From positions 62,001-126,000 of the forward strand of contig NZ_DS999545.1 in assembly GCF_000159015.1 (NCBI RefSeq): a stretch of DNA of 64,000 nucleotides, given 5' to 3'. This document shows positions 1 through 64,000 of the stretch, in pieces. The stretch is from Gleimia coleocanis DSM 15436. Lineage in GTDB: Bacteria > Actinomycetota > Actinomycetes > Actinomycetales > Actinomycetaceae. The notes under the pieces are model-generated. The model made no database searches. It was not told the DNA's origin and was given only the letters and a program-made list of their open reading frames with translations. Within the stretch, counting starts at the first letter, position 1. Each line of letters starts with the position of its first letter. Both the position numbers and the translations under genes were made by a program.

Positions 1-1455
1 CTTTGGTTCGCCCAACTCGTCCAAACGATCAACTTCACCAATCTTCAAACCTACGGACTTAAGCACTTCGCGTGCCTGGTCTTGGCTCATACCCTTAATG
101 TTCGGAACCACCAGGGAAGCCGGGCCACTAGAAATCTGCAAATGTACCTTAGATTTCTTCTTAACCTTAGTGCCCGGTTCAGGATCGGCAGAAATTACCT
201 TCCCCTCTTCAACATCATCACTGGCAACCTTCTCACCCTGCACGCCTTCCAAACCAGCCTTAGCTAAAGCCCGCCGAGCGTCAGCGAAATCAACATTAAT
301 AATGCCAGCAGGAACTTCCACTAGCTCCTCAGTAGGCTTATTCGCAGCAGAGCTACCTAAAGCCCACCACAACCCCACACCAGCCAAAACTATAGTCACA
401 AACGCAAGGGTCAGCCACAGCCACAGATTAGACTTCTTCTTTTCTGCACCAACACGTTTACCAGGTACCGCTGGTAAGTCAGTAGCGGTATCAGAAACAC
501 TCGCATTCGCAGCTATCAAAGTCTGAGTCGGTTGCATAGCTGCCAGCGTTACGGTAGAAGCCTCCCAAGAAGCCACGCTTGGAGCTGCAATCGCAGAACC
601 AGCTAAAGCTCGTTCCAAATCCAGACGCATTTGCGCCGCCGAAGAATAACGATCCTGCTTATTCTTAGCCAAAGACTTTAAAACTACCCGGTCAATCGCA
701 TCAGGAATATCATGCGTTACCGACGACGGGGTCGGTGGCATCTCAGAAACATGCTGATAAGCCACAGCCACCGCAGAATCACCCTTAAAAGGAGGGCGTC
801 CAGTCAGCAACTCAAACAATACACAACCAGTGGAATAAAGATCAGAACGCGCATCTACAACCTCTGCACGAGCCTGCTCGGGAGACAAATACTGAGCCGT
901 ACCGACCACGGCATTAGTCTGCGTCATCGTTGCCTGCGAATCAGCCATGGCGCGGGCAATACCGAAGTCCATAACCTTAACCTTGCCGGTATTAGTCAAC
1001 ATAATGTTACCCGGCTTAATATCACGATGAACAAAACCCTGCGTATGAGAATATTCCAAAGCAGAAAGCACACCAGAAATAATCTCTACTGCCTCATCAA
1101 TCGGTACCGGAGTTCCACCCACCAACAAGTCACGGACAGTGTGTCCCTCCACGTACTCCATCACAATGTAAGGCACTGAAACTACAGAACCATCCGGCAA
1201 CTGCAGGTTTTCTTCACTAGTGTCATACACTGCCACAATATTCGGGTGGTTCAAAGAAGCAGCAGCCTGCGCCTCACGCCGGAAACGCGTTTGGAAAATA
1301 GCATCCTGAGCTAAGTCCGTGCGCAGCATCTTAATCGCCACAATCCGTGAAAGGCGAGTATCAAACCCCAGATGAACCTGAGCCATGCCACCACGCCCAA
1401 TCAGCGTGCGCACCTCATAGCGTCCACCCAGCAGAGTAGGCTGTGAACTTACCAT
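1..1455 (-). CDS. pknB: Ser/Thr protein kinase PknB with PASTA domains (C-terminus cut by window edge)
   Basis: Membrane receptor kinase that senses peptidoglycan fragments and phosphorylates cell-division and wall enzymes. The 485 codons present show a kinase domain (glycine loop IGRGGMAQV near residue 19, VAIK lysine near 42, HRD 143-145, DFG 163-165), a proline-poor linker, one membrane segment near 342-365, one complete PASTA repeat (about 375-438) and the start of a second that runs off the window. The ATG at 1455 overlaps the pknA stop by 7 nt, so the two kinases are translationally coupled. The order with pknA, pbpA, rodA, pstP, fhaB and fhaA is the conserved actinobacterial cluster. 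Further PASTA repeats are expected beyond position 1. Confidence 0.95.
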   Translation of the reverse strand, partial: MVSSQPTLLGGRYEVRTLIGRGGMAQVHLGFDTRLSRIVAIKMLRTDLAQDAIFQTRFRREAQAAASLNHPNIVAVYDTSEENLQLPDGSVVSVPYIVMEYVEGHTVRDLLVGGTPVPIDEAVEIISGVLSALEYSHTQGFVHRDIKPGNIMLTNTGKVKVMDFGIARAMADSQATMTQTNAVVGTAQYLSPEQARAEVVDARSDLYSTGCVLFELLTGRPPFKGDSAVAVAYQHVSEMPPTPSSVTHDIPDAIDRVVLKSLAKNKQDRYSSAAQMRLDLERALAGSAIAAPSVASWEASTVTLAAMQPTQTLIAANASVSDTATDLPAVPGKRVGAEKKKSNLWLWLTLAFVTIVLAGVGLWWALGSSAANKPTEELVEVPAGIINVDFADARRALAKAGLEGVQGEKVASDDVEEGKVISADPEPGTKVKKKSKVHLQISSGPASLVVPNIKGMSQDQAREVLKSVGLKIGEVDRLDELGEPK

Positions 1456-2786
1456 TTTTGAACCTCCGAAGGGGTGTTATCCAAAGAAACGGACAAATTC
1501 TGTGAAGCCGGGTCCAATAACCCGAATGCTTCAAAAATCGGTTGGAAAGAACCCGCCGCAAGCGACTGGAACTTCGCATAAGCAAAAAGTAGGGTAAAAC
1601 AAATCAAGAACACCGCGAAAGTTAACCCCAACATCTCCCATACGGACATGCTTGGCTCAACCGCACTATGGCGCCACGGCCCCTCAGACCTAGTTTTTGC
1701 CCGCTTCCCATAAATTGGACCATACGGGCTAAACAAGTACCTTAACTCAGGATTCTGTCGAGCAGAATGAGTACGACGAGTCCGCATAGCTCTAGTTTCG
1801 GGCGTATTATTCGTGGACGTCCCCACAGAAGTACCAGGACGAGTAGGCAACTTCCGGCGGCGACCCGGAACCTCCTGACCACGGCGAGTAGCTAACCTAC
1901 CGGTACGTTGCCGCTCAGCGCCCTCGGAAGGAAGCGTAAGAGGACGAGGCGCTACCGAAACTCCCAAAGATTTCGCCAGCTTCGTCAAATCCTTAATCAC
2001 CACGCCACAATCCGCCGGACGATCCTTCGGATTCTTACGCAACATCTTTAAAACAATCCGCCGCAACTGTGTAGGAATATCCGCAGGTAAATCAGGAACC
2101 GGCTCATTAACATGCGCAAATGCAATGTCCACCTGAGTTTTCCCTGTAAACGGACGCCTACCAGCCAACGCCTCATAAGCAATTACGCCCAAAGAATACA
2201 AGTCAGACAAATGCGTAGCAGACTCACCCATCGCCTGCTCAGGAGACAAATACTGAGCTGTCCCCATCACCATGCCCACATCAGTTAAAGCCACCTGATT
2301 AGGAGTAGTCGAAATACCAAAATCAGTTAGCTTCACCACGCCCTCGGAAGTAATCAAAATATTCGAAGGCTTAATATCGCGGTGCACCACATCCTTAAGC
2401 TTCGCTGCCTGCAAAGCCTGCGCAGTCTGAATCAATACTGGAATCAACTCAGAGACCGGAATGCGATGCCCACCTGTTAAATACTCGTTGAAAGGACGGC
2501 CCGTAACCAACTCCATCACAATCCAACCCACGCCATTAAGCTCACCATGATCCAACACCGCAGCTAAATTTGGATGGTTAATTTGCATCGCATTTTGAGC
2601 TTCAATTCGCAGACGCGTTAAAAATGCCTCTTGGCCCGCCAACTCAGACTTCAAAACCTTAACAGCTACCTTACGGGCAGTAACCTGGTCACGAGCAGAC
2701 CAAACCTCTCCCATACCCCCAGTAGCCAACTGGCCAATCAGAGTATAACGCCCGCCAATCACCTTACCAGCATGATTAGTTGTCAC
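1449..2786 (-). CDS. pknA: Ser/Thr protein kinase PknA
   Basis: Second kinase of the cluster, 445 aa, without PASTA repeats. Visible motifs: glycine loop GQLATGGMGEVW near the N-terminus, VAVK lysine, VHRDIKPSN catalytic loop, TDFGIS metal loop and the activation segment ending in AQYLSPEQA. A basic, low-complexity linker follows the kinase domain (about 285-375), then one membrane segment near 381-406 and an outer tail of roughly 39 residues. It overlaps pbpA upstream by an ATGA junction and pknB downstream. Family knowledge assigns it to control of cell shape and septation. It could regulate PbpA and RodA, which are co-transcribed; that is inference from context. Confidence 0.92.
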   Translation of the reverse strand: MTTNHAGKVIGGRYTLIGQLATGGMGEVWSARDQVTARKVAVKVLKSELAGQEAFLTRLRIEAQNAMQINHPNLAAVLDHGELNGVGWIVMELVTGRPFNEYLTGGHRIPVSELIPVLIQTAQALQAAKLKDVVHRDIKPSNILITSEGVVKLTDFGISTTPNQVALTDVGMVMGTAQYLSPEQAMGESATHLSDLYSLGVIAYEALAGRRPFTGKTQVDIAFAHVNEPVPDLPADIPTQLRRIVLKMLRKNPKDRPADCGVVIKDLTKLAKSLGVSVAPRPLTLPSEGAERQRTGRLATRRGQEVPGRRRKLPTRPGTSVGTSTNNTPETRAMRTRRTHSARQNPELRYLFSPYGPIYGKRAKTRSEGPWRHSAVEPSMSVWEMLGLTFAVFLICFTLLFAYAKFQSLAAGSFQPIFEAFGLLDPASQNLSVSLDNTPSEVQKW

Positions 2787-4246
2787 TTCTGACCACCCGC
2801 CAATGCTGCTTCAATGACCCGCCTTGCAATCGGAGCGCCATCAACAGAACCGTACCGAATCGGTTTCTCAGTATCACCCTCAACTAAAACAGCCACAACA
2901 ATTTGTGGGTTATCAGCCGGAGCAAAAGCAGTAATCCAACCGTTAGAAAAGCCCTCTACACCCGTCTCAGCAGTACCCGTCTTAGCAGCAACCTGCACAT
3001 TCGGTAGCGACAAGCCATTCCCAGTTCCAAAAGGTTGGTTAACAGTATTAATCATCAAGCCCTTCAACGCTGACGCCGTTTCAGCAGAAATCGGATTAGA
3101 AAAAACCTCCGGAGAAGTTTGCTCAACCGGCACTAAGTCAGCACTCAAAATGGAGCGAATTAAATAAGGCTTCATTAAAACCCCGTCATTAGCGACCGCT
3201 GCGCCCACCATAGCCATCTGCAAAGGGGAAGCCGTTACCTGACCCTGACCAATAGAAGCCAACCCCAGCTGCGCAGGGTCAGCAGTAGCAGGGAAATTAG
3301 ATTCAGAAGCAAAAAGTGGAATATCAAAAGACTGACCGAAACCAAACGCCTTTGCTTTATCCTGCAACTGGTCAGGCTGCATCTGCAAAGTCTGGTCAAT
3401 AAACGGAGTATTACAAGAAATCGCAAAAGCCTCAGCTAACGTAGGATTACCAGCACCACATACAGTTCCAGAGAAGTTTGGAACTCGCGTAGTAGAACCC
3501 GGTAGTTGAATATCAGCTGGACCATTCAAACGAGTATCAGGTTTTACCCCGTTTTCAAGCATCGCCGCCGTAGTAACAATCTTAAATACAGAGCCGGGAG
3601 CATAAGAACCACCATCTAAAGCACGATTATTTAAAGGTCTATCCGGGTCATTTTCTAAATGCTTAGCATTCTGTAAAGCTACTTCCGCATCCAACATAGA
3701 TAAGCTATTTGGATCATAAGTAGGAGAAGAATACAATGCCAGAATTTCCCCAGTCTTCGGGTTTAAAGCCACAACAGCGCCCTTTTGACCCAGCAGAGCC
3801 TGTGCGGCAGCTTCCTGCACTGCGGGAACTAAAGTAAGTTCAATACCGCCACCTTGACGCTGTTTACCGGTAAGTAAGTTACCAATCCGTTGCGTCCACA
3901 GGGAAGGAGACTCGCCCGTTAAAACCTGACTAGAAGCAGACTCTAAACGAGTAGCACTATTTAAGGACGCAGAGAACCAACCGGTTACAGTTGCATAGAG
4001 GCGACCCTGCGGGTAGTTACGTTCAAAACGACGAGAATCTGGAACCTGCACAGATTCTGCAATAGCTTCACCGCCCACAATAATCGGACCACGATCTTGT
4101 TCCGCAGCATGTAAGAAAGCACGCGTATTACGTCCGTCAGCATTCAACTCTGGTGCGACCCAAAACTGCAGGTATGTGGAAGCCAACAGCAGAGAAATAA
4201 CCATAGAGAATGATAGTAAGAAAAGACGACGAATCTGAGGGTTCAT
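2783..4246 (-). CDS. pbpA: Penicillin-binding protein PbpA (class B transpeptidase)
   Basis: D,D-transpeptidase that cross-links peptidoglycan outside the membrane; partner of the RodA polymerase encoded next to it. The 487-aa protein has an N-terminal membrane anchor (about residues 8-27), a short dimerisation region and a transpeptidase domain with the three active-site motifs: SVFK (nucleophile Ser), SCN and KTG (in AAKTGTAETG). Length is normal for actinobacterial PbpA. Start is the ATG at 4246, overlapping the rodA stop; the end overlaps the pknA start. Tight coupling suggests equal production of the wall enzymes and kinases. Confidence 0.95.
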   Translation of the reverse strand: MNPQIRRLFLLSFSMVISLLLASTYLQFWVAPELNADGRNTRAFLHAAEQDRGPIIVGGEAIAESVQVPDSRRFERNYPQGRLYATVTGWFSASLNSATRLESASSQVLTGESPSLWTQRIGNLLTGKQRQGGGIELTLVPAVQEAAAQALLGQKGAVVALNPKTGEILALYSSPTYDPNSLSMLDAEVALQNAKHLENDPDRPLNNRALDGGSYAPGSVFKIVTTAAMLENGVKPDTRLNGPADIQLPGSTTRVPNFSGTVCGAGNPTLAEAFAISCNTPFIDQTLQMQPDQLQDKAKAFGFGQSFDIPLFASESNFPATADPAQLGLASIGQGQVTASPLQMAMVGAAVANDGVLMKPYLIRSILSADLVPVEQTSPEVFSNPISAETASALKGLMINTVNQPFGTGNGLSLPNVQVAAKTGTAETGVEGFSNGWITAFAPADNPQIVVAVLVEGDTEKPIRYGSVDGAPIARRVIEAALAGGQK

Positions 4247-5646
4247 GCAACACCCCCAGCCGTGCGGACAGAAACCTTACCCGAACCAGTTGGGACAGAA
4301 TCCAACATATTCACCGCGGTAGGGCGGCGAGCAGCATCTGAAATACGCAACAGTAAAGCAATCGCAATCCAAGAAGAGACCATTGACGAACCGCCCTGCG
4401 CTAAGAAAGGCGCAGTCAAACCAGTCAGTGGAATTAAACGTGTGATACCACCTAAAACGACGAACAGCTGTAAAGCTAAAGAGAAACTAATACCAACTGC
4501 TAAGAGCTTACCGAAACCATCACGGACACCAATTGCCGTGCGGAAACCGCGCTCAATCAACACTAGGTACATCATCAAAATAGCCATTAAACCAGTTAAA
4601 CCAAGTTCTTCGGCTAAAGAAGCCAAAATGAAGTCAGACTGAGCGAAAGGAACCAGATTTGGATAACCCAAACCCCACCCAGTGCCGAAAAGACCCCCTG
4701 AAGCCATGCCGAACTGACCCTGGACAACCTGGTGAGAACCACCCACCGCATCATAAATCTCAGGGTCAAAAGCATTCAGCCAAATAGTTACCCGTCGACC
4801 CACGTGAGAAAACAGCTTAGCAGCAATCACTGCAGTTGGAATGAAAAGTAAACCCCCCAGCACAATCCAAGAAGTTCGGTTAGTCGCCACGTAAATCATA
4901 GCCACAAATAAACCGAAGTAAAGCAAAGACGTACCCAAGTCACGTTGCATTACCAAAATAGCTACAGAAACTACCCAAACAACAGATATTGGGCCCAAGT
5001 CACGTAAACGAGGTAAACGAATACCCCAAAGCTTTGGGCCACCCACAGCTAAAGAATCACGGTTAGTAACCAAGTACCCAGCAAAGAAAATCGCAAGAGT
5101 GAGTTTCACAAACTCAGCTGGTTGCAAAGAAAAAGAACCGATACTAATCCAAATCTGTGCCCCATAATTTGCCTTGCCTAAACCCGGGACAAAAGGTAGC
5201 AGTAATAGCACCAAAGAAATAAACATGGCGGTGAACGTAAACTTACGTAAAACCCGATGATCACGCACCGCAATCAAAATCACTGCGGCAGCTACCAGGC
5301 CAATCCCCACCATGATTAACTGCTTAACTCCAGTCTGAAGCTCACCCGTAATCGCATAAGACTGGTCTAAACGGTAAATCATCGCTAAGCCAATCCCTGT
5401 TAATCCCACAGCTAAAGGCAAAATAACAGGGTCAGCGTGCGGAGCAAAATAATGTACACCAACCTCAGCAACCACACCTAAAACCAGCAGAATTGCAATA
5501 TGAACCCCAATATTAGGAGGTACCGTACCAGTACGGTTAATAGAGGTAATAACATAACCGCCCACACCTAAAGCTAAAGCAGCTACAAGCAGTAAATAAT
5601 CAAAGAAAGGCTTAGAACGCCCTGCAGATACCGTTACAGTCGCCAT
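4243..5646 (-). CDS. rodA: FtsW/RodA/SpoVE family peptidoglycan glycosyltransferase (RodA)
   Basis: Integral membrane SEDS protein that polymerises lipid II into glycan strands, working with PbpA. About 467 aa, almost entirely hydrophobic, with around ten to twelve membrane segments. Family-type stretches are visible, such as FSLQPAEFVKLTLAIFFAGY and, near the C-terminus, SFSLALQLFVVLGGITRLIPLTG. I prefer the ATG at 5646 to the TTG one codon upstream because it sits in a TGATG overlap with the pstP stop. Located between pstP and pbpA, as in mycobacteria. Confidence 0.93.
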   Translation of the reverse strand: MATVTVSAGRSKPFFDYLLLVAALALGVGGYVITSINRTGTVPPNIGVHIAILLVLGVVAEVGVHYFAPHADPVILPLAVGLTGIGLAMIYRLDQSYAITGELQTGVKQLIMVGIGLVAAAVILIAVRDHRVLRKFTFTAMFISLVLLLLPFVPGLGKANYGAQIWISIGSFSLQPAEFVKLTLAIFFAGYLVTNRDSLAVGGPKLWGIRLPRLRDLGPISVVWVVSVAILVMQRDLGTSLLYFGLFVAMIYVATNRTSWIVLGGLLFIPTAVIAAKLFSHVGRRVTIWLNAFDPEIYDAVGGSHQVVQGQFGMASGGLFGTGWGLGYPNLVPFAQSDFILASLAEELGLTGLMAILMMYLVLIERGFRTAIGVRDGFGKLLAVGISFSLALQLFVVLGGITRLIPLTGLTAPFLAQGGSSMVSSWIAIALLLRISDAARRPTAVNMLDSVPTGSGKVSVRTAGGVA

Positions 5647-6938
5647 CAATTACCCCCAGTATTAGAGGAATCAGGCTTAGCAGGAATAGGCTCCTGCGGG
5701 TCAGTAGACTTATTATCATCTGCTGGCAACTTAGTATAAGTCTGGTGGCTCAACAAAGTCTGCAAGTAAGAATTAATAGCCTCCCGCGAGCTACGACGTA
5801 CCGGCTCCTTCAAACGATCACGCTCAACCGGGCGTAACAAATTCGGATCCACCTTAGAAATCTCAATCGGGTGAGATAGCTCTAAAGGACCAATAGACTG
5901 TGGAATCCCCTGATAAATAACGATCTTATTGTCTTTAAGTAACGCATAGTACTGCTGTTGAGACCAAGCATAACCAGCCCAAGCACCTAAACCAAGCATT
6001 GCGGTAAGCAAAAAAAGAATAAACGGGGTCAGCCACGTACGTTTGGGCACAGGCGGATCAGTTAAATCGCCCTCGAAAAACTCCGTGGTAACAGCCTGTG
6101 GATTCGCAACCGACGCAGCCTTGCCAGCTGCCCCATCAGAACCTCGCGTAGGGCGCTTCCTATCAACTGCCACTGCGCCCACAATCTGCGGAGTCTGCTC
6201 CACCAAAGAACCATCCGGCACCACGTCAGCAACCACTACCGTGATGTTATCCGGCCCGCCCCCACGTAAAGCTAACTCAACCAGCACGTCAGCGCACTCG
6301 CCTGGATCCTTAAACTCCTGCAGCATAGTTGAAATCGTATCCGCAGAAACCACGCCAGATAAACCATCAGAACACAGTAGCCAACGATCCCCCGGAATTG
6401 CCTCACGCACAGATTCATCTGGAGTACCGTCAATATCTGTTGAAGAAAGTACTCGCAAAACCACGTTACGTTGTGCGTGATGCTCAGCTTCTTCCTCAGT
6501 AATCTGACCAGTATCTACTAAATACTGCACAAAAGAATGGTCAGTAGTAACCTGCGTTAAAACTCCATCACGAAGCAGATAAGCTCGCGAATCACCCACG
6601 TGAACCATTGCCAATTTATTACCAGAACGCATCAAAGCAATACAAGTAGTGCCCATTCCAGCTAGCTTCGGATCCGCCGCTGCGCGTTCCAGTAACTCCG
6701 TCCGCGTATCAGACAAAGCCTTACGCAACAAAGACAACATATCTTCAGCCGGATGCGTAATCGTATCTAAAGCAGCTAAGTGGCCAACCACAATCGAAGA
6801 AGCTAAATCGCCTCCTGCGGAACCACCTACACCATCAGCTAAAACCAGCAAGTTAGGACCCGCGTAGCCGGAATCCTGGTTACTTTTACGTAGCAAACCC
6901 ACATCAGAGCGAGCCGCAAAACTGAAATCTACAGTCAT
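5646..6938 (-). CDS. pstP: PP2C-type Ser/Thr protein phosphatase PstP
   Basis: Removes phosphates from the kinases PknA/PknB and their substrates. The N-terminal ~240 residues are a PP2C domain with metal-binding motifs RKSNQD, LADGVGGSAGGD, VGDSRAYLL, LCSDGLSG and GGPDNITVVV. A linker, one membrane segment (LTPFILFLLTAMLGLGAWAG, about 305-325) and an outer C-terminal region of about 100 residues follow. Total 430 aa, close to mycobacterial PstP. Both ends overlap neighbours by ATGA-type junctions, so the phosphatase is made with its target kinases. Confidence 0.95.
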   Translation of the reverse strand: MTVDFSFAARSDVGLLRKSNQDSGYAGPNLLVLADGVGGSAGGDLASSIVVGHLAALDTITHPAEDMLSLLRKALSDTRTELLERAAADPKLAGMGTTCIALMRSGNKLAMVHVGDSRAYLLRDGVLTQVTTDHSFVQYLVDTGQITEEEAEHHAQRNVVLRVLSSTDIDGTPDESVREAIPGDRWLLCSDGLSGVVSADTISTMLQEFKDPGECADVLVELALRGGGPDNITVVVADVVPDGSLVEQTPQIVGAVAVDRKRPTRGSDGAAGKAASVANPQAVTTEFFEGDLTDPPVPKRTWLTPFILFLLTAMLGLGAWAGYAWSQQQYYALLKDNKIVIYQGIPQSIGPLELSHPIEISKVDPNLLRPVERDRLKEPVRRSSREAINSYLQTLLSHQTYTKLPADDNKSTDPQEPIPAKPDSSNTGGN

Positions 6939-7423
6939 TGATTCACCAACTCGAAAGTAGACTGCCCGATACGCAAAATCTGATTAACCGCAAAAGGCTG
7001 AACTCCGCTGATTCGTTCATCATCAACGTAAGTGCCGTTAGTGGAACCCAAATCCTCAATAAACCAGTAATCGCCATCTTTGAAAATTCGAGCATGGCGA
7101 GAAGAAGCGTAGGAATCATCTAAAACCAAAGTAGATGCAGGGGAGCGTCCAATCACAACTTCATTATTAACTAACTCAATCGAAGTCCCAATCAGCGGGC
7201 CACTGGTAATCAACAGTTTCGTCATCGTTGGTTGATGTTTAGCAAGACGGCGAGAAGCTCGTTTTTGTTTTTGTACGTCACGGCGCTCACGGACTTTACC
7301 GCGTGGGGTGACCACTGTTCCGAAAATATCGCGTTGCAGAACCCAAATGGCACCAAGGACTACAGCCCAGAGTAAAAACAGGTAGGCGAAACGGAAAACC
7401 GTGAACGCAAGATCTGAAGCCAT
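6935..7423 (-). CDS. fhaB: FHA-domain protein FhaB/FipA-like
   Basis: Phosphothreonine reader of the kinase pathway, 162 aa from the ATG at 7423. I chose this start over one at 7468 because an AAGGAC ribosome site lies just upstream and the protein then begins directly with its membrane segment (FAYLFLLWAVVLGAIWVL). The C-terminal half is an FHA domain with the core motifs GRSPAS, SSRHARI and GSTNGTYVD. In mycobacteria FhaB links PknA/B to septum proteins; a similar job here follows from conserved gene order. Overlaps pstP by 4 nt. Confidence 0.9.
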   Translation of the reverse strand: MASDLAFTVFRFAYLFLLWAVVLGAIWVLQRDIFGTVVTPRGKVRERRDVQKQKRASRRLAKHQPTMTKLLITSGPLIGTSIELVNNEVVIGRSPASTLVLDDSYASSRHARIFKDGDYWFIEDLGSTNGTYVDDERISGVQPFAVNQILRIGQSTFELVNQ

Positions 7424-7476
7424 TATTAAAGTCCTTGAAAAATCGATTACATCTAAATTATCAGGCAAATCTGAAA

Positions 7477-8172
7477 TTACTCTGATTCGGAAGTCCAGAA
7501 GAGAATCCGGGTGCGACCAATTACCAGTTGATTACCATCTACTAAAGTAGCGGCATCGACCTTATGACCCTCAACGTAAAGACCGTTAGTGGAGCCTAAA
7601 TCGGTGGCAATTACCCCATCAGGAGTTTTGCGGAGTTCCAGGTGTTTACGAGAAATGCCCGCATCAGCGATAGTGATGTCTGCATCGGTTCCTCGACCAA
7701 TAACAGTGACTGGTTCAGTTAATAACCAACGTTGCCCATCGATATCGATAATTGGATGATATTCGGAAGCTACCTGACTAGTGGCGGGTGCTACGGCACC
7801 TCGTTCTAACTGTGTATCTACCTCTAGATGCCCAGTTAGCTCATCTGCCCCCAGTTCAAAATCAACTGAAACTGGCCCTAATAAAGAATAGTCATTTTCA
7901 GCTGCATAGCGAGTAGCAGTAGCTTCAATTTCAGCGCTTAAAACGTCTAATCCAATTTCCTGTAAGCTCTTAAAGTCCGTATTAGAAACTCGTACAGTGA
8001 AGTGGTTTGGTGCCACTACGTGATCGCGTGAGAATTCTTGGACGTCTTGTTCCATAGCCTTACGTACTGCAGAGGTGATATCTACAGGTTTTAGGCTGCT
8101 ACGAAAAACTTTCGCGAAAGTCCCCTGAACTCCCTTTTCAACAGCGGCTTCGAACCGACGCAGAAAACTCAT
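7477..8172 (-). CDS. fhaA: FhaA: DUF3662 plus FHA domain protein
   Basis: First gene of the cell-wall signalling operon. It has an N-terminal DUF3662 domain (about residues 1-120, beginning MSFLRRFEAAVEKGVQGTF) and a C-terminal FHA domain with GRGTDADI, ISRKHLEL and GSTNGLYVEG. At about 231 aa it is much shorter than mycobacterial FhaA, because the long low-complexity linker between the domains is missing. In mycobacteria the FHA domain binds phosphorylated MviN and regulates lipid II supply. ATG at 8172 follows a good AAAGGAG site; the TTG one codon earlier is not needed. Confidence 0.92.
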   Translation of the reverse strand: MSFLRRFEAAVEKGVQGTFAKVFRSSLKPVDITSAVRKAMEQDVQEFSRDHVVAPNHFTVRVSNTDFKSLQEIGLDVLSAEIEATATRYAAENDYSLLGPVSVDFELGADELTGHLEVDTQLERGAVAPATSQVASEYHPIIDIDGQRWLLTEPVTVIGRGTDADITIADAGISRKHLELRKTPDGVIATDLGSTNGLYVEGHKVDAATLVDGNQLVIGRTRILFWTSESE

Positions 8173-8293
8173 CAAGACTCCTTTCGAAAACGCTTAAAAT
8201 CAATAAAATCTGGTCTACTAATTAAGTCTACCTTAGGTAAGTCGAATCCTAATTTGCATAACGCATTTTTTCCAGATAAACTAAATAAGTCTT

Positions 8294-8377
8294 GCGCGGG
8301 TGGCGGAATAGGTAGACGCGCACGGTTCAGGTCCGTGTGCCCTTGCGGGCATGGGGGTTCGACTCCCCCCTCGCGCA
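8294..8377 (+). tRNA. tRNA-Leu (anticodon CAG)
   Basis: Cloverleaf with a 7-bp acceptor stem (GCGCGGG with CTCGCGC, one G-U pair), anticodon stem CACGG/CCGTG around loop TTCAGGT giving anticodon CAG, a long type II variable arm and T-loop GTTCGACTC. The discriminator is A at 8377. The 3' CCA is not encoded. A strong terminator follows within 10 nt, so this is a single-gene transcript. Confidence 0.96.
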
Positions 8378-8384
8378 CAAGGTG

Positions 8385-8417
8385 AAAACCTCAGAAGTTC
8401 GGTTCTGAGGTTTTTTG
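8385..8417 (+). terminator. Rho-independent terminator of tRNA-Leu
   Basis: Perfect 12-bp stem (8385-8396 with 8403-8414), 6-nt loop GTTCGG, running into a T-rich tract. Located directly after the tRNA. Confidence 0.92.
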
Positions 8418-8616
8418 TTTACCCTGTGACGATGTGTCCTGCCGGGCAGTAATCTTTTGGCGCAAACACCCGCCAAAGTTAAAAACTTAAAACTGCACGT
8501 TTGCTCAGGCGTTTGCAAAATTAATCTGACAGTGTGGAAGAAAAGTTAAACTATAAGGCGATATTCACGTCAAAGAACGTAAATCTTCCCACTACACAGG
8601 TAACAAAGGAGTTTCC

Positions 8617-9918
8617 ATGGGCTTCTTTAAGCGCAACGGCTTCCACAGCCGCGAACAGGTAGCCGCATTCCTGACAGTCGTATTCTCAGGACAGATTGTC
8701 TACTCAGCATTCGAATCCTTCAAAATCCCCTTCTACCAACGCCTCGTAGAATACTACGGACTCACCGACACCCAATTCGGTTTACTCTTCACCATGCTCG
8801 GTGTCGCCGTATTCTTCTACATCCCTGCCGGCTGGGTAAACAACCGCTTCAACGCCCGCACCATTCTCATGGCGGGCCTCGCTTACCGCTGCGTCACCGC
8901 CCTCGTAATGATCGGTCTGAAACCAGCCTTCCCAATCATGCTGGCCATCACCTTCACCTGGGGCGTACTCGACGCAATCTTCTGGCCAGCCGTAGTAAAA
9001 GGCGTCGTCCTCTTCTCCTCAAAAGAAAACAAAGGCTTCGGCCTGGGCACTCTCACCGCATTCCGCGCCGGCGGTGAAGCCACCCTTAACGGCATCATGA
9101 TTGGTGTGATGGCCCTATTCCACGGCTCTATGCTGGCATTCAAAACCGGCATGATGATCTACGCTCTGCTGACCATTCCAATGATTCTGCTCATCAACCG
9201 TTTCGTACCAGCCGACCCTAAGGAAGACGGTAACGTCTCTGCTGACGCAGAAGTAGTTGAAACCAGCAACAAAGAAGCCCTGCAGGGCCTAATTAAAACC
9301 CTGAAAATTCCACGTGTCTGGCTGGCAGGTTTTGCCGGCATGACCGTTTACTGGGTTTACACCACCTTGGTTTACACCACTCCATTCTTTGTTCGCGTCT
9401 ACGGCATGGACACTGAAGCCGCTGCCCTTTACGCCACCATCAACGCTATTATCCTTGGTCTGGGTGGTGGCCTGGTGGGCGGCATTGTCGCCGACAAGGT
9501 TTTCAAATCCTCTGCGAAAACCCTGGCAGTCACCCTTTCCGTAGGCGCTGCCTTCCTCTTAGGACTGGCAGCAGTTACGAAGCAGGGTGGCAACATGTAC
9601 CTGGCTTTGGGAATGATTTCCGTCTTCGTATTCTTCACCATGATGGCAAAAGGTATTCAGCAAGCTCCCGTGGCGGAACTAAACCTGCCTAACTCAATCA
9701 TGGGTTCAGCCATGTCGGTTAACTCGTTCATGGCTTTCGCTTGCATTCTCTGGGCAACCACCTTGAACGGCTCTATCTTAGACGCGTACAAGGATTCTCC
9801 AGAAACTGGCTTCAAGCTGATTTTCATTTCCATGGCTGCCGTTGGCATCGTGGGTGCGCTACTTTCCCTGTGGCTGGTGGTTTTGAATCGTCGCCACGCG
9901 CTTAAAGAAGCTGCATAA
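8617..9918 (+). CDS. Major facilitator superfamily transporter
   Basis: 433-aa membrane carrier with about 12 hydrophobic segments and a central cytoplasmic loop (about residues 190-215, rich in Asp/Glu). The loop after the second segment, GWVNNRFNARTILMAG, matches the MFS G-x3-(D/N)-R-x-G/A-R signature region, and the repeated half has GGIVADKVF at the equivalent place. No periplasmic domain. The substrate is not readable from sequence; organic anion or sugar-acid carriers are the nearest general type I recognise. ATG at 8617 follows an AAAGGAG site. The gene uses mostly C-ending codons, which suggests good expression. Confidence 0.85.
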   Translation: MGFFKRNGFHSREQVAAFLTVVFSGQIVYSAFESFKIPFYQRLVEYYGLTDTQFGLLFTMLGVAVFFYIPAGWVNNRFNARTILMAGLAYRCVTALVMIGLKPAFPIMLAITFTWGVLDAIFWPAVVKGVVLFSSKENKGFGLGTLTAFRAGGEATLNGIMIGVMALFHGSMLAFKTGMMIYALLTIPMILLINRFVPADPKEDGNVSADAEVVETSNKEALQGLIKTLKIPRVWLAGFAGMTVYWVYTTLVYTTPFFVRVYGMDTEAAALYATINAIILGLGGGLVGGIVADKVFKSSAKTLAVTLSVGAAFLLGLAAVTKQGGNMYLALGMISVFVFFTMMAKGIQQAPVAELNLPNSIMGSAMSVNSFMAFACILWATTLNGSILDAYKDSPETGFKLIFISMAAVGIVGALLSLWLVVLNRRHALKEAA

Positions 9919-9926
9919 TTAACTGC

Positions 9927-10673
9927 ATGGGACAAGCACGTACCGTTCACATAATCCAGCATTTAGAGCATATTCCAGCGGGTTACCTGGCAGATTATTT
10001 AATTTCCGAGGGCACCCAAGTGAATCTCATTAGAGCTTGGGAACTAGACGGTACGTGCTTTTCTAATGCCCTCAGTAAAGTCAAAACTACAGATAGTTTA
10101 GTGGTCTTAGGCGGCAGCATGAATGCCTACGCTGACACTGAATATCCGTGGTTGAAAGCAGTACGGGAACTTTTAGTAAGGCGCCCTCGGGAAAAATGGG
10201 TAACTGCGGAAGACAAGCTTGCAAAACCAACTAGCGAAACTGAATCCGCGGGGAAAACTCTGGGAATCTGCTTGGGGCACCAGCTAGCTGCCGTAGCGTT
10301 CGGCGGAAGCGTCGAAGTCGGGGCGCTGCAGCCCGCAGAAAAATCAATCATCCAGATTCAATGGCGCCCGCATGAACTCTCAGAAATCCTCAATCACCCC
10401 AGGTACGTGTTTGCAGACCATAACGACCGCGTAGGGAAAGTACCCGCGCAAGCAACTGTGATTGCCGAAAACAAAAACGGGGTACAAGCCCTAAGCTACG
10501 GCGAAAACTATTTAACCGTGCAGTTCCACCCGGAAGTAAATGAGCAGGTGCTCTACAGCTGGTTTAAAGAGAGCGAACCCGAAAACTTAAACACGTACCT
10601 GGAGGATTATTCAAAAAAGCAGGCGCTAATTGCAGAAACCTCTAGAAAACTGGCGTCTTGGCTAGTAGAGTAA
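9927..10673 (+). CDS. Class I glutamine amidotransferase-like protein
   Basis: 248 aa with the class I GATase fold signatures: nucleophile Cys in GICLGHQLAA and the His/Glu pair in VQFHPEVNE. Stand-alone GATase-like proteins of this type (annotated near GuaA) may act on gamma-glutamyl compounds or in unknown amidotransfers; no partner synthetase gene lies nearby. Start ATG is 9 nt after the MFS stop, suggesting co-transcription. One CCGAGGGCG copy on the minus strand lies inside the gene at 10182 and three GGTACGT-type words lie at 10050, 10402 and 10593. Confidence 0.82.
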   Translation: MGQARTVHIIQHLEHIPAGYLADYLISEGTQVNLIRAWELDGTCFSNALSKVKTTDSLVVLGGSMNAYADTEYPWLKAVRELLVRRPREKWVTAEDKLAKPTSETESAGKTLGICLGHQLAAVAFGGSVEVGALQPAEKSIIQIQWRPHELSEILNHPRYVFADHNDRVGKVPAQATVIAENKNGVQALSYGENYLTVQFHPEVNEQVLYSWFKESEPENLNTYLEDYSKKQALIAETSRKLASWLVE

Positions 10674-10729
10674 GGGTAACTTCGTAGCCCATTTCTATAG
10701 GCAACCCTTTTCACAGTGAGGTGAGAAAA

Positions 10730-11008
10730 ATGAGCGAAGCAACCCTAAAGAAAACTATTAGCCTTTTCGGAAAGTACCTGCTAATCGTTGGTCTAGTAAT
10801 CCTACTGGGCGGATTCTTAGTCACTATTGGATCCATCCAGATTCCTTACCTGTTTTCAGGTAACCCCGGACTGGATTGGCTACACATGCTGACGGACCTT
10901 ATTTTTACAGCCCTAACATTCGCTTTACCGCCGGTAGCGGGTGCCGTTTTCACAGCCCTAGGTGTTGTTTTGCACCTGGTTGGTAAAAACTTAGATTCCG
11001 GCAACTAA
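10730..11008 (+). CDS. Small two- or three-segment membrane protein, unknown
   Basis: 92 aa with hydrophobic stretches at about 13-35 (KYLLIVGLVILLGGFLVTIG) and 55-85, and a Lys-rich N-terminus. I place the start at ATG 10730, behind GAGGTGAG, rather than at GTG 10721. No family recognised. Its last 18 nt overlap the 3' end of the oppositely directed nucleosidase gene, so both reading frames share the stretch 10991-11008. Confidence 0.6.
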   Translation: MSEATLKKTISLFGKYLLIVGLVILLGGFLVTIGSIQIPYLFSGNPGLDWLHMLTDLIFTALTFALPPVAGAVFTALGVVLHLVGKNLDSGN

Positions 11009-11707
11009 ACGTTCAACTGCCATGAAGGAAGCCTGCGCTGCCTCGTCAGCACCAATGTGGAAATCCTGACCGGCAGCTGGACCACACAGATCAGATACCC
11101 CGCGGACGCTAATAAAAGGTACGGACGCTAAGTGGCAGACCTGGGCTGCCGCAGTACTTTCCATGTCTACGCCCAAAACCTGTGGGAAACGCTCGCGGGT
11201 GTCCTCAACATTGTTAGCGGTTACGAATGCGTCAGAAGAAGCCATTGCCCCAGACTTGACTATGTTTTCTTCTGTTGGGAGGCGTAATGCTTCGATTAAG
11301 GAAGTGTCAGCGTGGTAGACAGCGGGCATGCCTGGGACTTGACCTGGTTCGTAGCCGAAAGCTGTGGCGTCTGCGCGTGAGTAGACAAATGAGGTACCCA
11401 CAATCACATCGCGTACATTCACTTGTTGTGCTAAACCACCGCAGGTGCCGGCGCAAATATAAGCACGCACCTGTGAGTCTAACAGTAGGTGTACACGAGT
11501 TGCCGCGGCAGCTCCGTTAACTAACCCAATGCCGGTTTGCACTAACAGAATCTCTTGTCCCATCCATGACCCGTGGTAAAAAACCTGGTTAGCGATTTCT
11601 AAAGTTTCCTTCACCTGCATTGCTTCTAAAAATGGCTTTGCCTCTACTTCCATAGCCGTAGCGATAACGATGGTAGGGGAATGAGGTGCGTTGGAAAGCA
11701 TATGCAT
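10991..11707 (-). CDS. mtnN: 5'-methylthioadenosine/S-adenosylhomocysteine nucleosidase
   Basis: Hydrolyses MTA and SAH to adenine and the thioribose or ribosylhomocysteine, clearing by-products of SAM-dependent reactions. The 238-aa protein shows PNP-fold signatures: ATAMEVEAKPF at the N-terminus with the conserved Glu, TGIGLVNGAAAA, GTCGGLA, VDMESTAAAQVC (ribose-binding Met-Glu) and VRGVSDLCG with the catalytic Asp. Two ATGs (11707, 11701) are possible. Divergent from sdaA with 80 nt between the starts. Confidence 0.88.
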   Translation of the reverse strand: MHMLSNAPHSPTIVIATAMEVEAKPFLEAMQVKETLEIANQVFYHGSWMGQEILLVQTGIGLVNGAAAATRVHLLLDSQVRAYICAGTCGGLAQQVNVRDVIVGTSFVYSRADATAFGYEPGQVPGMPAVYHADTSLIEALRLPTEENIVKSGAMASSDAFVTANNVEDTRERFPQVLGVDMESTAAAQVCHLASVPFISVRGVSDLCGPAAGQDFHIGADEAAQASFMAVERLVAGI

Positions 11708-11787
11708 GGGTGCCTCGATTAGGATAGAGCCTATAGGTTGGTAAATACTTATCAGTGAAATATTAGCGGATTTTAGGAAGGTAGGCG

Positions 11788-13401
11788 GTGGACGTGAATA
11801 CGCCGGGTAGTGAAGTTTTGATTGAGGCTACTGAAGGAGCTTCGGCAGCTGGTTTGATTGCCGGTCACGTTTTAGCTGAGGAAGTTGCTCGTCCGCTTTC
11901 TGTTTTTGATATGTTCCGTATCGGTATTGGCCCGTCTTCTTCGCACACTGTGGGTCCGATGCGCGCGGGTTTAGCTTTTGTGACTTCTCTTTTGGATGAG
12001 TTTGGTCAGCAGCTGGATTCTGGTGTGGCGCAGATTTCCAACCTGACTGTGGAGCTTTTTGGTTCCCTGGGGGCGACTGGGCGTGGACATTCGACTGACC
12101 GCGCGGTTTTGCTGGGATTAGAGGGCTATCAGCCGGATACTGTGCCGGGTCCGATTGTGGCGGGGATTTTAGAGCGCGTTTTGGAAGAAAAAACCGTGTG
12201 TTTCCCAGGTGGGTTGCAGGTGGCTTTTGATCATGCGACGGATATGCAGTTTAAGCCTTTTGCGGTGCTTCCTTACCATGTGAATGGTTTGACGATTACG
12301 GCGCGTTTGGCACTTATTTCCGAGGGCGGTGAAGTGAAGCTCTCTGATTTTGCGCGCACCTATTATTCTGTGGGTGGCGGATTCGTGATGGAAGATCGTT
12401 CTGTTGATCCAGCTAACCCGGATGTAGTGGCATTGGCTGCTCCAGCGGCGGCTGAGGCTTATACTCAGCCGGCTCCTTACCCGTTTGCTAATGCGAATCA
12501 GCTGTTGGAGTTGTGCAAGGAGCATGATTTAACGATTGCTGATTTGGTGCGTGCTAATGAGGTGGCTTCTCGGGATGAAGATGAGGTGGATGCGTACCTG
12601 GATTTGATTCACCAGACGATGGCTGAGTGTATTGAAGCTGGTTGCCATACTGAGGGTGTTTTGCCTGGTGGTTTGCTGGTGTCTCGTCGTGCCGCGGGCT
12701 TGTTTAAGGCGTTGGGCGGTCGCCAGGGTGAAACTGTGGAGGAGGCAGTTGAGAATCCTTGTGGTCCAGGTGCTTGGGTGGGTTGTGAAAATGATCCGCT
12801 GCGTGCGATGGAGTTCGTTAACCTTTATGCTTTGGCAGTTAATGAGGAGAACGCTGCTGGCCACCGGGTAGTTACTGCTCCTACGAACGGGGCGGCGGGG
12901 GTTATTCCTGCGGTAATTGGCTATCTGGTGAATTTCTGTCCCGAAGGTAAGGCTGATCCTGTGGGTTCGGTGCGGAATTTCTTACTGGCTTCGACGGCGA
13001 TTGGCGCGATTATTAAGACGAATGCTTCGATTGCGGGTGCGGAAGTGGGTTGCCAGGGTGAGGTTGGTTCGGCTTCAGCAATGGCAGCTGCGGGTTTGGC
13101 ATCTGCTTTGGGGGGTACTCCTGCACAAGTTGAGAATGCTGCGGAGATTGCGATGGAACACTCTTTGGGTCTGACTTGTGATCCGATTGGCGGTTTGGTG
13201 CAGATTCCTTGTATTGAACGTAATGCGATTGCAGCGGTTAAGTCTATTAACGCGGCGCGTATGGCGTTGTGGGGGGATGGTCGTCATACGGTTTCTTTGG
13301 ATGCGGCGATTGAGACGATGCGTCAGACTGGTGTGGATATGCACTCTAAGTACAAGGAGACTTCTGCGGGCGGTTTGGCCGTGAATGTTGTGGAGTGCTG
13401 A
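11788..13401 (+). CDS. sdaA: L-serine ammonia-lyase, Fe-S dependent, single chain
   Basis: Converts L-serine to pyruvate and ammonia using an oxygen-labile [4Fe-4S] cluster, feeding pyruvate to formate-lyase. The beta-domain begins at [19 protein letters not shown] (about residue 38) and the alpha-domain carries [35 protein letters not shown] and [16 protein letters not shown], which supply the cluster cysteines. 537 aa is slightly longer than usual because of a ~35-residue N-terminal extension; the GTG start at 11788 has AGGAAGG upstream. Codon choice (T/G-ending) differs clearly from the C-rich neighbours such as the MFS gene and nrdE start. Confidence 0.93.
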
Positions 13402-13560
13402 GTTTTTATTTCCGCATATGTGAACGCGCGTTCCGATGTGATTATTTTGGTTGTTTACTGCCTTTTGTCACATGGGGGGCGCGCGTTCGCATATGAGTTG
13501 TCGCGGGGTTTTCGTTAAAACTCATATGCGAAGGCTCGTTGCGAAGTGATTTTCCGAGGG
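13402..13560. repeat. Intergenic palindromic repeats of the CATATG family after sdaA
   Basis: Three half-units of a shared word (consensus AAACTCAYATGSGAACGCG) lie here: 13415-13430 (forward), 13480-13500 (reverse) and 13518-13532 (forward). 13415-13430 pairs with 13480-13495 with one mismatch. Alternatively 13486-13499 pairs perfectly (14 bp) with 13519-13532 around a 19-nt loop. The two pairings exclude each other. Related units occur at 19576-19648 and 42555-42644. Probably a terminator or REP-like element. A CCGAGGGCG copy sits at 13554. Confidence 0.75.
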
Positions 13561-13611
13561 CGGATTGTGACACGCCCGAGTGGGGGTGCTTGGGAATTTA
13601 TTTTCGTTATC

Positions 13612-13652
13612 TTATCCACAAATCCACAAGGTGTGTAAACGCGTTATCCACT
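13612..13652 (+). promoter_or_regulatory. DnaA-box cluster upstream of nrdHIE
   Basis: A perfect TTATCCACA at 13612-13620, a one-mismatch TTATCCACT at 13644-13652 and a weaker AAATCCACA at 13620-13628 lie 280-320 nt before nrdH. In E. coli the nrdAB promoter is controlled by DnaA, so a link between replication initiation and dNTP supply is plausible here by inference. Confidence 0.55.
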
Positions 13653-13730
13653 TGAATAACTGGGAGGCATCCGCACTATTTCAAGGATGCACAAAATTTC
13701 GTCCACATAAAACAGATTATCAACGTGGAA

Positions 13731-13778
13731 ACACGCCATTTTGTGGTACTGGCAGAATCTAACCACTAGGTGTAGTGT
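13731..13778 (+). promoter_or_regulatory. Tandem NrdR boxes
   Basis: Two 16-bp sites, ACACGCCATTTTGTGG at 13731 and CCACTAGGTGTAGTGT at 13763, match the NrdR consensus ACACTATATCTAGTGT at 10 and 12 positions, including the ACAC/CCAC and GTG arms. Their start-to-start distance is 32 bp, the three-turn spacing typical of NrdR operator pairs. They lie upstream of nrdH, so NrdR, which binds ATP and dATP, probably represses this operon. Confidence 0.75.
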
Positions 13779-13933
13779 TTATTGAGGTAGTGAAAACAAG
13801 AGAAGAAAATTAATAAACACAACGGTGTAAGTTTCTTCAAAAGCGCAGACTCACCCTTAGTCAGAAAATAATGTCAGACCCTGAGATTAACCTGAAGCTA
13901 TCGGTAAGTCTTACAACAGAAAGGAAGGCTCCG

Positions 13934-14182
13934 ATGGCAATTATCGTTTACAGCAAGCCAATGTGCGTGCAGTGTGACGCTACTAAACGAGCTCTGACCA
14001 AGCAGAACCTCGACTTCGAAGTAATCGACATGAGCCTCGACCTTGAAGCTCTGGAATTCGTAAAGAGCCTGGGGTACGTACAGGCCCCAGTCGTCATGGC
14101 AGGTGACCAGCACTGGTCCGGTTACCGCCCAGACCTCATTAAGCAGCTGGTACAGGCAGAAGCAATGGTCGTAAACGGCTAA
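13934..14182 (+). CDS. nrdH: Glutaredoxin-like NrdH redoxin
   Basis: Electron donor for class Ib ribonucleotide reductase. 82 aa with the redox motif CVQC (MCVQCDATKRAL, residues ~11-14) and the NrdH-type C-terminal WSGYRPDLIKQL. A longer frame opens at 13871, but the ATG at 13934 has AGAAAGGAAGG at the right distance and gives the normal family length. First gene of nrdH-nrdI-nrdE, behind two NrdR boxes. Confidence 0.95.
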   Translation: MAIIVYSKPMCVQCDATKRALTKQNLDFEVIDMSLDLEALEFVKSLGYVQAPVVMAGDQHWSGYRPDLIKQLVQAEAMVVNG

Positions 14183-14275
14183 TTGGTTCAACAGAACCAC
14201 CTACTTTAACGGAGGACACGACTTTTAGGCGTGGACTCCGTTAAAGTATGTAACCCCCCCAGCAAAGAAGCACTC

Positions 14276-14677
14276 ATGGTACACGTAGTCTATTTCTCAT
14301 CGGCAACAGAAAACACCAAACGATTCGTAGAGAAACTCGGATTCGACGCGGAACGTATTCCTCTGCGCCCTCGAGAGGAAGAATTGCGCGTGCACGAACC
14401 ATACGTGCTCATCACGCCCACCTACGGCGGCGGAACCACTAAAGGAGCCGTCCCTAAACAGGTAATTAAATTCCTCAACGTAGAAGCCAACCGCAATCAT
14501 TGTGTTGGCGTTATCTCATCAGGGAATACCAACTTCGGAACTGCGTTCTGCTTAGCCGGCGATATCATCTCGGCTAAACTGAAAGTTCCGCATATGTACA
14601 AGTACGAACTTTTAGGCACGCCAGAAGACGTGACTAAAGTGCAAGAAGGACTGAGGAAATTTTGGCAGAAAATCTGA
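14276..14677 (+). CDS. nrdI: NrdI flavodoxin-like protein
   Basis: FMN protein that generates the oxidant for the dimanganese-tyrosyl radical of NrdF. 133 aa beginning [20 protein letters not shown], a flavodoxin phosphate-binding loop, with TPTYGGGT and [13 protein letters not shown] as further family motifs. I prefer ATG 14276 to a GTG at 14231 because the former starts exactly at the fold. It overlaps the TTG start of nrdE by 16 nt. Confidence 0.95.
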
Positions 14678-16818
14678 CCGATACCGGCCTGGAAACTGCT
14701 CCATCACCGGATCTGGACTACCACGCACTGAACGCCCAACTGAACCTATATGACAAAGAAGGCAAGATTCAGTTCGATGCCGATAAGAAAGCTGCCCGCC
14801 AGTATTTCTTGCAGCACGTTAATCAGAACACCGTTTTCTTCCATAACCTAGAAGAAAAACTAAACTACCTGGTTAGCGAAGGGTACTACGAAGAAGAAGT
14901 TCTCGATCAATACGACTTCGATTTCATCAAGTCCCTCTTCAAGCGCGCTTACGCAAAGAAATTCCGCTTCCCAACCTTCCTGGGAGCCTTTAAGTACTAC
15001 ACCTCCTACACCCTGAAAACCTTCGACGGTAAGCGCTACCTAGAACGCTTCGAAGACCGAGTTTCCATGGTGGCCCTCTACCTGGCGCGCGGAAACAAGG
15101 AAGTCGCAGAATACCTGGTAGATGAAATCCTGGCCGGTCGCTTCCAGCCAGCTACCCCAACCTTCCTCAACGCCGGCAAACGCGCTCGCGGTGAACTAGT
15201 TTCTTGCTTCCTGCTTCGTGTTGAAGACAATATGGAATCCATTGCTCGTGGCATTAACTCTGCGTTGCAGTTGTCTAAGCGTGGCGGCGGCGTAGCATTA
15301 TCCTTATCTAACCTGCGTGAAGCTGGCGCCCCAATTAAGCGCATTGAAAACCAGTCCTCTGGCATTGTGCCAGTAATGAAGCTTCTGGAAGACGCTTTCT
15401 CTTACGCCAACCAGCTGGGTGCCCGCCAGGGTGCAGGTGCAGTTTACCTGCACGCTCACCACCCAGACATCATGAAGTTCTTAGACACGAAGCGTGAAAA
15501 CGCTGACGAAAAGATTCGTATTAAGTCCCTGTCCCTGGGTGTAGTTATCCCAGACATTACTTTTGAGTTGGCGAAGAACAATGAGGACATGTACCTGTTC
15601 TCTCCATACGACGTAGAACGTGTTTACGGCGTACCATTTACCGAAATTTCCGTAACTGAGAAGTACCGTGAAATGGTTGAGGATGGCCGTATCCGCAAGA
15701 AGAAGATTAACGCTCGCCGTTTCTTCCAGACTATTGCGGAAATCCAGTTTGAATCTGGCTACCCATACATTGTTTTTGAAGACACTGTGAACCGCGAAAA
15801 CCCAATTAAGGGACGCATCACCATGTCTAACCTCTGCTCTGAAATTCTGCAGGTTTCCGAAGCCTCTACCTACAATGAAGACCTCACCTTCTCACACGTG
15901 GGTAAGGATATTTCTTGTAACCTGGGTTCCCTTAATATTGCTAAGGCAGTTGATTCCCCAGACTTCGCACTGACTGTGGAAACTGCGATTCGTGGTCTAA
16001 CCGCTGTATCCGATTTGTCTAACATTTCTTCTGCGCCTTCCATTGAACGTGGTAACCGCATGTCCCACGCGATTGGTTTAGGGCAGATGAATCTGCACGG
16101 CTTCTTGGCTCGCGAACGCATTTTCTATGGCTCCGAAGAAGCCTTGGACTTCACTAACATGTACTTCTACGCGGTTACCTACCAGGCGATTAAGGCTTCC
16201 ACTAAGATTGCTAAGGAACGTGGGGAAAGCTTCCACGGATTCGAAGAATCTAAGTACTACACTGGCGAATACTTTACTAAGTACATCGAAGGTGAATGGG
16301 TGCCAACCACTGACCGTGTGAAGGAAATCTTCGCTGGTTCCACCATTTACTTGCCTACTCCACAGGACTGGAAGGACCTGGCGGCAGAAGTACGTGAAAA
16401 CGGTATGTACCATCAGAACCTACAGGCGATTCCACCAACTGGTTCGATTTCTTACATTAACTACTCTACTTCTTCCATTCACCCAATCGTTTCTAAGATT
16501 GAAATTCGTAAGGAAGGTAAGATTGGTCGAGTTTACTACCCGGCTCCTTACATGACGAACGAAAACCTGGAATACTACCAGGATGCTTACGAAATTGGTC
16601 CAGAAAAGATTATTGATACGTACGCGGTAGCTACTCAGCACGTTGATCAGGGTCTGTCTTTGACGCTGTTCTACCCGGATACGGTTTCTACTCGTGACCT
16701 GAATAAGTCTTATATTTACGCATGGCGTAAGGGTATTAAGACTATGTACTACATGCGTATTCGTCAGATGGCGTTGCAGGGCACTCAGGTTGATGACTGT
16801 GTGTCATGTATGCTCTGA
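14662..16818 (+). CDS. nrdE: Class Ib ribonucleoside-diphosphate reductase, alpha subunit
   Basis: Reduces ribonucleoside diphosphates to deoxy forms. 718 aa, normal length. Visible elements include [15 protein letters not shown] with the first active-site Cys, [22 protein letters not shown] with the radical-site Cys, the [12 protein letters not shown] loop and the C-terminal CVSC pair that NrdH reduces. The TTG start at 14662 has GAGGAAA in front. The start of the gene uses mainly C-ending codons (acc, ttc), the last ~350 nt mainly T-ending ones (act, tct). A terminator follows directly, so nrdF is not part of this operon and must be elsewhere. Confidence 0.96.
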
Positions 16819-16839
16819 TTTTTAAGTAGTTTTAATTGC

Positions 16840-16875
16840 AATAACCGGCCTCTACGGGGGTCGGTTATTTTTTAT
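16840..16875 (+). terminator. Terminator of nrdHIE
   Basis: Hairpin of ATAACCGGCC with GGTCGGTTAT (small bulge) around TCTACGGG, followed by a run of T. Placed 22 nt after the nrdE stop; it closes the operon before any nrdF. Confidence 0.88.
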
Positions 16876-17222
16876 TGTCAGCATTGTTTTCTGATTTTGA
16901 GGCTCTGTGGGGGAGTGATTTTTCATGCCATTTTAGTGGCGACACTGTGTCACGAAAGTGGCGTGGGTGGATTTTTAGTTTATTTTCAAGGGCGTTTAGA
17001 AGGTATGTAGTTGAAGATTTTAAAGACGCGGAGTGTTTAAAATGCCGCACTCGAAAAACTATTCACGGAAGTTATATGACGCGACGCCATAAAGAAAACA
17101 TTTTATTTGTTAAATTATGGTTTTCCTTGCAATTAAAGAGATTTAATTTTAATTTAATTACTGAGGTTATCCTAACTTCGGTGTGCCCAAAATGGGCCTC
17201 TCTATAATCAAGGAGTTAATCA
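16876..17222. other. AT-rich upstream region of the LPXTG gene
   Basis: No convincing gene. It holds two short perfect dyads: GACACTGTGTC at 16941-16951 and GCCCAAAATGGGC at 17185-17197. The second lies just before a TATAAT-like hexamer (17203-17208) and the AAGGAG site of the surface-protein gene. The region is clearly richer in A+T than its surroundings from about 17085. The dyads may be operators, which is inference only. Confidence 0.5.
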
Positions 17223-19514
17223 ATGAAGATGCGGCTACGCAAAAATAGCCAAAACCTGCTGCGCAGCGGTCTGGTAACCGCAACTGCGGGTGCATTGCTC
17301 TTTAGCATGGCAACCCCAGTATTCGCGACAGAAACCAATGGAGAAACCAGCACCTTCGCTGCAGTCAGCACTCAGCCTTCAGCTCACCCACAGGCAGCTA
17401 AAAATGTCACCGTCGAAGTAGTCGGTAAGCAGATTACCGTCAACTGGGAACGTGCTGCCTCCCACCGTGGAAACTACCGCGTTGCCGTATACCAAGGAAA
17501 CCGACCAGTCCTGGCAAGCTACCACTTCAACGGCCCAGTCAACGTAAACACTGCCACCTTGCAGACCAACGTTGATTACTACGTAACCGTAGCCCCAATG
17601 GACTCTTGGGACATCGACATTATCACCGGTTCTTCCGTACTTTCCGACTACTTTAAGCTCACTGAAGAAACCGCGCCAGTAAACCCAGGTACCCCTAACC
17701 CAGCTCAACCAGGTACCGGTACCCCAGGCGGTGGAGAACCAGGTTCTGAAGGTTCAGGCGGAAGTGAAGAAGCCCCAAAGGTTGCAGTACCAAGCGTACC
17801 AGTGGGTCTCTCTGCTCGCCTAGCAGTAAAAGACTCAACCGGTATCGAATCCTACTGGTTTGAACCTGAAAACGGTAAGCCAATCACCAACTACGACATT
17901 CAGCTCGTAGGTTCAGACGGCTCCACCGTAGACGCCAAAGCAGACATGACTAGCGACGCCCCAGAATTCGCTAACTTCAAAGGACTCAAGCCTGGCGTAA
18001 GCTACCAGGTTAAGGTACGTGCAGAAAACAAGGGTGGTTGGGGACCATGGACTGAACTCTCCGCCCCAGTAGTCATTCCAGCCAACCAGGATGCCTTCCG
18101 CATGCAGATCGACAAGGAAGGCTTCGGCGTATTTGAATCTGCAGACCACCGTTTCGCAACCGTTAGCTGGACCCAGACCGGTTACGAACCAGAACACTCT
18201 GTCTACTTGGTACGAATCCTCTGCGTCCAGGCATGTGGAGCAGATTTCAAGAGCCACTTTGAACAGTTCGATGCTCGTGGTCTCAACACTAACTGGAAAC
18301 TCGATAAGCTTCCAGCAGGCGTATTTAAGGCACAGCTGAAGCTGATCCACGGCAAGCTTCAATCTGAAGTAGCCGAATCAGAACCATTCGTAATCGGTGT
18401 GCCAAAAGAAATTAAGGCAACTGAACTTAGCGTCACCCCAACCACCGATATTGATCCAGCTAAGGACAACACCTTCAAGGTAACCGGTACCGGCTACACC
18501 GGACCAGCTGCTGACAAGGGCGTTTACGTGGTTGTCACCGAACCATCCGTATGGACGCCAGGTAAGAACCCAGATCCAAAACGTATCAACCAGTTCCTCG
18601 TAGCTGACTGGGTAATGCCAGGAAATATCAAGGACGGTAACTTTACTACCACTATCACCGTGCCAGCAGGTAAGTTTAAGCCAGGTAAGCAGTACTTCGT
18701 TGGCACCATGGCTGCACACGCACTTTCTCTGGTAGAACGTGACCTGGATAAGCAGGTTAACCTGACTCTGAAGCAGGCTGAAGCTTCAGCACCAAAGCCA
18801 ACTGACCCAGTAACTCCAAAACCAGAAATCCCAGGCAACCAGCCAGAGACTCCGGGTACCCAGCCAGGCACCCCCGGTACTCAGCCTGAAAACCCAGGCA
18901 CTCAGCCAGGCACTCCAGAACAGCCTGAAACCCCTGCACAGCCTCAGCCTCCAGTGGTTGACCCAGCTGTTAAGGTAGCAGTTTCTGCGGCCGGCACTCC
19001 GGTTTCCTCTTTCACCGAAGGTGAAGAAATCACCCTTGACCTGGATTTCACCGGAGTTGAAGAAGGCTCCTCATGGAGCGTAGTACTACACTCTGACCCT
19101 GTTTCCCTGGGTACTGTAACCGTCATGGGCGGTAAAGCTGTTTTGAAGATTAATACTGAAACTGCAGCTCTGCTGGTAGCTGGTGACCATACTCTGAAGT
19201 TCACTCAGGTAGGCACCCTGACTCCTAAGCTGATTGAGCTTCCTTGGAAGGTCGTTGCAAAGGCTGTTACTCCAGCTCCTGCAAATCCAGTACCAAGCCA
19301 GCTTACTCCAGCCCCACAGAAGCCAGCTCCGGCTCCAACCCAGCCTGCTCCAGCCCTTGCAAATCCAGCACCACAGGCGTCAGGCAATCCAGGACCACAG
19401 TCAAAGGGTACTTTGCCTAACACCGGTGCAGATTCAGCAGCGCTACTGTTGGCAAGTATCACCTTGCTAGGCGGTGGCCTGTTGGCACTGCGTTCTCGTA
19501 AGCGTCTTAGCTGA
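17223..19514 (+). CDS. LPXTG-anchored surface protein with fibronectin type III domains
   Basis: Secreted, sortase-anchored wall protein of 763 aa. Signal peptide residues 1-38 (basic start, hydrophobic core, cleavage after VFA). Two Fn3-like domains lie at about 55-145 and 190-285; the second has the typical sequence around WFEPENGKPITNYDIQL. Further beta-sandwich regions follow (about 290-390 and 395-515), then a Pro/Gly/Gln/Thr repeat spacer (about 520-580), another domain (about 585-670) and a second Pro/Ala spacer. The C-terminus is LPNTG, a hydrophobic segment and RSRKR. Two Cys at about 333 and 337 are the only cysteines noted. An adhesin or matrix-binding role is likely. No sortase gene is nearby. 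ATG follows AAGGAG. Confidence 0.92.
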   Translation: MKMRLRKNSQNLLRSGLVTATAGALLFSMATPVFATETNGETSTFAAVSTQPSAHPQAAKNVTVEVVGKQITVNWERAASHRGNYRVAVYQGNRPVLASYHFNGPVNVNTATLQTNVDYYVTVAPMDSWDIDIITGSSVLSDYFKLTEETAPVNPGTPNPAQPGTGTPGGGEPGSEGSGGSEEAPKVAVPSVPVGLSARLAVKDSTGIESYWFEPENGKPITNYDIQLVGSDGSTVDAKADMTSDAPEFANFKGLKPGVSYQVKVRAENKGGWGPWTELSAPVVIPANQDAFRMQIDKEGFGVFESADHRFATVSWTQTGYEPEHSVYLVRILCVQACGADFKSHFEQFDARGLNTNWKLDKLPAGVFKAQLKLIHGKLQSEVAESEPFVIGVPKEIKATELSVTPTTDIDPAKDNTFKVTGTGYTGPAADKGVYVVVTEPSVWTPGKNPDPKRINQFLVADWVMPGNIKDGNFTTTITVPAGKFKPGKQYFVGTMAAHALSLVERDLDKQVNLTLKQAEASAPKPTDPVTPKPEIPGNQPETPGTQPGTPGTQPENPGTQPGTPEQPETPAQPQPPVVDPAVKVAVSAAGTPVSSFTEGEEITLDLDFTGVEEGSSWSVVLHSDPVSLGTVTVMGGKAVLKINTETAALLVAGDHTLKFTQVGTLTPKLIELPWKVVAKAVTPAPANPVPSQLTPAPQKPAPAPTQPAPALANPAPQASGNPGPQSKGTLPNTGADSAALLLASITLLGGGLLALRSRKRLS

Positions 19515-19527
19515 GAAAAACTAACAT

Positions 19528-19565
19528 AAAGTGGTCGGCTCGCATAGAGCCGGCCACTTTTATTT
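19528..19565 (+). terminator. Terminator of the LPXTG gene
   Basis: 14-bp stem (19528-19541 with 19547-19560, one G-U pair), loop GCATA, then TTATTT. Strong and GC-rich in the middle. Confidence 0.92.
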
Positions 19566-19815
19566 ACCCAACTGCAAAACTCACATGGGAAACGCCGTTG
19601 CCATATGAGTTTTTACTTCGCAATAGCCTAAAACTCACATCGGAACGCGAGTTCGCGCGCAGGCAAAACGTGCGAGTTGCGATTCCCACGCAGGCAAAAC
19701 GCGGGAACTTAAGTTCGCGCGCAAAAACACAAAAATACCGAGGGCAGACCCCAACACTAACAGTATAAAAATACTGCAACAGTCGAAATCCGCCCTCGGA
19801 AAAAGAAACTAAAAA
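19566..19815. repeat. Repeat-rich convergent intergenic region
   Basis: Lies between two converging genes. It contains CATATG-family units at 19576-19588 paired with 19601-19613, and another at 19631-19648. There is a 13-bp direct repeat CGCAGGCAAAACG (19658 and 19689) and an 11-bp direct repeat GTTCGCGCGCA (19651 and 19713). An inverted pair of the CCGAGGGC word lies at 19738 (one mismatch) and 19791 (exact, minus orientation). No gene is visible. The hairpins may terminate both converging transcripts. Confidence 0.75.
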
Positions 19816-20619
19816 TCAGTGACGCTTAACCAAAGCCGCCGCATCCTTAACCGGACCAGCCACCAGCAAGTAAGAACCACCCACAAACAAGGCGCCACCC
19901 ACAATATTGCCAGCACCCACAATCAGCCAGTTACGCAAAGCCTCCAGCAAAGTAGCCTCTGGAACCCCCATGAACAAGCCCAAAGAGAAAGTCGTCATAT
20001 TCGCAACCACGTGCTCAAAACCAGAAGTCACGAAAGCGAACATACACCAACCCATAAGAATAATCTTAGCCACGTCATTAGAAGTACGCGCCTGAGACCA
20101 AATAGCCAAACACACTAAAACGTTACACATAATGCCACGCAAGAACAGCTGCAAATCAGTCTTATGAGCCTTAGCAGCAACCAAACCCTCAAGCATGCCA
20201 CCCGCTGCAGTGCCATCAGCGAAAACACCAGAACCAGACACAATCGCCGCCAACACAATAGAGCCCACCAAGTTACCCAGCAAAATCAACGCCAGCACAA
20301 CCACCGCGCGCACCCAAGTAACCTGCCTACCAGCCACAGCCTGAGGCAAAGCCATCATCGCAGAAGTAGCTAACTCGCCACCCGCAAAAATAACCAACAC
20401 CAAACCCAAGCCGAAAACCAAACCAGACAGCAAAGGCGCTACCGGGCTTTCAGCCACATAAAACGGGCCAGCAGCCGCAAACATCAAAATGTCAGCGATA
20501 CCAATAAAAGCACCACCCAACATGGTGGCAACAGCAAAAGCTAAACGACGATTAGGGCCAAACGCCTTATGATGCCCAGACTCCATCTGAGCAGCCAGAG
20601 ATTCATGAAAATTAAGCAT
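19816..20619 (-). CDS. Formate/nitrite transporter family channel (FocA-like)
   Basis: Pentameric channel for small monovalent anions; with pyruvate formate-lyase in the same window, formate export is the likely job. 267 aa with six membrane segments. Family motifs: GGAFIGIADI near the first helix, the broken helix around AGGELATSAMMA, FLRGIMCNVLVCLAIW and GFEHVVANM with the central pore histidine. Last gene of a minus-strand run (22257-24008, 21815, azlC, azlD), 9 nt after azlD. Nitrite is the main alternative substrate, but no nitrite enzymes are present here. Confidence 0.9.
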   Translation of the reverse strand: MLNFHESLAAQMESGHHKAFGPNRRLAFAVATMLGGAFIGIADILMFAAAGPFYVAESPVAPLLSGLVFGLGLVLVIFAGGELATSAMMALPQAVAGRQVTWVRAVVVLALILLGNLVGSIVLAAIVSGSGVFADGTAAGGMLEGLVAAKAHKTDLQLFLRGIMCNVLVCLAIWSQARTSNDVAKIILMGWCMFAFVTSGFEHVVANMTTFSLGLFMGVPEATLLEALRNWLIVGAGNIVGGALFVGGSYLLVAGPVKDAAALVKRH

Positions 20620-20628
20620 GAATCCAGT

Positions 20629-20934
20629 TTAGATTAAGAAAAACTCCCAAGCCCATACCGCAAGTCCCGCTCCAAAGACCACCAGCGGCAAATTCTCAGT
20701 ACGCCACGCCAAAATAACCGCCACAGCGAAACCAACCACCGCCGAAAAAATTGACGAAGTCGCCAAAAACATACCCGGCACAACCATAGAAGCCAACACC
20801 GCGTACGGAATATAAGTGAAGAAAGCCTGCAAACGCTCATTCTCCACCGGCTTACGGAAAAGCAACATCGGCAACGCGCGCATAGAGTAAGTGACCACAG
20901 CCATCAACACCACTGCACTGATCAAATCCATCAC
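20629..20934 (-). CDS. azlD: AzlD-family branched-chain amino acid export subunit
   Basis: Small partner of AzlC, 101 aa with three to four membrane segments (start MMDLISAVVLMAVVTYSMRA, then YIPYAVLASMVVPGM). Together they export branched-chain amino acids or analogues. The start overlaps the azlC stop by 4 nt, as is usual for this pair. Confidence 0.88.
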   Translation of the reverse strand: MMDLISAVVLMAVVTYSMRALPMLLFRKPVENERLQAFFTYIPYAVLASMVVPGMFLATSSIFSAVVGFAVAVILAWRTENLPLVVFGAGLAVWAWEFFLI

Positions 20935-21818
20935 TTACCACCCTCTGAAACCGTCTCATCAGCTAAACCAGCCAAAGGTACGTCACCATACTTTTCTGGA
21001 GCATACCAAGGGAAAATACGCGGAATAAGCTGTACGCGACGAATCCCAGCCAACTTTGCCTTACCATGCGCCAACCAGCGAGAAGGCTTCAACTCCTCAC
21101 CAGAATGCTTCCCAGAAGCGCCCTCGGGAAAAAACCAAGCCAGCAACGCAGCCGACAAAACCGCCGAACCAATCAAACGCCAACCAAACTCCAAATGTGC
21201 AGTCCAAGGCGCCCACCAAAGTAAAACCGACAACCCTGAAGCCAACAAAATCGTAAACAAAATCGGCGCGTAATCCTTCGCAGGAGGCAAAATAATCGCC
21301 ACAAACATGGCGAATAACAAAATATTTGCAACCACCTGCAAATCCGGAGGAATCACCTCACCCGCATACGCGCCCACCCAAGTACCCGTAGTCCAACCAA
21401 CAATCGGCAACACCATAGTGCCGAAGAAAAACGGTAAAACCAGCTGCGGCTTAGAAGAATGCAAAGCAAACAACTCATCCGAAACCCCCGCGGCAACAAA
21501 TAAGCGTTTAAATAAGCCCGTACCCGGCGGTAACTTCATACTCATCGACATACTCATCAACAAGTAACGAGAATTCACCAGCAGAGTAGTCGCAATAATC
21601 TCTAACGCGCCAGAATGCTGCGCAAACAACGTTACCCCAGCAAACTGACCCGTCGAAGACATCGTCGTAAAAGACGCAACCCCTGAAAGCAAAGGCGAAA
21701 AACCATTCCGCACCCAGAAAATACCCAGTGCAATAGACACCGTGAAATAACCTAAAGCAATCGGAATGCTAATCCGTAAACCGGTTAAAAATAACTTCAA
21801 AGCAGACGCTGTTTTCAC
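20931..21818 (-). CDS. azlC: AzlC-family branched-chain amino acid exporter
   Basis: Main membrane subunit of the AzlCD exporter. 295 aa, about seven to eight membrane segments; LGYFTVSIALGIFWVRNGFS and the SSTGQFAGVTLF stretch are typical of the family. The hydrophilic C-terminal tail (about 235-295) is longer than usual; one CCGAGGGCG copy (minus, 21119) falls in the junction to it and encodes FPEGAS. Overlaps both neighbours by 4 nt. Confidence 0.88.
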   Translation of the reverse strand: MKTASALKLFLTGLRISIPIALGYFTVSIALGIFWVRNGFSPLLSGVASFTTMSSTGQFAGVTLFAQHSGALEIIATTLLVNSRYLLMSMSMSMKLPPGTGLFKRLFVAAGVSDELFALHSSKPQLVLPFFFGTMVLPIVGWTTGTWVGAYAGEVIPPDLQVVANILLFAMFVAIILPPAKDYAPILFTILLASGLSVLLWWAPWTAHLEFGWRLIGSAVLSAALLAWFFPEGASGKHSGEELKPSRWLAHGKAKLAGIRRVQLIPRIFPWYAPEKYGDVPLAGLADETVSEGGK

Positions 21819-22240
21819 TGTTCGTGCACCTGCAACGCTTCCTTAAAGAACTCATCCAAATACGCCATTAAACCATCCCGCGGATAAGGCATTCCCTGAA
21901 TGAAAACCGTAGCCTCAGTATCCGGACCCTCACAAGTAACCCCGAAAGCCTTATCCTTAGCAATCATCTCATCCACCCACTCATGAGTAGAAGGATCCTC
22001 AATCGGAATCAAATACCGCCAAAAACCCAACTCATTATGGTAGGCGACAATCACCTCGCCGTCCTCGGAACCCTCAAACTCAATCGCCGCAGTCCAATCC
22101 GGAAACAATGAAATTGCGTTGAAAATATACTTAACCCGCGCCTCATAAACCGGCGTAAAACGCTGCCCTTCCCAATTCCAAGCGAAGCCAAAACCATCAT
22201 CTGCACGCGGAAAAGAAACCGGATGAGGAACAGATCCCAT
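21815..22240 (-). CDS. Conserved hypothetical protein, soluble
   Basis: 141 aa if ATG 22240 is the start (a GTG two codons upstream is possible). Acidic and soluble, rich in Trp, Phe and Tyr, with no membrane segment and no motif I recognise; sequence such as WNWEGQRFTPVYEARVKYIFNAIS and a C-terminal DEFFKEALQ helix suggest a small alpha/beta fold. It overlaps azlC by 4 nt and lies 16 nt after the ABC-class ATPase gene, so it is made with both. Function unknown. Confidence 0.7.
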   Translation of the reverse strand: MGSVPHPVSFPRADDGFGFAWNWEGQRFTPVYEARVKYIFNAISLFPDWTAAIEFEGSEDGEVIVAYHNELGFWRYLIPIEDPSTHEWVDEMIAKDKAFGVTCEGPDTEATVFIQGMPYPRDGLMAYLDEFFKEALQVHEQ

Positions 22241-22256
22241 GAACACGTACCTAACT

Positions 22257-24008
22257 CTACTTAACGAAAACTAACGAATTACCAGCCGCAACCTGCAACG
22301 CACGCAAACGATTTAAAGCTGCCACCACATCAATCTTACGAGGACGTACCCAGAAAGCCGGACGCTCAGGACCACCCAAAGCACTTAAACCATGACGATT
22401 CAAAGCCTCATCCAATGCATCCACAGTCTCACGCAAAGACAACCCCTGCTTAAAACCAGACGGCCGTGCAGGATCCAACAACCCGCGCAAAGCCCAAGCA
22501 ATCGCCTCAGCCTGCCCAGGATCCACAATCTGCTCCACGTCAGACACATCAATATCATGACGATCCAAAGTAATCTGCTCAGTCCCCCGAGACTTAGTCT
22601 TAGACTTACCTTTCGGAGCCGGCAGAGGATGCGGATGACGCTGCAAAAACGCTGGGAACTCCTGCTCATCAAAACGTTCCCGCGTCATCAGCCCAGCAAC
22701 TTCCTTAGCTTGCTGAGTGGCATCCAAACAACGGTAATCCTCCATCAACAAAACCAGGTCAGCGACATCTAAATAATCCCCAGAGCCACCCATAACCAGA
22801 ATTGTTGAAACCCCTTGGGCGCTTAACGCGCGGATCCGATCCACAAACGGAGTAATCGGCTCAGACTTAATCAAACTCCGCATCCGAGCATCCCGAATCA
22901 ACAAGTTCGTAGCAGAAGTGTCCTCATCAATTAACAGAGTATCCGCGCCGCCCTCCAGAGCCTCCATAATCGCTGCCGCCTGCGAAGTGGAACCCGACGC
23001 ATTCTCAGTGGAAAACCGCGCCGTATCCGTTCCAGCTGGCAAGTTAGCAATAAACGCAGAAATATCCACGCTCGTTACCGCCCGCCCATCAGCCGCGCGA
23101 ATCTTCATAGCCTGTGATCGGGTCGCCACCAACTCCCGACCATCACCTAGAATATGCGCATAAACAGCGCGTTGGAGGGCATTCAAAAGCGTAGACTTAC
23201 CATGGTAGCCGCCACCCGCAATCAAAGTGATACCCGCCGGAATCGCCATGCCCTGGACGGTGCCCGCGTATGGCAAAGAAACCGAAGCACGCAAAGAATC
23301 TGGAGAAACAAACGGCACAGCATTCGTCAAAGGTAAATCAGAAACCCCGGAACGACGCGCCAAAAGCGACTGATCAGCCACAAAAGCCACCCACTCATTC
23401 CCCGTCAAGACCTCTTGCAAGGCAAGATAATCCAAGTAGGTTTCCACGTGGGTGCGCAGGGCAGTTAGGCGAGGATTATTTTTCCCGAGGGCGGTATTTT
23501 CAGCGTTATCGTCATCGCGGAAATCTAAAGAATCCATTACCGCGTAAGGAATCTCCACATCCGCTAAACGCGCCATTTCACGACCCAAAATTGTGCGACC
23601 CCGCGCGGGGAACTGACACTGGAAACGTACCTCGACTAAGGTTTTAGAAACCTGTACGTAAGAGCGCTCTAAAATTTCTTGACCGCATTTCGCAATCCGT
23701 AACTCAGGTACGTCTTTAATCATTTGCGCGAATTCGCGGGCTAAAAAGTCAGCTACCGCAATGCGTTTAGCGTTAAAGTCTAACAGGTCCTCGGGGATTC
23801 CCAGAGCCTGTGGGGTGCTGGTGGCTCGCAGGGCAGAGGGGGAAGCAAACGGGTCAGACTGCACGCGGTCAATGTGTAAAGTGAACGGCCCGTAATCATA
23901 ATCGCCAGTTACAGACTTATAAGCCCCGTAGTTACGTCCATCTAAACGGTAAAAACGGTCAATGAGGTCGCGGTCATTTCCGGTGACTCGCGTGAATTCC
24001 TGGTGCAT
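22257..24008 (-). CDS. Predicted ATPase of the ABC class (COG3044 type)
   Basis: 583-aa soluble P-loop protein of a family of unknown function. The N-terminal ~230 residues form the family-specific domain. The ATPase has a Walker A variant GGGYHGKST (about 267-275), the ABC-like signature ASGSTSQAAA and Walker B DTLLIDEDTSATNLL. The C-terminal ~110 residues contain a helical region after a Lys/Arg-rich linker. It is neither fused nor adjacent to a permease that needs it, although azlCD is downstream. It carries a CCGAGGGCG copy at 23485. ATG 24008 is the likely start. Confidence 0.85.
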   Translation of the reverse strand: MHQEFTRVTGNDRDLIDRFYRLDGRNYGAYKSVTGDYDYGPFTLHIDRVQSDPFASPSALRATSTPQALGIPEDLLDFNAKRIAVADFLAREFAQMIKDVPELRIAKCGQEILERSYVQVSKTLVEVRFQCQFPARGRTILGREMARLADVEIPYAVMDSLDFRDDDNAENTALGKNNPRLTALRTHVETYLDYLALQEVLTGNEWVAFVADQSLLARRSGVSDLPLTNAVPFVSPDSLRASVSLPYAGTVQGMAIPAGITLIAGGGYHGKSTLLNALQRAVYAHILGDGRELVATRSQAMKIRAADGRAVTSVDISAFIANLPAGTDTARFSTENASGSTSQAAAIMEALEGGADTLLIDEDTSATNLLIRDARMRSLIKSEPITPFVDRIRALSAQGVSTILVMGGSGDYLDVADLVLLMEDYRCLDATQQAKEVAGLMTRERFDEQEFPAFLQRHPHPLPAPKGKSKTKSRGTEQITLDRHDIDVSDVEQIVDPGQAEAIAWALRGLLDPARPSGFKQGLSLRETVDALDEALNRHGLSALGGPERPAFWVRPRKIDVVAALNRLRALQVAAGNSLVFVK

Positions 24009-24056
24009 AACTGGCCTTCCTATCCGCCTCTAAGTATATCGACCTTACTCGACGCA

Positions 24057-24090
24057 TTTGCACTTGTGAACGGTAGTTGCCAAGTGCAAA
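24057..24090. other. Inverted repeat between hrpA and the ABC-class ATPase gene
   Basis: Perfect 10-bp arms TTTGCACTTG (24057-24066) and CAAGTGCAAA (24081-24090) around a 14-nt loop. There is no T tract on either side, so an operator or processing hairpin fits better than a terminator. Confidence 0.6.
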
Positions 24091-24097
24091 CCCGGGG

Positions 24098-27000
24098 TTA
24101 TCCCAAAAGATTCCACAGTCGCTTCGCAGAAACCTTCTGCGAAGTCCCCAACTCTTGCGCAAAGTAGGAAACCCGCAGTTCTTCCAACAGCCACTGTGCT
24201 TCGCGTAGCTGCGTCAGACGCGCAGCATCATTTAAACCAGTGCCCGCCTGACGCTGTAGCAGAGTATGTTCTAATTCAGCTAAATCGCGCTGTAAGTTAG
24301 CGTCTTTCGCTAGTGCTTGCGCTGATTGAGCTGCCTTTTTCACGCGTAGTTCATCTGCTTTAATGAAGCGGGCAACGTGGGGAATCCACAGGGGTGGAAT
24401 CTGAGTGAAGAACCCGTCATTTAACAGTGATTGTGCGTGAGCTTTCACAGCAGCATTAACTTGTAGCATGGACTGCGTACCGTGAGCACGTACCGTGGTT
24501 TCTAAATCTGCTGAGGCTGCTAAAGCGTTGATTAGGTACTTCAACAGTTCATAAACCTTATCCTCTAAACGTGGTTTTACCCACGCGCAGAGTTCATTGA
24601 AGCTACTGCGGGAACGAATCAACGCTGGATGCATCGCATAATCGTTAAGCAACGCGTTTACTGCCGCGGTTTGCGCAGCGGCTACCAGTGCCGTGGTATT
24701 CGCATACGGTGAGGCGGCAAGTAGTAGGGATTCTTTCCCACTCCACCGCGTAGTAATACGAGTTTGCGTGAGGGCAGTTTTAGCTAACACTAGCTGCACT
24801 AGCCCTGCCTGATGGGCAGCGTCAGCCTCATGCAGGGTCGCGTAAATCTTTGTGCCCGCACTGAAATGCAAAGACGTACCTTTGTTGTTTGCATAAGACT
24901 CCGCGGTGTCAGTGTGGAGCGCTGGGAAAGCACGTACCATCAGTCCTTGCGCGGTGGTGGCTTCAATATCTTTTGGCAGGGCATCGTCGGCAGTGCCTAG
25001 TGCCGGCCAGTCGGTTAGCCCAGTGGTTTCCTTAAATAACTGCGTTTGGGCCGCGTTTTTCGGAGTAGGCGCGTTGGCTGCGGTACCCACGTTGGGGGCA
25101 GTTACGCCGGGCAGATTCTTTTTCCGAGGGCGGTCTTTACCTCTTCCCTTAGGTGAAGACGTACCTTCAGTTGCTTCTAAAGCTGAGGTAAGGGCAGAGC
25201 GCATAGCAGAACGCACGGCAGTTTGACTACGCTGCGCCAACTCTTTTTGCAGCCACGCAAGTTCTTTCGAAGCCAGCAGTTCCTTACCTTTTTCGTCAAC
25301 TACTACGAAAGTGAAACGTAAGTGTGGGGGTAGTTCAATCTCATCCCACAGCTCATTAGGTACGTCAACGCCTTTAAGGACTTTCGCAGCCTGCGTGAAA
25401 CTAGCGAAAAACTCAGGTACGTCAATGCTTCCACTCACCCCAGGAATCACAGGTTCAGCCGGTTTAACCACTGAATTTTCTTGATTTTCTGCAGGTTTCG
25501 CCAATGACGTACCCAGCGTTGAAGCTGCAGAAGCACCCGGGTTTTTAGATGCCGCAGCCCCCGCGTTAACTAAAGACGTACCCTGCGTGGATTTAACCGC
25601 ACCAGTCTTTGCACCCCACGCTGCTAAACGAGACAAAGACGCTTCCAACGACAATGGATCCACCGCATTAACATCCGCAGGTGGCGCAGAAAGATCAGAT
25701 GCATCGCCCTCGGAAACAGAATCGGAACCAGCATCAGGAAGACCATTCGCATGCCAAACCTGCGTACGCAACCAAGCCGCGCACTTACTAGCCACATCCG
25801 GCGCTGGCACCAACTGCTGACGCAACTGCTTTGGCAACGCGCGAATCACCCCAGTCAGCAACTCTTCCAACATGCCCGGAACCAGCCAAGCAAACCCCTG
25901 ATCTTGCACTCGAGGAAGTAAAGCCAACGGAATCCGCACGCTCACACCATCACGTTCAGAACCCGGATTAAACTCATAGTGCAACGGCAACTCGAACTCG
26001 CCCTGGCGCCAAACAGCAGGAAAATCCGCTGCCGAAGAAGAAAACTCACCCGGTAACAAAGCCTCACGACTCAGCAACAGAACGCGCTTATTCCGCTGCC
26101 TACGCCACCAGCCATCAAAATGCGTCGCTGAAACTACAGAAGCTGGCACCCGCTCATCAAAGAAAGCAAAAATCGCGTCATCAGAAATCACCCCACCCGT
26201 GCGGAAACGATGTTCATCCGCGCGAATGGAATCCAACAAACGCTGATTATCGCGAATGAAAGCATAATCCGCGCGCCACTGATTCTCCACCAGCGCATGG
26301 CGAATAAACATATCCCGCGCCAACTCAGCCGGCGTCATTCCCTGCAAACCATCCGCAGAAGCACCCGCGCGCGCACCAATCGTAAACCCAGCAGACGCGC
26401 AACGATCCAGCTTAATATCTGCCGGTAAACCACCCAGCAGAACCTCCCGGTCAGCAGTGAGGGTTAAACCATACAACATGGTCTTTTCACGCACCAAAGC
26501 AGCCCCCCGGGAAGCCGCCCAGAAAGGTTCAGAATAAACTCGCTTCACCAAATCAGGGGCAATGCGCTCTACCCACTCTGGCTTAATCCGCGCTACCGTA
26601 CGCGCAAACAAACGCGAAGTCTCTACCAGTTCAGCAGCCATCACCCAGTCATAGTGCTTACGCGCCAAACCAGAACCCGGCCACACCGTGAAACGCGACC
26701 CGCGTGCGCCCTCATAATCAGACTTCTGCTGATTCCAAGCCCCCAAGTTAGAAAGCAAACCAACCAGCAGTGCCTGGTGAATCGAATCCGCATTACGTGA
26801 AGACGTACCTTCAGTGAAATCTAAAACCGCCTGCACAGTCCCATCTTGCGCACCACTCATCTGCCGGGCGCGCGCCAAATCAGACTTAGCTGGCAGTGAC
26901 AGCGGCTCTAAAGACAACCGTAAAGGCTTCGCTAAATCTACCAGCTGAGAAACTACGTCCTCCCACTCGCGGAAACGCAGGTAGTGTAAGAACTCTTTCT

Positions 27001-28831
27001 TACATAGGCGACGCAAAGCCGAGTTAGACAGCTCGCGGTCACATACCCGCAGGTAACGCCACAGGTTTAAGTAGGTAATGAAATCAGAAGTCGGATCTAA
27101 GAAACGCGCATGCGCAGCATCCGCATCCTGCTGGTAGGCTTCGGGGCGCTCGCGGACATCCTGCATAGATAGCGCAGCTACGATAACTAGAACTTCAGAA
27201 CTGCAGCCTAGCTTATCGGCTTCTAGTAGCATGCGTCCTAAACGTGGGTCGATAGGTAGTTTCGCCAGGTCGCGTCCAATTTTTGTTAAACGTAGTTCCT
27301 GTTTAGAAACCGTGATAGCACCAATTTCGGCTAGTAGCGCGACCCCATCTTTAATGGATTTTGGTGCGGGGGCATCCAGGAATGGGAATTTTTCTACTAA
27401 ACCAAGTCCCAGGGCAGCCATTTGGAGGATGACTGAGGCCAGGGAAGTACGCAGGATTTCAGGTTCTGTGAACCGAGGGCGGTTTTGGAAATCTTTTTGC
27501 GAATATAGGCGAATCGCTACGCCGTCAGAAACTCGCCCACAGCGGCCACTGCGTTGGTTGGCACTGGCTTGTGAGATTGGTTCAATGGGTAGGCGCTGAA
27601 CTTTAGTGCGGTTAGAGTAGCGTGAAATACGTGCTAAACCGGGGTCAATCACGTATTTAATGCCTGGCACGGTAAGGGAAGTTTCGGCGACATTGGTAGC
27701 TAAAACTATGCGCCTGCGCGGGTGGGGTGCAAAAATCAGCTGTTGTTCGGCAGCGGAAAGACGCGAGTACAGGGGAACTACTTCAATCGCGTCTAAAGGA
27801 GATTTTCCGCTAGCTTCACCGGCTTTTAGGAACCGCGTACCCAGGTGGTCACGCAGGGCGTTGGTGGTGTCACGAATGTCGCGTTCACCGGGAAGGAAGA
27901 TGAGGATGTCACGGTCTGGGTTTTCGGCATTCCCTAATGGCTCGGCGCAAAGTTCGTCTGTGGCTGCACAAATTGCGCTTAAATAGTCGATGTCTTGGCC
28001 GTAACCGTAGCCGTTTAAGGCTAAATCAGCGTCAGGATCTTCTAAAACCAGGTTTTTGAAAGATTCTTCATCTGTTTCTGCGGTGTCTGCCGCAGGTGGT
28101 TCAGCGGGGGAAAGTGGACGATAACGTACCTCGACTGGGTAGGTGCGTCCAGATACGGTGATTACCGGAGCTGGATTACCGTGAGCGTCGGCAAAATGTT
28201 GAGCAAAACGTGCAGAGTCAATGGTTGCAGAGGTAATGATGACTTTCAGGTCAGGGCGTTTGGGAAGTAGTTGTTTGATGAATCCCAGTAGGAAGTCGAT
28301 GTTTAGGGAACGTTCGTGGGCTTCGTCGATAATGAGCGTGTCGTAGCGGTTTAGCAGGGGGTCGTTTTGGATTTCTGCTAGCAGAATACCGTCAGTCATG
28401 AGCTTTACCAGGGTGGCTGAGCTGACTTGGTCGGTGAAGCGAACTTGGTAGCCGACGATGCCTTCACCGCCGACGGTGGAGTTGAGTTCTTCTGCAATGC
28501 GGGTGGCGACTGCGCGGGCGGCGAGGCGGCGTGGCTGGGTGTGGCCGATTAGCTTGGCAATGCCGCGTCCTAGTTGCAGGCAGATTTTTGGTAGCTGCGT
28601 GGTTTTACCTGAGCCGGTTTCGCCGGAGACGATTACTACCTGGTGGTTTTTAATGGCGTTGGCGATTTCGTCTTTGCGTGCACTTACCGGGAGGTTTTCG
28701 GGGAAGTCGATGACTGGCAGGGAGGTTGCGCGGGCAGCTAATACTTCCTTTGAGAATTTAAATTCTCGAGGGCGGTTAGTGTAGTGCCGACGTTTTTTGT
28801 TAAAGGTACGTGTTTGTTGTTTCTCTGCCAC
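24098..28831 (-). CDS. hrpA: ATP-dependent helicase HrpA (DEAH box), long form
   Basis: DEAH-box RNA helicase linked in E. coli to mRNA processing and rescue of stalled ribosomes. Walker A GETGSGKTT (70-78), DEAH (169-172), SAT motif (ITSATIDSARFA) and motif VI QRSGRCGR are intact, followed by the HA2/OB region and the DUF3418 C-terminal domain. 1577 aa exceeds the usual ~1300. The excess is a low-complexity linker at about 1050-1260, rich in Ala, Pro and Lys. This linker is packed with the GGTACGT word, read as GTS or DVP, and with CCGAGGGCG copies (25124, 25705). The 5' third uses C/A-ending codons and the middle part G/T-ending ones. Confidence 0.93.
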   Translation of the reverse strand: MAEKQQTRTFNKKRRHYTNRPREFKFSKEVLAARATSLPVIDFPENLPVSARKDEIANAIKNHQVVIVSGETGSGKTTQLPKICLQLGRGIAKLIGHTQPRRLAARAVATRIAEELNSTVGGEGIVGYQVRFTDQVSSATLVKLMTDGILLAEIQNDPLLNRYDTLIIDEAHERSLNIDFLLGFIKQLLPKRPDLKVIITSATIDSARFAQHFADAHGNPAPVITVSGRTYPVEVRYRPLSPAEPPAADTAETDEESFKNLVLEDPDADLALNGYGYGQDIDYLSAICAATDELCAEPLGNAENPDRDILIFLPGERDIRDTTNALRDHLGTRFLKAGEASGKSPLDAIEVVPLYSRLSAAEQQLIFAPHPRRRIVLATNVAETSLTVPGIKYVIDPGLARISRYSNRTKVQRLPIEPISQASANQRSGRCGRVSDGVAIRLYSQKDFQNRPRFTEPEILRTSLASVILQMAALGLGLVEKFPFLDAPAPKSIKDGVALLAEIGAITVSKQELRLTKIGRDLAKLPIDPRLGRMLLEADKLGCSSEVLVIVAALSMQDVRERPEAYQQDADAAHARFLDPTSDFITYLNLWRYLRVCDRELSNSALRRLCKKEFLHYLRFREWEDVVSQLVDLAKPLRLSLEPLSLPAKSDLARARQMSGAQDGTVQAVLDFTEGTSSRNADSIHQALLVGLLSNLGAWNQQKSDYEGARGSRFTVWPGSGLARKHYDWVMAAELVETSRLFARTVARIKPEWVERIAPDLVKRVYSEPFWAASRGAALVREKTMLYGLTLTADREVLLGGLPADIKLDRCASAGFTIGARAGASADGLQGMTPAELARDMFIRHALVENQWRADYAFIRDNQRLLDSIRADEHRFRTGGVISDDAIFAFFDERVPASVVSATHFDGWWRRQRNKRVLLLSREALLPGEFSSSAADFPAVWRQGEFELPLHYEFNPGSERDGVSVRIPLALLPRVQDQGFAWLVPGMLEELLTGVIRALPKQLRQQLVPAPDVASKCAAWLRTQVWHANGLPDAGSDSVSEGDASDLSAPPADVNAVDPLSLEASLSRLAAWGAKTGAVKSTQGTSLVNAGAAASKNPGASAASTLGTSLAKPAENQENSVVKPAEPVIPGVSGSIDVPEFFASFTQAAKVLKGVDVPNELWDEIELPPHLRFTFVVVDEKGKELLASKELAWLQKELAQRSQTAVRSAMRSALTSALEATEGTSSPKGRGKDRPRKKNLPGVTAPNVGTAANAPTPKNAAQTQLFKETTGLTDWPALGTADDALPKDIEATTAQGLMVRAFPALHTDTAESYANNKGTSLHFSAGTKIYATLHEADAAHQAGLVQLVLAKTALTQTRITTRWSGKESLLLAASPYANTTALVAAAQTAAVNALLNDYAMHPALIRSRSSFNELCAWVKPRLEDKVYELLKYLINALAASADLETTVRAHGTQSMLQVNAAVKAHAQSLLNDGFFTQIPPLWIPHVARFIKADELRVKKAAQSAQALAKDANLQRDLAELEHTLLQRQAGTGLNDAARLTQLREAQWLLEELRVSYFAQELGTSQKVSAKRLWNLLG

Positions 28832-28883
28832 TCCTTTATTTTACGGCATTACTATTGGGCTCTTGGGATGCGATACTGGGGTT

Positions 28884-29912
28884 ATGCGTGGTGTTTTTGT
28901 GGGTATTACGACTTTAGATGTGGCGCAGCTGGTAGCAACTGCGGTTGCGGAAAACCAGAAGGTTACTTCACTGGAGCAACTGATTTGTGCGGGTGGTCCG
29001 GCTACTAATGCGGCGGTTACTTTTGCTGCTTTGCAGGCTTTGCAAGTGCGGGTGGGGGAAGCCGAGTTTAAGCCTGCGCAACCACTGTTGGTTTCTGCTT
29101 TAGGGTTGGGTACGTCTTCAGAAATTATCCGCGCGGACCTGTGTCGGCAGGGTCTTGAAATAGTTGATTGTACTGACGTATCAGCAAAAGAGGAAGAAAA
29201 TCTTGCACCAGCAGTTTCAACTATTTTCGTAAACTTCGAAAATGGGTCTCGCACTTTAGCTTCTACTAATTCTCGCTTACCGCTGGATGTTGAAAAAGCG
29301 GTTTCTGGGGTAAGTAATTGTAATGAGGAAGTTTGTGTCGTCTTAGTCGATGGGCATAACTATGCTCTGGCATAAGCAGTGCTTCCCCTAGATTTAAACG
29401 AAAAAAGCAGTGCAATAGATTTTGGCGTTAACTGTGATTTGTTAGCAGATGACCCTTTTTCTCAGATTGAGGAAAAACCCAATTATCTGCGGATTTTGGA
29501 TGGGGGATCTTGGAAGCCGTGGCTACCTACCATCTTGCCTTTTATTGATGTGGCAGTAATTTCTGCGGACTTCAAAGCGCCTTTAGCAACTGATGTTGCA
29601 GATACTGTAGAGTTCCTTAAAGGTTTTGGAATTACAAAAGTAGTGCAGACGAACGGAGAGGAAAGTGTGCGCTACTGGTGGGATGGGGTCACGGGAAGCG
29701 TTGACGTACCTAGTGTGAAAACCGTGTGTACGCTGGGTGCGGGGGATATCTTCCACGGCGCTTTTGCCTGGGGGTGTGCTCAGCTGTGGAACCACACTAA
29801 TGAACTAAACGCTGTACAGGTTGTAGAAGTAATTCGTTTTGCTACCGCAATTGCAGCCAAGTCAGTTCAGTCATTTGGAACCCGCACTTGGCTGAAAAGC
29901 TTGGGAGCTTAA
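28884..29912 (+). pseudogene. PfkB-family carbohydrate kinase interrupted by an in-frame stop
   Basis: One continuous reading frame carries the ribokinase-type fold: GITTLDVAQL start, AGGPATNAAVT substrate motif, DGGSWKPWLP in the middle and the anion-hole motif CTLGAGDIFHGAFAWG near the end. It is broken at codon 164 by TAA (29373-29375), with no frameshift: the frame before (…VDGHNYALA) and after (AVLPLDL…) match the same family. A CAA or CAG to TAA change would explain it. A GTG at 29379 has no ribosome site, so reinitiation is doubtful. Likely a recent pseudogene, or a sequencing error. Confidence 0.8.
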
Positions 29913-29927
29913 ATCTGACTATTGAAC

Positions 29928-30695
29928 TCAACGAGTGGGAATCAACCGATTAGCCCACTCCACTGACAATGAGCGCAAGAATTCTGCCCCCTCGCCTAAA
30001 CCGAAACTATAATCGCGAGTAATCTCCACGTGCGAACCATCGCGTAATAGCGGGAAAGCCTCTTGGGTGAGTTCAATCAGGCCACGCACTTCGTCATCCA
30101 TATCGTGGATGATTAGCAGAGGAACCTGTACGTTCGCGAATAAGTCTTCAGTTTTATTCAGCGACAAATCCAACAGAGTCTGCCGAGAAATCACAAAGTG
30201 TTCACGCGCCGGACAAGTATCGTCAGGAATCTGCGCGTGCCCAAGCTTTTCTAAGTCGTCCAGCTGTGAAGAATCAAGGATTAAATCCCACGGAATGGTC
30301 AGTGGACCTGCTACTAGGGAAGTTAAAACCATGGTTTCCACTGGTTCTGGACAAGCTTTCAAAGCAGGAAGAGTCCCAAAACTGTGGGCGTGCAAAAGTT
30401 GGCGGGTGAAGCCTTGCTCCGCTAACCAAGAGGATGCGGAATGCAGATCTTCAATCTGATGTTTCAAAGTGATGACGTCATTATCGGAAGTACCACACCC
30501 AGAGTAGTCAAACTCTAAAGTGGCGAAACCAGCGGCCCGGTAAGCGGCAGCTAAACGGTCAAAGTGTTCACCAGAGTGACGGTCAGCGAGGAAAGAGTGA
30601 GAGAAAATCACGGCACGATCTTTAGCGTCAACAGGGTTGACGAAGGTTCCAGCCAGGTTGATCCCACGTGGGGTGGGGATAGTAATTTCGCTCAC
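29928..30695 (-). CDS. Alpha/beta hydrolase
   Basis: 255-aa cytoplasmic hydrolase. Oxyanion-side motif FSHSFLADRHSG, nucleophile elbow HAHSFGTLPA (Ser in H-S-F-G rather than the classical G-x-S-x-G) and acid in HDMDDEV. A clear catalytic His near the C-terminus is not obvious, although GSHVEI may supply it. Similar to the prolyl-oligopeptidase/esterase group; substrate unknown. Ends 15 nt from the pfkB pseudogene, convergent. Confidence 0.8.
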   Translation of the reverse strand: MSEITIPTPRGINLAGTFVNPVDAKDRAVIFSHSFLADRHSGEHFDRLAAAYRAAGFATLEFDYSGCGTSDNDVITLKHQIEDLHSASSWLAEQGFTRQLLHAHSFGTLPALKACPEPVETMVLTSLVAGPLTIPWDLILDSSQLDDLEKLGHAQIPDDTCPAREHFVISRQTLLDLSLNKTEDLFANVQVPLLIIHDMDDEVRGLIELTQEAFPLLRDGSHVEITRDYSFGLGEGAEFLRSLSVEWANRLIPTR

Positions 30696-30746
30696 CCTTT
30701 AAGCCTACGTGATTTACTTGGTTTTTTCTTTACCTCATTCAGAATC

Positions 30747-30755
30747 TGTGGATAA
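30747..30755 (-). promoter_or_regulatory. Single perfect DnaA box
   Basis: TGTGGATAA, the complement of TTATCCACA, in the divergent region between the hydrolase and the YtxH-like gene. Isolated, so it is only suggestive. Confidence 0.4.
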
Positions 30756-30829
30756 TTCCCAAATTTTCCCCTGCAATCCCCATTTTCCTGCGTTAAACTC
30801 AAAGAGGAAAGACTATTTAAGGAGCAAGT

Positions 30830-31129
30830 ATGGGTACTAAATTCGGTATCGTCGTTGGCGCAGGTTTAGGTTACCTGCTGGGCACTCGCGCCGGCCGAGA
30901 ACGCTACGAACAGATTAAGGAAGCTGCCAGCAAAGTACGTCAGAATAAGGTAGTTGCCGGCCCATTAGATGCTGCTGCTGAGAAAGTTTCCGAAGCAGTC
31001 CGTCGTGGCGGTGAAGCTGCGACTGATAAGGTAGTTTCCATTGTGAAAGAACGCGTTTTCGGTCAGTCTGAGCCTCGCTATGAGTACGTTGACGCGGAAG
31101 TTATTGAAGTCCACATGGACACGAAGTAG
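30830..31129 (+). CDS. YtxH-like small protein
   Basis: 99 aa. N-terminal glycine-rich membrane segment GIVVGAGLGYLLGTRAGRERY, typical of YtxH/general-stress proteins, followed by an amphipathic helical tail with Ala-rich repeats. Probably a small membrane-associated stress protein; function of the family is not settled. ATG follows AAGGAG. A terminator made of two inverted CCGAGGGCG words follows the stop. Confidence 0.75.
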   Translation: MGTKFGIVVGAGLGYLLGTRAGRERYEQIKEAASKVRQNKVVAGPLDAAAEKVSEAVRRGGEAATDKVVSIVKERVFGQSEPRYEYVDAEVIEVHMDTK

Positions 31130-31145
31130 CATTTTGAGTTTTTAT

Positions 31146-31183
31146 TTCCCGAGGGCGTTTCATTTGAGCGCCCTCGGAAATTT
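31146..31183 (+). terminator. Terminator built from an inverted pair of CCGAGGGCG words
   Basis: TTTCCCGAGGGCG (31145-31157) pairs with CGCCCTCGGAAA (31169-31180) around an 11-nt loop, and a short T-rich stretch follows. Both arms are exact copies of the dispersed 9-mer in opposite orientation. This is how uptake sequences are often used in Neisseria and Pasteurellaceae. Confidence 0.8.
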
Positions 31184-31323
31184 ATCTGCCTCCGCAACGC
31201 AACTTAAATGGGTGAGTGTAAAACACCGCCTATTTCTTCATATGAAAATGGGTTTCGCACACCCGAAGAACGCCTTGCGGACTCCCTAGTGGAATCGAAA
31301 AAAATATCGACTAGGCTAGACCT

Positions 31324-32454
31324 ATGACTAAAGACTCGAATCCAGCTCCAACTGCGGAACAAATCAAGCGTTGGCGACGCTACCTAGCGGAAGAACGCAT
31401 GGAAGGCGCCACCTACCGGGAACTCGCCGCAAAACGAAGCGGTGAAGAAGCAGAAATCCTCAACGGTTTAGCCCAAGCAGAAAAACGCCACGAGGAATAC
31501 TGGCTGGAACTGTTGGGAGAACACGCTTACCCACCTCCAAAACCTTCCTGGGGATCGCAAATTCTGGCGCTCTTAGCAAAATCCTTCGGGTCAATCTTCG
31601 TGCTTGCCCTGGCACAACGAGCTGAACAGCGTAACGAATACGATGAAGACTCTGACGCTACCGCAGAAATGGCAGCAGATGAACACATTCACGAAGAAGT
31701 TGTCCGCGCCCTCGCTGCACGTTCGCGAGAAAATATGTCCGGCACATTCCGCGCTGCAGTATTCGGAGCAAACGACGGTTTAGTTTCCAACCTAGCGTTG
31801 ATTCTGGGTATCGCCGCAACTGGTACTTCTAACCTGATGGTGATTGCCACGGGGATTGCCGGCCTACTAGCTGGAGCCCTTTCAATGGGCGCTGGCGAAT
31901 ATATCTCAGTGGCCTCTCAACGTGACCTTTTAGAAGCCTCTGACCCAGCTCCTGAAGTCCACCGAGCACTGACGAAACTCGACTTGCACGCGAATGAGCT
32001 GGAACTCGTTTTCCGCGCTCGCGGAGATTCTCCGGAGCAAGCTGCCGCACACGCGCAAATGTTATTCGCAGCCATGAGCCGTCCCGCTAATGACACTTCC
32101 ACGGGGCCACTGGTAACTCGTATGTCCATGATGGGTGCCCAATATCAGGGGCGTAACTCTGATGAGCATCTTTCGGTTGGTACGGCAGTAAGTGCGGCCG
32201 TATCCTCATTCATTTTCTTTGCAACTGGCGCTTTACTGCCGCTACTACCATTCCTCTTTGGTCTTTCAGGACTACCCGGCGTACTAGCTTCAGCACTGGT
32301 AGTTGGCATAGCTCTTATGTTCATCGGTGGGGTAGTCGGGATTCTTTCCGGTAAACCACCATTTTGGCGAGGAGTACGCCAGCTGACAATTGGCTATGGT
32401 GCGGCAGCGGTAACGTATTTCCTGGGATGGGTTTTCGGAAGCGTCACGGTTTAA
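31324..32454 (+). CDS. VIT1/CCC1-family metal transporter with N-terminal ferritin-like domain
   Basis: 376 aa. Residues ~10-130 form a rubrerythrin/ferritin-like helical domain with regularly spaced acidic and His residues (EERMEGATY, EKRHEEYW, DEHIHEEV). Residues ~140-376 are a VIT-type membrane domain with GANDGLVSNLALILG and GAGEYISVASQRD, the metal-binding membrane motif. The combination is known from membrane-bound ferritins that export iron or manganese; export is my inference. Weak ribosome site before the ATG. Confidence 0.87.
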   Translation: MTKDSNPAPTAEQIKRWRRYLAEERMEGATYRELAAKRSGEEAEILNGLAQAEKRHEEYWLELLGEHAYPPPKPSWGSQILALLAKSFGSIFVLALAQRAEQRNEYDEDSDATAEMAADEHIHEEVVRALAARSRENMSGTFRAAVFGANDGLVSNLALILGIAATGTSNLMVIATGIAGLLAGALSMGAGEYISVASQRDLLEASDPAPEVHRALTKLDLHANELELVFRARGDSPEQAAAHAQMLFAAMSRPANDTSTGPLVTRMSMMGAQYQGRNSDEHLSVGTAVSAAVSSFIFFATGALLPLLPFLFGLSGLPGVLASALVVGIALMFIGGVVGILSGKPPFWRGVRQLTIGYGAAAVTYFLGWVFGSVTV

Positions 32455-32585
32455 AGCTTTCTCACCGGGGCGAAAGTAGCAGAAATCCCCACTACCTTTT
32501 TCGTAGAATAATCCTTGGACCGCTTTTCCACACTAAGGTACGTGTTCGCTTAAACCACACGTCCGGGACTTCCACGGAGTAACCC

Positions 32586-33278
32586 ATGTTGGATTCATTA
32601 AATGAGAGCCTGCCCGACTTGTTTCGGGTTATTGACCTGACTGGCGTTTTCTTAAACGGCATTATTGGTGGTCGCTTGGCTCGGCAGAAGCGTTTCGATG
32701 CCGTGGGTTTCGCCGTTTTAGCAATCATGTCGGCACTGGGGGGCGGCATTGTTCGTGACCTGATGCTACAAGCTGGTCCACCGGTAGCAATCACTGACCC
32801 TTACTACCTGGTTACCGCTTTGCTGGGCGCATTTATTGCTTTCCTGTGGAAGTTTGACTCAAAGTGGTCTGTGCGCATGATTTTAGTAGCGGACGGTACG
32901 GTTTTAGGTACTTGGGCAGCAACTGGGGCGATTAAGACGTTGAATTTAGGGTTTGGCGTTATGCCAGCACTCTTACTGGGGGTGATGACTGCTGTGGGTG
33001 GCGGTATGATTCGCGACGTGTCGGCAGGTAGTGTTCCAATGGTTTTCGGAGGCAATAATCTTTACGCAACTCCGGCGGTTGTGTCTGCTTTGGTAATGGT
33101 GGGTTTCTTCTACATGAACCTGCCGATGTTGGGGATGCTTGTGGCAACGGTTGTGGGGGCATCTTTTACGGTGGTAGCGCATTGGCGTCAGTGGCAGTTG
33201 CCTACTAATCCGGATTGGACTTTGGATTTGCGGAGTTTTAAGTCGCGTTTCCCCAAGGGAATTAACAACAAGAAGTAA
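32586..33278 (+). CDS. TRIC-type trimeric cation channel (UPF0126)
   Basis: 230-aa membrane protein of seven segments built as two repeats, each with the TRIC motif GGxxRD: GGGIVRDLML near 58 and GGGMIRDVSAG near 138. Prokaryotic homologues are potassium-permeable channels. Codons are largely T/G-ending, unlike the preceding VIT gene. A DnaA-box cluster begins 2 nt after the stop. Confidence 0.88.
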   Translation: MLDSLNESLPDLFRVIDLTGVFLNGIIGGRLARQKRFDAVGFAVLAIMSALGGGIVRDLMLQAGPPVAITDPYYLVTALLGAFIAFLWKFDSKWSVRMILVADGTVLGTWAATGAIKTLNLGFGVMPALLLGVMTAVGGGMIRDVSAGSVPMVFGGNNLYATPAVVSALVMVGFFYMNLPMLGMLVATVVGASFTVVAHWRQWQLPTNPDWTLDLRSFKSRFPKGINNKK

Positions 33279-33279
33279 G

Positions 33280-33333
33280 TTATCCACAATATCCACAGTT
33301 TTGCACAAGATTTCCACAGACAATTGTGGATAA
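33280..33333. promoter_or_regulatory. Cluster of five DnaA-box-like sites
   Basis: Within 54 bp: TTATCCACA (33280-33288, perfect), ATATCCACA (33289), TTTTGCACA (33299), ATTTCCACA (33310), all forward, and TGTGGATAA (33325-33333), a perfect box in reverse. Spacing is close to one helical turn. No AT-rich unwinding element or dnaA/dnaN gene is next to it, so a DnaA-titration or reactivation site is more likely than oriC. Confidence 0.6.
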
Positions 33334-33370
33334 CTCGACTATTTGCGGTGGATTAGGCACACTTAAAACT

Positions 33371-34087
33371 GTGAAACAGCCAGAACCAAGAAAAACCAGT
33401 AAACCCGCCGACCTCATCATCTACCTAATCATCGGCATACTCTTCCTCTGGCTCCTCTTCACCCTAAAACCTGACCTACTCCGCACTCTCACCGGACAAA
33501 ACCAACTGGCAGACATTCCCGCATCGACAGCGAAAACTGCACTCCAACAGTTAGAAATCCGCCCTCGGACAGAACGCGCACCCGAATACCAACGCAACGA
33601 ATTCGGAGAATCCTGGGCAGACGTCGACGGAAACGGCTGCGACACCCGCAACGACATTCTGGGTCGCGACCTAATCGAAAAACAATACCGACGCGGCTCA
33701 AACTGCGTAGTCAAACAAGGCCTCCTAGAAGACCCCTACACCGGCGAAAAAGTAGCCTTCATACGCGGCCCGCAAACCTCTGAAATAGTCCAAATCGACC
33801 ACGTAGTAGCTTTAGGGGACGCCTGGCGATCCGGCGCCTACAAATGGGACCTGGCAAAACGCGAAGCCTTCGCGAACGACCCCGAAAATCTGCTGGCAGT
33901 AGTCGGATACGTAAATGAAGACAAAGGACGCTCGAGGGCGGACCAATGGCTGCCACCGCAAGAGGAATACCACTGCGCCTACGTAGCCCGCCAAATCAAA
34001 GTAAAAGCCAAGTGGCAACTCAGCATCATCAGCAGCGAAAAAGAAACCTTCGTGAACGTACTGGCAAACTGTCCAGCCACAGGTTAG
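33371..34087 (+). CDS. Membrane-anchored HNH nuclease (DUF1524/GmrSD C-terminal type)
   Basis: 238 aa from GTG 33371; a GTG at 33326 lies inside a DnaA box and is less likely. One N-terminal membrane segment (about residues 13-31), then an outer domain with the DUF1524 HNH signature: QIDHVVALGDAWRSGA, FANDPENLLAV and the EDKGRSRADQWLPP stretch. Two Cys pairs may form disulphides outside the cell. In actinobacteria such proteins are secreted or cell-surface nucleases; roles in nutrient recovery or DNA processing are possible. It has a CCGAGGGCG copy at 33560. Confidence 0.82.
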   Translation: MKQPEPRKTSKPADLIIYLIIGILFLWLLFTLKPDLLRTLTGQNQLADIPASTAKTALQQLEIRPRTERAPEYQRNEFGESWADVDGNGCDTRNDILGRDLIEKQYRRGSNCVVKQGLLEDPYTGEKVAFIRGPQTSEIVQIDHVVALGDAWRSGAYKWDLAKREAFANDPENLLAVVGYVNEDKGRSRADQWLPPQEEYHCAYVARQIKVKAKWQLSIISSEKETFVNVLANCPATG

Positions 34088-34167
34088 ATAAAATTTTTAC
34101 ATCGAAATGAAGTGAAAGAACCAGAGGAATAGAATAAAACTAACCTACTTTGAAGTGAAGGAAGAAA

Positions 34168-34533
34168 ATGGACCTGTTGCGTCGTATTATCGCAATGCTA
34201 ATCGTATTCGGTTTAGCCATCGCCTCCCCATACGGAATAGAACGTTGGATACGCTATATGCTGACCCCAGTCATATTCGCCTTATTGTTCTATAGCCCAA
34301 CTACTTTAAAAGACCCAAAAACACGCGGAATGCCAATGCTGCTGCGGTTTATTGCAGGGGTAATAACATTCCTAATGAGTTTTTTAGCCTACTTTGAACT
34401 CACTTCAATCGTGCAAATCCCCTTCGCCGTAATCTTTTCAGTCTTGATTTTTGCACCTGTTAAAAGTGAAGCTGACGAGAAAGCAGAAGCTGAATCAGCG
34501 AAACAGGCCAGCCACGCGGGCCTGTCGAGCTAA
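34168..34533 (+). CDS. Small four-segment membrane protein
   Basis: 121 aa with hydrophobic segments at about 5-22, 30-46, 62-80 and 82-98 and a charged tail (EADEKAEAESAKQ). It resembles the YrdB/DUF2568 group in size and layout, but I cannot confirm the family. AAGGAAG precedes the ATG. Its last 39 nt overlap the 3' end of the convergent App1-like gene. Confidence 0.65.
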   Translation: MDLLRRIIAMLIVFGLAIASPYGIERWIRYMLTPVIFALLFYSPTTLKDPKTRGMPMLLRFIAGVITFLMSFLAYFELTSIVQIPFAVIFSVLIFAPVKSEADEKAEAESAKQASHAGLSS

Positions 34534-35733
34534 ATCAAAACCATCGTGCCCCACGAAAACGGGGATAGAATCAGGGACTCCTTGGAAAATTGGAGACAGA
34601 GCGCCCAGAGCAGTGGCCTTACCTGCGGACAATAACAGTTCAGCCGGCGTGAGCGTACGAATCATAATACCCGCCACATGCTCTGGGTATTCCTGTGCAA
34701 ACTCTGCGTAAATTTGCGGATCATGCTGGCCATCATCACCAACTAAAAACCACTTCACCTGCGGGAACATCTGCGCTAAACGACGCAATTCTTTACGCTT
34801 ATGTTTTGGACCGGAACGGAACCAACCAGTCTGCGAAGGGCCCCAATCAGTCATCAACGGCGTACCCACCGGGAATAAACCACGCGTTAAGAAACGACGC
34901 AAACTGGGTGCCACATTCCAAGCCCCCGTAGAAAGATACACGGTAGGGGGAAGTAGCTTATCAGTCGCCTGCTGAGACGCGTGAGAATGAGATAAGAACT
35001 GTAAAAACTTACTCATCCCCGGCACAGCCTGACGGTCAGAAACATAAGTAATAAAAGCATTCTTAGCTGCCACCACAGGACGCGGCAACCACGAAACCAT
35101 AACAGTATCATCAACGTCAGAAACTACGCCGAAAGCCTCAGAATCAGCGACAATACGCACCGGCACTAACATTGGGCGAGACGCCCTCACGCGCTTATCC
35201 CCACGCTTCACCGCAACCGCATCCAAAGCCTGAATAGTAGCTACCTGCCAACCCGGCTCTAAACCATGATCAGTCAACACGATATCGACGTAGCCACCGC
35301 GGTCCGCGTTAAGAACCTTACGCGCCTTACCTAAAGTAACTAATACAGGTTGGAACGGAATCTGCGCATCAACAAACTGACGCCAACCACGTTCCCCACG
35401 CGACTGCGCAGACGTAGGCTCTTCAGCAGACTCACGGTAATTCTCACCAATCGCATCCATCAAAACCGGAGCAACAGGCAAATTCACTGAAGCCGCAACC
35501 TCAGCTACATCGTGAATAGTTGGAACCCCCGCATGACGGGCCCAAGCTTCAAAACGTTCCTCAAAAGGAGTAGGTGACATCAACGCGCGGGCAATCACAC
35601 GAGCCTCAGAAGTGGAGCCAAAACCGCCGTACCCAATCATCTCAGGACGCCAACCCAAATCGCGTAGCAGAGTCGCCACCGCAGAGTTAAAGAAATCCCC
35701 AAACTGAGTAACCGCAGTTAAAACAACCATCAA
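34495..35733 (-). CDS. App1-like phosphatidate phosphatase (DUF2183)
   Basis: 412 aa. The C-terminal domain carries the HAD-like DxDxT motif (SDVDDTVMVSW), YLSTGAWNVAPSLRRFL and WFLVGDDGQHDPQIY, the signature of the App1 catalytic domain that dephosphorylates phosphatidate. The N-terminal half (about 1-200) contains a region with beta strands and no clear family. No membrane segment is visible. ATG start at 35733 or one codon later. Convergent and overlapping with the small membrane gene. Confidence 0.85.
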   Translation of the reverse strand: MMVVLTAVTQFGDFFNSAVATLLRDLGWRPEMIGYGGFGSTSEARVIARALMSPTPFEERFEAWARHAGVPTIHDVAEVAASVNLPVAPVLMDAIGENYRESAEEPTSAQSRGERGWRQFVDAQIPFQPVLVTLGKARKVLNADRGGYVDIVLTDHGLEPGWQVATIQALDAVAVKRGDKRVRASRPMLVPVRIVADSEAFGVVSDVDDTVMVSWLPRPVVAAKNAFITYVSDRQAVPGMSKFLQFLSHSHASQQATDKLLPPTVYLSTGAWNVAPSLRRFLTRGLFPVGTPLMTDWGPSQTGWFRSGPKHKRKELRRLAQMFPQVKWFLVGDDGQHDPQIYAEFAQEYPEHVAGIMIRTLTPAELLLSAGKATALGALSPIFQGVPDSIPVFVGHDGFDLARQARVAGLFR

Positions 35734-35773
35734 AACCTACCTGGAACAGTAAACAAGTACCTTAAATTATAGG

Positions 35774-36655
35774 CTAAATATCGTAGCTCTTAGCCACGCC
35801 CAACAAAATACCGCCACCCACAACTAACGTGACGCCCACCAAAACAAAGACCATTTCCTTCTTAGTGCGCTTTTCACCCAGTAAGAAAATGCCACCCAAA
35901 GTGGAAATCACAACGCCCAGCTGTGACAAAGTGAAACCAGTAGCCACACCCAACTTAGAAGAAGAAATCAACAAAGTTAAGTTACCCAAAGCCCACATAC
36001 AGCCCGGACCAACCAAATAACCGAGCTTCTTAGTGAATAACGGCTGCGGGTAAGCCTTCGACAAGTACAGGGTGAAAACAACGCCTGAGAATAAAATACC
36101 AATCCCCATTGGGCCCAAAGCGTCATTCGGGTTCAGCTTAAAGTACTGGAACATTGGTGGGTAAATAGCGTAGAAAACGCCAGAAATAATCGCAAAAAAC
36201 ATGCCTTTACGCAGATTATATTCCGGTGACTTTGGGGAAGCGCCCTCGTGATAAGAAGTAGCGTAAATGCCAGTGATAATCATCGCCAAAGCTGAAATCC
36301 CCAAAGTGAAAGCCAAAGTTGCCTGCCACTCGCCCAACAGCAAAACGCCAATCAGTGCGTTTTGAACCAGCTGCACGCCCACAATCACGGGCATGGAACG
36401 AGAAACCCCTTGATACTTAAACGCCTGCAGCATAAAAATCTGCCCAAAAGACCAAAAAATCGCGCCAAAAAAGCCCAGCAGGAAAGCCTGCACACTCCAC
36501 TGGTTATCAATGAAAGGAACCAGCAGAAGCGAAAGCGTACCCGCACCCAAAGCCAAACCAAAGTTCTGCTGACGAGGATTCCCACCAATCTTGCCAACCA
36601 GCAAGTTCATGGTGCCAAACATTAAGGATGGGAACAGACCGATGAGAATGTACAA
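35774..36655 (-). CDS. GRP-family sugar uptake protein (GlcU/RhaT-like)
   Basis: 293-aa carrier with ten membrane segments, of the drug/metabolite superfamily. The N-terminal FGTMNLLVGKIGGNPRQQNFG and FWSFGQIFMLQAFKYQGVSRSMP are characteristic of glucose/ribose uptake proteins of Gram-positive bacteria. Proton-coupled glucose import would fit the nearby phosphoglucomutase. ATG at 36655. Confidence 0.85.
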   Translation of the reverse strand: MYILIGLFPSLMFGTMNLLVGKIGGNPRQQNFGLALGAGTLSLLLVPFIDNQWSVQAFLLGFFGAIFWSFGQIFMLQAFKYQGVSRSMPVIVGVQLVQNALIGVLLLGEWQATLAFTLGISALAMIITGIYATSYHEGASPKSPEYNLRKGMFFAIISGVFYAIYPPMFQYFKLNPNDALGPMGIGILFSGVVFTLYLSKAYPQPLFTKKLGYLVGPGCMWALGNLTLLISSSKLGVATGFTLSQLGVVISTLGGIFLLGEKRTKKEMVFVLVGVTLVVGGGILLGVAKSYDI

Positions 36656-36709
36656 AATGATTCCTTAAGAAGCCAGTGTTGAATGGAATATAAGTAAATT
36701 AAAACATGC

Positions 36710-37915
36710 TTAGACAACGTCCGTTGCCAAAGAAGCCTTACGTAAAACAGGGATGGCCAGCAAAGTAATCGCCACCATCGTCCAAGCTGCCACTACAGTG
36801 ACGTTAAAACCGCCGGTAGCGCCCACAGCATCAACGAAACGACCAGCTAAGGCCGCCCCTAAAGACACACCGATGTTCATGAATGTGGACATCCAAGTGA
36901 GCCCTTCAGTAAGCTGACGCTCTGACACCGTGCGCTGCACCATCGTATTCACGTTAATCATGGTGGGGGAAATAGAGAAGCCCGTGATGAACATGATTAA
37001 CCCCATGGTGAGGTTAGAAGTCGCCAGGGTGATGAGGGTAGCGCCTACTGCCAGGGCTAAAACCCCGCCTACGAAGAGTTTCCACAGGGGGAAACGCCAG
37101 GAACGAGAACCGTAGAGCAGGCCAGCCACCATGGATCCCCCCGCAAAAATCCCCAGCAGTACGCCTGAGGTTGAGACATTTCCAAGCTCTTCTGCGAAGG
37201 CAACTACGGATACGTCGATGGAGCCAAATAAAGCACCTGCGCACATGTAGACTGCGCCCAGGGCAATAATTACTGGTTGCATGATGACTTGTGGCTGGGG
37301 ACCCTCAACGTGGTCGGCAGAAACTGGTGGTTCAGTGGCTTTTTGTGAGAGGAACCAGCTGCCCCCAATCACGATGAAGCTGATGGCAAGTGCCAGGCCG
37401 GCAATGGGGCTGACTCCGGTTGTTAAAACGGTGGCGAGGACTGGGCCAACGACGAAAACGAATTCGTCGATAGTGGATTCCATTGCGTAGGCGGTGTGCA
37501 TTTGCGCGGGGGTTTGCACTACTTGTGTCCAGCGGGAGCGCACTAATGCGCCAAGAGAACCAGATGAAGCGCCCGCCAGAGAAGTGAATAGGTAGAGCCA
37601 CAGGGGGTTAGCGTGCATGAGGGCGGAAAAAATAAGTGCCCCCAGGGAGCTCACGCAGATGGTGAGTGCTGGTCCCATGACTTTCGCTTGCCCGTAGCGG
37701 TCTACGAGTTTAGCTAGGAAAGGCGCAAAAATAGCGTAGGCAATGATGCTGGATGCACTAACCTGACCTGCCAGAGTGTATGAGTCGTAGAGCGCGGTGA
37801 TCATGAGGATTTGGGAGATACCCACAATCGACATGGGGAAACGCGCGATGAGTCCGGCGACAGAGAATTGCCAGGCTCCGGGGATGGACAGGATTTCAGA
37901 GTAGTTTTTCAGCAC
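36710..37915 (-). CDS. Major facilitator superfamily exporter
   Basis: 401 aa, 12 membrane segments, with the loop motif LAKLVDRYGQAKVMGPA after segment 2. Looks like a drug- or metabolite-efflux MFS member; no specific substrate. Its 5' half uses C/A-ending codons and the 3' half G/T-ending ones, visible as a change of base style on the plus strand near 36,900-37,000. Confidence 0.85.
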   Translation of the reverse strand: MLKNYSEILSIPGAWQFSVAGLIARFPMSIVGISQILMITALYDSYTLAGQVSASSIIAYAIFAPFLAKLVDRYGQAKVMGPALTICVSSLGALIFSALMHANPLWLYLFTSLAGASSGSLGALVRSRWTQVVQTPAQMHTAYAMESTIDEFVFVVGPVLATVLTTGVSPIAGLALAISFIVIGGSWFLSQKATEPPVSADHVEGPQPQVIMQPVIIALGAVYMCAGALFGSIDVSVVAFAEELGNVSTSGVLLGIFAGGSMVAGLLYGSRSWRFPLWKLFVGGVLALAVGATLITLATSNLTMGLIMFITGFSISPTMINVNTMVQRTVSERQLTEGLTWMSTFMNIGVSLGAALAGRFVDAVGATGGFNVTVVAAWTMVAITLLAIPVLRKASLATDVV

Positions 37916-38169
37916 AGTTGAATTCTATCGGTGGTTGCCGGCAATTAGCAGTTCTGTGGGTGTGAGTTATGCCAGTGCAGCGTTGTTTTTAATGTGTAGT
38001 TTTTCGCGTAATGGTGTAGCTAAGATATTCTAGGTTTTGCGTACGCGCATTCCAAAAAGAGACCCCAGGTGTCTGCACTATTAGAGACAGTTACGATGTA
38101 TATGTTTAGAAAGCAAATCTGGAAGAAATGGTTTTTATATCGTATAGGTTAAGTGTTCAACAGGTACCG
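37916..38169. other. Intergenic region without recognised features
   Basis: 254 bp between the MFS start and the end of the next minus-strand gene. T-rich on the plus strand with no long hairpin, no RNA gene and no family repeat that I can see. It should hold the promoter of the MFS gene on the minus strand. Confidence 0.5.
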
Positions 38170-38736
38170 CTATAATCCCGGTGGGCAAATCAGTGAGTTC
38201 AAATACGCAAGTTCCACAGGATTACCCCTGAAAAACTCAGAGTGATTCACGAAAATACGCTCAGCTAACAGGTTACGCCAATACTGTGCATCTTCTTCCC
38301 AATTCGGATCATTTGGCTGTGTATTGTTAGGCAACTCAAACCGACGCGTCTGCAGTTCTTTAAGCAAACCGTAATAAACTACCGAATAGTTGAAACGACC
38401 GGGCTCAATATTGATAATAGTCTTTCCTGCATAAAGTTTCAGACGATTAACGACCAGTTTCAAAGCCGTAAGCTCACTGAACTTAATTTCTCGATAAAAG
38501 ACGCGGCCAAACTTAATCCAAACCTTAGTTTCATCAGCCCCAATGTGGTACCACAAAAGTCCAAGCAGACTTAAAACCGTGGCAGCCACACCCAAAGTAG
38601 TAAAAACTATTCGGTGCGAAAACCTATGATAGCCACGAGGGTTCTTACTTAACTTACGTAAATGACGTTGCAGTTTAGGGCTAGGAATAAAATTAGTCGG
38701 ATAAGGCTCAATACTAAATTGCACCGGATAAATCAT
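38170..38736 (-). CDS. Hypothetical membrane-associated protein
   Basis: 188 aa. Residues ~41-66 form a hydrophobic segment (possibly a hairpin) after a basic N-terminus with KNPRGYHRFSHR. A ~55-residue region of alternating hydrophobic residues (VWIKFGRVFYREIKFSELTAL) resembles a PH-like membrane-protein domain, followed by a helical tail with a Trp-rich acidic stretch. No family assigned. It stands alone between a terminator and a 254-bp gap, and is more A+T rich than its neighbours. Confidence 0.55.
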   Translation of the reverse strand: MIYPVQFSIEPYPTNFIPSPKLQRHLRKLSKNPRGYHRFSHRIVFTTLGVAATVLSLLGLLWYHIGADETKVWIKFGRVFYREIKFSELTALKLVVNRLKLYAGKTIINIEPGRFNYSVVYYGLLKELQTRRFELPNNTQPNDPNWEEDAQYWRNLLAERIFVNHSEFFRGNPVELAYLNSLICPPGL

Positions 38737-38792
38737 CGTTTACAGCTTCCGAAATAAAGCGACTCAGCTACAAAAAAGGAAATAGCATGCAG

Positions 38793-38829
38793 AAAGGGTG
38801 GTGTTAGTTTTCAACTTACACCACCCTTT
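38793..38829 (-). terminator. Terminator of pgm
   Basis: 12-bp perfect stem AAAGGGTGGTGT with ACACCACCCTTT and a 13-nt loop, 14 nt after the pgm stop. The T tract on the minus side is short. Confidence 0.75.
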
Positions 38830-38842
38830 CGAATGAAAATAA

Positions 38843-40522
38843 CTACGCATTCAAAGCGTCAGAAACAACTACCTTAGCCTGTTCCTGCACCAGCTTCAGA
38901 TGCTCAGCACCTAAGAAGCTTTCAGCGTAAATCTTATAAACATCCTCAGTGCCAGAAGGACGCGCCGCAAACCAAGCATTCTGGGTGCAAACCTTCAAAC
39001 CACCAATCGCAGCCCCATTACCAGGAGCCTCCACCAACCGAGCGGTGATTTCCTCACCAGCCAACTCAGTAGCGGTCACATCAGCAGCAGAAAGCTTAGC
39101 TAACTTCGCCTTCTCTTCCTTAGACGCTGCATTATCAATACGTGCGTACGCAGAAGCACCGTAGCGCTCCACCTGCTCACGATGCAACTGGGAAGGAGTC
39201 TTACCGGTAACAGCAATCATTTCCGCAGCCAACAGGCACAAAATGATACCGTCCTTATCAGTCGTCCAGACAGTTCCGTCCTTGCGCAAGAAAGAAGCAC
39301 CCGCAGACTCTTCACCGCCGAAACCAACTGTACCCGCAACTAAGCCTGGCACGAAGTACTTAAAACCAACTGGAACTTCCACCAGTTCACGACCCAAATC
39401 AGCTACCACACGGTCAATCAAAGCCGAAGACACCAAAGTCTTCCCAACCGCGCAGTCAGAACGCCACTTAGGACGGTGATGGAACAAGTACTCAATCGCC
39501 ACAGCCAAATAGTGGTTAGGATTCAACAAACCATCCGCAGTGACAATGCCATGACGGTCAGAGTCAGCATCATTACCATGAGCCACATCGTAAGGAGTCT
39601 TACCAGAAGCATCCGGCGTCATCAGCTTACGCAAAGAAGCCATCGCATTCGGGGAAGAACAGTCCATACGAATCTTGCCGTCCCAGTCCAAAGTCATGAA
39701 ACGCCACGTAGGATCAACCTTTGGATTAACCACAGTTAAATCCAAGCCGTAATGCTCACCAATCGCAGCCCAATAATCAACAGAAGCGCCACCCAGCGGA
39801 TCAGCACCAATCCGGACACCCGCATTGCGGATAGCGTCCATATCAATAATGTTGATCAAGTCTTTGACATAGTTAGTGCGGAAATCGTAACGATGTACCT
39901 TAGGCTGATCCAGCAAGTCAGCACCCTTATAACGAGGTACCTGAGACCAGCCGGAAGCCAAAATCTCATTCGCCCGGGCCGCAATTATGCTAGTAGCGTC
40001 AGAATCAGCCGGACCACCATGAGGCGGATTGTACTTAAAACCACCATCACGAGGAGGATTATGGGAAGGAGTCACCACAATACCATCAGCTAAACCAGAG
40101 CCAGATAAACGCATACCCGTAGGAGTGCCCGCCCCATTAGCCTTCAAAATAGCGTGAGAAACCGCTGGAGTAGGAGTATAAGAATTCCGAGAATCCACAT
40201 ACACATCAACGCCCGCCGCAACCAAAACCTCAATGGCAGAACGCCAAGCTGGTTCAGACAAAGCATGAGTATCCCGACCAATGAACAAAGGCCCATCAAA
40301 ACCCTGAGAAGCACGATACTCAACAATCGCAGCCGTAGTAGCCACAATATGCGCCTCATTAAACGCATAATCCAAAGAGCTACCGCGGTGACCGGAAGTA
40401 CCGAAAACCACCCGCTGGTCAGGAATATTTACATCAGGCTCTAAATCGTAGTAAGCGTTTAGAAGCTCTTCAACATTAATTAAATCTTCTGGTTTGGCAA
40501 CAGTGCCCGCTCGTTCATGCAT
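38843..40522 (-). CDS. pgm: Alpha-D-glucose phosphate-specific phosphoglucomutase
   Basis: Interconverts glucose 1- and 6-phosphate, linking glycogen and wall sugars to glycolysis. 559 aa. Motifs in order: GTSGHRGSS, catalytic Ser loop [13 protein letters not shown], metal loop [10 protein letters not shown], sugar loop [10 protein letters not shown] and phosphate-binding [15 protein letters not shown]. The open frame extends 91 codons upstream, but the ATG at 40522 with GGGAAG in front gives the normal family length. Confidence 0.95.
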
Positions 40523-40713
40523 AACACTATCTTCCCAGTTTCCACACGATTTGTCATAGAACTCAACGAACTTAAAGTACGTGTCTGTGTAAACCTCAAC
40601 AAAACCCGATAAAATAAGGCGAAACCACTTACCGGCATAAGCCAGTAAAGAAAACACGTTAAAAACCGCCCTCGTGAAAAAATGCGAAGCGGAACAGAAG
40701 AAAGAAGCCGAAA

Positions 40714-41598
40714 ATGGGTAAAGCCTCCCGTCGCAAGAAAGTAAACGGCCCAGTAAAGCCAGCCCTGCCAGTAATCCCACACGTAGCCCGCCCATTCGAA
40801 GGCCTCAGCATTGAACGGGAACTCATCGCCATGCGCGAAATCATCCCAGCAGCCACCTTGCGCGCCACCCTCAACAAAGACTACGAAAACCGTGAAATCA
40901 CCTTCGTAACCGTCCTCCCAGACGCGGCCACCGCCATGGTGCGCGCCGACGGTGAAGTGCTAGTCGCCCTGCAAACCCGCTCCCGCACCGGCGACAACTC
41001 CCACGACCTCGGCGTCGCTGTAGAAGCCGCACTGGACCACGCAAAACGCGTAGCAGCCGGCGAAGCACAGCCAGCCGTAATTAGCGTAGACGTCCGCGTA
41101 GCCGGCCCACGCATCGGCGACATCGTAGAAACCTGGGGCGAAATGGAAATCCACGAAGACCTCGCCTATTGGCTTGTACCAGGCTCCGCCGAATCCGAAG
41201 AAGTACAAAAAGCCATCGAAGAATCCGCATCCGAACTCATCCCAACCAAGGCAATCCCAGGCACCCAGTACACCTACTGGCACGACATGAACAAAATCTT
41301 TGTCCGCTGGATCCGCGACGAAGACGAAACCCTCCTATTCTCAGCCCTCGCACGCATCGCAGCGAAAGAAAAACTCACCCTGGGACACGACTCCCGCTTC
41401 ATCGGTGCCTTCCGCGCAGCCGGCCTGTCCATCCCAGTATTCGAATTCCCAGGTGAAGTAGCAGCAGAAGACCTCACCGACGCCGTAAACGCACTGGAAA
41501 AGGAACTGGCAGCAGCCCTGCAGGAAAAGACCCCACTGTCTGAAGACGAACGCCGCATCCGCGCAGGTCTGGTATCCCGCCAGGTATCCCTACGTTAA
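40714..41598 (+). CDS. DUF5926 family protein
   Basis: 294-aa soluble actinobacterial protein of unknown function. Basic N-terminus [13 protein letters not shown], then a mixed alpha/beta body with many acidic residues and a helical C-terminal part with [16 protein letters not shown]. The family is conserved across Actinobacteria and is often placed near glycosyltransferase and phosphoglucomutase genes. Codons are strongly C-ending, suggesting good expression. Divergent from pgm. Confidence 0.8.
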
Positions 41599-41662
41599 AA
41601 CACGCAGCCACAATCAGCTACGTTAAACCTCAAAAGCGTACTAAACCGAAACCAGGTTAAAC

Positions 41663-42457
41663 ATGGAAACCTCAACCCAGCGCCGCCAAAACAAAACTGC
41701 GGTAGTCATCCCCGCCCACAACGAAGCACGTTCTATCGCTAACACCGTGCGCGCCTGCCGTGCCCTGCCCGGCGTAGACCTGCTCATCGTCGTAGACGAC
41801 GGCTCTGACGACAACACCCAAGAATACGCGCGCCAAGCCGGAGCCGTGGTAGTCCGCCACTCCGTCTCGCGCGGCAAAGCCTCAGCCATGGAAACCGGCG
41901 TGAAAGTCGCCGCCATGCGAGACATCGAAGGAGGACTGCCACGCAACATCCTCTTCCTCGACGCAGACTTGGGAGACACCGCAGTAGAAGCTACCGCCCT
42001 GGTAGAAACCCTTCAAAGCGGGGTAGCGGACTGTGTAATCGCAACCCTGCCGCAACAGCGTGGCGCCGGTGGTCGAGGATTCGTAATGAATCTAGCCCGC
42101 AAAGCCATCTTCAAAACCACAGGCTGGAAACCCCAGGCGCCACTTTCCGGACAGCGCTGCCTCACCCGCGAAGCCCTGGATAAAGCCATGCCATTCGCAG
42201 AAGGCTGGGGCGTGGAAGTTGGCATGACCATTGACCTGCTGCAAAACGGCTTCACCATTCAAGAAGTCCCCTGCGATTTCACCCACCGGGCAACTGGTAA
42301 CGACCTGGTCGGCAACCTACACCGCGCTGACCAGTATAAAGACGTGTGGGTAGCAGCCATGCGTCGTCGCCTGAAGCGCTCGCGGGTTTCCGCAGAGGCC
42401 ATTAAACGCGCGTCTGCAGATCAGGCGCCTGGCAAGCCATATTCCTTGGCAGAGTAA
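41663..42457 (+). CDS. Family 2 glycosyltransferase
   Basis: 264 aa with a GT-A fold: VVIPAHNEARSIANTV nucleotide-binding start, VVDDGSDDNTQEYA and metal motif FLDADLGDT, then SGQRCLTREAL and the acceptor-side GWGVEVGMTIDLL. No membrane segment. Likely transfers a sugar from a nucleotide donor to a polyprenyl phosphate or cell-envelope glycan; donor unknown. 64 nt after the DUF5926 gene, probably one transcript, ended by a strong terminator. Confidence 0.87.
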   Translation: METSTQRRQNKTAVVIPAHNEARSIANTVRACRALPGVDLLIVVDDGSDDNTQEYARQAGAVVVRHSVSRGKASAMETGVKVAAMRDIEGGLPRNILFLDADLGDTAVEATALVETLQSGVADCVIATLPQQRGAGGRGFVMNLARKAIFKTTGWKPQAPLSGQRCLTREALDKAMPFAEGWGVEVGMTIDLLQNGFTIQEVPCDFTHRATGNDLVGNLHRADQYKDVWVAAMRRRLKRSRVSAEAIKRASADQAPGKPYSLAE

Positions 42458-42498
42458 CCGCGTATTCTAAAGATTCCCGAGGGCGGTCTTTAGAAATT

Positions 42499-42540
42499 AA
42501 GTTCCCCCGGCGAAATACTTCGCCGGGGGAACTTTTATAT
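42499..42540 (+). terminator. Terminator of the glycosyltransferase gene
   Basis: 14-bp perfect stem (42499-42512 with 42521-42534) with five C/G pairs in a row, loop of 8 nt, then TTATAT. A CCGAGGGCG copy lies just before it at 42477. Confidence 0.9.
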
Positions 42541-42554
42541 AAGCTTGGCCTCTC

Positions 42555-42644
42555 AAACTCACATGCGAACCCAGGTTCCCATGTGAGTTTAGAGCTGGTT
42601 TCTGTAAAAAGTCATATGCGAAGACCCCTTCGCATATGACTTTT
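42555..42644. repeat. Two CATATG-family hairpins in a convergent intergenic region
   Basis: First hairpin: 42555-42571 with 42574-42590, one mismatch in 17. Second hairpin: 42607-42623 with 42628-42644, perfect 17 bp with loop ACCC. On the minus strand the second ends in a T run and serves as terminator for the membrane-protein gene whose stop is 6 nt away. Stems share the word AAACTCACATGCGAAC / AAAGTCATATGCGAAG with the repeats at 13415-13532 and 19576-19648. Confidence 0.85.
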
Positions 42645-42649
42645 AGCTT

Positions 42650-44974
42650 TTAGTGACCGCCCTCGGAAAGAACCACATCCTCACCGGAAGAATCCCCACC
42701 AGACCGCAACGCTAGCAACCTGTCGCTCATAATCGCCGCTAATGCCGGCAAAGCCATCACAATGCCTTCCTTAAGCATGAGCGCACCCGAATCATTAATC
42801 GGCACCGCCACACCAACCCCAACCAGCATACCCAGCGCCACCGCTAAGAAACCGGGAGTGGAAATAGAATCCAACAAAACCTGCCGGTGAATCCCATGAG
42901 TCTGCTGCAAACGACGCAAAACAAGTAGCAGTAAAACTGCTAAAACCAGCACCGCGATAATCGTTAAAGTAACCGACAAACGCCCCGTGAAAGAACGCAA
43001 AACGTCACGAATCTTACCGGCAATCAACGCGAAACTCTCTGGTGTGCCTAAAGTCGCCCAGAACTTACCAATATGTGAGGACTCGCCCTTTGAAGTGGAC
43101 GCGTCTAATAAACCAGCCGCACCCATAGCGGAAACTGACAACACAACCCACACCAGGCCATGCCACCAACGCAACTTCACACCCGCGACCAGTAAAGCCG
43201 CGATACCGAATCCAGCGATAATTCCCGGAGGACCACCGAAGTCAGCCCCCCACTGTGGGACGGCGTCTACTGCCAGTACCAACAGGCCAGCAGCAGCTAC
43301 CCCCCAAGCAGCATATTTACGCTGAAGTTTTTCAAAATAAGTCGCAATCCAAGGCAAGGTCATCAGCAAGCCGGCGACAACTAAAATCAGGTACGTGCGG
43401 TTAGAAATACCGTAGAAACGGCGAGAAGTCAGCACCAACGACCCCATGAAACCATTACGCTGATGCTCTGAACCAGCCACAATATCCCCCGCTAAAACAA
43501 CCAACGCTAACGCGCTGAGCATAGCGATTGGGTAAGGCGTAGAACGAGCTAAATAGGTGAAAATACCCGCCAAAAGAACGGTTAAGCCCAGTGCCACCAG
43601 GTGAGCAAATACGGTGGAATCACCAATCGGTAACGTCCACCACGGAATGAAGTTTTGTACCAGTGCCGCTGGGATTAACGCGAAAGCAAAAGTGTTAAAC
43701 CACGCAAGGTTACGCCACACGTAGTTAGGTCCCCGCCAGTCACGTTCACCTTCTACCATTCCTGCATCCAGAGCAGCTGGGCGTCGCAGGAAATGCATGA
43801 TGAAAGCAATCACGCCGAAAGCCACAATAATGCCATACAGAGTGTACCAGGTAGGTAGGGTCAGGCGTGCTAGAAGCGCGTGGTTTTCAAACTCGGTTGC
43901 CTGCGCAACTGCAGATTCTAATGAATCTGTGGGCAGCAGTAGCAGAGAAGGATTTACAGCCTGTAAAGTATCGCGGGTATTCGCAATCGTGGTGAAACCA
44001 TCAGCACGAGTAGTTTCAGAACGGATTACCCCTGGACCAGAAAACGTCTCAGTGGCCTGGGGGGATGCGCCGGAACCTAAAGACGTACCTTTAGTGAAAG
44101 TGTCTGTCGCAAAAAACTGTAGCTGGGTGGAACGCCAAGCATCACCTAAAGAAGCTACAACCAGGCGCCGTGTTTTACCGTCTTTTGTGGTGCGCCCATA
44201 TTCATCAAAAAGCTCCAGGGCTTCCGCTAAACGCTGGTTGATAACTTCCTTTTGTAACCGGTGGCTTTCCGTACCCTTTTCTGCAGTGAGGTTCCCCAGG
44301 TCAAGCAAAATAGTGCCGGAAGCATTTTCAACAATTTCAGACAGGGAGCTGAGTTTGGTTGGGCGAGCATACCAAAGCGGTACCTCACCATTTTGGTCGG
44401 CGAGTGCCACGGCAGCGCCCTCGCCAATTCCCACCGTGTCAGCTGGGAAAACGGGGGTTTCTGGCCAGGCGACGGTTGCTATACGGAAAGGGAAGTTATT
44501 TACGCGAGCTTCACCCGGGTGATTCTCATTAACGTGTAGCTGCGTGACAGTTGTGGGAGCACAAGCTGCTGGGTATTTAGCGGAAAGCGCGCGACCATAG
44601 TTGTCGATTACGTCACCGCCGGCCGTTAACTGCATCCAACCTTCAATCGGGCAAGTCAGGTAGTGGGATGACCGGTTCAGCGTATTTGCAATACCAGTTT
44701 TCGCCAATCCTTTTTGAATGGTTGGGTTGGTGAAGTCTACGTCAGAAAGTGCCAGACCGGAAGTGCCGATGAAGAAAACTGGGTCGCTGGCAGTGGCAGC
44801 TTGCGCAGGTGCGTCTGCAGAATTAGGGTTTTCCGAGGGCGCCGCTGCACCGCTTTGCCAGGGAATGAAACTTACTAGTAGAGTAAGTAGCAGGGCAGTA
44901 AAAACTGCTGGAACTTTCTGAAATAATGCTTTTACCCGAAGGTACGTGCTTGTAAAAAACAGCCCACTTGTCAT
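42650..44974 (-). CDS. Large polytopic membrane protein with an extracytoplasmic N-terminal domain
   Basis: 774 aa. A signal-anchor segment at about 20-40 is followed by an outer domain (about 60-355) containing FFIGTSGLALSDVD and IANTLNRSSHYLTCPIEGWM; the remainder has about ten to twelve membrane segments. It resembles large actinobacterial membrane proteins annotated only as hypothetical. The outer part has an alkaline-phosphatase-like flavour that I cannot confirm. CCGAGGGCG copies lie at both ends of the gene (44833 after the signal segment, 42657 at the stop, encoding LSEGGH), and a palindromic GGTACGT-type element at 44077. Confidence 0.75.
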   Translation of the reverse strand: MTSGLFFTSTYLRVKALFQKVPAVFTALLLTLLVSFIPWQSGAAAPSENPNSADAPAQAATASDPVFFIGTSGLALSDVDFTNPTIQKGLAKTGIANTLNRSSHYLTCPIEGWMQLTAGGDVIDNYGRALSAKYPAACAPTTVTQLHVNENHPGEARVNNFPFRIATVAWPETPVFPADTVGIGEGAAVALADQNGEVPLWYARPTKLSSLSEIVENASGTILLDLGNLTAEKGTESHRLQKEVINQRLAEALELFDEYGRTTKDGKTRRLVVASLGDAWRSTQLQFFATDTFTKGTSLGSGASPQATETFSGPGVIRSETTRADGFTTIANTRDTLQAVNPSLLLLPTDSLESAVAQATEFENHALLARLTLPTWYTLYGIIVAFGVIAFIMHFLRRPAALDAGMVEGERDWRGPNYVWRNLAWFNTFAFALIPAALVQNFIPWWTLPIGDSTVFAHLVALGLTVLLAGIFTYLARSTPYPIAMLSALALVVLAGDIVAGSEHQRNGFMGSLVLTSRRFYGISNRTYLILVVAGLLMTLPWIATYFEKLQRKYAAWGVAAAGLLVLAVDAVPQWGADFGGPPGIIAGFGIAALLVAGVKLRWWHGLVWVVLSVSAMGAAGLLDASTSKGESSHIGKFWATLGTPESFALIAGKIRDVLRSFTGRLSVTLTIIAVLVLAVLLLLVLRRLQQTHGIHRQVLLDSISTPGFLAVALGMLVGVGVAVPINDSGALMLKEGIVMALPALAAIMSDRLLALRSGGDSSGEDVVLSEGGH

Positions 44975-45006
44975 GCTGGTAAGTTTAGCGCAGACGGGGT
45001 GGGATT

Positions 45007-45810
45007 TCAGTCTTGGCGCAGTAAAGCCTTAGAAATCTTAGCGTTTACTTCATTACGTCTAATGGCTCGGCGAGAACGCTCTGCAAGTACCGTCGCAATG
45101 AAAATTTCTGGGTGCGGGATAGGATCAGGTAGTGGGTATACGAAGTCTTGTAGTTGAGCTGCCAGACGGCGCCCCACTTCAGCCCGAGCTTGGGGACTGA
45201 GCTTATCAGCACGTAGCAGGAACTGGCGGGCGCTTAATGCGAGTGAGGCGGGAATGGAACCGATATCTGTTTTCGCAGCCCATTGTTCCATGCCGGGAGG
45301 CATAATCAGTGCCGTGTGTTTTTGCAGTGGAATACGTTCTTTAACCACGAGGGTGCCGGCTGCGAGGTCGCCGAAGCGACGCCCCTGTTTGGTTAGCAGA
45401 ACCGCGCAAGTGGAAAGCACGCCAGCGGTAATCCAAGTTTCAAAGAAACCTACCATAGCGCGGGTGAAAGCATGGCGGAAGGAAATTACTCCGTGATCGG
45501 TACGGACTACGCGGATACCCATAATGAGCTTCCCTAGGGATTTACCATGGGAGAAGGTTTCAATCAAAGTAGGCATAGCTATGAAAACGGAAACTACCAG
45601 AAGAATGGAAACGATTCTGGCGATTGCTTCGTTGCTGAAGAAGATGTACTCGCTAAACGAGTATAGTAGCGCAACCATTAAAACTACAGTGACGAAGGAA
45701 TCGATTGCTCCAGAGACGATGCGGACGAACGCGCCGGCAGTGGGCACGTCCAGGGCGACACCTTCGCCGACGATGATGTCATCGGCAACCAGGTAGCTTT
45801 GGTTTTCCAT
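45007..45810 (-). CDS. RDD family membrane protein
   Basis: 267 aa. RDD domain in the first ~150 residues: AFVRIVSGAIDSFVTVVLM, then GKSLGKLIMGIRVVRTDHG, with the conserved Arg and Asp residues and three membrane segments. The C-terminal ~110 residues are soluble and helical. Family members may act as Na+/H+ antiporters or as accessory proteins. Downstream member of the MoxR/DUF58 cluster. Confidence 0.85.
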   Translation of the reverse strand: MENQSYLVADDIIVGEGVALDVPTAGAFVRIVSGAIDSFVTVVLMVALLYSFSEYIFFSNEAIARIVSILLVVSVFIAMPTLIETFSHGKSLGKLIMGIRVVRTDHGVISFRHAFTRAMVGFFETWITAGVLSTCAVLLTKQGRRFGDLAAGTLVVKERIPLQKHTALIMPPGMEQWAAKTDIGSIPASLALSARQFLLRADKLSPQARAEVGRRLAAQLQDFVYPLPDPIPHPEIFIATVLAERSRRAIRRNEVNAKISKALLRQD

Positions 45811-45869
45811 GAAGATTCCTATTCCGTAGGTATTTAAAGTTCTGCTGTATCGACAGTCCCGTTATGTCT

Positions 45870-47183
45870 TTATAGTTCTGCTTGGGATTTCAGTAGCAGA
45901 TAGTGGTCCACCACTTGCATGGGGAGCTTATCGGGAGTTCCTTCTACTACGGAAATTCCGGCTGCTTGTAGACCTGCCAGAGCTCGGTCATGTTTTTCGT
46001 TTACTGAAATAGCAGCGGCTGCAGTGTAAACATCGCGGGTAGTTTCCTTACGCTCATGTAGGTGAGCTAATTCTGGGTCTGTTACAGACGCGATAAGGAT
46101 TTTGGTGTGCTTACGCAGGGTTGCCAGAACGGGAAGCAGGGTGGCTTCCAGAACGTGGGGTTCAACTGGCGTGAAGATGACTACTAGGGATAGTTTGTTG
46201 CCGAAATCGTTGATTGAGTGGGCTAATTTAGTCCAGTCGGCTTCAATGATTTCTGCTTCCAAACCAGTCATAGTTTTCGACATGGCACCTAGTACTTGGT
46301 TGCGTTGGGGGCGTACACATTTTGCGCGTACGTCCTGGGATCCAGCGACTAGGGAAATGTGGTCGTTGGCTTTCGCGCAGACACCAGCGAGTAGCAGGGC
46401 TGCGTCCATTTGCGCATCGAGGCGGGTTACGTCAGCTAGGCGCACGGCAGATACGCGGGAGGTGTCGAGGAACATGAGAATGTGGCGGTCGCGTTCGGGA
46501 CGCCAGGTGCGCACGATGATGGATTCGCTGTGGCGGGCGGTGGCTCGCCAGTCGATGGAGCGTACGTCGTCGCCGTCGACCCATTCGCGCAGGGAGTCGA
46601 ATTCGGTGCCTTGCCCGCGTTGCTTGGCCAGTGCTTGCCCTTCCGCAATTTGGAGTTTCGCGAGGGCGCGGGGCAACTGTTTCATGCTGGGGAAAGCTGG
46701 TAAAGCGTCTAAAACTGCTTCACTTTCATAGGAAACTTGCCGGCCAGCAAGTTGCAGTGGTCCCCAAGCACGTACTGTAATGTGGTCAGCTTTAAGTTTC
46801 CCGCGGCGGGAGGGTAGTAGCGGAGTAGTAATACGCAGGGTTTCACCAGCAGTGAGCTTTACCTTGTGGCGGTTTCCAAAGGGTTTCGTGAGTTGGGGGT
46901 AGCCAGCTTGAGCGCTTGGCTGCCAGGCGTCACGAACTTGAATCTGCATATTTTTGGCACTGGTAATTTCTATTACTGACTCGGTGGGTTGTAGGGCGCG
47001 AACACTGCGTGGCTGCAGGCGGTTTACTTGCAGTTTGCGAATGTTTGGTGCCAGGGCGACGTCGAGGAGTACTAGTGCCAGTACGAATAGCACCCAAAAA
47101 CCTACTACCGGAGTGTAGGGTTTCCAAATCACCAGTGGTAGTCCTAAGAGGACTACCACTGCGGTACGCCAGTTAATAATCAT
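45870..47183 (-). CDS. DUF58 domain protein
   Basis: 437 aa. Two N-terminal membrane segments (about 5-45), a beta-rich region, and the DUF58 core with FDSLREWVDGDDVRSIDWRATAR followed by a von Willebrand A-like fold (LMFLDTSRVSAVR). DUF58 proteins are regular partners of MoxR ATPases, which are thought to act as chaperones for vWA proteins. Overlaps moxR by 4 nt. Confidence 0.9.
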   Translation of the reverse strand: MIINWRTAVVVLLGLPLVIWKPYTPVVGFWVLFVLALVLLDVALAPNIRKLQVNRLQPRSVRALQPTESVIEITSAKNMQIQVRDAWQPSAQAGYPQLTKPFGNRHKVKLTAGETLRITTPLLPSRRGKLKADHITVRAWGPLQLAGRQVSYESEAVLDALPAFPSMKQLPRALAKLQIAEGQALAKQRGQGTEFDSLREWVDGDDVRSIDWRATARHSESIIVRTWRPERDRHILMFLDTSRVSAVRLADVTRLDAQMDAALLLAGVCAKANDHISLVAGSQDVRAKCVRPQRNQVLGAMSKTMTGLEAEIIEADWTKLAHSINDFGNKLSLVVIFTPVEPHVLEATLLPVLATLRKHTKILIASVTDPELAHLHERKETTRDVYTAAAAISVNEKHDRALAGLQAAGISVVEGTPDKLPMQVVDHYLLLKSQAEL

Positions 47184-48178
47184 CGTGGTACCGGAACGGA
47201 GTCTAATGCGCTGGTCAGGACATTTTCGATGTTTACGCCTTCCAGTTCAGCTTCTGGACGTAGTGCTAGGCGGTGGGCAATGGTTGGCTTAACCAGCATC
47301 TTTACGTCATCGGGGGTGACGAAGTCGCGACCAGATAACCAAGCCCAAGCACGAGAGGTTGCAAGTAAAGCTACCGCTGCACGTGGAGACATACCCTGGG
47401 AAAGAGATGGGGACTGGCGAGTCGCGTTAGCAATATCAACGATGTAACCGGCGACAATAGGGCTGACTGCTACCTGCTTAACAGCGGCGATACCGGCTTC
47501 AATATCAGCTGCGGTAGCTACTGGAACCAGGCCGGCAGCATCTAGGTTAGAAGCGTCGAAGCCAGCTGCGTGACGGGTAACGATTTCGATTTCTTCATTT
47601 CGTGCTGGCAAATCTAGGTTTAGTTTCAGCAAGAAACGGTCCAGCTGTGCTTCAGGAAGCGGGTAGGTGCCTTCTTGTTCAATCGGGTTTTGGGTAGCTG
47701 CCACCATGAATGGGGATGGTAGCTTCTTGGCTTCACCATCGACAGTTACCTGGCGTTCAGCCATTGCTTCCAGCAGGGATGCCTGAGTTTTAGGAGGAGT
47801 ACGGTTAATTTCGTCTGCCAGCAGCAGGTTGGTGAAGACTGGGCCGGGACGGAATTTAAATTCAGCTTCGGAACGGTCATACATGAGGGAACCGGTTACG
47901 TCACCAGGCATCAGGTCTGGGGTGAACTGCACGCGTTTAGTGTCGATTGACAGTGCCTTAGCGAGGGAACGTACCAGCAGGGTTTTAGCAGTCCCCGGTA
48001 CGCCTTCAAGTAATACGTGCCCTTGGGATAGCAGGCCGATGATAAGACCGGTAACGGCAACGTTCTGGCCAACCACTGCTTTCGCAACTTCTGCTTGGAC
48101 GCGCAACAGGGCGTTACGGGCTTCTACAGAAGCGGTGCTGTCTACAGCTACCGGTTGAGTGAGTGGTGCGTCAGTCAT
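47180..48178 (-). CDS. MoxR-type AAA+ ATPase
   Basis: 332 aa. Walker A GVPGTAKTLL (about 58-67), Walker B LLADEINR, sensor 1 VAATQNPIEQEGTYPLPEAQLDRF and the C-terminal winged/helical lid. MoxR proteins assemble or activate vWA-domain partners; the DUF58 gene directly downstream is the expected partner. ATG 48178 with GGAGG in front; the stop of the DUF4350 gene overlaps. Confidence 0.93.
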   Translation of the reverse strand: MTDAPLTQPVAVDSTASVEARNALLRVQAEVAKAVVGQNVAVTGLIIGLLSQGHVLLEGVPGTAKTLLVRSLAKALSIDTKRVQFTPDLMPGDVTGSLMYDRSEAEFKFRPGPVFTNLLLADEINRTPPKTQASLLEAMAERQVTVDGEAKKLPSPFMVAATQNPIEQEGTYPLPEAQLDRFLLKLNLDLPARNEEIEIVTRHAAGFDASNLDAAGLVPVATAADIEAGIAAVKQVAVSPIVAGYIVDIANATRQSPSLSQGMSPRAAVALLATSRAWAWLSGRDFVTPDDVKMLVKPTIAHRLALRPEAELEGVNIENVLTSALDSVPVPR

Positions 48179-49406
48179 TTGCGACCTCCTGGATTAGGGC
48201 ATCAAGTTGGTTAGACAGGGATGCGAGTTCATTAGTGGAACCTTGGAATGGTTGCAGCAGAATGAGTTGTACTTCTGCTGGGGTGCGACCAGTGCGGGCG
48301 GCAACTAGGCGAACTAGTTCAGCATCACTGGTATTTGCAGGTAGGTAGAGTTTACGTTTCAGCTGTTTAAGAGCTTCTAGACGAAGCAGGGATGCGCTTC
48401 GTTCAGTAGCTTGGTTAGCTTCATAGAGGCGACCTAAAGATTGAATAGTTTCAGAGGATTTCACGGTAATTGGAAGTCGCTCATAAGCTAGTCGTCCGAA
48501 ACGGCGGCGTTTATAGAAAATAACGAAGAGGAATGCGGCTGCTAGTAGGTAAACTACGTGAACAGTCCACTCTGGGAATAAGGATTCGGTTTTTTCAGTT
48601 AGTTTTTCATTGCTGGTTTCGTCAGTGGCGTTGAAGTGGTCTTGATCAACGTAAATTAGGTCTACTTTTTTAGTTTGGCTAAGTAGCGAAATACCTAATG
48701 CACCGTTTTGTCGGTAAGCAACATAGTAGTTTGAGAACCAGCTAGGGTCGGCAATGCCGACTAGTTCTGGGTAGTTGAGTGCTGGTTTATCAGAGAGTGC
48801 AAACTCGGTGGTGCCACCTTGCCAAATACCGATGGCTGATTCCCCGTGATAGAGGAAACACTGGGAAGGAGGACGTTTTAGGCCTTTATCAAAAACCCGT
48901 GCAGGATAGGATACTTCCTTAACTTTCCCAAAAAGTTCAGACTTACATTTGCCGCGCTTTACGATGACGGTGTCATCTTCAATGCCGGGAGCTGTGGCAG
49001 TATGTAATCCTAAGGATTCGTAGCTAATGGTGTCTCCGGAGATTACGACCAGACGTTTAGCGTTTGAGGCATGTTTAATCACCTTATAGTAGGCGTCGTC
49101 ATATAGCCAGGAGGAATCAATCACTACAACTGTAGTGTCTGCGTCGGCACCAGGCAGATTATATGGGTCATTGTAAATATTTACTTCATCAACATGTTTT
49201 TTCAGGATGGTTGTAAATGCCTTGTACCCGTCTGGTGCTGAAGAGGCAGGATTGAAAGCGCCACCACCGGCAGTGGAACGCAGCAATCCGGAAATTACCA
49301 TGGCTGTTAGTGCGAAAAGCATTAGTAGGAGCCAAGTCCGTGAGGAACGTAAATGTTGGAAGAAAGTTTTCCCGAGTGGCTTTCCCATGGTTTCATTCTG
49401 GCTCAT
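48171..49406 (-). CDS. DUF4350 domain protein
   Basis: 411 aa from the ATG at 49406, which overlaps the previous stop (ATGA) and has GGGAGGTGAG before it. N-terminal membrane segment (about 22-42), an outer DUF4350 domain with STAGGGAFNPASSAPDGYKA and VVVIDSSWLYDDA, a second membrane segment near 290-310 and a helical cytoplasmic C-terminus. Regular member of actinobacterial MoxR clusters; exact function unknown. Confidence 0.87.
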   Translation of the reverse strand: MSQNETMGKPLGKTFFQHLRSSRTWLLLMLFALTAMVISGLLRSTAGGGAFNPASSAPDGYKAFTTILKKHVDEVNIYNDPYNLPGADADTTVVVIDSSWLYDDAYYKVIKHASNAKRLVVISGDTISYESLGLHTATAPGIEDDTVIVKRGKCKSELFGKVKEVSYPARVFDKGLKRPPSQCFLYHGESAIGIWQGGTTEFALSDKPALNYPELVGIADPSWFSNYYVAYRQNGALGISLLSQTKKVDLIYVDQDHFNATDETSNEKLTEKTESLFPEWTVHVVYLLAAAFLFVIFYKRRRFGRLAYERLPITVKSSETIQSLGRLYEANQATERSASLLRLEALKQLKRKLYLPANTSDAELVRLVAARTGRTPAEVQLILLQPFQGSTNELASLSNQLDALIQEVAND

Positions 49407-50098
49407 AGGCTCACCTCCCACTGCGGAGTTGGGGTTGCTACTGGGGCAACGTTAGCGCCGGTGGCTTTAGATTCCACGCGAGTACGTAAGGCGTCTGCCA
49501 GAATCAACACGGTGTTCACGTCATTGACGTTGATGCGTGGAGCTGGCTCTAAAGAGTAGGCGGCAGTGTTGAAAGCGGTAGCGGAGGCGTTAATAGTTTC
49601 GCTGAGATCTGGGAAGTTGCGTCGCATGAGGATAGCTACTTCACCAGCGGTGCGACCGGGGGTAACAGTAATAACTTCAGCGCGGTCCAGAATCGCAACG
49701 GAACAGCGGAAAGCGTGTTTCACAGCTTCATCTGGGTCGGTTTCTCGCAGGGCGAGGGCTTGCTGATAGTATTCCTGCGGACTGATTGAGGGGTCAATCA
49801 GCAATTCTTCAGTGGTGTCTGCAGAAATTTTCTTCCGAGGGCGCCAAGTCCGCCATGCCCACCAGCCGATGAAGATGATGATAACTCCCAGTAGCACCCA
49901 CAGTAAGGCACTAATAGTTGAAGTGGAAGTCCCCCCTAGCCCCTTGAGGGGGCGCAGGATGAGGTTGAGAATGTAGCGCATCCAGTCGTATTTAAGTAAA
50001 TACTCTGGTTTGAGCATCTCCCACCACAGGTCGCTCTGAATCTGCTCAGGGTCAGGCTGAGCAGATTGCAGAATCTGGTTAGTTAGCGTGCTATGCAT
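49403..50098 (-). CDS. DUF4129 domain protein
   Basis: 231 aa. One central membrane segment (LLWVLLGVIIIFIGWWAW, about 64-82) and a C-terminal DUF4129 region with YYQQALALRETDPDEAVKHAFRCSVAILDRAEVI and TAGEVAILMRRNFP. Standard companion of DUF4350 and MoxR genes. A CCGAGGGCG copy at 49835 falls in the linker right after the membrane segment and is read as WRPRKK. Confidence 0.85.
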   Translation of the reverse strand: MHSTLTNQILQSAQPDPEQIQSDLWWEMLKPEYLLKYDWMRYILNLILRPLKGLGGTSTSTISALLWVLLGVIIIFIGWWAWRTWRPRKKISADTTEELLIDPSISPQEYYQQALALRETDPDEAVKHAFRCSVAILDRAEVITVTPGRTAGEVAILMRRNFPDLSETINASATAFNTAAYSLEPAPRINVNDVNTVLILADALRTRVESKATGANVAPVATPTPQWEVSL

Positions 50099-50110
50099 AT
50101 TGGTTTAAGT

Positions 50111-51391
50111 TCAGCCGAGCTGTCCGGAAGAGAGCAGTTCGATATCGTAGCCTTCCTTGCGGATACGCATATCCACGTAGAGTAAGGTGTTGAAACCTGT
50201 GGTCAGTGGCAGGGTGATGATCTGAATGATAGAGGAAGACAAAATGCCTGCTACGGAAGCGAAAAGGAGAGCGGTAGTTGGTTCAGTCGCAAAGAAGAAT
50301 ACTGGAAGATTAAGGATGGCTGAAAGTGGGAAGGAAAGCATGCTGGTTGCCATTCCCAGGGTCAAGCTGAACAGTAAGGACATCCCCAGTAGACGCCAGA
50401 AGTAACCCTTGCTGAGATTCCAGGAATAAGAAAGAGCAGAGATTGGAGAAAGACCCTGGATAACTGTTGCTGGGGTAGAGAAGAACAGTTTGATGGAAAG
50501 CACCAGGTAAAGTGGTCCCACAATTAGGAGTGCGAGCAGGAATAGCACGAAAATTGAAGTGAAAGCGTCGCTTTCAGTAGAGCTACTTCCAAGCAGTAAG
50601 AAGGAAACTCCAAAGACTGCTACCAGAGCTACCACTAGGAGCAGAACGTAGATGAAGCCAACCAGAAGCGAGGTAAGAATGAACTTACCGAAGTTTGGTT
50701 TCACCATCTGCCAGAGTTCAGAAATACTTGGTTTCTGACCGCGTACGGCCGCTAGAGTAGCGACTGCTAGTGGGCCAGCAAGTAAACCTAGTAATAGGGA
50801 AGAGAAATAGCTGGTGGAACCAAGGCTAGAAAATAGTGCACTTGGTACTAAGTCACTGTCGGTAGCGAAATCGTTAATATTTAAAAGACTGCCGGTGGCT
50901 AGTATAAAGAAAACACTGATGAGTGCGCCGAGGCCAGCGACAACCGCGGTTAAGCCCAGAATGGTCTTCGGGTTGTAACGAAGAAGAGAGACTGCGCCAC
51001 TAAAGACATCACCTAACTGCAGTGGGCGGATAGGAACGATACCTGGCTTAGCATTTGCCCAAGTGAAGTTTGCGCTAGTAGCGTAACCTGCCTGATAGTT
51101 AGCATCCTGGTAGCCGTATCCAGCAGTTTGCTGTGGGTAGCCGGTAGGCTGACCGTAAGCTGGCTGACCATATCCAGGTACGCCATAGCCTGGTTGGCCA
51201 TAGGCTGGCTGTTGTGGTTGGGTGCCTTGCTGTGGGTAACCATATCCAGGTTGCTGTGCATAACCGGGTTGCTGGCCGTAAGTTGGCTGCTGTGGAGCCG
51301 GAGTTTGCTGAGGGGCGTTCCCGTCCCAGCCAGCAGGGGAGGTTGGCATATCAGGATTAGTAGGCTGATAAGGATTGTATTCGTTACTCAT
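50111..51391 (-). CDS. Polytopic membrane protein with a Tyr/Gln/Pro/Gly-rich N-terminal tail
   Basis: 426 aa. Residues 1-~105 are a low-complexity tail of repeats such as QQPGYAQQPGYGYPQQ and YGQPGYGVPGYGQPAYGQ; the rest has about six to seven membrane segments with the glycerophosphodiester-phosphodiesterase-type membrane domain signature RPLQLGDVFSGAVSLLRYNPK. First gene of the minus-strand cluster that ends with the RDD gene. The tail is prion-like in composition and may drive clustering or septal/polar recruitment, which is inference. AAGGAGC precedes ATG 51391. Confidence 0.8.
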   Translation of the reverse strand: MSNEYNPYQPTNPDMPTSPAGWDGNAPQQTPAPQQPTYGQQPGYAQQPGYGYPQQGTQPQQPAYGQPGYGVPGYGQPAYGQPTGYPQQTAGYGYQDANYQAGYATSANFTWANAKPGIVPIRPLQLGDVFSGAVSLLRYNPKTILGLTAVVAGLGALISVFFILATGSLLNINDFATDSDLVPSALFSSLGSTSYFSSLLLGLLAGPLAVATLAAVRGQKPSISELWQMVKPNFGKFILTSLLVGFIYVLLLVVALVAVFGVSFLLLGSSSTESDAFTSIFVLFLLALLIVGPLYLVLSIKLFFSTPATVIQGLSPISALSYSWNLSKGYFWRLLGMSLLFSLTLGMATSMLSFPLSAILNLPVFFFATEPTTALLFASVAGILSSSIIQIITLPLTTGFNTLLYVDMRIRKEGYDIELLSSGQLG

Positions 51392-51466
51392 TCGGGAAGC
51401 TCCTTAGAAAATTGTATTAGTTTAAGAATAGCAAGAGACATACAAAAACTAGGGATTATTTCGGGC

Positions 51467-52495
51467 TTAACCATGCCGGATTACCAGTGCTTGTTTGTCG
51501 ACGCGAACATCAATCACCTTGGCGCTTCCAATCGCATCCCCATCCACCTGCACTGGCTGAGGCATGGAAACAGAGGAATGTGCTCGTTTAGCCTGTAAAA
51601 ACTCTAATTCCCCAGTTGTTCCAGGTAAGGTTTCTTGCCTAATCCCCGCACCTTGGGCAGCAATTTTGGTAAACAGGTTCAACCACCCGATTAAACCTTT
51701 TTTCGCACTTAAAACGGTGACATCCAGTAACCCGTCATCAAGTTTTGCCTGGGGTACTAAAAGAAGTCCAGCGATTAAAGTGGAGCAGTTTGCAAAAAGT
51801 ACGGAGCGACCTTGTACTGATAAACGAGTCTTAAAATCTAAACGCAGGTTAGTGCGAATCTGCGGAGCGCGTAAGGCTTGTGCACCCGCCACCACGTAAG
51901 CCCCCCACCCCATGTGTTGCTTCAAAGTAGTAGAAGTATCTGCCATTAGCTGCGCGTCCCACCCCTGCCCGGCAATCGCCATGAAAGCATATTCCTGCGG
52001 GTGGGCAGGTTGAATACCGCGTTTTAACAAATTCTCTTTATGCCAAGTTGGTAGCAGGCCGCCCTCGGGAGGAAGAGAGGAAGGTTCCCCAACTTTAGAA
52101 ACCCGTAACCAAGAAATATCGAAGCGCCGCTGCTGGCCAAAAAATGCCAAGTCCACTGCGTCTAACAGATTATCCGTCGGAATATTAAGGTTACGTGCAA
52201 GTAGATTCCCAGTTCCTAACGGCAAAATTCCCAACGGAACTTCCGTATGTGCTAAACCAGCTGCCACGGCTCGTACGGTGCCGTCCCCTCCAACTACTAC
52301 AACCAGGGAAGCTCCTTGCGCGGCGGCTTTAGCTGCCTGTTCAGTGCCAGGATTTTCTGGTGTGGTTTCCCACCAAACTGGTTCACTTGCGCCGATTTCT
52401 CGCGCCCGTAAAGTTACCAGGCGACGTAGTTTATAAAACTGTTTCACCTTTACCGGGTTATAAATAATGTGCACAGCAGGGCGGGGAATACTCAT
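51467..52495 (-). CDS. Diacylglycerol/lipid kinase (DagK/LCB5 family)
   Basis: 342 aa. N-terminal IIYNPVKV and the kinase motif VVVGGDGTVRAVAAGL with GILPLGTGNLLARNL define the family; the C-terminal half is the beta-sandwich lipid-binding domain. Phosphorylates diacylglycerol or a related lipid, recycling it for phospholipid synthesis. I take ATG 52495 rather than TTG 52504. A CCGAGGGCG copy at 52060 encodes PPEGG in a loop. Confidence 0.88.
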   Translation of the reverse strand: MSIPRPAVHIIYNPVKVKQFYKLRRLVTLRAREIGASEPVWWETTPENPGTEQAAKAAAQGASLVVVVGGDGTVRAVAAGLAHTEVPLGILPLGTGNLLARNLNIPTDNLLDAVDLAFFGQQRRFDISWLRVSKVGEPSSLPPEGGLLPTWHKENLLKRGIQPAHPQEYAFMAIAGQGWDAQLMADTSTTLKQHMGWGAYVVAGAQALRAPQIRTNLRLDFKTRLSVQGRSVLFANCSTLIAGLLLVPQAKLDDGLLDVTVLSAKKGLIGWLNLFTKIAAQGAGIRQETLPGTTGELEFLQAKRAHSSVSMPQPVQVDGDAIGSAKVIDVRVDKQALVIRHG

Positions 52496-52529
52496 GGTTC
52501 CCAATTTTACCGAGGGCGGATTCCAAAAT

Positions 52530-52558
52530 CTTTTTGAAAAAGCTGGCTGTTCAAAAAG
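52530..52558. promoter_or_regulatory. Inverted repeat between divergent dagK-like gene and serS
   Basis: Perfect 9-bp arms CTTTTTGAA and TTCAAAAAG, 11 nt apart, in the shared promoter region; a CCGAGGGCG copy (52510) lies on the dagK side. Operator or start-site hairpin. No T-box anti-terminator is visible before serS. Confidence 0.45.
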
Positions 52559-52605
52559 TAAAATGCAAGTGACGGAACTTTAAGGAAAAGGAGTAATCTA
52601 GAAGC

Positions 52606-53868
52606 ATGATTGATATTAAGGCTCTTCGCGAAAACCCAGAACCAGCTCGCCAGTCGCAGATTGCACGTGGTGCAGACCCAGCTCTTGTTGATGAAATCCT
52701 AGCCGCAGACGCTTTGCGTCGTAAGACTCTGACCGAGTTTGAACAAAAGCGTGCAGAACAAAAGGAAATCTCTCGCTCTATCGGAAAGGCAGCGAAAGAA
52801 GACCGTGAAGCTATCCTCACGCAGGCACAGGAACTAGCTAAGGAAGTTAAGGAACTGGAAGCACGCGCTACCGAAGCAGGCGCAAAGGCAGATGAACTTG
52901 CTCGCCGGATTCCAAACGTAATCGTAGACGGTGTGCCAACCGGCGGTGAAGACGCATACGTAGTACTTCGCCACGAAGGTACCCCACGCGAATTCGACTT
53001 CGAACCACAGGATCACCTGGCACTTGCAGAAGGCCTGAAAGCAATCGACATGAAGCGTGGCGCAAAGGTATCTGGCTCCCGCTTCTACTACCTGTCCGGC
53101 ATTGGCGCTCGCCTGGAACTCGCCCTGCTGACCATGGCACTGGACCAGGGTTTGAAGTACGGTTTCACTCCGCTTACCACCCCAACTCTGGTAACCCCAG
53201 AAATCATGGGCGGCACCGGCTTCCTCAACGAACACTCTGACGAAATCTACTACCTGCCAGCAGATGACCTTTACCTGACGGGTACTTCCGAAGTTGCTTT
53301 GGCTGGCTACCACAAGGACGAAATCCTAGAACTCAACGGCGAACCAGCTCGTTACCTAGGTTGGTCCACCTGTTACCGTCGTGAAGCTGGTTCTGCAGGT
53401 AAGGATACTCGTGGCATTATCCGCGTTCACCAGTTCAATAAGGTAGAAATGTTCTCCTTCTGCCCAGTTGAAGAAGCTGAAGCGGAACACGCTCGCTTCC
53501 TTGCTTGGGAAGAAGAAATGCTGCAGAAGATGGAACTCCCGTACCGTGTTATCGACACTGCAGCTGGTGATTTGGGTACTTCCGCTGCCCGTAAGTTTGA
53601 CTGTGAAGCTTGGTTGCCAACCCAGAATCGTTGGATGGAAGTTACCTCCACTTCGAACTGCACCACTTTCCAGGCTCGTCGCCTGAACATTCGTGAACGT
53701 GTAGACGGTGATACTCGCATCGTGGCTACCTTGAACGGTACTTTGGCTACCACCCGTTGGCTGGTTGCGTTCCTGGAAAACCACCAGAACGAGGACGGTT
53801 CCGTAAATGTTCCAGTCGCCCTGCGCCCATACTTAGGTGGCGTTGAAAAGCTGGAGCCAACTGCGTGA
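52606..53868 (+). CDS. serS: Serine-tRNA ligase
   Basis: Charges tRNA-Ser. 420 aa: N-terminal coiled-coil tRNA-binding arm (about 1-105, [20 protein letters not shown] onward), class II catalytic core with motif 2 around [24 protein letters not shown] and motif 3 [16 protein letters not shown]. Normal length. RBS AAAAGGAG. Its stop overlaps the next gene by 4 nt, coupling it to a HAD phosphatase. Two tRNA-Ser genes lie 5 kb downstream. Confidence 0.96.
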
Positions 53869-54767
53869 AAAAATCTTTCCTGACGCCTCCACCCACGTCC
53901 CTTCCTTTCATTGAGTTTGAGACGCAGGTGGAGGCGTCTCTCCATGCTTTGCCAACTGATTTGCCAGCAACCGCAGCGGAACTGCTGGTGGCTTTAGATA
54001 TCGACGGTACGTTATTAACTGAACATGGCGTAACTGAGGTGGTGCGCTCGCGGATGCGGAAGTTAAGCGAAGCTGGTGCGCAGATTATGATTGCGACCGG
54101 CAGAGGCTATAACGCGGTGTTGCCGTTTTTAGAGGAGCTAAGGATTCCCACTGGTTGGGTGGTGGCGTCCAATGGGGCGTTGCTTTTGCGGGTGCTTCCC
54201 GAGGGCGTTGAAGTAGTGGATGCGGAATTATTTGCAGCCGCTCCGGTTATAGATCTTGTCTTGGAGCGCCACCCGGATGCATTGATAGCTATTGAGGGTG
54301 AAAATTCTGGGACTTTAGTCTTTAAACCATTCCCGGAAGGGGAGCTCATTGGAGAGTGGCACACCGCTGAAATTGACATTCTGCGCAACGCCCTCGTAAG
54401 CAAAATTATCGTCCGTAAACCACACGTGGAACGCGACGAATTCGATGCCCAAATGAGTCTCCTAGACCTCTCTGAATACCAGATCGCCGTCGGCTGGACC
54501 GCCTGGATGGACGTCATTAAAAAAGGTATTTCGAAAGCCTGGCGACTGGAAGAAATGCGCAAGAAACTAAGGATTTGTGCACATTCAACCATTGCCGTAG
54601 GGGATGGTACCAATGACATCGAAATGCTTAAATGGGCACACTTCGGAGTTGCCATGGGGGACGCGCGTGACGAAGTAAAGCAAGCCGCCCAAGCCATCAC
54701 CGGACCCGTCGAATATGACGGTGCCGGAGCCGTTTTAGAAGCCCTAATCCGTCATTACAAACTCTGA
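53865..54767 (+). CDS. HAD-superfamily hydrolase (Cof-type)
   Basis: 300 aa. Motif [12 protein letters not shown], motif [12 protein letters not shown], Lys of motif III in the [15 protein letters not shown] stretch and motif [17 protein letters not shown], with a C2 cap between. Dephosphorylates small sugar or nucleotide phosphates. Overlaps serS by ATGA, a pairing seen in other actinobacteria. Holds a CCGAGGGCG at 54199 read as LPEGVE. The base style changes near 54370 from T/G to C-ending codons. Confidence 0.87.
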
Positions 54768-54880
54768 AAAACACAGATTGTGAGATACACCCACACACTT
54801 GAATTCAGTTAGTGAAAGATTGCGAAGAGCATAGAATTTAAATGTCGGGTTAATCGAACGTAGACCCAAAGGAGATATAC

Positions 54881-56983
54881 GTGACCACGAATCAGAACGA
54901 GCGTGAACTGACCGACGTCGAAAAGGAATGCTGGGAAGGTTTTGTAACCGGCAACTGGACTTCCGAAATCGACGTACGCGAATTCATTCAGCTGAACTAC
55001 CTGCCATACGAAGGCGACGAATCCTTCCTCTCTGGCCCAACTGAAAAGACCCTGCGCGTCTGGAAGACCCTGGAAAAGGACTACCTCTCCGTAGAACGCC
55101 AGAAGCGCGTTTACGACGTAGACACTGACACCCCAGCAGACGTTGACGCATTCCCAGCAGGCTACATTTCAGAAGATGATGACGTAGTAGTTGGTCTGCA
55201 GACCGACGTTCCACTGAAGCGCGCAATGATGCCAAACGGTGGCTGGCGTATGGTTGAAACCGCTATTCGCGAAGCAGGTAAAGAACCAAACCCAGATGTA
55301 AAGAAGATCTTCACCGAATACCGCAAGACCCACAACGACGCAGTATTCGACATCTACACCCCACGTATTCGTGCGGCACGTTCTTCCCACATCATCACCG
55401 GTCTGCCAGACGCCTACGGTCGTGGCCGCATCATCGGTGACTACCGCCGTGTAGCACTCTACGGTGTAGACCGCCTGATTGAGCTGAAGGAACGCGACAA
55501 GGATCGCTACGCAAATCAGCCATTCTCAGAACACTGGGCACGCTACCGTGAAGAACACTCAGAGCAGATTAAGGCTCTGAAGAAGCTCAAGTCCATGGCA
55601 GCACGCTACGGCTTTGACATTTCCCGCCCAGCAAACACTGCTCAGGAAGCAGTACAGTGGACCTACTTCGGCTACCTGGCATCTGTTAAGTCCCAGGACG
55701 GCGCAGCAATGTCCATCGGTCGTCTGTCCGGCTTCTTCGACATCTACTTCGAACGTGACTTCAAGCGCGGCATCCTGAACGAAGAAGGCGCACAGGAAAT
55801 CATCGACGCACTGGTAATCAAGCTGCGTATCATCCGCTTCCTGCGCACCATCGACTACGATGCAATCTTCTCTGGCGACCCATACTGGGCAACCTGGTCC
55901 GACGGTGGCTTCGGTGAAGACGGTCGTTCCCTGGTAACCAAGACCTCCTTCCGTCTGCTACAGACCCTGGTAAACCTTGGCCCAGCACCAGAACCAAATA
56001 TCACCCTATTCTGGTCCGAAAAACTGCCAGAAGGCTACAAGCGTTTCTGTGCACGTATTTCCATCGAAACTTCTTCTGTACAGTACGAAGCTGACGAACA
56101 GATTCGTTGCCAGTGGGGCGACGACGCTGCAATCGCCTGCTGCGTATCCCCAATGCAGATTGGTAAGCAGATGCAGTTCTTCGGCGCACGCGTAAATGCT
56201 GCAAAGGCACTGCTCTACGCCATCAACGGTGGTCGTGACGAAATGTCCGGTAAGCAGGTCGTAAAGGGCTACGAACCAATCAAGGGTGACGGCCCACTGG
56301 ACTTCGACGAAGTTTGGGAAAAGTACGAAGAAATGCTGGACTGGGTAGTAGGCACCTATGTTGAAGCACTCAACATCATTCACTACTGCCACGACCGTTA
56401 CGCATACGAATCCATGGAAATGGCGCTGCATGATTCCGAAATCATTCGCACCATGGGTTGTGGTATCGCAGGTCTGTCCATCGTGGCTGACTCCCTGTCT
56501 GCAATCAAGTACGCAAAGGTAACTCCTGTACGTGACGAAACCGGTCTGATTGTTGACTACGTAACCGAAGGTGAGTTCCCAGTCTACGGTAACGACGATG
56601 ACGCAGCTGACGACATTGCAGCAACTATCGTTCACACCGTAATGTCTAAGATCAAGTCCATCCCAATGTACCGTGACGCGATCCCAACTCAGTCCGTACT
56701 GACCATTACCTCTAACGTGGTTTACGGTAAGGCAACTGGTTCCTTCCCATCTGGCCACCGCGCAGGTACCCCATTCGCACCAGGTGCAAACCCAGAAAAC
56801 GGCTACGATACCCACGGCATGCTGGCTTCCATGCTGTCCGTAGGTAAGTTGGACTACAACGATGCACTCGACGGCATCTCCCTGACCAACACCATCGTTC
56901 CATCCTCCTTGGGTCGTAACCTGGACGAACAGATTACTAACCTAGTCGGCATCATGGATGCTGGATTCATCAAGAAGGGCTGA
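54881..56983 (+). CDS. pflB: Pyruvate formate-lyase core polypeptide lacking the glycyl-radical domain
   Basis: Cleaves pyruvate plus CoA to acetyl-CoA and formate. 700 aa with the catalytic Cys420-Cys421 pair ([19 protein letters not shown]) at the same place as in E. coli. The protein ends at [14 protein letters not shown], just before the linker to the C-terminal domain, and the RVSGYAV glycyl-radical segment is absent. That segment is encoded by the next gene. After the TGA the frame shows no homology, so it is not a simple stop. GTG start at 54881 behind AAAGGAG; codons are very uniform and C-ending, indicating high expression. Confidence 0.95.
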
Positions 56984-56994
56984 GAAACTCTCAG
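56980..56994 (+). other. Small hairpin over the pflB stop codon
   Basis: CTGAGA and TCTCAG around AAC. The stop codon TGA lies inside the 5' arm. It may protect the upstream mRNA end or set the ratio of core to radical subunit; inference. Confidence 0.5.
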
Positions 56995-57074
56995 GCTTTC
57001 TACCAAACAAAATGGGATTTCCCCGAATCGCCCTCGGGAAAATCCCCAAACCACCTAAAATTAGGAGAAACAAA

Positions 57075-57323
57075 ATGGCAACCTCTTTCGAAGATCGCCT
57101 GGCATCCATGAAGGCAAGCCGCGCTGCTACCGGTGGCGTAAAGGGCCTGTACCACGCAAACATCAACGTTCTGAACAAGGACACCCTGGTTGATGCAATG
57201 GAAAACCCAGAAAAGTACCCACAGCTGACCGTACGCGTATCCGGCTACGCAGTAAACTTCGTACGCCTCACCCGCGAACAGCAGCTGGACGTAATCTCCC
57301 GCACCTTCCACGATGGTATGTGA
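57075..57323 (+). CDS. Separate glycyl-radical domain subunit (GrcA-like C-terminal domain of PFL)
   Basis: 82 aa. Residues ~27-82 match the PFL C-terminus, with [21 protein letters not shown] and [13 protein letters not shown]; Gly57 is the radical site. The first ~23 residues are new ([20 protein letters not shown]). E. coli GrcA/YfiD repairs oxygen-cleaved PFL, but there the main enzyme keeps its own domain; here the main enzyme has none, so this subunit should be essential. ATG 57075 behind TTAGGAGAAAC. 91 nt separate it from pflB and include a CCGAGGGCG copy (57029, minus). Confidence 0.93.
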
Positions 57324-57352
57324 GATTCAGTTTCAAAACTGACAAACTAAAA

Positions 57353-57450
57353 TAATCTAAATAAAGGATCGGGACGATAATGACTCTTGAAAACGCTTCC
57401 TACAACGGAGACGGCTCAACAGGGGAGTATCGTCCCGATCCTTTAGATTA
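57353..57450 (+). promoter_or_regulatory. 23-bp inverted repeat masking the pflA ribosome-binding site
   Basis: Left arm 57353-57379 (with a 4-nt bulge at 57361-57364) is complementary to 57428-57450: 15 contiguous pairs (AGGATCGGGACGATA) plus 8 more (TAATCTAA). The left arm contains AGGA and ends one base before the ATG at 57380; the right arm lies inside the pflA coding region, codons 17-24. When folded it would hide the ribosome site. Confidence 0.85.
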
Positions 57451-58270
57451 TGAAGTTCCCCGCGTTAAAGGTGCCGGTCTGGCCGGTATTGACGGTGCTG
57501 GAGAGCTTAGCCACCATGAACACCTCATGGCAGTGCGCGCCGGCGAAATCGGCTCTATGCACTCTTGGGAACTGGTAACTGCAGTGGATGGACCAGGCAC
57601 TCGTATGACCACGTTCCTCGCCGGATGTCCACTGCGTTGCCTCTACTGTCATAACCCGGACACTATGAAGATGCGTGACGGTACGGCAGTATATGCGGAT
57701 GAACTAATTAAGCGTATGGAACGCTATGCTCCCGTTTTTAAGGCATCAAACGGAGGGGTAACCTTTTCTGGCGGAGAGCCGCTCATGCAGCCGGCATTCT
57801 TGTTGAAACTACTCAAAGCTGCAAAAGAACGAGGAATCCACACCGCTATTGATACTTCTGGATTCCTTGGTGCACACGCATCTGACGAACTGTTAGAAAA
57901 TGTTGACCTGGTACTGCTCGATGTTAAGAGCGGTCTGCCTGATGTTTATGAAAAAACTACCGGACGCCAGCTGGAGCCAACCCTTAAATTCGGTCGCCGT
58001 CTAGCAGACATGAACAAGCGTATTTGGATTCGCTTCGTCCTGGTGCCGGGGTTAACCGACTCTGAAGAAAATGTTAATGCGGTAGCTGACATTGTAGCTT
58101 CCTGGGAGAGTGTAGAACGTGTCGAAGTGCTTCCATTTCATCAGATGGCTCGCGATAAATGGGCGGAACTGGGAATGGAATATGAACTCAGTGACGTGCA
58201 GCCACCAAGCAAGGAAGCAGCAGAAGCTGCAAGGGAAATCTTCCGTTCCAGAGGGCTACTTGTTTTCTGA
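57380..58270 (+). CDS. pflA: Pyruvate formate-lyase activating enzyme (radical SAM)
   Basis: Uses SAM and a [4Fe-4S] cluster to create the glycyl radical. 296 aa with cluster motif CPLRCLYC (C-x3-C-x2-C), GGVTFSGGEPLMQP and WIRFVLVPGLTDSEENV. About 60 residues longer at the N-terminus than E. coli PflA; bifidobacterial enzymes, as I recall, also have such an extension, so I keep ATG 57380. An ATG at 57528 would give a shorter, still complete enzyme. Its substrate glycine sits on the separate subunit encoded just upstream. Confidence 0.94.
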   Translation: MTLENASYNGDGSTGEYRPDPLDYEVPRVKGAGLAGIDGAGELSHHEHLMAVRAGEIGSMHSWELVTAVDGPGTRMTTFLAGCPLRCLYCHNPDTMKMRDGTAVYADELIKRMERYAPVFKASNGGVTFSGGEPLMQPAFLLKLLKAAKERGIHTAIDTSGFLGAHASDELLENVDLVLLDVKSGLPDVYEKTTGRQLEPTLKFGRRLADMNKRIWIRFVLVPGLTDSEENVNAVADIVASWESVERVEVLPFHQMARDKWAELGMEYELSDVQPPSKEAAEAAREIFRSRGLLVF

Positions 58271-58278
58271 AATTTCGT

Positions 58279-58342
58279 ATGGAAAACTATATCGTTTTTA
58301 CAATTTGATATGTATAGTTAATATGTAGAGTACATTTTCCAT
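58279..58342. promoter_or_regulatory. AT-rich promoter region of the GntR gene with inverted repeat
   Basis: ATGGAAAA (58279) and TTTTCCAT (58335) are perfect inverted arms around an AT-rich core holding GTATAGTTAATATGTAG. It precedes a FadR-type regulator, so autoregulation is plausible. Confidence 0.4.
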
Positions 58343-58354
58343 CGAGCAGGTAGC

Positions 58355-59008
58355 ATGTTAGTCTCTCAGAACAGATCCAACTCCCTGGCACATTCCGTGT
58401 ATCTTCGTATTAAAGCAATGATTCATAACCGTGAGCTTGCGCCCGGCGAACGACTCATTGAGCGAAATTTAGCGGAAGCACTAGAAGTATCTCGCGTACC
58501 TGTTCGCGAAGCATTACTGATGCTTCGCAAAGAAGGTCTAGTTTTTGACAAGCCGGATGCAGGCTTGTGTGTGATTGAAGTTTGTAAAAACGAACACGAT
58601 AAATTCTTAGAAGTATTGAATGCTTTAGATGCTCTGGTAATGCGTCGAGTATTCGATAATCGCTCTCCTGAACTGCTGGCAGTACTGCAGGAAAATCTCA
58701 TTAAAACACGAGATTTTATTGAGAAACAACGCTATACCGAGGCTTACGATATGTGCGTTGAGTTTCATAAGTTAATTCGAAACGCTACCTGCTCCCCTTA
58801 CTTGGTGCAGCTTTGTGAACAAACTGAATTCCTAATGACCTGGCATTTGCCTAAAGAAGTAGTGGTGGAAGAAAACTTTGAAACCCACCAGCGCATCTAC
58901 GACGCGTTAGCAGATGGGAAGCGCGATGAGTTCTATGCCGTTTTCATTGAGCACAATGAGATTATGGCAGAAACCTTTGGCGAGGCAGCCGTAGGGGCAT
59001 CTGCTTAA
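58355..59008 (+). CDS. GntR-family transcription regulator (FadR/FCD subgroup)
   Basis: 217 aa. N-terminal winged helix-turn-helix (about 10-75, LIERNLAEALEVSRVPVREALLMLRKEGLV) and an all-helical FCD ligand domain with metal-type residues (DMCVEFHKLIRNA and FETHQRIYDALADG). Lies 84 nt after pflA in the same direction; control of pyruvate or organic-acid metabolism, including the pfl genes, is an inference from position. Composition is more A+T rich than pflB. Confidence 0.87.
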   Translation: MLVSQNRSNSLAHSVYLRIKAMIHNRELAPGERLIERNLAEALEVSRVPVREALLMLRKEGLVFDKPDAGLCVIEVCKNEHDKFLEVLNALDALVMRRVFDNRSPELLAVLQENLIKTRDFIEKQRYTEAYDMCVEFHKLIRNATCSPYLVQLCEQTEFLMTWHLPKEVVVEENFETHQRIYDALADGKRDEFYAVFIEHNEIMAETFGEAAVGASA

Positions 59009-59016
59009 AGATAGTG

Positions 59017-59050
59017 TTTTAGCCACCGCTTTTGCGGTGGCTAAAAATTT
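59017..59050 (+). terminator. Terminator of the GntR gene
   Basis: 13-bp perfect stem TTTTAGCCACCGC with GCGGTGGCTAAAA, loop TTTT, then ATTTTAT. Confidence 0.9.
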
Positions 59051-59057
59051 TATAGGG

Positions 59058-59091
59058 TAAACAAAACCCGGTATTTCAGTGAAATACCGGG
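59058..59091 (-). terminator. Terminator of tRNA-Ser(TGA)
   Basis: Stem CCCGGTATTT with AAATACCGGG around CAGTG (59067-59091); on the minus strand it runs into TTTTGTTT. It faces the GntR terminator. Confidence 0.88.
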
Positions 59092-59096
59092 AAAAG

Positions 59097-59186
59097 TGGC
59101 GGAGAGTATGGGATTTGAACCCATGGTGCCCGTAAAGACACAACGGTTTTCAAGACCGTCACATTCGGCCGCTCTGTCAACTCTCC
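59097..59186 (-). tRNA. tRNA-Ser (anticodon TGA)
   Basis: Minus strand: acceptor GGAGAGT/ACTCTCC, anticodon stem ACGGT/ACCGT with loop CTTGAAA giving TGA, long variable arm, T-loop GTTCAAATC, discriminator G. The 3' CCA is encoded (59097-59099). Confidence 0.96.
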
Positions 59187-59326
59187 AAAACTTAGTTAAC
59201 TAAGCTCTTGTATTCTATCGGAAAAAATCAGCAGAGTAAAATGTTCGCACTTGAGAAACAGTTAGAAATTCGGGATTTTGCGGATTCTGTTTGGCAATCT
59301 AGTGATTAACCAGGTACTCTATAACT

Positions 59327-59413
59327 GGAGATGTCGCATAGTGGCCTAGTGCGCCTCCCTGCTAAGGAGGTTGGGGCGTTCGCCCCTCGTGGGTTCAAAT
59401 CCCATCATCTCCG
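59327..59413 (+). tRNA. tRNA-Ser (anticodon GCT)
   Basis: Acceptor GGAGATG/CATCTCC, anticodon stem CCTCC/GGAGG with loop CTGCTAA giving GCT, type II variable arm, T-loop GTTCAAATC, discriminator G. CCA is not encoded. Confidence 0.96.
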
Positions 59414-59416
59414 CTG

Positions 59417-59456
59417 ATCCCGATACTTTTTCAAGTATCGGGATATTTTTTATTTA
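59417..59456 (+). terminator. Terminator of tRNA-Ser(GCT)
   Basis: 12-bp perfect stem ATCCCGATACTT with AAGTATCGGGAT, loop TTTC, then ATTTTTTATTT. Confidence 0.92.
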
Positions 59457-59582
59457 TGTAATACCGTCTTATGAGGTATTAGGTAACAGGAAAGTTACAA
59501 TAATTTGCGACAAAAGACCCAAAACCTTTTTACTGAACGGTTGTCATTAAGTTTTACCTGGAAAACCGCCAATTAACTTTGC

Positions 59583-59601
59583 TTAGGGTAGCCTTTCCTA
59601 C
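59583..59601 (+). promoter_or_regulatory. DtxR/IdeR-like operator before the metal ABC operon
   Basis: TTAGGGTAGCCTTTCCTAC matches the DtxR/IdeR consensus TTAGGTTAGCCTAACCTAA at 15 of 19 positions, including both conserved half-site ends TTAGG and CCTA. It lies 60 nt before the binding-protein start, so the operon is probably repressed by Fe(II) or Mn(II). Confidence 0.7.
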
Positions 59602-59660
59602 TAACCTTTAAGGGGATGTATTTAAGAAATGCATACGAATAAGTAGAAAGATGAAATACA

Positions 59661-60614
59661 ATGCGTAACGCTAAGACCCTTAAAGCAACCGCAATTACCG
59701 CATGTGCAACTCTTTTCGCTCTATCTCTGAGCGCATGTGCAACTACCATCAAAACCGAAGAAGCTAAAGAAGACGGCAAACTAACCATCGTAGCGACCAC
59801 TGGTTACCTTGGCGACGCAGCCAAGAATATTGCCCCAGACGCAGAAATCACCGTCCTCGTTGGACCAGGTGGTGACCCACACACCCAGCCACTCACCACC
59901 CAAGACATCGAAAAGCTTAATGACGCAGACGTAGTATTGTGGACCAGCCACGACATGGAACACCAGATGCGTGACCAGCTAGAAAAGCTCGGCGATAAGC
60001 AGGTAGCAGCTGGCGAAGCTATCCCAGAAGCAGACCTGCTCCCATGGGAAGAAGATGGCAAGATTGAAGGCCATGACCCACACGTCTGGAACTCCCCAGA
60101 CAACTGGAAGCACGTAGTAACCGCATCTGCAGAAAAGATTGCTGAAATCGACTCTGCAAACGCAAAGGTCTACATGGAAAACGCTGACAAGTACAACAAG
60201 ATGATCGACGAAGCCAAAGCAGCAGCTAAGGTAGAACTCGACAAAATCCCAGCAGAACGTCGCGTTCTCATCACTGGTCACGACGCCTTCAACTACCTGG
60301 GTAAGACCTTCGGCATTGAAATCCACGCAACCGACTTCGTTTCCTCTGAAGCACAGATTACCGCTGCAGACCTAGACGAACTAGCAACCCTGATTGCAGA
60401 CAAGAAGGTTCCAACTATCTTCCAGGACAACCTGGCAAACCCAGAAGCTATCAAGCACCTCAAGGAAGCCGTTAAGTCCAAGGGCTGGGAAGTTGAAATC
60501 TCTGATAAGGAACTCTACGCAGACTCCCTCGGTGAAGCCGCTCCAGTAGACACCTACTTGGGCGTATTCGAATACAACACCAAGGCAATCGTAGAAGCCT
60601 TGACCGCTAAGTAA
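59661..60614 (+). CDS. Metal ABC transporter substrate-binding lipoprotein (Mn/Fe type, cluster A-I)
   Basis: 317 aa. Lipoprotein signal with lipobox LSAC at ~26-29. Likely metal ligands: His in GGDPHTQPL, His in HDPHVWNSP, Glu in VSSEAQITAAD and Asp in IFQDNLANPE. His-His-Glu-Asp is the Mn/Fe pattern (PsaA, TroA, MntC) rather than the three-His zinc pattern, and there is no His-rich loop. First gene of a four-gene operon behind a DtxR-like box. C-ending codons suggest strong expression. Confidence 0.9.
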   Translation: MRNAKTLKATAITACATLFALSLSACATTIKTEEAKEDGKLTIVATTGYLGDAAKNIAPDAEITVLVGPGGDPHTQPLTTQDIEKLNDADVVLWTSHDMEHQMRDQLEKLGDKQVAAGEAIPEADLLPWEEDGKIEGHDPHVWNSPDNWKHVVTASAEKIAEIDSANAKVYMENADKYNKMIDEAKAAAKVELDKIPAERRVLITGHDAFNYLGKTFGIEIHATDFVSSEAQITAADLDELATLIADKKVPTIFQDNLANPEAIKHLKEAVKSKGWEVEISDKELYADSLGEAAPVDTYLGVFEYNTKAIVEALTAK

Positions 60615-60635
60615 CACCGGCGTAAGTCAGTCAAC

Positions 60636-60647
60636 GGGACTAGTCCC
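60636..60647 (+). other. Perfect palindrome between binding-protein and ATPase genes
   Basis: GGGACTAGTCCC, 12 bp, in the 57-nt spacer. It may form a small hairpin that keeps the binding protein more abundant than the transporter. Confidence 0.4.
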
Positions 60648-60671
60648 AAACCTGCAATTAGGAAGACCAAA

Positions 60672-61436
60672 ATGGATCAGCACCCACTAAGCATTAACAA
60701 CTTAACTGCCGCCTACCACGATCGCATCGTATTACACGATGTAACCATGCACCTACCCGCCGGGGAAGTCATGGCCATCCTCGGTGCAAATGGCGCGGGT
60801 AAATCCACCCTCATCAAAGCAGCTTTGGGACTAGTTCCACCCCTAGCAGGTGAAACCAAATTCTTTGGAGAGAGCCTCAACAAAGCACGCAAACGTGTTG
60901 GCTACATGCCACAAAGCGCAGAAGTAGACTGGGACTTCCCCACCACCGTAGCCGACGTAGTCACCATGGGAACCTACGGAAAACTCGGCTGGCTAAAGCG
61001 AGGCGGGGCAACTGAAAAAGCCCTAGTTGCAAAAGCTATGGAAACCGTGGGGATTACTGACCTCGCTGACCGCCAAATCAGCCAACTTTCAGGTGGACAG
61101 AAGCAACGTACCTTCATGGCACGTATTCTGGCTCAAGATCCAGACCTTTTCATTATGGATGAACCCTTCGCAGGAGTTGATGCAGCTTCTGAAAAGGCTA
61201 TCGTCAACGCCCTCGCGGAACTAAAAAATGCGGGAAAAACCATCCTAATTGTTCACCACGACCTGGCAACCGTAAAGAATTTCTGCACCTGGGCGACCCT
61301 GCTAAAGAACGGTCAGGTAGTCGCAACCGGTCCACTGGCAGAAGCCTTCACCGCAAAGAATATTCACCATGCCTACGGCTTCGACCAAATCGACCTCAGT
61401 GGAGAAAACCCACACGGTAAAGAGGTCACAGCGTGA
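60672..61436 (+). CDS. Metal ABC transporter ATP-binding protein
   Basis: 254 aa. Walker A GANGAGKST (about 38-46), Q-loop MPQSAEVDW typical of manganese/zinc importers, signature LSGGQKQRTF, Walker B LFIMDEPFAGVDA and switch His in VHHD. Drives the permeases encoded downstream. Overlaps the next gene (GTG) by 4 nt. Confidence 0.95.
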   Translation: MDQHPLSINNLTAAYHDRIVLHDVTMHLPAGEVMAILGANGAGKSTLIKAALGLVPPLAGETKFFGESLNKARKRVGYMPQSAEVDWDFPTTVADVVTMGTYGKLGWLKRGGATEKALVAKAMETVGITDLADRQISQLSGGQKQRTFMARILAQDPDLFIMDEPFAGVDAASEKAIVNALAELKNAGKTILIVHHDLATVKNFCTWATLLKNGQVVATGPLAEAFTAKNIHHAYGFDQIDLSGENPHGKEVTA

Positions 61437-62485
61437 ACCTCGCCGTCCTAACTCTGCTAGGTGACTTAGTAGCCACCAGCGAAGGAATCGGCATCGTCGA
61501 ATTCCTGACTAACTACACTTTCCGCACCATGCTGATTGGTACCACGCTGATTGGCCTAACCTCAGGTGCGTTAGGGTGCTTCCTGTATCTACGCAAGCAA
61601 TCCCTCATTAGCGACGTGATCGGACACAGCGCAATCGCCGGTGTAATGTTCGCCTTCATCGTAGCTACCACTGTGCTAGGTATCGAAGGGCGCTCCATGC
61701 TGGTACTCACCATCGGAGCAGTCATTTCCGCAACCATTGCAGTGCTAGTGGCAAACTGGGTAACAGCCGATTCTCGTGTCAGTATCGACGCTGCCATGGC
61801 AATCTGTCTATCCCTCTTCTACGGCGTGGGCATGGTACTCATGCGCCAAATCACCCACTCTAGCTTGCAGGGGCGCGGCGGTATCGATAAGTACATGTTT
61901 GGTAACGCAGCCACCCTCCTTGAATCAGATCTTTACACCATCGGTCTCTTCGGTGGGGGGGCACTATTAGTTATGGTGCTGCTATGGAAAGAGTTCAAAG
62001 TATTCACCTTTGACCCGGTCCTAGCTACCCAGCTTGGCTTCAGCCCACGTATCCTCACCCCGTTGCTCATGGGCGCAGCAACCATCGCTATCGTCATAGG
62101 CGTAAAAGCAGTTGGCTTAATCTTGATGATTGCCTTCGCGATTATGCCAGCAGCTGCTGCACGCCAGTGGACGAAACGACTTTCCAGCATGGTGGCATTA
62201 GCTGCGCTAATTGGAGGTGTATCGGGCGCCCTCGGATCATTCCTCTCTGTAAATATGGGCAAAGTGCCAACCGGCCCAATCGTGGTAATCATTCTCTTCG
62301 TAATCTTCCTGCTATCCATCACTTTCGCGCCAGAACGTTCCATGCTACGTCGCTCAGTGATGCGTCGCGCGAAAGCCCGCGAACTCGCTGCAATCGCACG
62401 CGGAGAGATCACTTATGAAGAAGCTCGCGCATTAAATAACCAGCCAGACTTTGCACGCACTGGCCAGGAAGTAGAGGGCAACTAA
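61433..62485 (+). CDS. Metal ABC transporter permease 1
   Basis: 350 aa, about eight to nine membrane segments, ABC-3 family with LYLRKQSLISDVIGHSAIAGVM and ILTPLLMGAATIAIVIGVKAVGLILMIAFAIMPAAAARQW. A hydrophilic C-terminal tail of ~55 residues with AKARELAAIARGEITYEEAR is longer than usual. GTG start at 61433. A CCGAGGGCG copy (62227) encodes GALGSF in a membrane segment. Confidence 0.92.
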   Translation: MNLAVLTLLGDLVATSEGIGIVEFLTNYTFRTMLIGTTLIGLTSGALGCFLYLRKQSLISDVIGHSAIAGVMFAFIVATTVLGIEGRSMLVLTIGAVISATIAVLVANWVTADSRVSIDAAMAICLSLFYGVGMVLMRQITHSSLQGRGGIDKYMFGNAATLLESDLYTIGLFGGGALLVMVLLWKEFKVFTFDPVLATQLGFSPRILTPLLMGAATIAIVIGVKAVGLILMIAFAIMPAAAARQWTKRLSSMVALAALIGGVSGALGSFLSVNMGKVPTGPIVVIILFVIFLLSITFAPERSMLRRSVMRRAKARELAAIARGEITYEEARALNNQPDFARTGQEVEGN

Positions 62486-63369
62486 TGTCATTCGTTGTTT
62501 CTGTTGCACTGCTGGCAGTTATCACCGGTATCACCTGTGCACTACCAGGCACCTTCCTGGTATTGCGTCACCAGTCAATGCTGATTGATGCCATGTCCCA
62601 CGCGGTACTTCCCGGTATCGTGATTGGTGCGCTTCTTTCAGGTACTACCAGCTCACCCATCATGATCGTAATCGCTTCAGCGCTAGGTATGCTGGTAGTT
62701 ATTGGTGCAGAAAAACTCCGTAACACTGGTTTAATTGCGGGGGACGCGAACCAGGGTCTGATTTTCCCAGTTCTTTTCGCAATCGGCATTATCTTACTGT
62801 CAACGATTCTTTCTAACGTCCACATCTGTGAAGACACGGTTTTGACCGGTGATATCAACTTGATGGCGTTGGAAGCCGAGCACCTGATTCATAACAACCT
62901 GGATTTTGGTCCTCGGACTATGTGGGTGCTGCTGTTTGTTTTTGCCTTGAACGCTCTTTACATTGGGGTTACTTACCGTGTTTTGAAGCTAGCAACTTTT
63001 GATCCGATGCTGGCGCGTACCATGGGGTTCCCAGTGCGTCTTGTAGAGTACGGTTTGATGCTACTGGTGTCGATGACCGTGGTAGTGGCTTTTAATACGG
63101 CTGGCGCCATTTTGGTGGTGGCGTTGATGGTAGTTCCACCGGCTACGGCGTTGCTGGTGTCAAAGACTTTACCGCAGATGATTGGGTTGAGTTTGCTGAT
63201 TGCTGCGTTGACGTCTTTGACGGGCTTCTGGGTGGCTTTTGAGTTTGACTTAGCTACTTCTGCAATGATGGCAGTAGTGGATGGCGTTGTTTTCTTAGCT
63301 GTGTTCATGGGAACGAAATGTTTGGCGCGTTTTAAGGGGCGTCAGGCACTGTTGGCATTGCAGGCTTAG
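62485..63369 (+). CDS. Metal ABC transporter permease 2
   Basis: 294 aa, ABC-3 family, about eight membrane segments; LRHQSMLIDAMSHAVLPGIVIG and FNTAGAILVVALMVVPPATALLVSKT are the equivalents of the first permease. The two should form a heterodimer, as in spirochaete TroCD and similar systems. Start ATG overlaps the previous TAA by one base. Codons shift from C/A-ending at the start to T/G-ending in the last 300 nt. Confidence 0.92.
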   Translation: MSFVVSVALLAVITGITCALPGTFLVLRHQSMLIDAMSHAVLPGIVIGALLSGTTSSPIMIVIASALGMLVVIGAEKLRNTGLIAGDANQGLIFPVLFAIGIILLSTILSNVHICEDTVLTGDINLMALEAEHLIHNNLDFGPRTMWVLLFVFALNALYIGVTYRVLKLATFDPMLARTMGFPVRLVEYGLMLLVSMTVVVAFNTAGAILVVALMVVPPATALLVSKTLPQMIGLSLLIAALTSLTGFWVAFEFDLATSAMMAVVDGVVFLAVFMGTKCLARFKGRQALLALQA

Positions 63370-63386
63370 TTCTGTTTGTTTGGGGC

Positions 63387-63423
63387 GGGGGATGCACGTT
63401 CGGTGCGTCCCCCGTTTCTTTTC
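63387..63423 (+). terminator. Terminator of the metal ABC operon
   Basis: GGGGGATGCAC pairs with GTGCGTCCCCC (one G-U) around GTTCG, then GTTTCTTTT. A CCGAGGGCG copy (63424) begins inside the T-rich end. Confidence 0.88.
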
Positions 63424-63519
63424 CCGAGGGCGTTCATAAATGTGGTCAGGGATACACTCTATCGATTTTGTGTTTCAGGAGTTGGGGTATTAAACTTATA
63501 TAGTCAGCTGATGACGCAA

Positions 63520-63595
63520 GCGCTCGTAGCTCAATGGATAGAGCATCTGACTACGGATCAGAAGGTTGGGGGTTCGAGTCCCTTCGAGCGCGCCA
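63520..63595 (+). tRNA. tRNA-Arg (anticodon ACG)
   Basis: Acceptor GCGCTCG/CGAGCGC, D-arm with TAGCTCAATGG, anticodon stem TCTGA/TCAGA with loop CTACGGA giving ACG, T-loop GTTCGAGTC, discriminator G, and encoded CCA (63593-63595). tRNA-Arg genes are common phage integration sites, and an XRE gene from the other strand ends inside it. Confidence 0.96.
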
Positions 63596-63904
63596 CCCGC
63601 CCGCTTGGTGAATCTCACCGGTCGGGCGGTTTTTGTTGTACCACCGGTCATACCCGGCGGGTGGTGTAACTAGTTCCGCAACTGTTACATTAAGTACATG
63701 GGCAACGTAGCCCAATTCCTCCAGCTTCCAGGCGCGCATTTCATTCCATTTTTGAGACACGGTAGGTTGTTTCATTCCAAGTGCGCGTGCCAAATCTGAC
63801 TGACTCCAATTTAAGCGCGCCGCAAAAGCGCGAATATTTGAAGCCACAACGGCAGCTAAATCTGGAATTTCTGTTAGTTCAGGTGTGATAGAAAATGTTT
63901 TCAT
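63551..63904 (-). CDS. XRE-family HTH regulator whose 3' end runs into tRNA-Arg
   Basis: 117 aa. Residues ~18-80 form a helix-turn-helix domain of phage-repressor type (FAARLNWSQSDLARALGMKQPTVSQKWNE, then ELGYVAHVLNVTVAELVT). The last ~25 residues come from the tRNA-Arg terminator and tRNA antisense (RARRDSNPQPSDP), and the stop codon is the complement of CTA in the anticodon loop. This looks like a repressor gene truncated by recombination at the tRNA, or a small gene without its own nearby stop. Low G+C upstream region. Confidence 0.75.
   Translation of the reverse strand: MKTFSITPELTEIPDLAAVVASNIRAFAARLNWSQSDLARALGMKQPTVSQKWNEMRAWKLEELGYVAHVLNVTVAELVTPPAGYDRWYNKNRPTGEIHQAGGWRARRDSNPQPSDP
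63597..63634 (+). terminator. Terminator of tRNA-Arg
   Basis: CCGCCCG pairs with CGGGCGG, with an inner stem GGTGA/TCACC, then TTTTT. It lies inside the reading frame of the antisense XRE gene. Confidence 0.85.
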
Positions 63905-63917
63905 AGTAAAAGTTTAC

Positions 63918-63968
63918 GTCAAAATGACATAGAATAAAAGCTTTTTGAAAAACTTAACACGGCGTGTT
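63918..63968. promoter_or_regulatory. Operator-like dyads before the XRE gene
   Basis: GTCAAAATGAC (63918-63928) and AACACGGCGTGTT (63956-63968) are perfect short dyads in the AT-rich region upstream of the regulator. They suit autorepression; the divergent partner gene would lie beyond the window. Confidence 0.45.
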
Positions 63969-64000
63969 GCGTGTTGGATTATCACAAAACGAAATAAACT

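Follow-up and report, generated by a model that had tools for sequence, protein, structure and literature searches.

A locus of Gleimia coleocanis DSM 15436 very probably encodes an obligately two-chain pyruvate formate-lyase (PFL), as judged from comparison of its genes with those of relatives. The window, i.e. the whole stretch of DNA analysed, comprises 64,000 nucleotides of contig NZ_DS999545.1, and within it the catalytic core and the glycyl-radical domain are specified by separate, neighbouring genes. PFL is one of the main enzymes of fermentation, and oxygen destroys its radical. Three observations make a two-chain enzyme by far the best reading of the locus: the core lacks a radical site, profile searches of the genome found no complete PFL, and the split is common throughout the family.

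Organization of the locus

All features described here lie on the forward strand. The PFL core subunit gene (54881..56983) starts with GTG and encodes 700 aa that match PF02901 with 660 bits. Core residues 11-696 align to residues 4-693 of E. coli PFL, where homology ends and a short new tail, IKKG, begins. The catalytic Cys-Cys codons (56138..56143) specify C420-C421, corresponding to E. coli C418/C419. The core gene is followed by an intergenic stretch of 91 nt (56984..57074) with a Shine-Dalgarno-like AGGAG ahead of the glycyl-radical subunit gene (57075..57323). This gene encodes 82 aa counted from the ATG at 57075; note that its open frame extends upstream of that codon, and that the core ORF and the small ORF are in different reading frames. 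The small chain comprises an N-terminal extension of ∼20 residues followed by the equivalent of E. coli residues 698-758, including the radical glycine, Gly57 (codon 57243..57245; E. coli Gly734), within RVSGYAV. Placed on E. coli PFL, the two pieces show zero overlap and no duplication, with four linker residues between them. No counterpart of the core tail or of the ∼20 N-terminal residues of the small chain was found in the full-length PFLs aligned. The initial annotation had described a 700-aa core that keeps its cysteine pair and ends before the radical domain, an 82-aa gene 91 nt downstream with RVSGYAV, and a core without a radical site of its own, and all three descriptions held.

Downstream, pflA (57380..58270) encodes a radical-SAM activase of 296 aa (TIGR02493, 321 bits; cut-off 231.75). 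An extension of PflA was examined as a split-specific feature and rejected, since it is also present beside full-length PFLs. A GntR/FCD regulator gene lies downstream of pflA, and the gene at 53865-54767, upstream of the core, resembles a HAD-type hydrolase by eye. Neither of these two was retained as a conserved neighbour, because matches to them were confined to L052 and L053 among the 78 loci compared, of which 72 extend 2500 nt beyond the small gene.

When both chains were compared with the PFL profile TIGR01255, the core scored 986.8 bits over profile positions 2-679 of 744 and the small chain 81.3 bits over positions 682-744, so that together they span the profile. The core score is just below the cut-off of 994.2, which one chain alone thus does not reach. 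The catalytic Cys-Cys pair, the radical Gly and the substrate-site Arg and Trp are all present in the window pair.

Gene content of the source genome

Profile searches were performed on the whole source genome (1.72 Mb, 99.6% complete). PF02901 was matched at one place and PF01228 at two, these being the C-terminal piece of the core and the small gene. A second PFL or another PFL-type radical domain was not found by these searches of the 99.6%-complete genome, which answers the check for another full-length PFL proposed in the initial annotation. On this basis, PFL activity would need both chains. Pyruvate dehydrogenase E1 and the anaerobic ribonucleotide reductase NrdD are present, and a profile search of the genome found no POR_N. 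The organism therefore appears to resemble a facultative anaerobe, for which the two-chain PFL would be the oxygen-free route to acetyl-CoA.

Occurrence in the genus and family

Within the genus, the radical profile was found at two separate places in 9 of 11 genomes, all nine with the same split organization. In the remaining two (G002 and G005), the matches were to distantly related glycyl radical enzymes only (∼21% identity with the core), and these genomes were left out of the PFL-bearing count. In a sample of 200 family genomes, 183 had a TIGR01255 match; sorted by the best TIGR01255 score per genome, these comprised 144 with a radical-less core, 32 with a full-length PFL and 7 with weak matches only. 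The small chain of the window belongs to the NCBIfam family GrcA2 (NF008341, 158.8 bits; cut-off 145). GrcA2 was above its cut-off in 143 of the 200 genomes, and these account for all but one of the 144 with a radical-less core (the exception, G045, is 79% complete). The suggestion that related species share the split was thus well founded. No separate GrcA2 was found in any of the 32 full-length-PFL genomes of this sample, each of which gave one sub-threshold match to the GrcA2 profile, as the C-terminus of its own PFL does. Eleven family genomes gave two GrcA2-profile matches each.

The small protein could instead be a spare part in the manner of GrcA/YfiD, rescuing damaged PFL and not serving as a constant subunit. 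Its NCBIfam name, “autonomous glycyl radical cofactor GrcA2”, would suit such a role, as would the homology of its domain to YfiD (6owr). However, the PF02901 and PF01228 searches found no full-length PFL in the source genome for a spare part to repair, and the small chain scores far below the cut-off of the GrcA/YfiD equivalog family (TIGR04365, 86.5 versus 170). The strongest genomic argument for GrcA2 as a subunit, and not a spare, is that it and full-length PFL exclude each other in the family sample; although named an autonomous cofactor, it accompanies radical-less cores there. We consider a spare-part role very unlikely.

Named loci were taken from the best 80 of 524 matches, a biased set, in which 78 have the split organization. 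Among them are two loci with core identities of 96-97% to the window, and the core of a Gleimia sp. record is 97% identical. Split loci in this best 80 of 524 come from Actinomyces, Schaalia, Rothia, Mobiluncus, Trueperella, Arcanobacterium, Varibaculum, Corynebacterium, Propionibacteriaceae and others. Downstream of the pair, pflA was matched in all split loci but one (78 of 79); in the remaining locus, L106, the contig ends there. One split PFL, in a record titled Tissierella sp. Marseille-P2918 (L065), clusters with Varibaculum, and either this record or its label is probably wrong.

Conservation and selection

Fourteen E. coli positions were compared and found invariant in all 79 split pairs, the window pair included; the equivalents of R176, W333, C418, C419, R435, S733, G734 and Y735 are among those unchanged. 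The N-terminus of the small chain carries the motif [FY][DE]xR in 71 of 79 pairs, and R8 and M12 of the extension are invariant in 37 of 37 aligned rows (a subset of the 79). An AGGA-like ribosome site precedes the small gene in 65 of 79 split loci. Values of dN/dS were calculated by the Nei-Gojobori method for the window genes versus L052 and L053, respectively, and were 0.018/0.865 and 0.020/0.533 for the core and 0.005/0.422 and 0.011/0.261 for the small gene. Both genes are under strong purifying selection.

These data bear on whether the locus is a pseudogene produced by a recent frameshift or stop in a PFL gene, or by an assembly error. The different frames of the two parts are what such an event would leave. 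Against it stand the identical organization of 78 of 80 loci (best of 524) and of the 9 PFL-bearing genomes among 11 of the genus, the conserved extension with its invariant R8 and M12, the ribosome site at the small gene and the purifying selection. The relatives refute a pseudogene for practical purposes, its probability being negligible, and the same loci, the two with 96-97% core identity included, make a sequencing error, named in the initial annotation as a refuting case, very unlikely.

RNA features between the genes

The intergenic stretch contains a hairpin, GGGATTT...AAATCCC (57014..57046), without a T run. Its outer stem is kept in two close relatives with one A-U/U-A exchange. For a wider survey, the 79 loci were dereplicated to 56, and stretches were scored as folding better than shuffles when z was below −2. 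The gap between core and small gene is under 60 nt in 27 of the 56; 19 of the 29 longer gaps folded better than shuffles, as did 8 of 56 control stretches taken upstream and 9 of 56 taken inside the core. The 90 nt past the small gene folded much better than shuffles (z below −2) in 45 of 56 loci. A hairpin between core and small gene was therefore not upheld as a universal feature, given the 27 short gaps and the folding of the 3′ stretches. The folding past the small gene suggests that a hairpin between this gene and pflA could set their expression ratio.

Structure predictions

For AlphaFold2, the window pair was read through the stop as one chain of 813 residues with a 31-residue artificial linker, using a shallow alignment of 25 rows (the window pair and 24 relatives). 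The resulting model had a mean pLDDT of 67 and a pTM of 0.70, with low confidence in the linker, in several loops and around the Cys pair, where residues 415-434 had values below 50. Superposition on E. coli PFL (2pfl) gave Z 43.7 and an rmsd of 3.0 Å over 740 residues, with residues 8-813 of the model on 1-759 of the chain; two further full-length PFL entries matched at Z ∼35. The model shows a predicted fold for the pair that is compatible with that of PFL; PFL structures were surely in the AlphaFold training set, and docking of the free chains is beyond proof from this model because the chains were linked. The small chain alone was predicted to form a helix at residues 5-18, at low confidence (mean pLDDT 67.5, pTM 0.47).

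A second type of split

Strong matches to the GrcA2 profile (over 90 bits) were also collected from a phylum sample of 396 genomes. Of the 30 obtained, 2 were small genes of the window type, 21 were small genes of a different kind and 7 fell in full-length frames. All 21 of the other type lie downstream of a PFL core ending before the radical domain; note that the absence of this domain from second-type cores was checked on the phylum-sample loci. In the 20 pairs aligned, these cores stop at about E. coli residue 679, one helix earlier than in the window type, and have a new tail that is often acidic and contains Cys. The corresponding small chain carries the helix preceding the linker, is 83 aa long in 20 of 20 pairs and belongs to NCBIfam GrcA3 (NF038360). 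In the class of genome G500, which we infer to be Coriobacteriia, GrcA3 was above its cut-off in 37 of 149 genomes, and in 8 further genomes a full-length frame contained a PFL-like match of 103-125 bits.

Two radical-less cores are in the PDB, 38la with 687 aa and 38lb with 739 aa. They match a second-type core with 1079 and 1226 bits, respectively, versus 962 for E. coli PFL, and 38lb has the second-type core tail. The PDB matches to the small chains were YfiD and segments of full-length glycyl radical enzymes; a free small chain was not among them.

PFL hits were also obtained from plasmid and phage collections. A 109.8-kb contig classed as viral (IMGVR_UViG_3300028591_000126; L184, identical to L220) encodes a radical-less PFL core of 680 aa at 1926-4216 of L184, with a 78-aa small gene directly after it that scores 157.2 against GrcA3 (cut-off 158). 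This is possibly a phage-borne two-chain PFL. On viral contigs of 73 and 79 kb (L190/L214 and L203/L209), a small radical gene is followed by a PFL core broken into separate ORFs; ORFs alongside the first of these resemble NrdD, ThyX and a topoisomerase subunit by eye. A GrcA3-like small gene is also found on viral contigs L183, L185-L189, L191-L193, L196, L197, L201 and L202, with no PFL core match near it in the flanks fetched.

Origin of the splits

A single origin of both split types was rejected (p-AU 1.6e-70) in a test in which 22 and 9 split rows were constrained together versus 13 full-length rows and E. coli. This value should be read with the long branches of both split types in mind, and two Cellulomonas rows among the 13 full-length ones have their place inside the window lineage, so that their exclusion accounts for some 15 of the 217 units of likelihood loss. 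Separate origins of the window-type and GrcA3-type splits are favoured by these trees.

Full-length relatives of the window lineage contain the same two parts joined at the window cut point by short linkers, such as DAGM-GEGLFHANINV and [15 protein letters not shown], and are positioned in or beside the split clade. Eight such rows came from Cellulomonas and similar genomes and nine, forming a second group, from a family that is presumably Bifidobacteriaceae. In two Cellulomonas loci (L094 and L104), three genes follow one another: a 762-aa frame that includes a PFL-type radical domain, pflA, and a full-length member of the split lineage. A quick tree placed 79 split rows on one side of a branch with support of 83; in the tree of the single-origin test, the window-type split rows were not separated in this way. 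With the second full-length group left out, a split-only clade had a p-AU of 0.026 and was rejected; with its nine rows included, the p-AU was 0.226 and the clade was retained. One fission in the window lineage would be the simplest story, and full-length members that were re-fused instead of ancestral are also compatible with these trees.

The branch separating the core from ordinary actinobacterial PFL was ∼1.0 long, and ∼0.5 once the second full-length group was included. Such a long branch might point to a two-chain glycyl radical enzyme for another 2-oxo acid, e.g. 2-ketobutyrate, in place of pyruvate; homologues such as TdcE act on 2-ketobutyrate. The best family of the core is nevertheless TIGR01255 PFL, its compared active-site residues are identical to those of E. 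coli PFL, and searches of the genome found neither another PFL-like gene nor a POR_N match. A substrate other than pyruvate is accordingly held to be highly improbable.

Comparison with known systems

Relative to E. coli PflB (2PFL/1H16), the window core has 58% identity, the same catalytic residues, a pflA neighbour and, in the linked model, the same fold; PflB, however, is a single chain of 759 residues with its own radical glycine, whereas the window PFL is cut between residues 693 and 698. YfiD/GrcA (6OWR) is likewise small, and its PFL-type radical domain acts on a core that has none. As described in PMC8683613, YfiD has 127 aa with a disordered N-terminus of 60 residues, and restores PFL that oxygen has cleaved at 734 and that keeps residues 1-733. 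In contrast, the core partner in the window type is always without a radical domain; the small-chain extension is ∼20 residues long with a conserved motif and a weakly predicted helix. That two-chain catalysis is chemically sound follows from E. coli PflB G734A, which, according to PMC12338860, makes formate in vivo with GrcA and none without it.

The closest artificial counterpart is an engineered E. coli pair, tPFL(1-695) and YfiD, whose core cut is nearly identical to that of the window. In Andorfer 2021 (PMC8683613), this pair bound too weakly for measurement and formed 32-fold less radical than 1-733 with YfiD, although it functioned normally once activated. A pair cut near 695 is thus not automatically functional. 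In the natural small chain the extension is a different one and is conserved, and the natural pair must have solved recognition differently; the N-terminal extension is a candidate recognition element. GrcA3 pairs of Coriobacteriia-like genomes also appear to form two-chain PFLs, but differ from the window type in their earlier cut, new core tail and favoured separate origin.

Proposed mechanism

In the two-chain enzyme proposed, the core would form the barrel and bear the Cys-Cys pair. The HANINV strand of the small chain would dock as the missing last barrel strand, with the Gly loop inserted into the active site. By analogy with work on E. coli YfiD, PflA would generate the radical at Gly57 once the small chain had docked, the radical would then move to a core cysteine, and pyruvate and CoA would be converted to acetyl-CoA and formate. 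Docking of the free chains, activation order, activity and substrate are all presumed here. Oxygen would cut the small chain only, which might then be exchanged while the core was kept; cheap renewal after oxygen damage is a plausible benefit of the split.

A broader proposal, about which we are rather more doubtful than confident, is that at least two bacterial lineages independently put the oxygen-labile PFL radical site on a disposable subunit. The emergency repair of E. coli would thereby have been made normal, with small chains swapped on a long-lived core after each oxygen hit and the N-terminal extension in place of the E. coli recognition element; at least one large phage may bear a two-chain PFL.

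Implications

The initial annotation had supposed that an obligately two-chain PFL was undescribed. This stands insofar as no description of a split or two-chain PFL, or of GrcA2 or GrcA3, was found among the open-access PMC papers listed. It does not stand for the components, since NCBI has named GrcA2 and GrcA3 as autonomous cofactors and two second-type radical-less cores are in the PDB; others are evidently working on split PFL.

The results suggest that database entries for “truncated” PFLs and for “autonomous cofactors” are in many cases the complementary halves of a single enzyme, and that the PFL radical domain is detachable at two different points. In another bacterial class, the split seems to have evolved a second time at a different cut. 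Because the artificial E. coli pair activates poorly, natural pairs test the spare-part model, and they offer a direct test of radical-subunit recognition, activation and exchange that the engineered pair only approached. For common host-associated bacteria, the labile part of PFL would be a separate, small and possibly replaceable protein.
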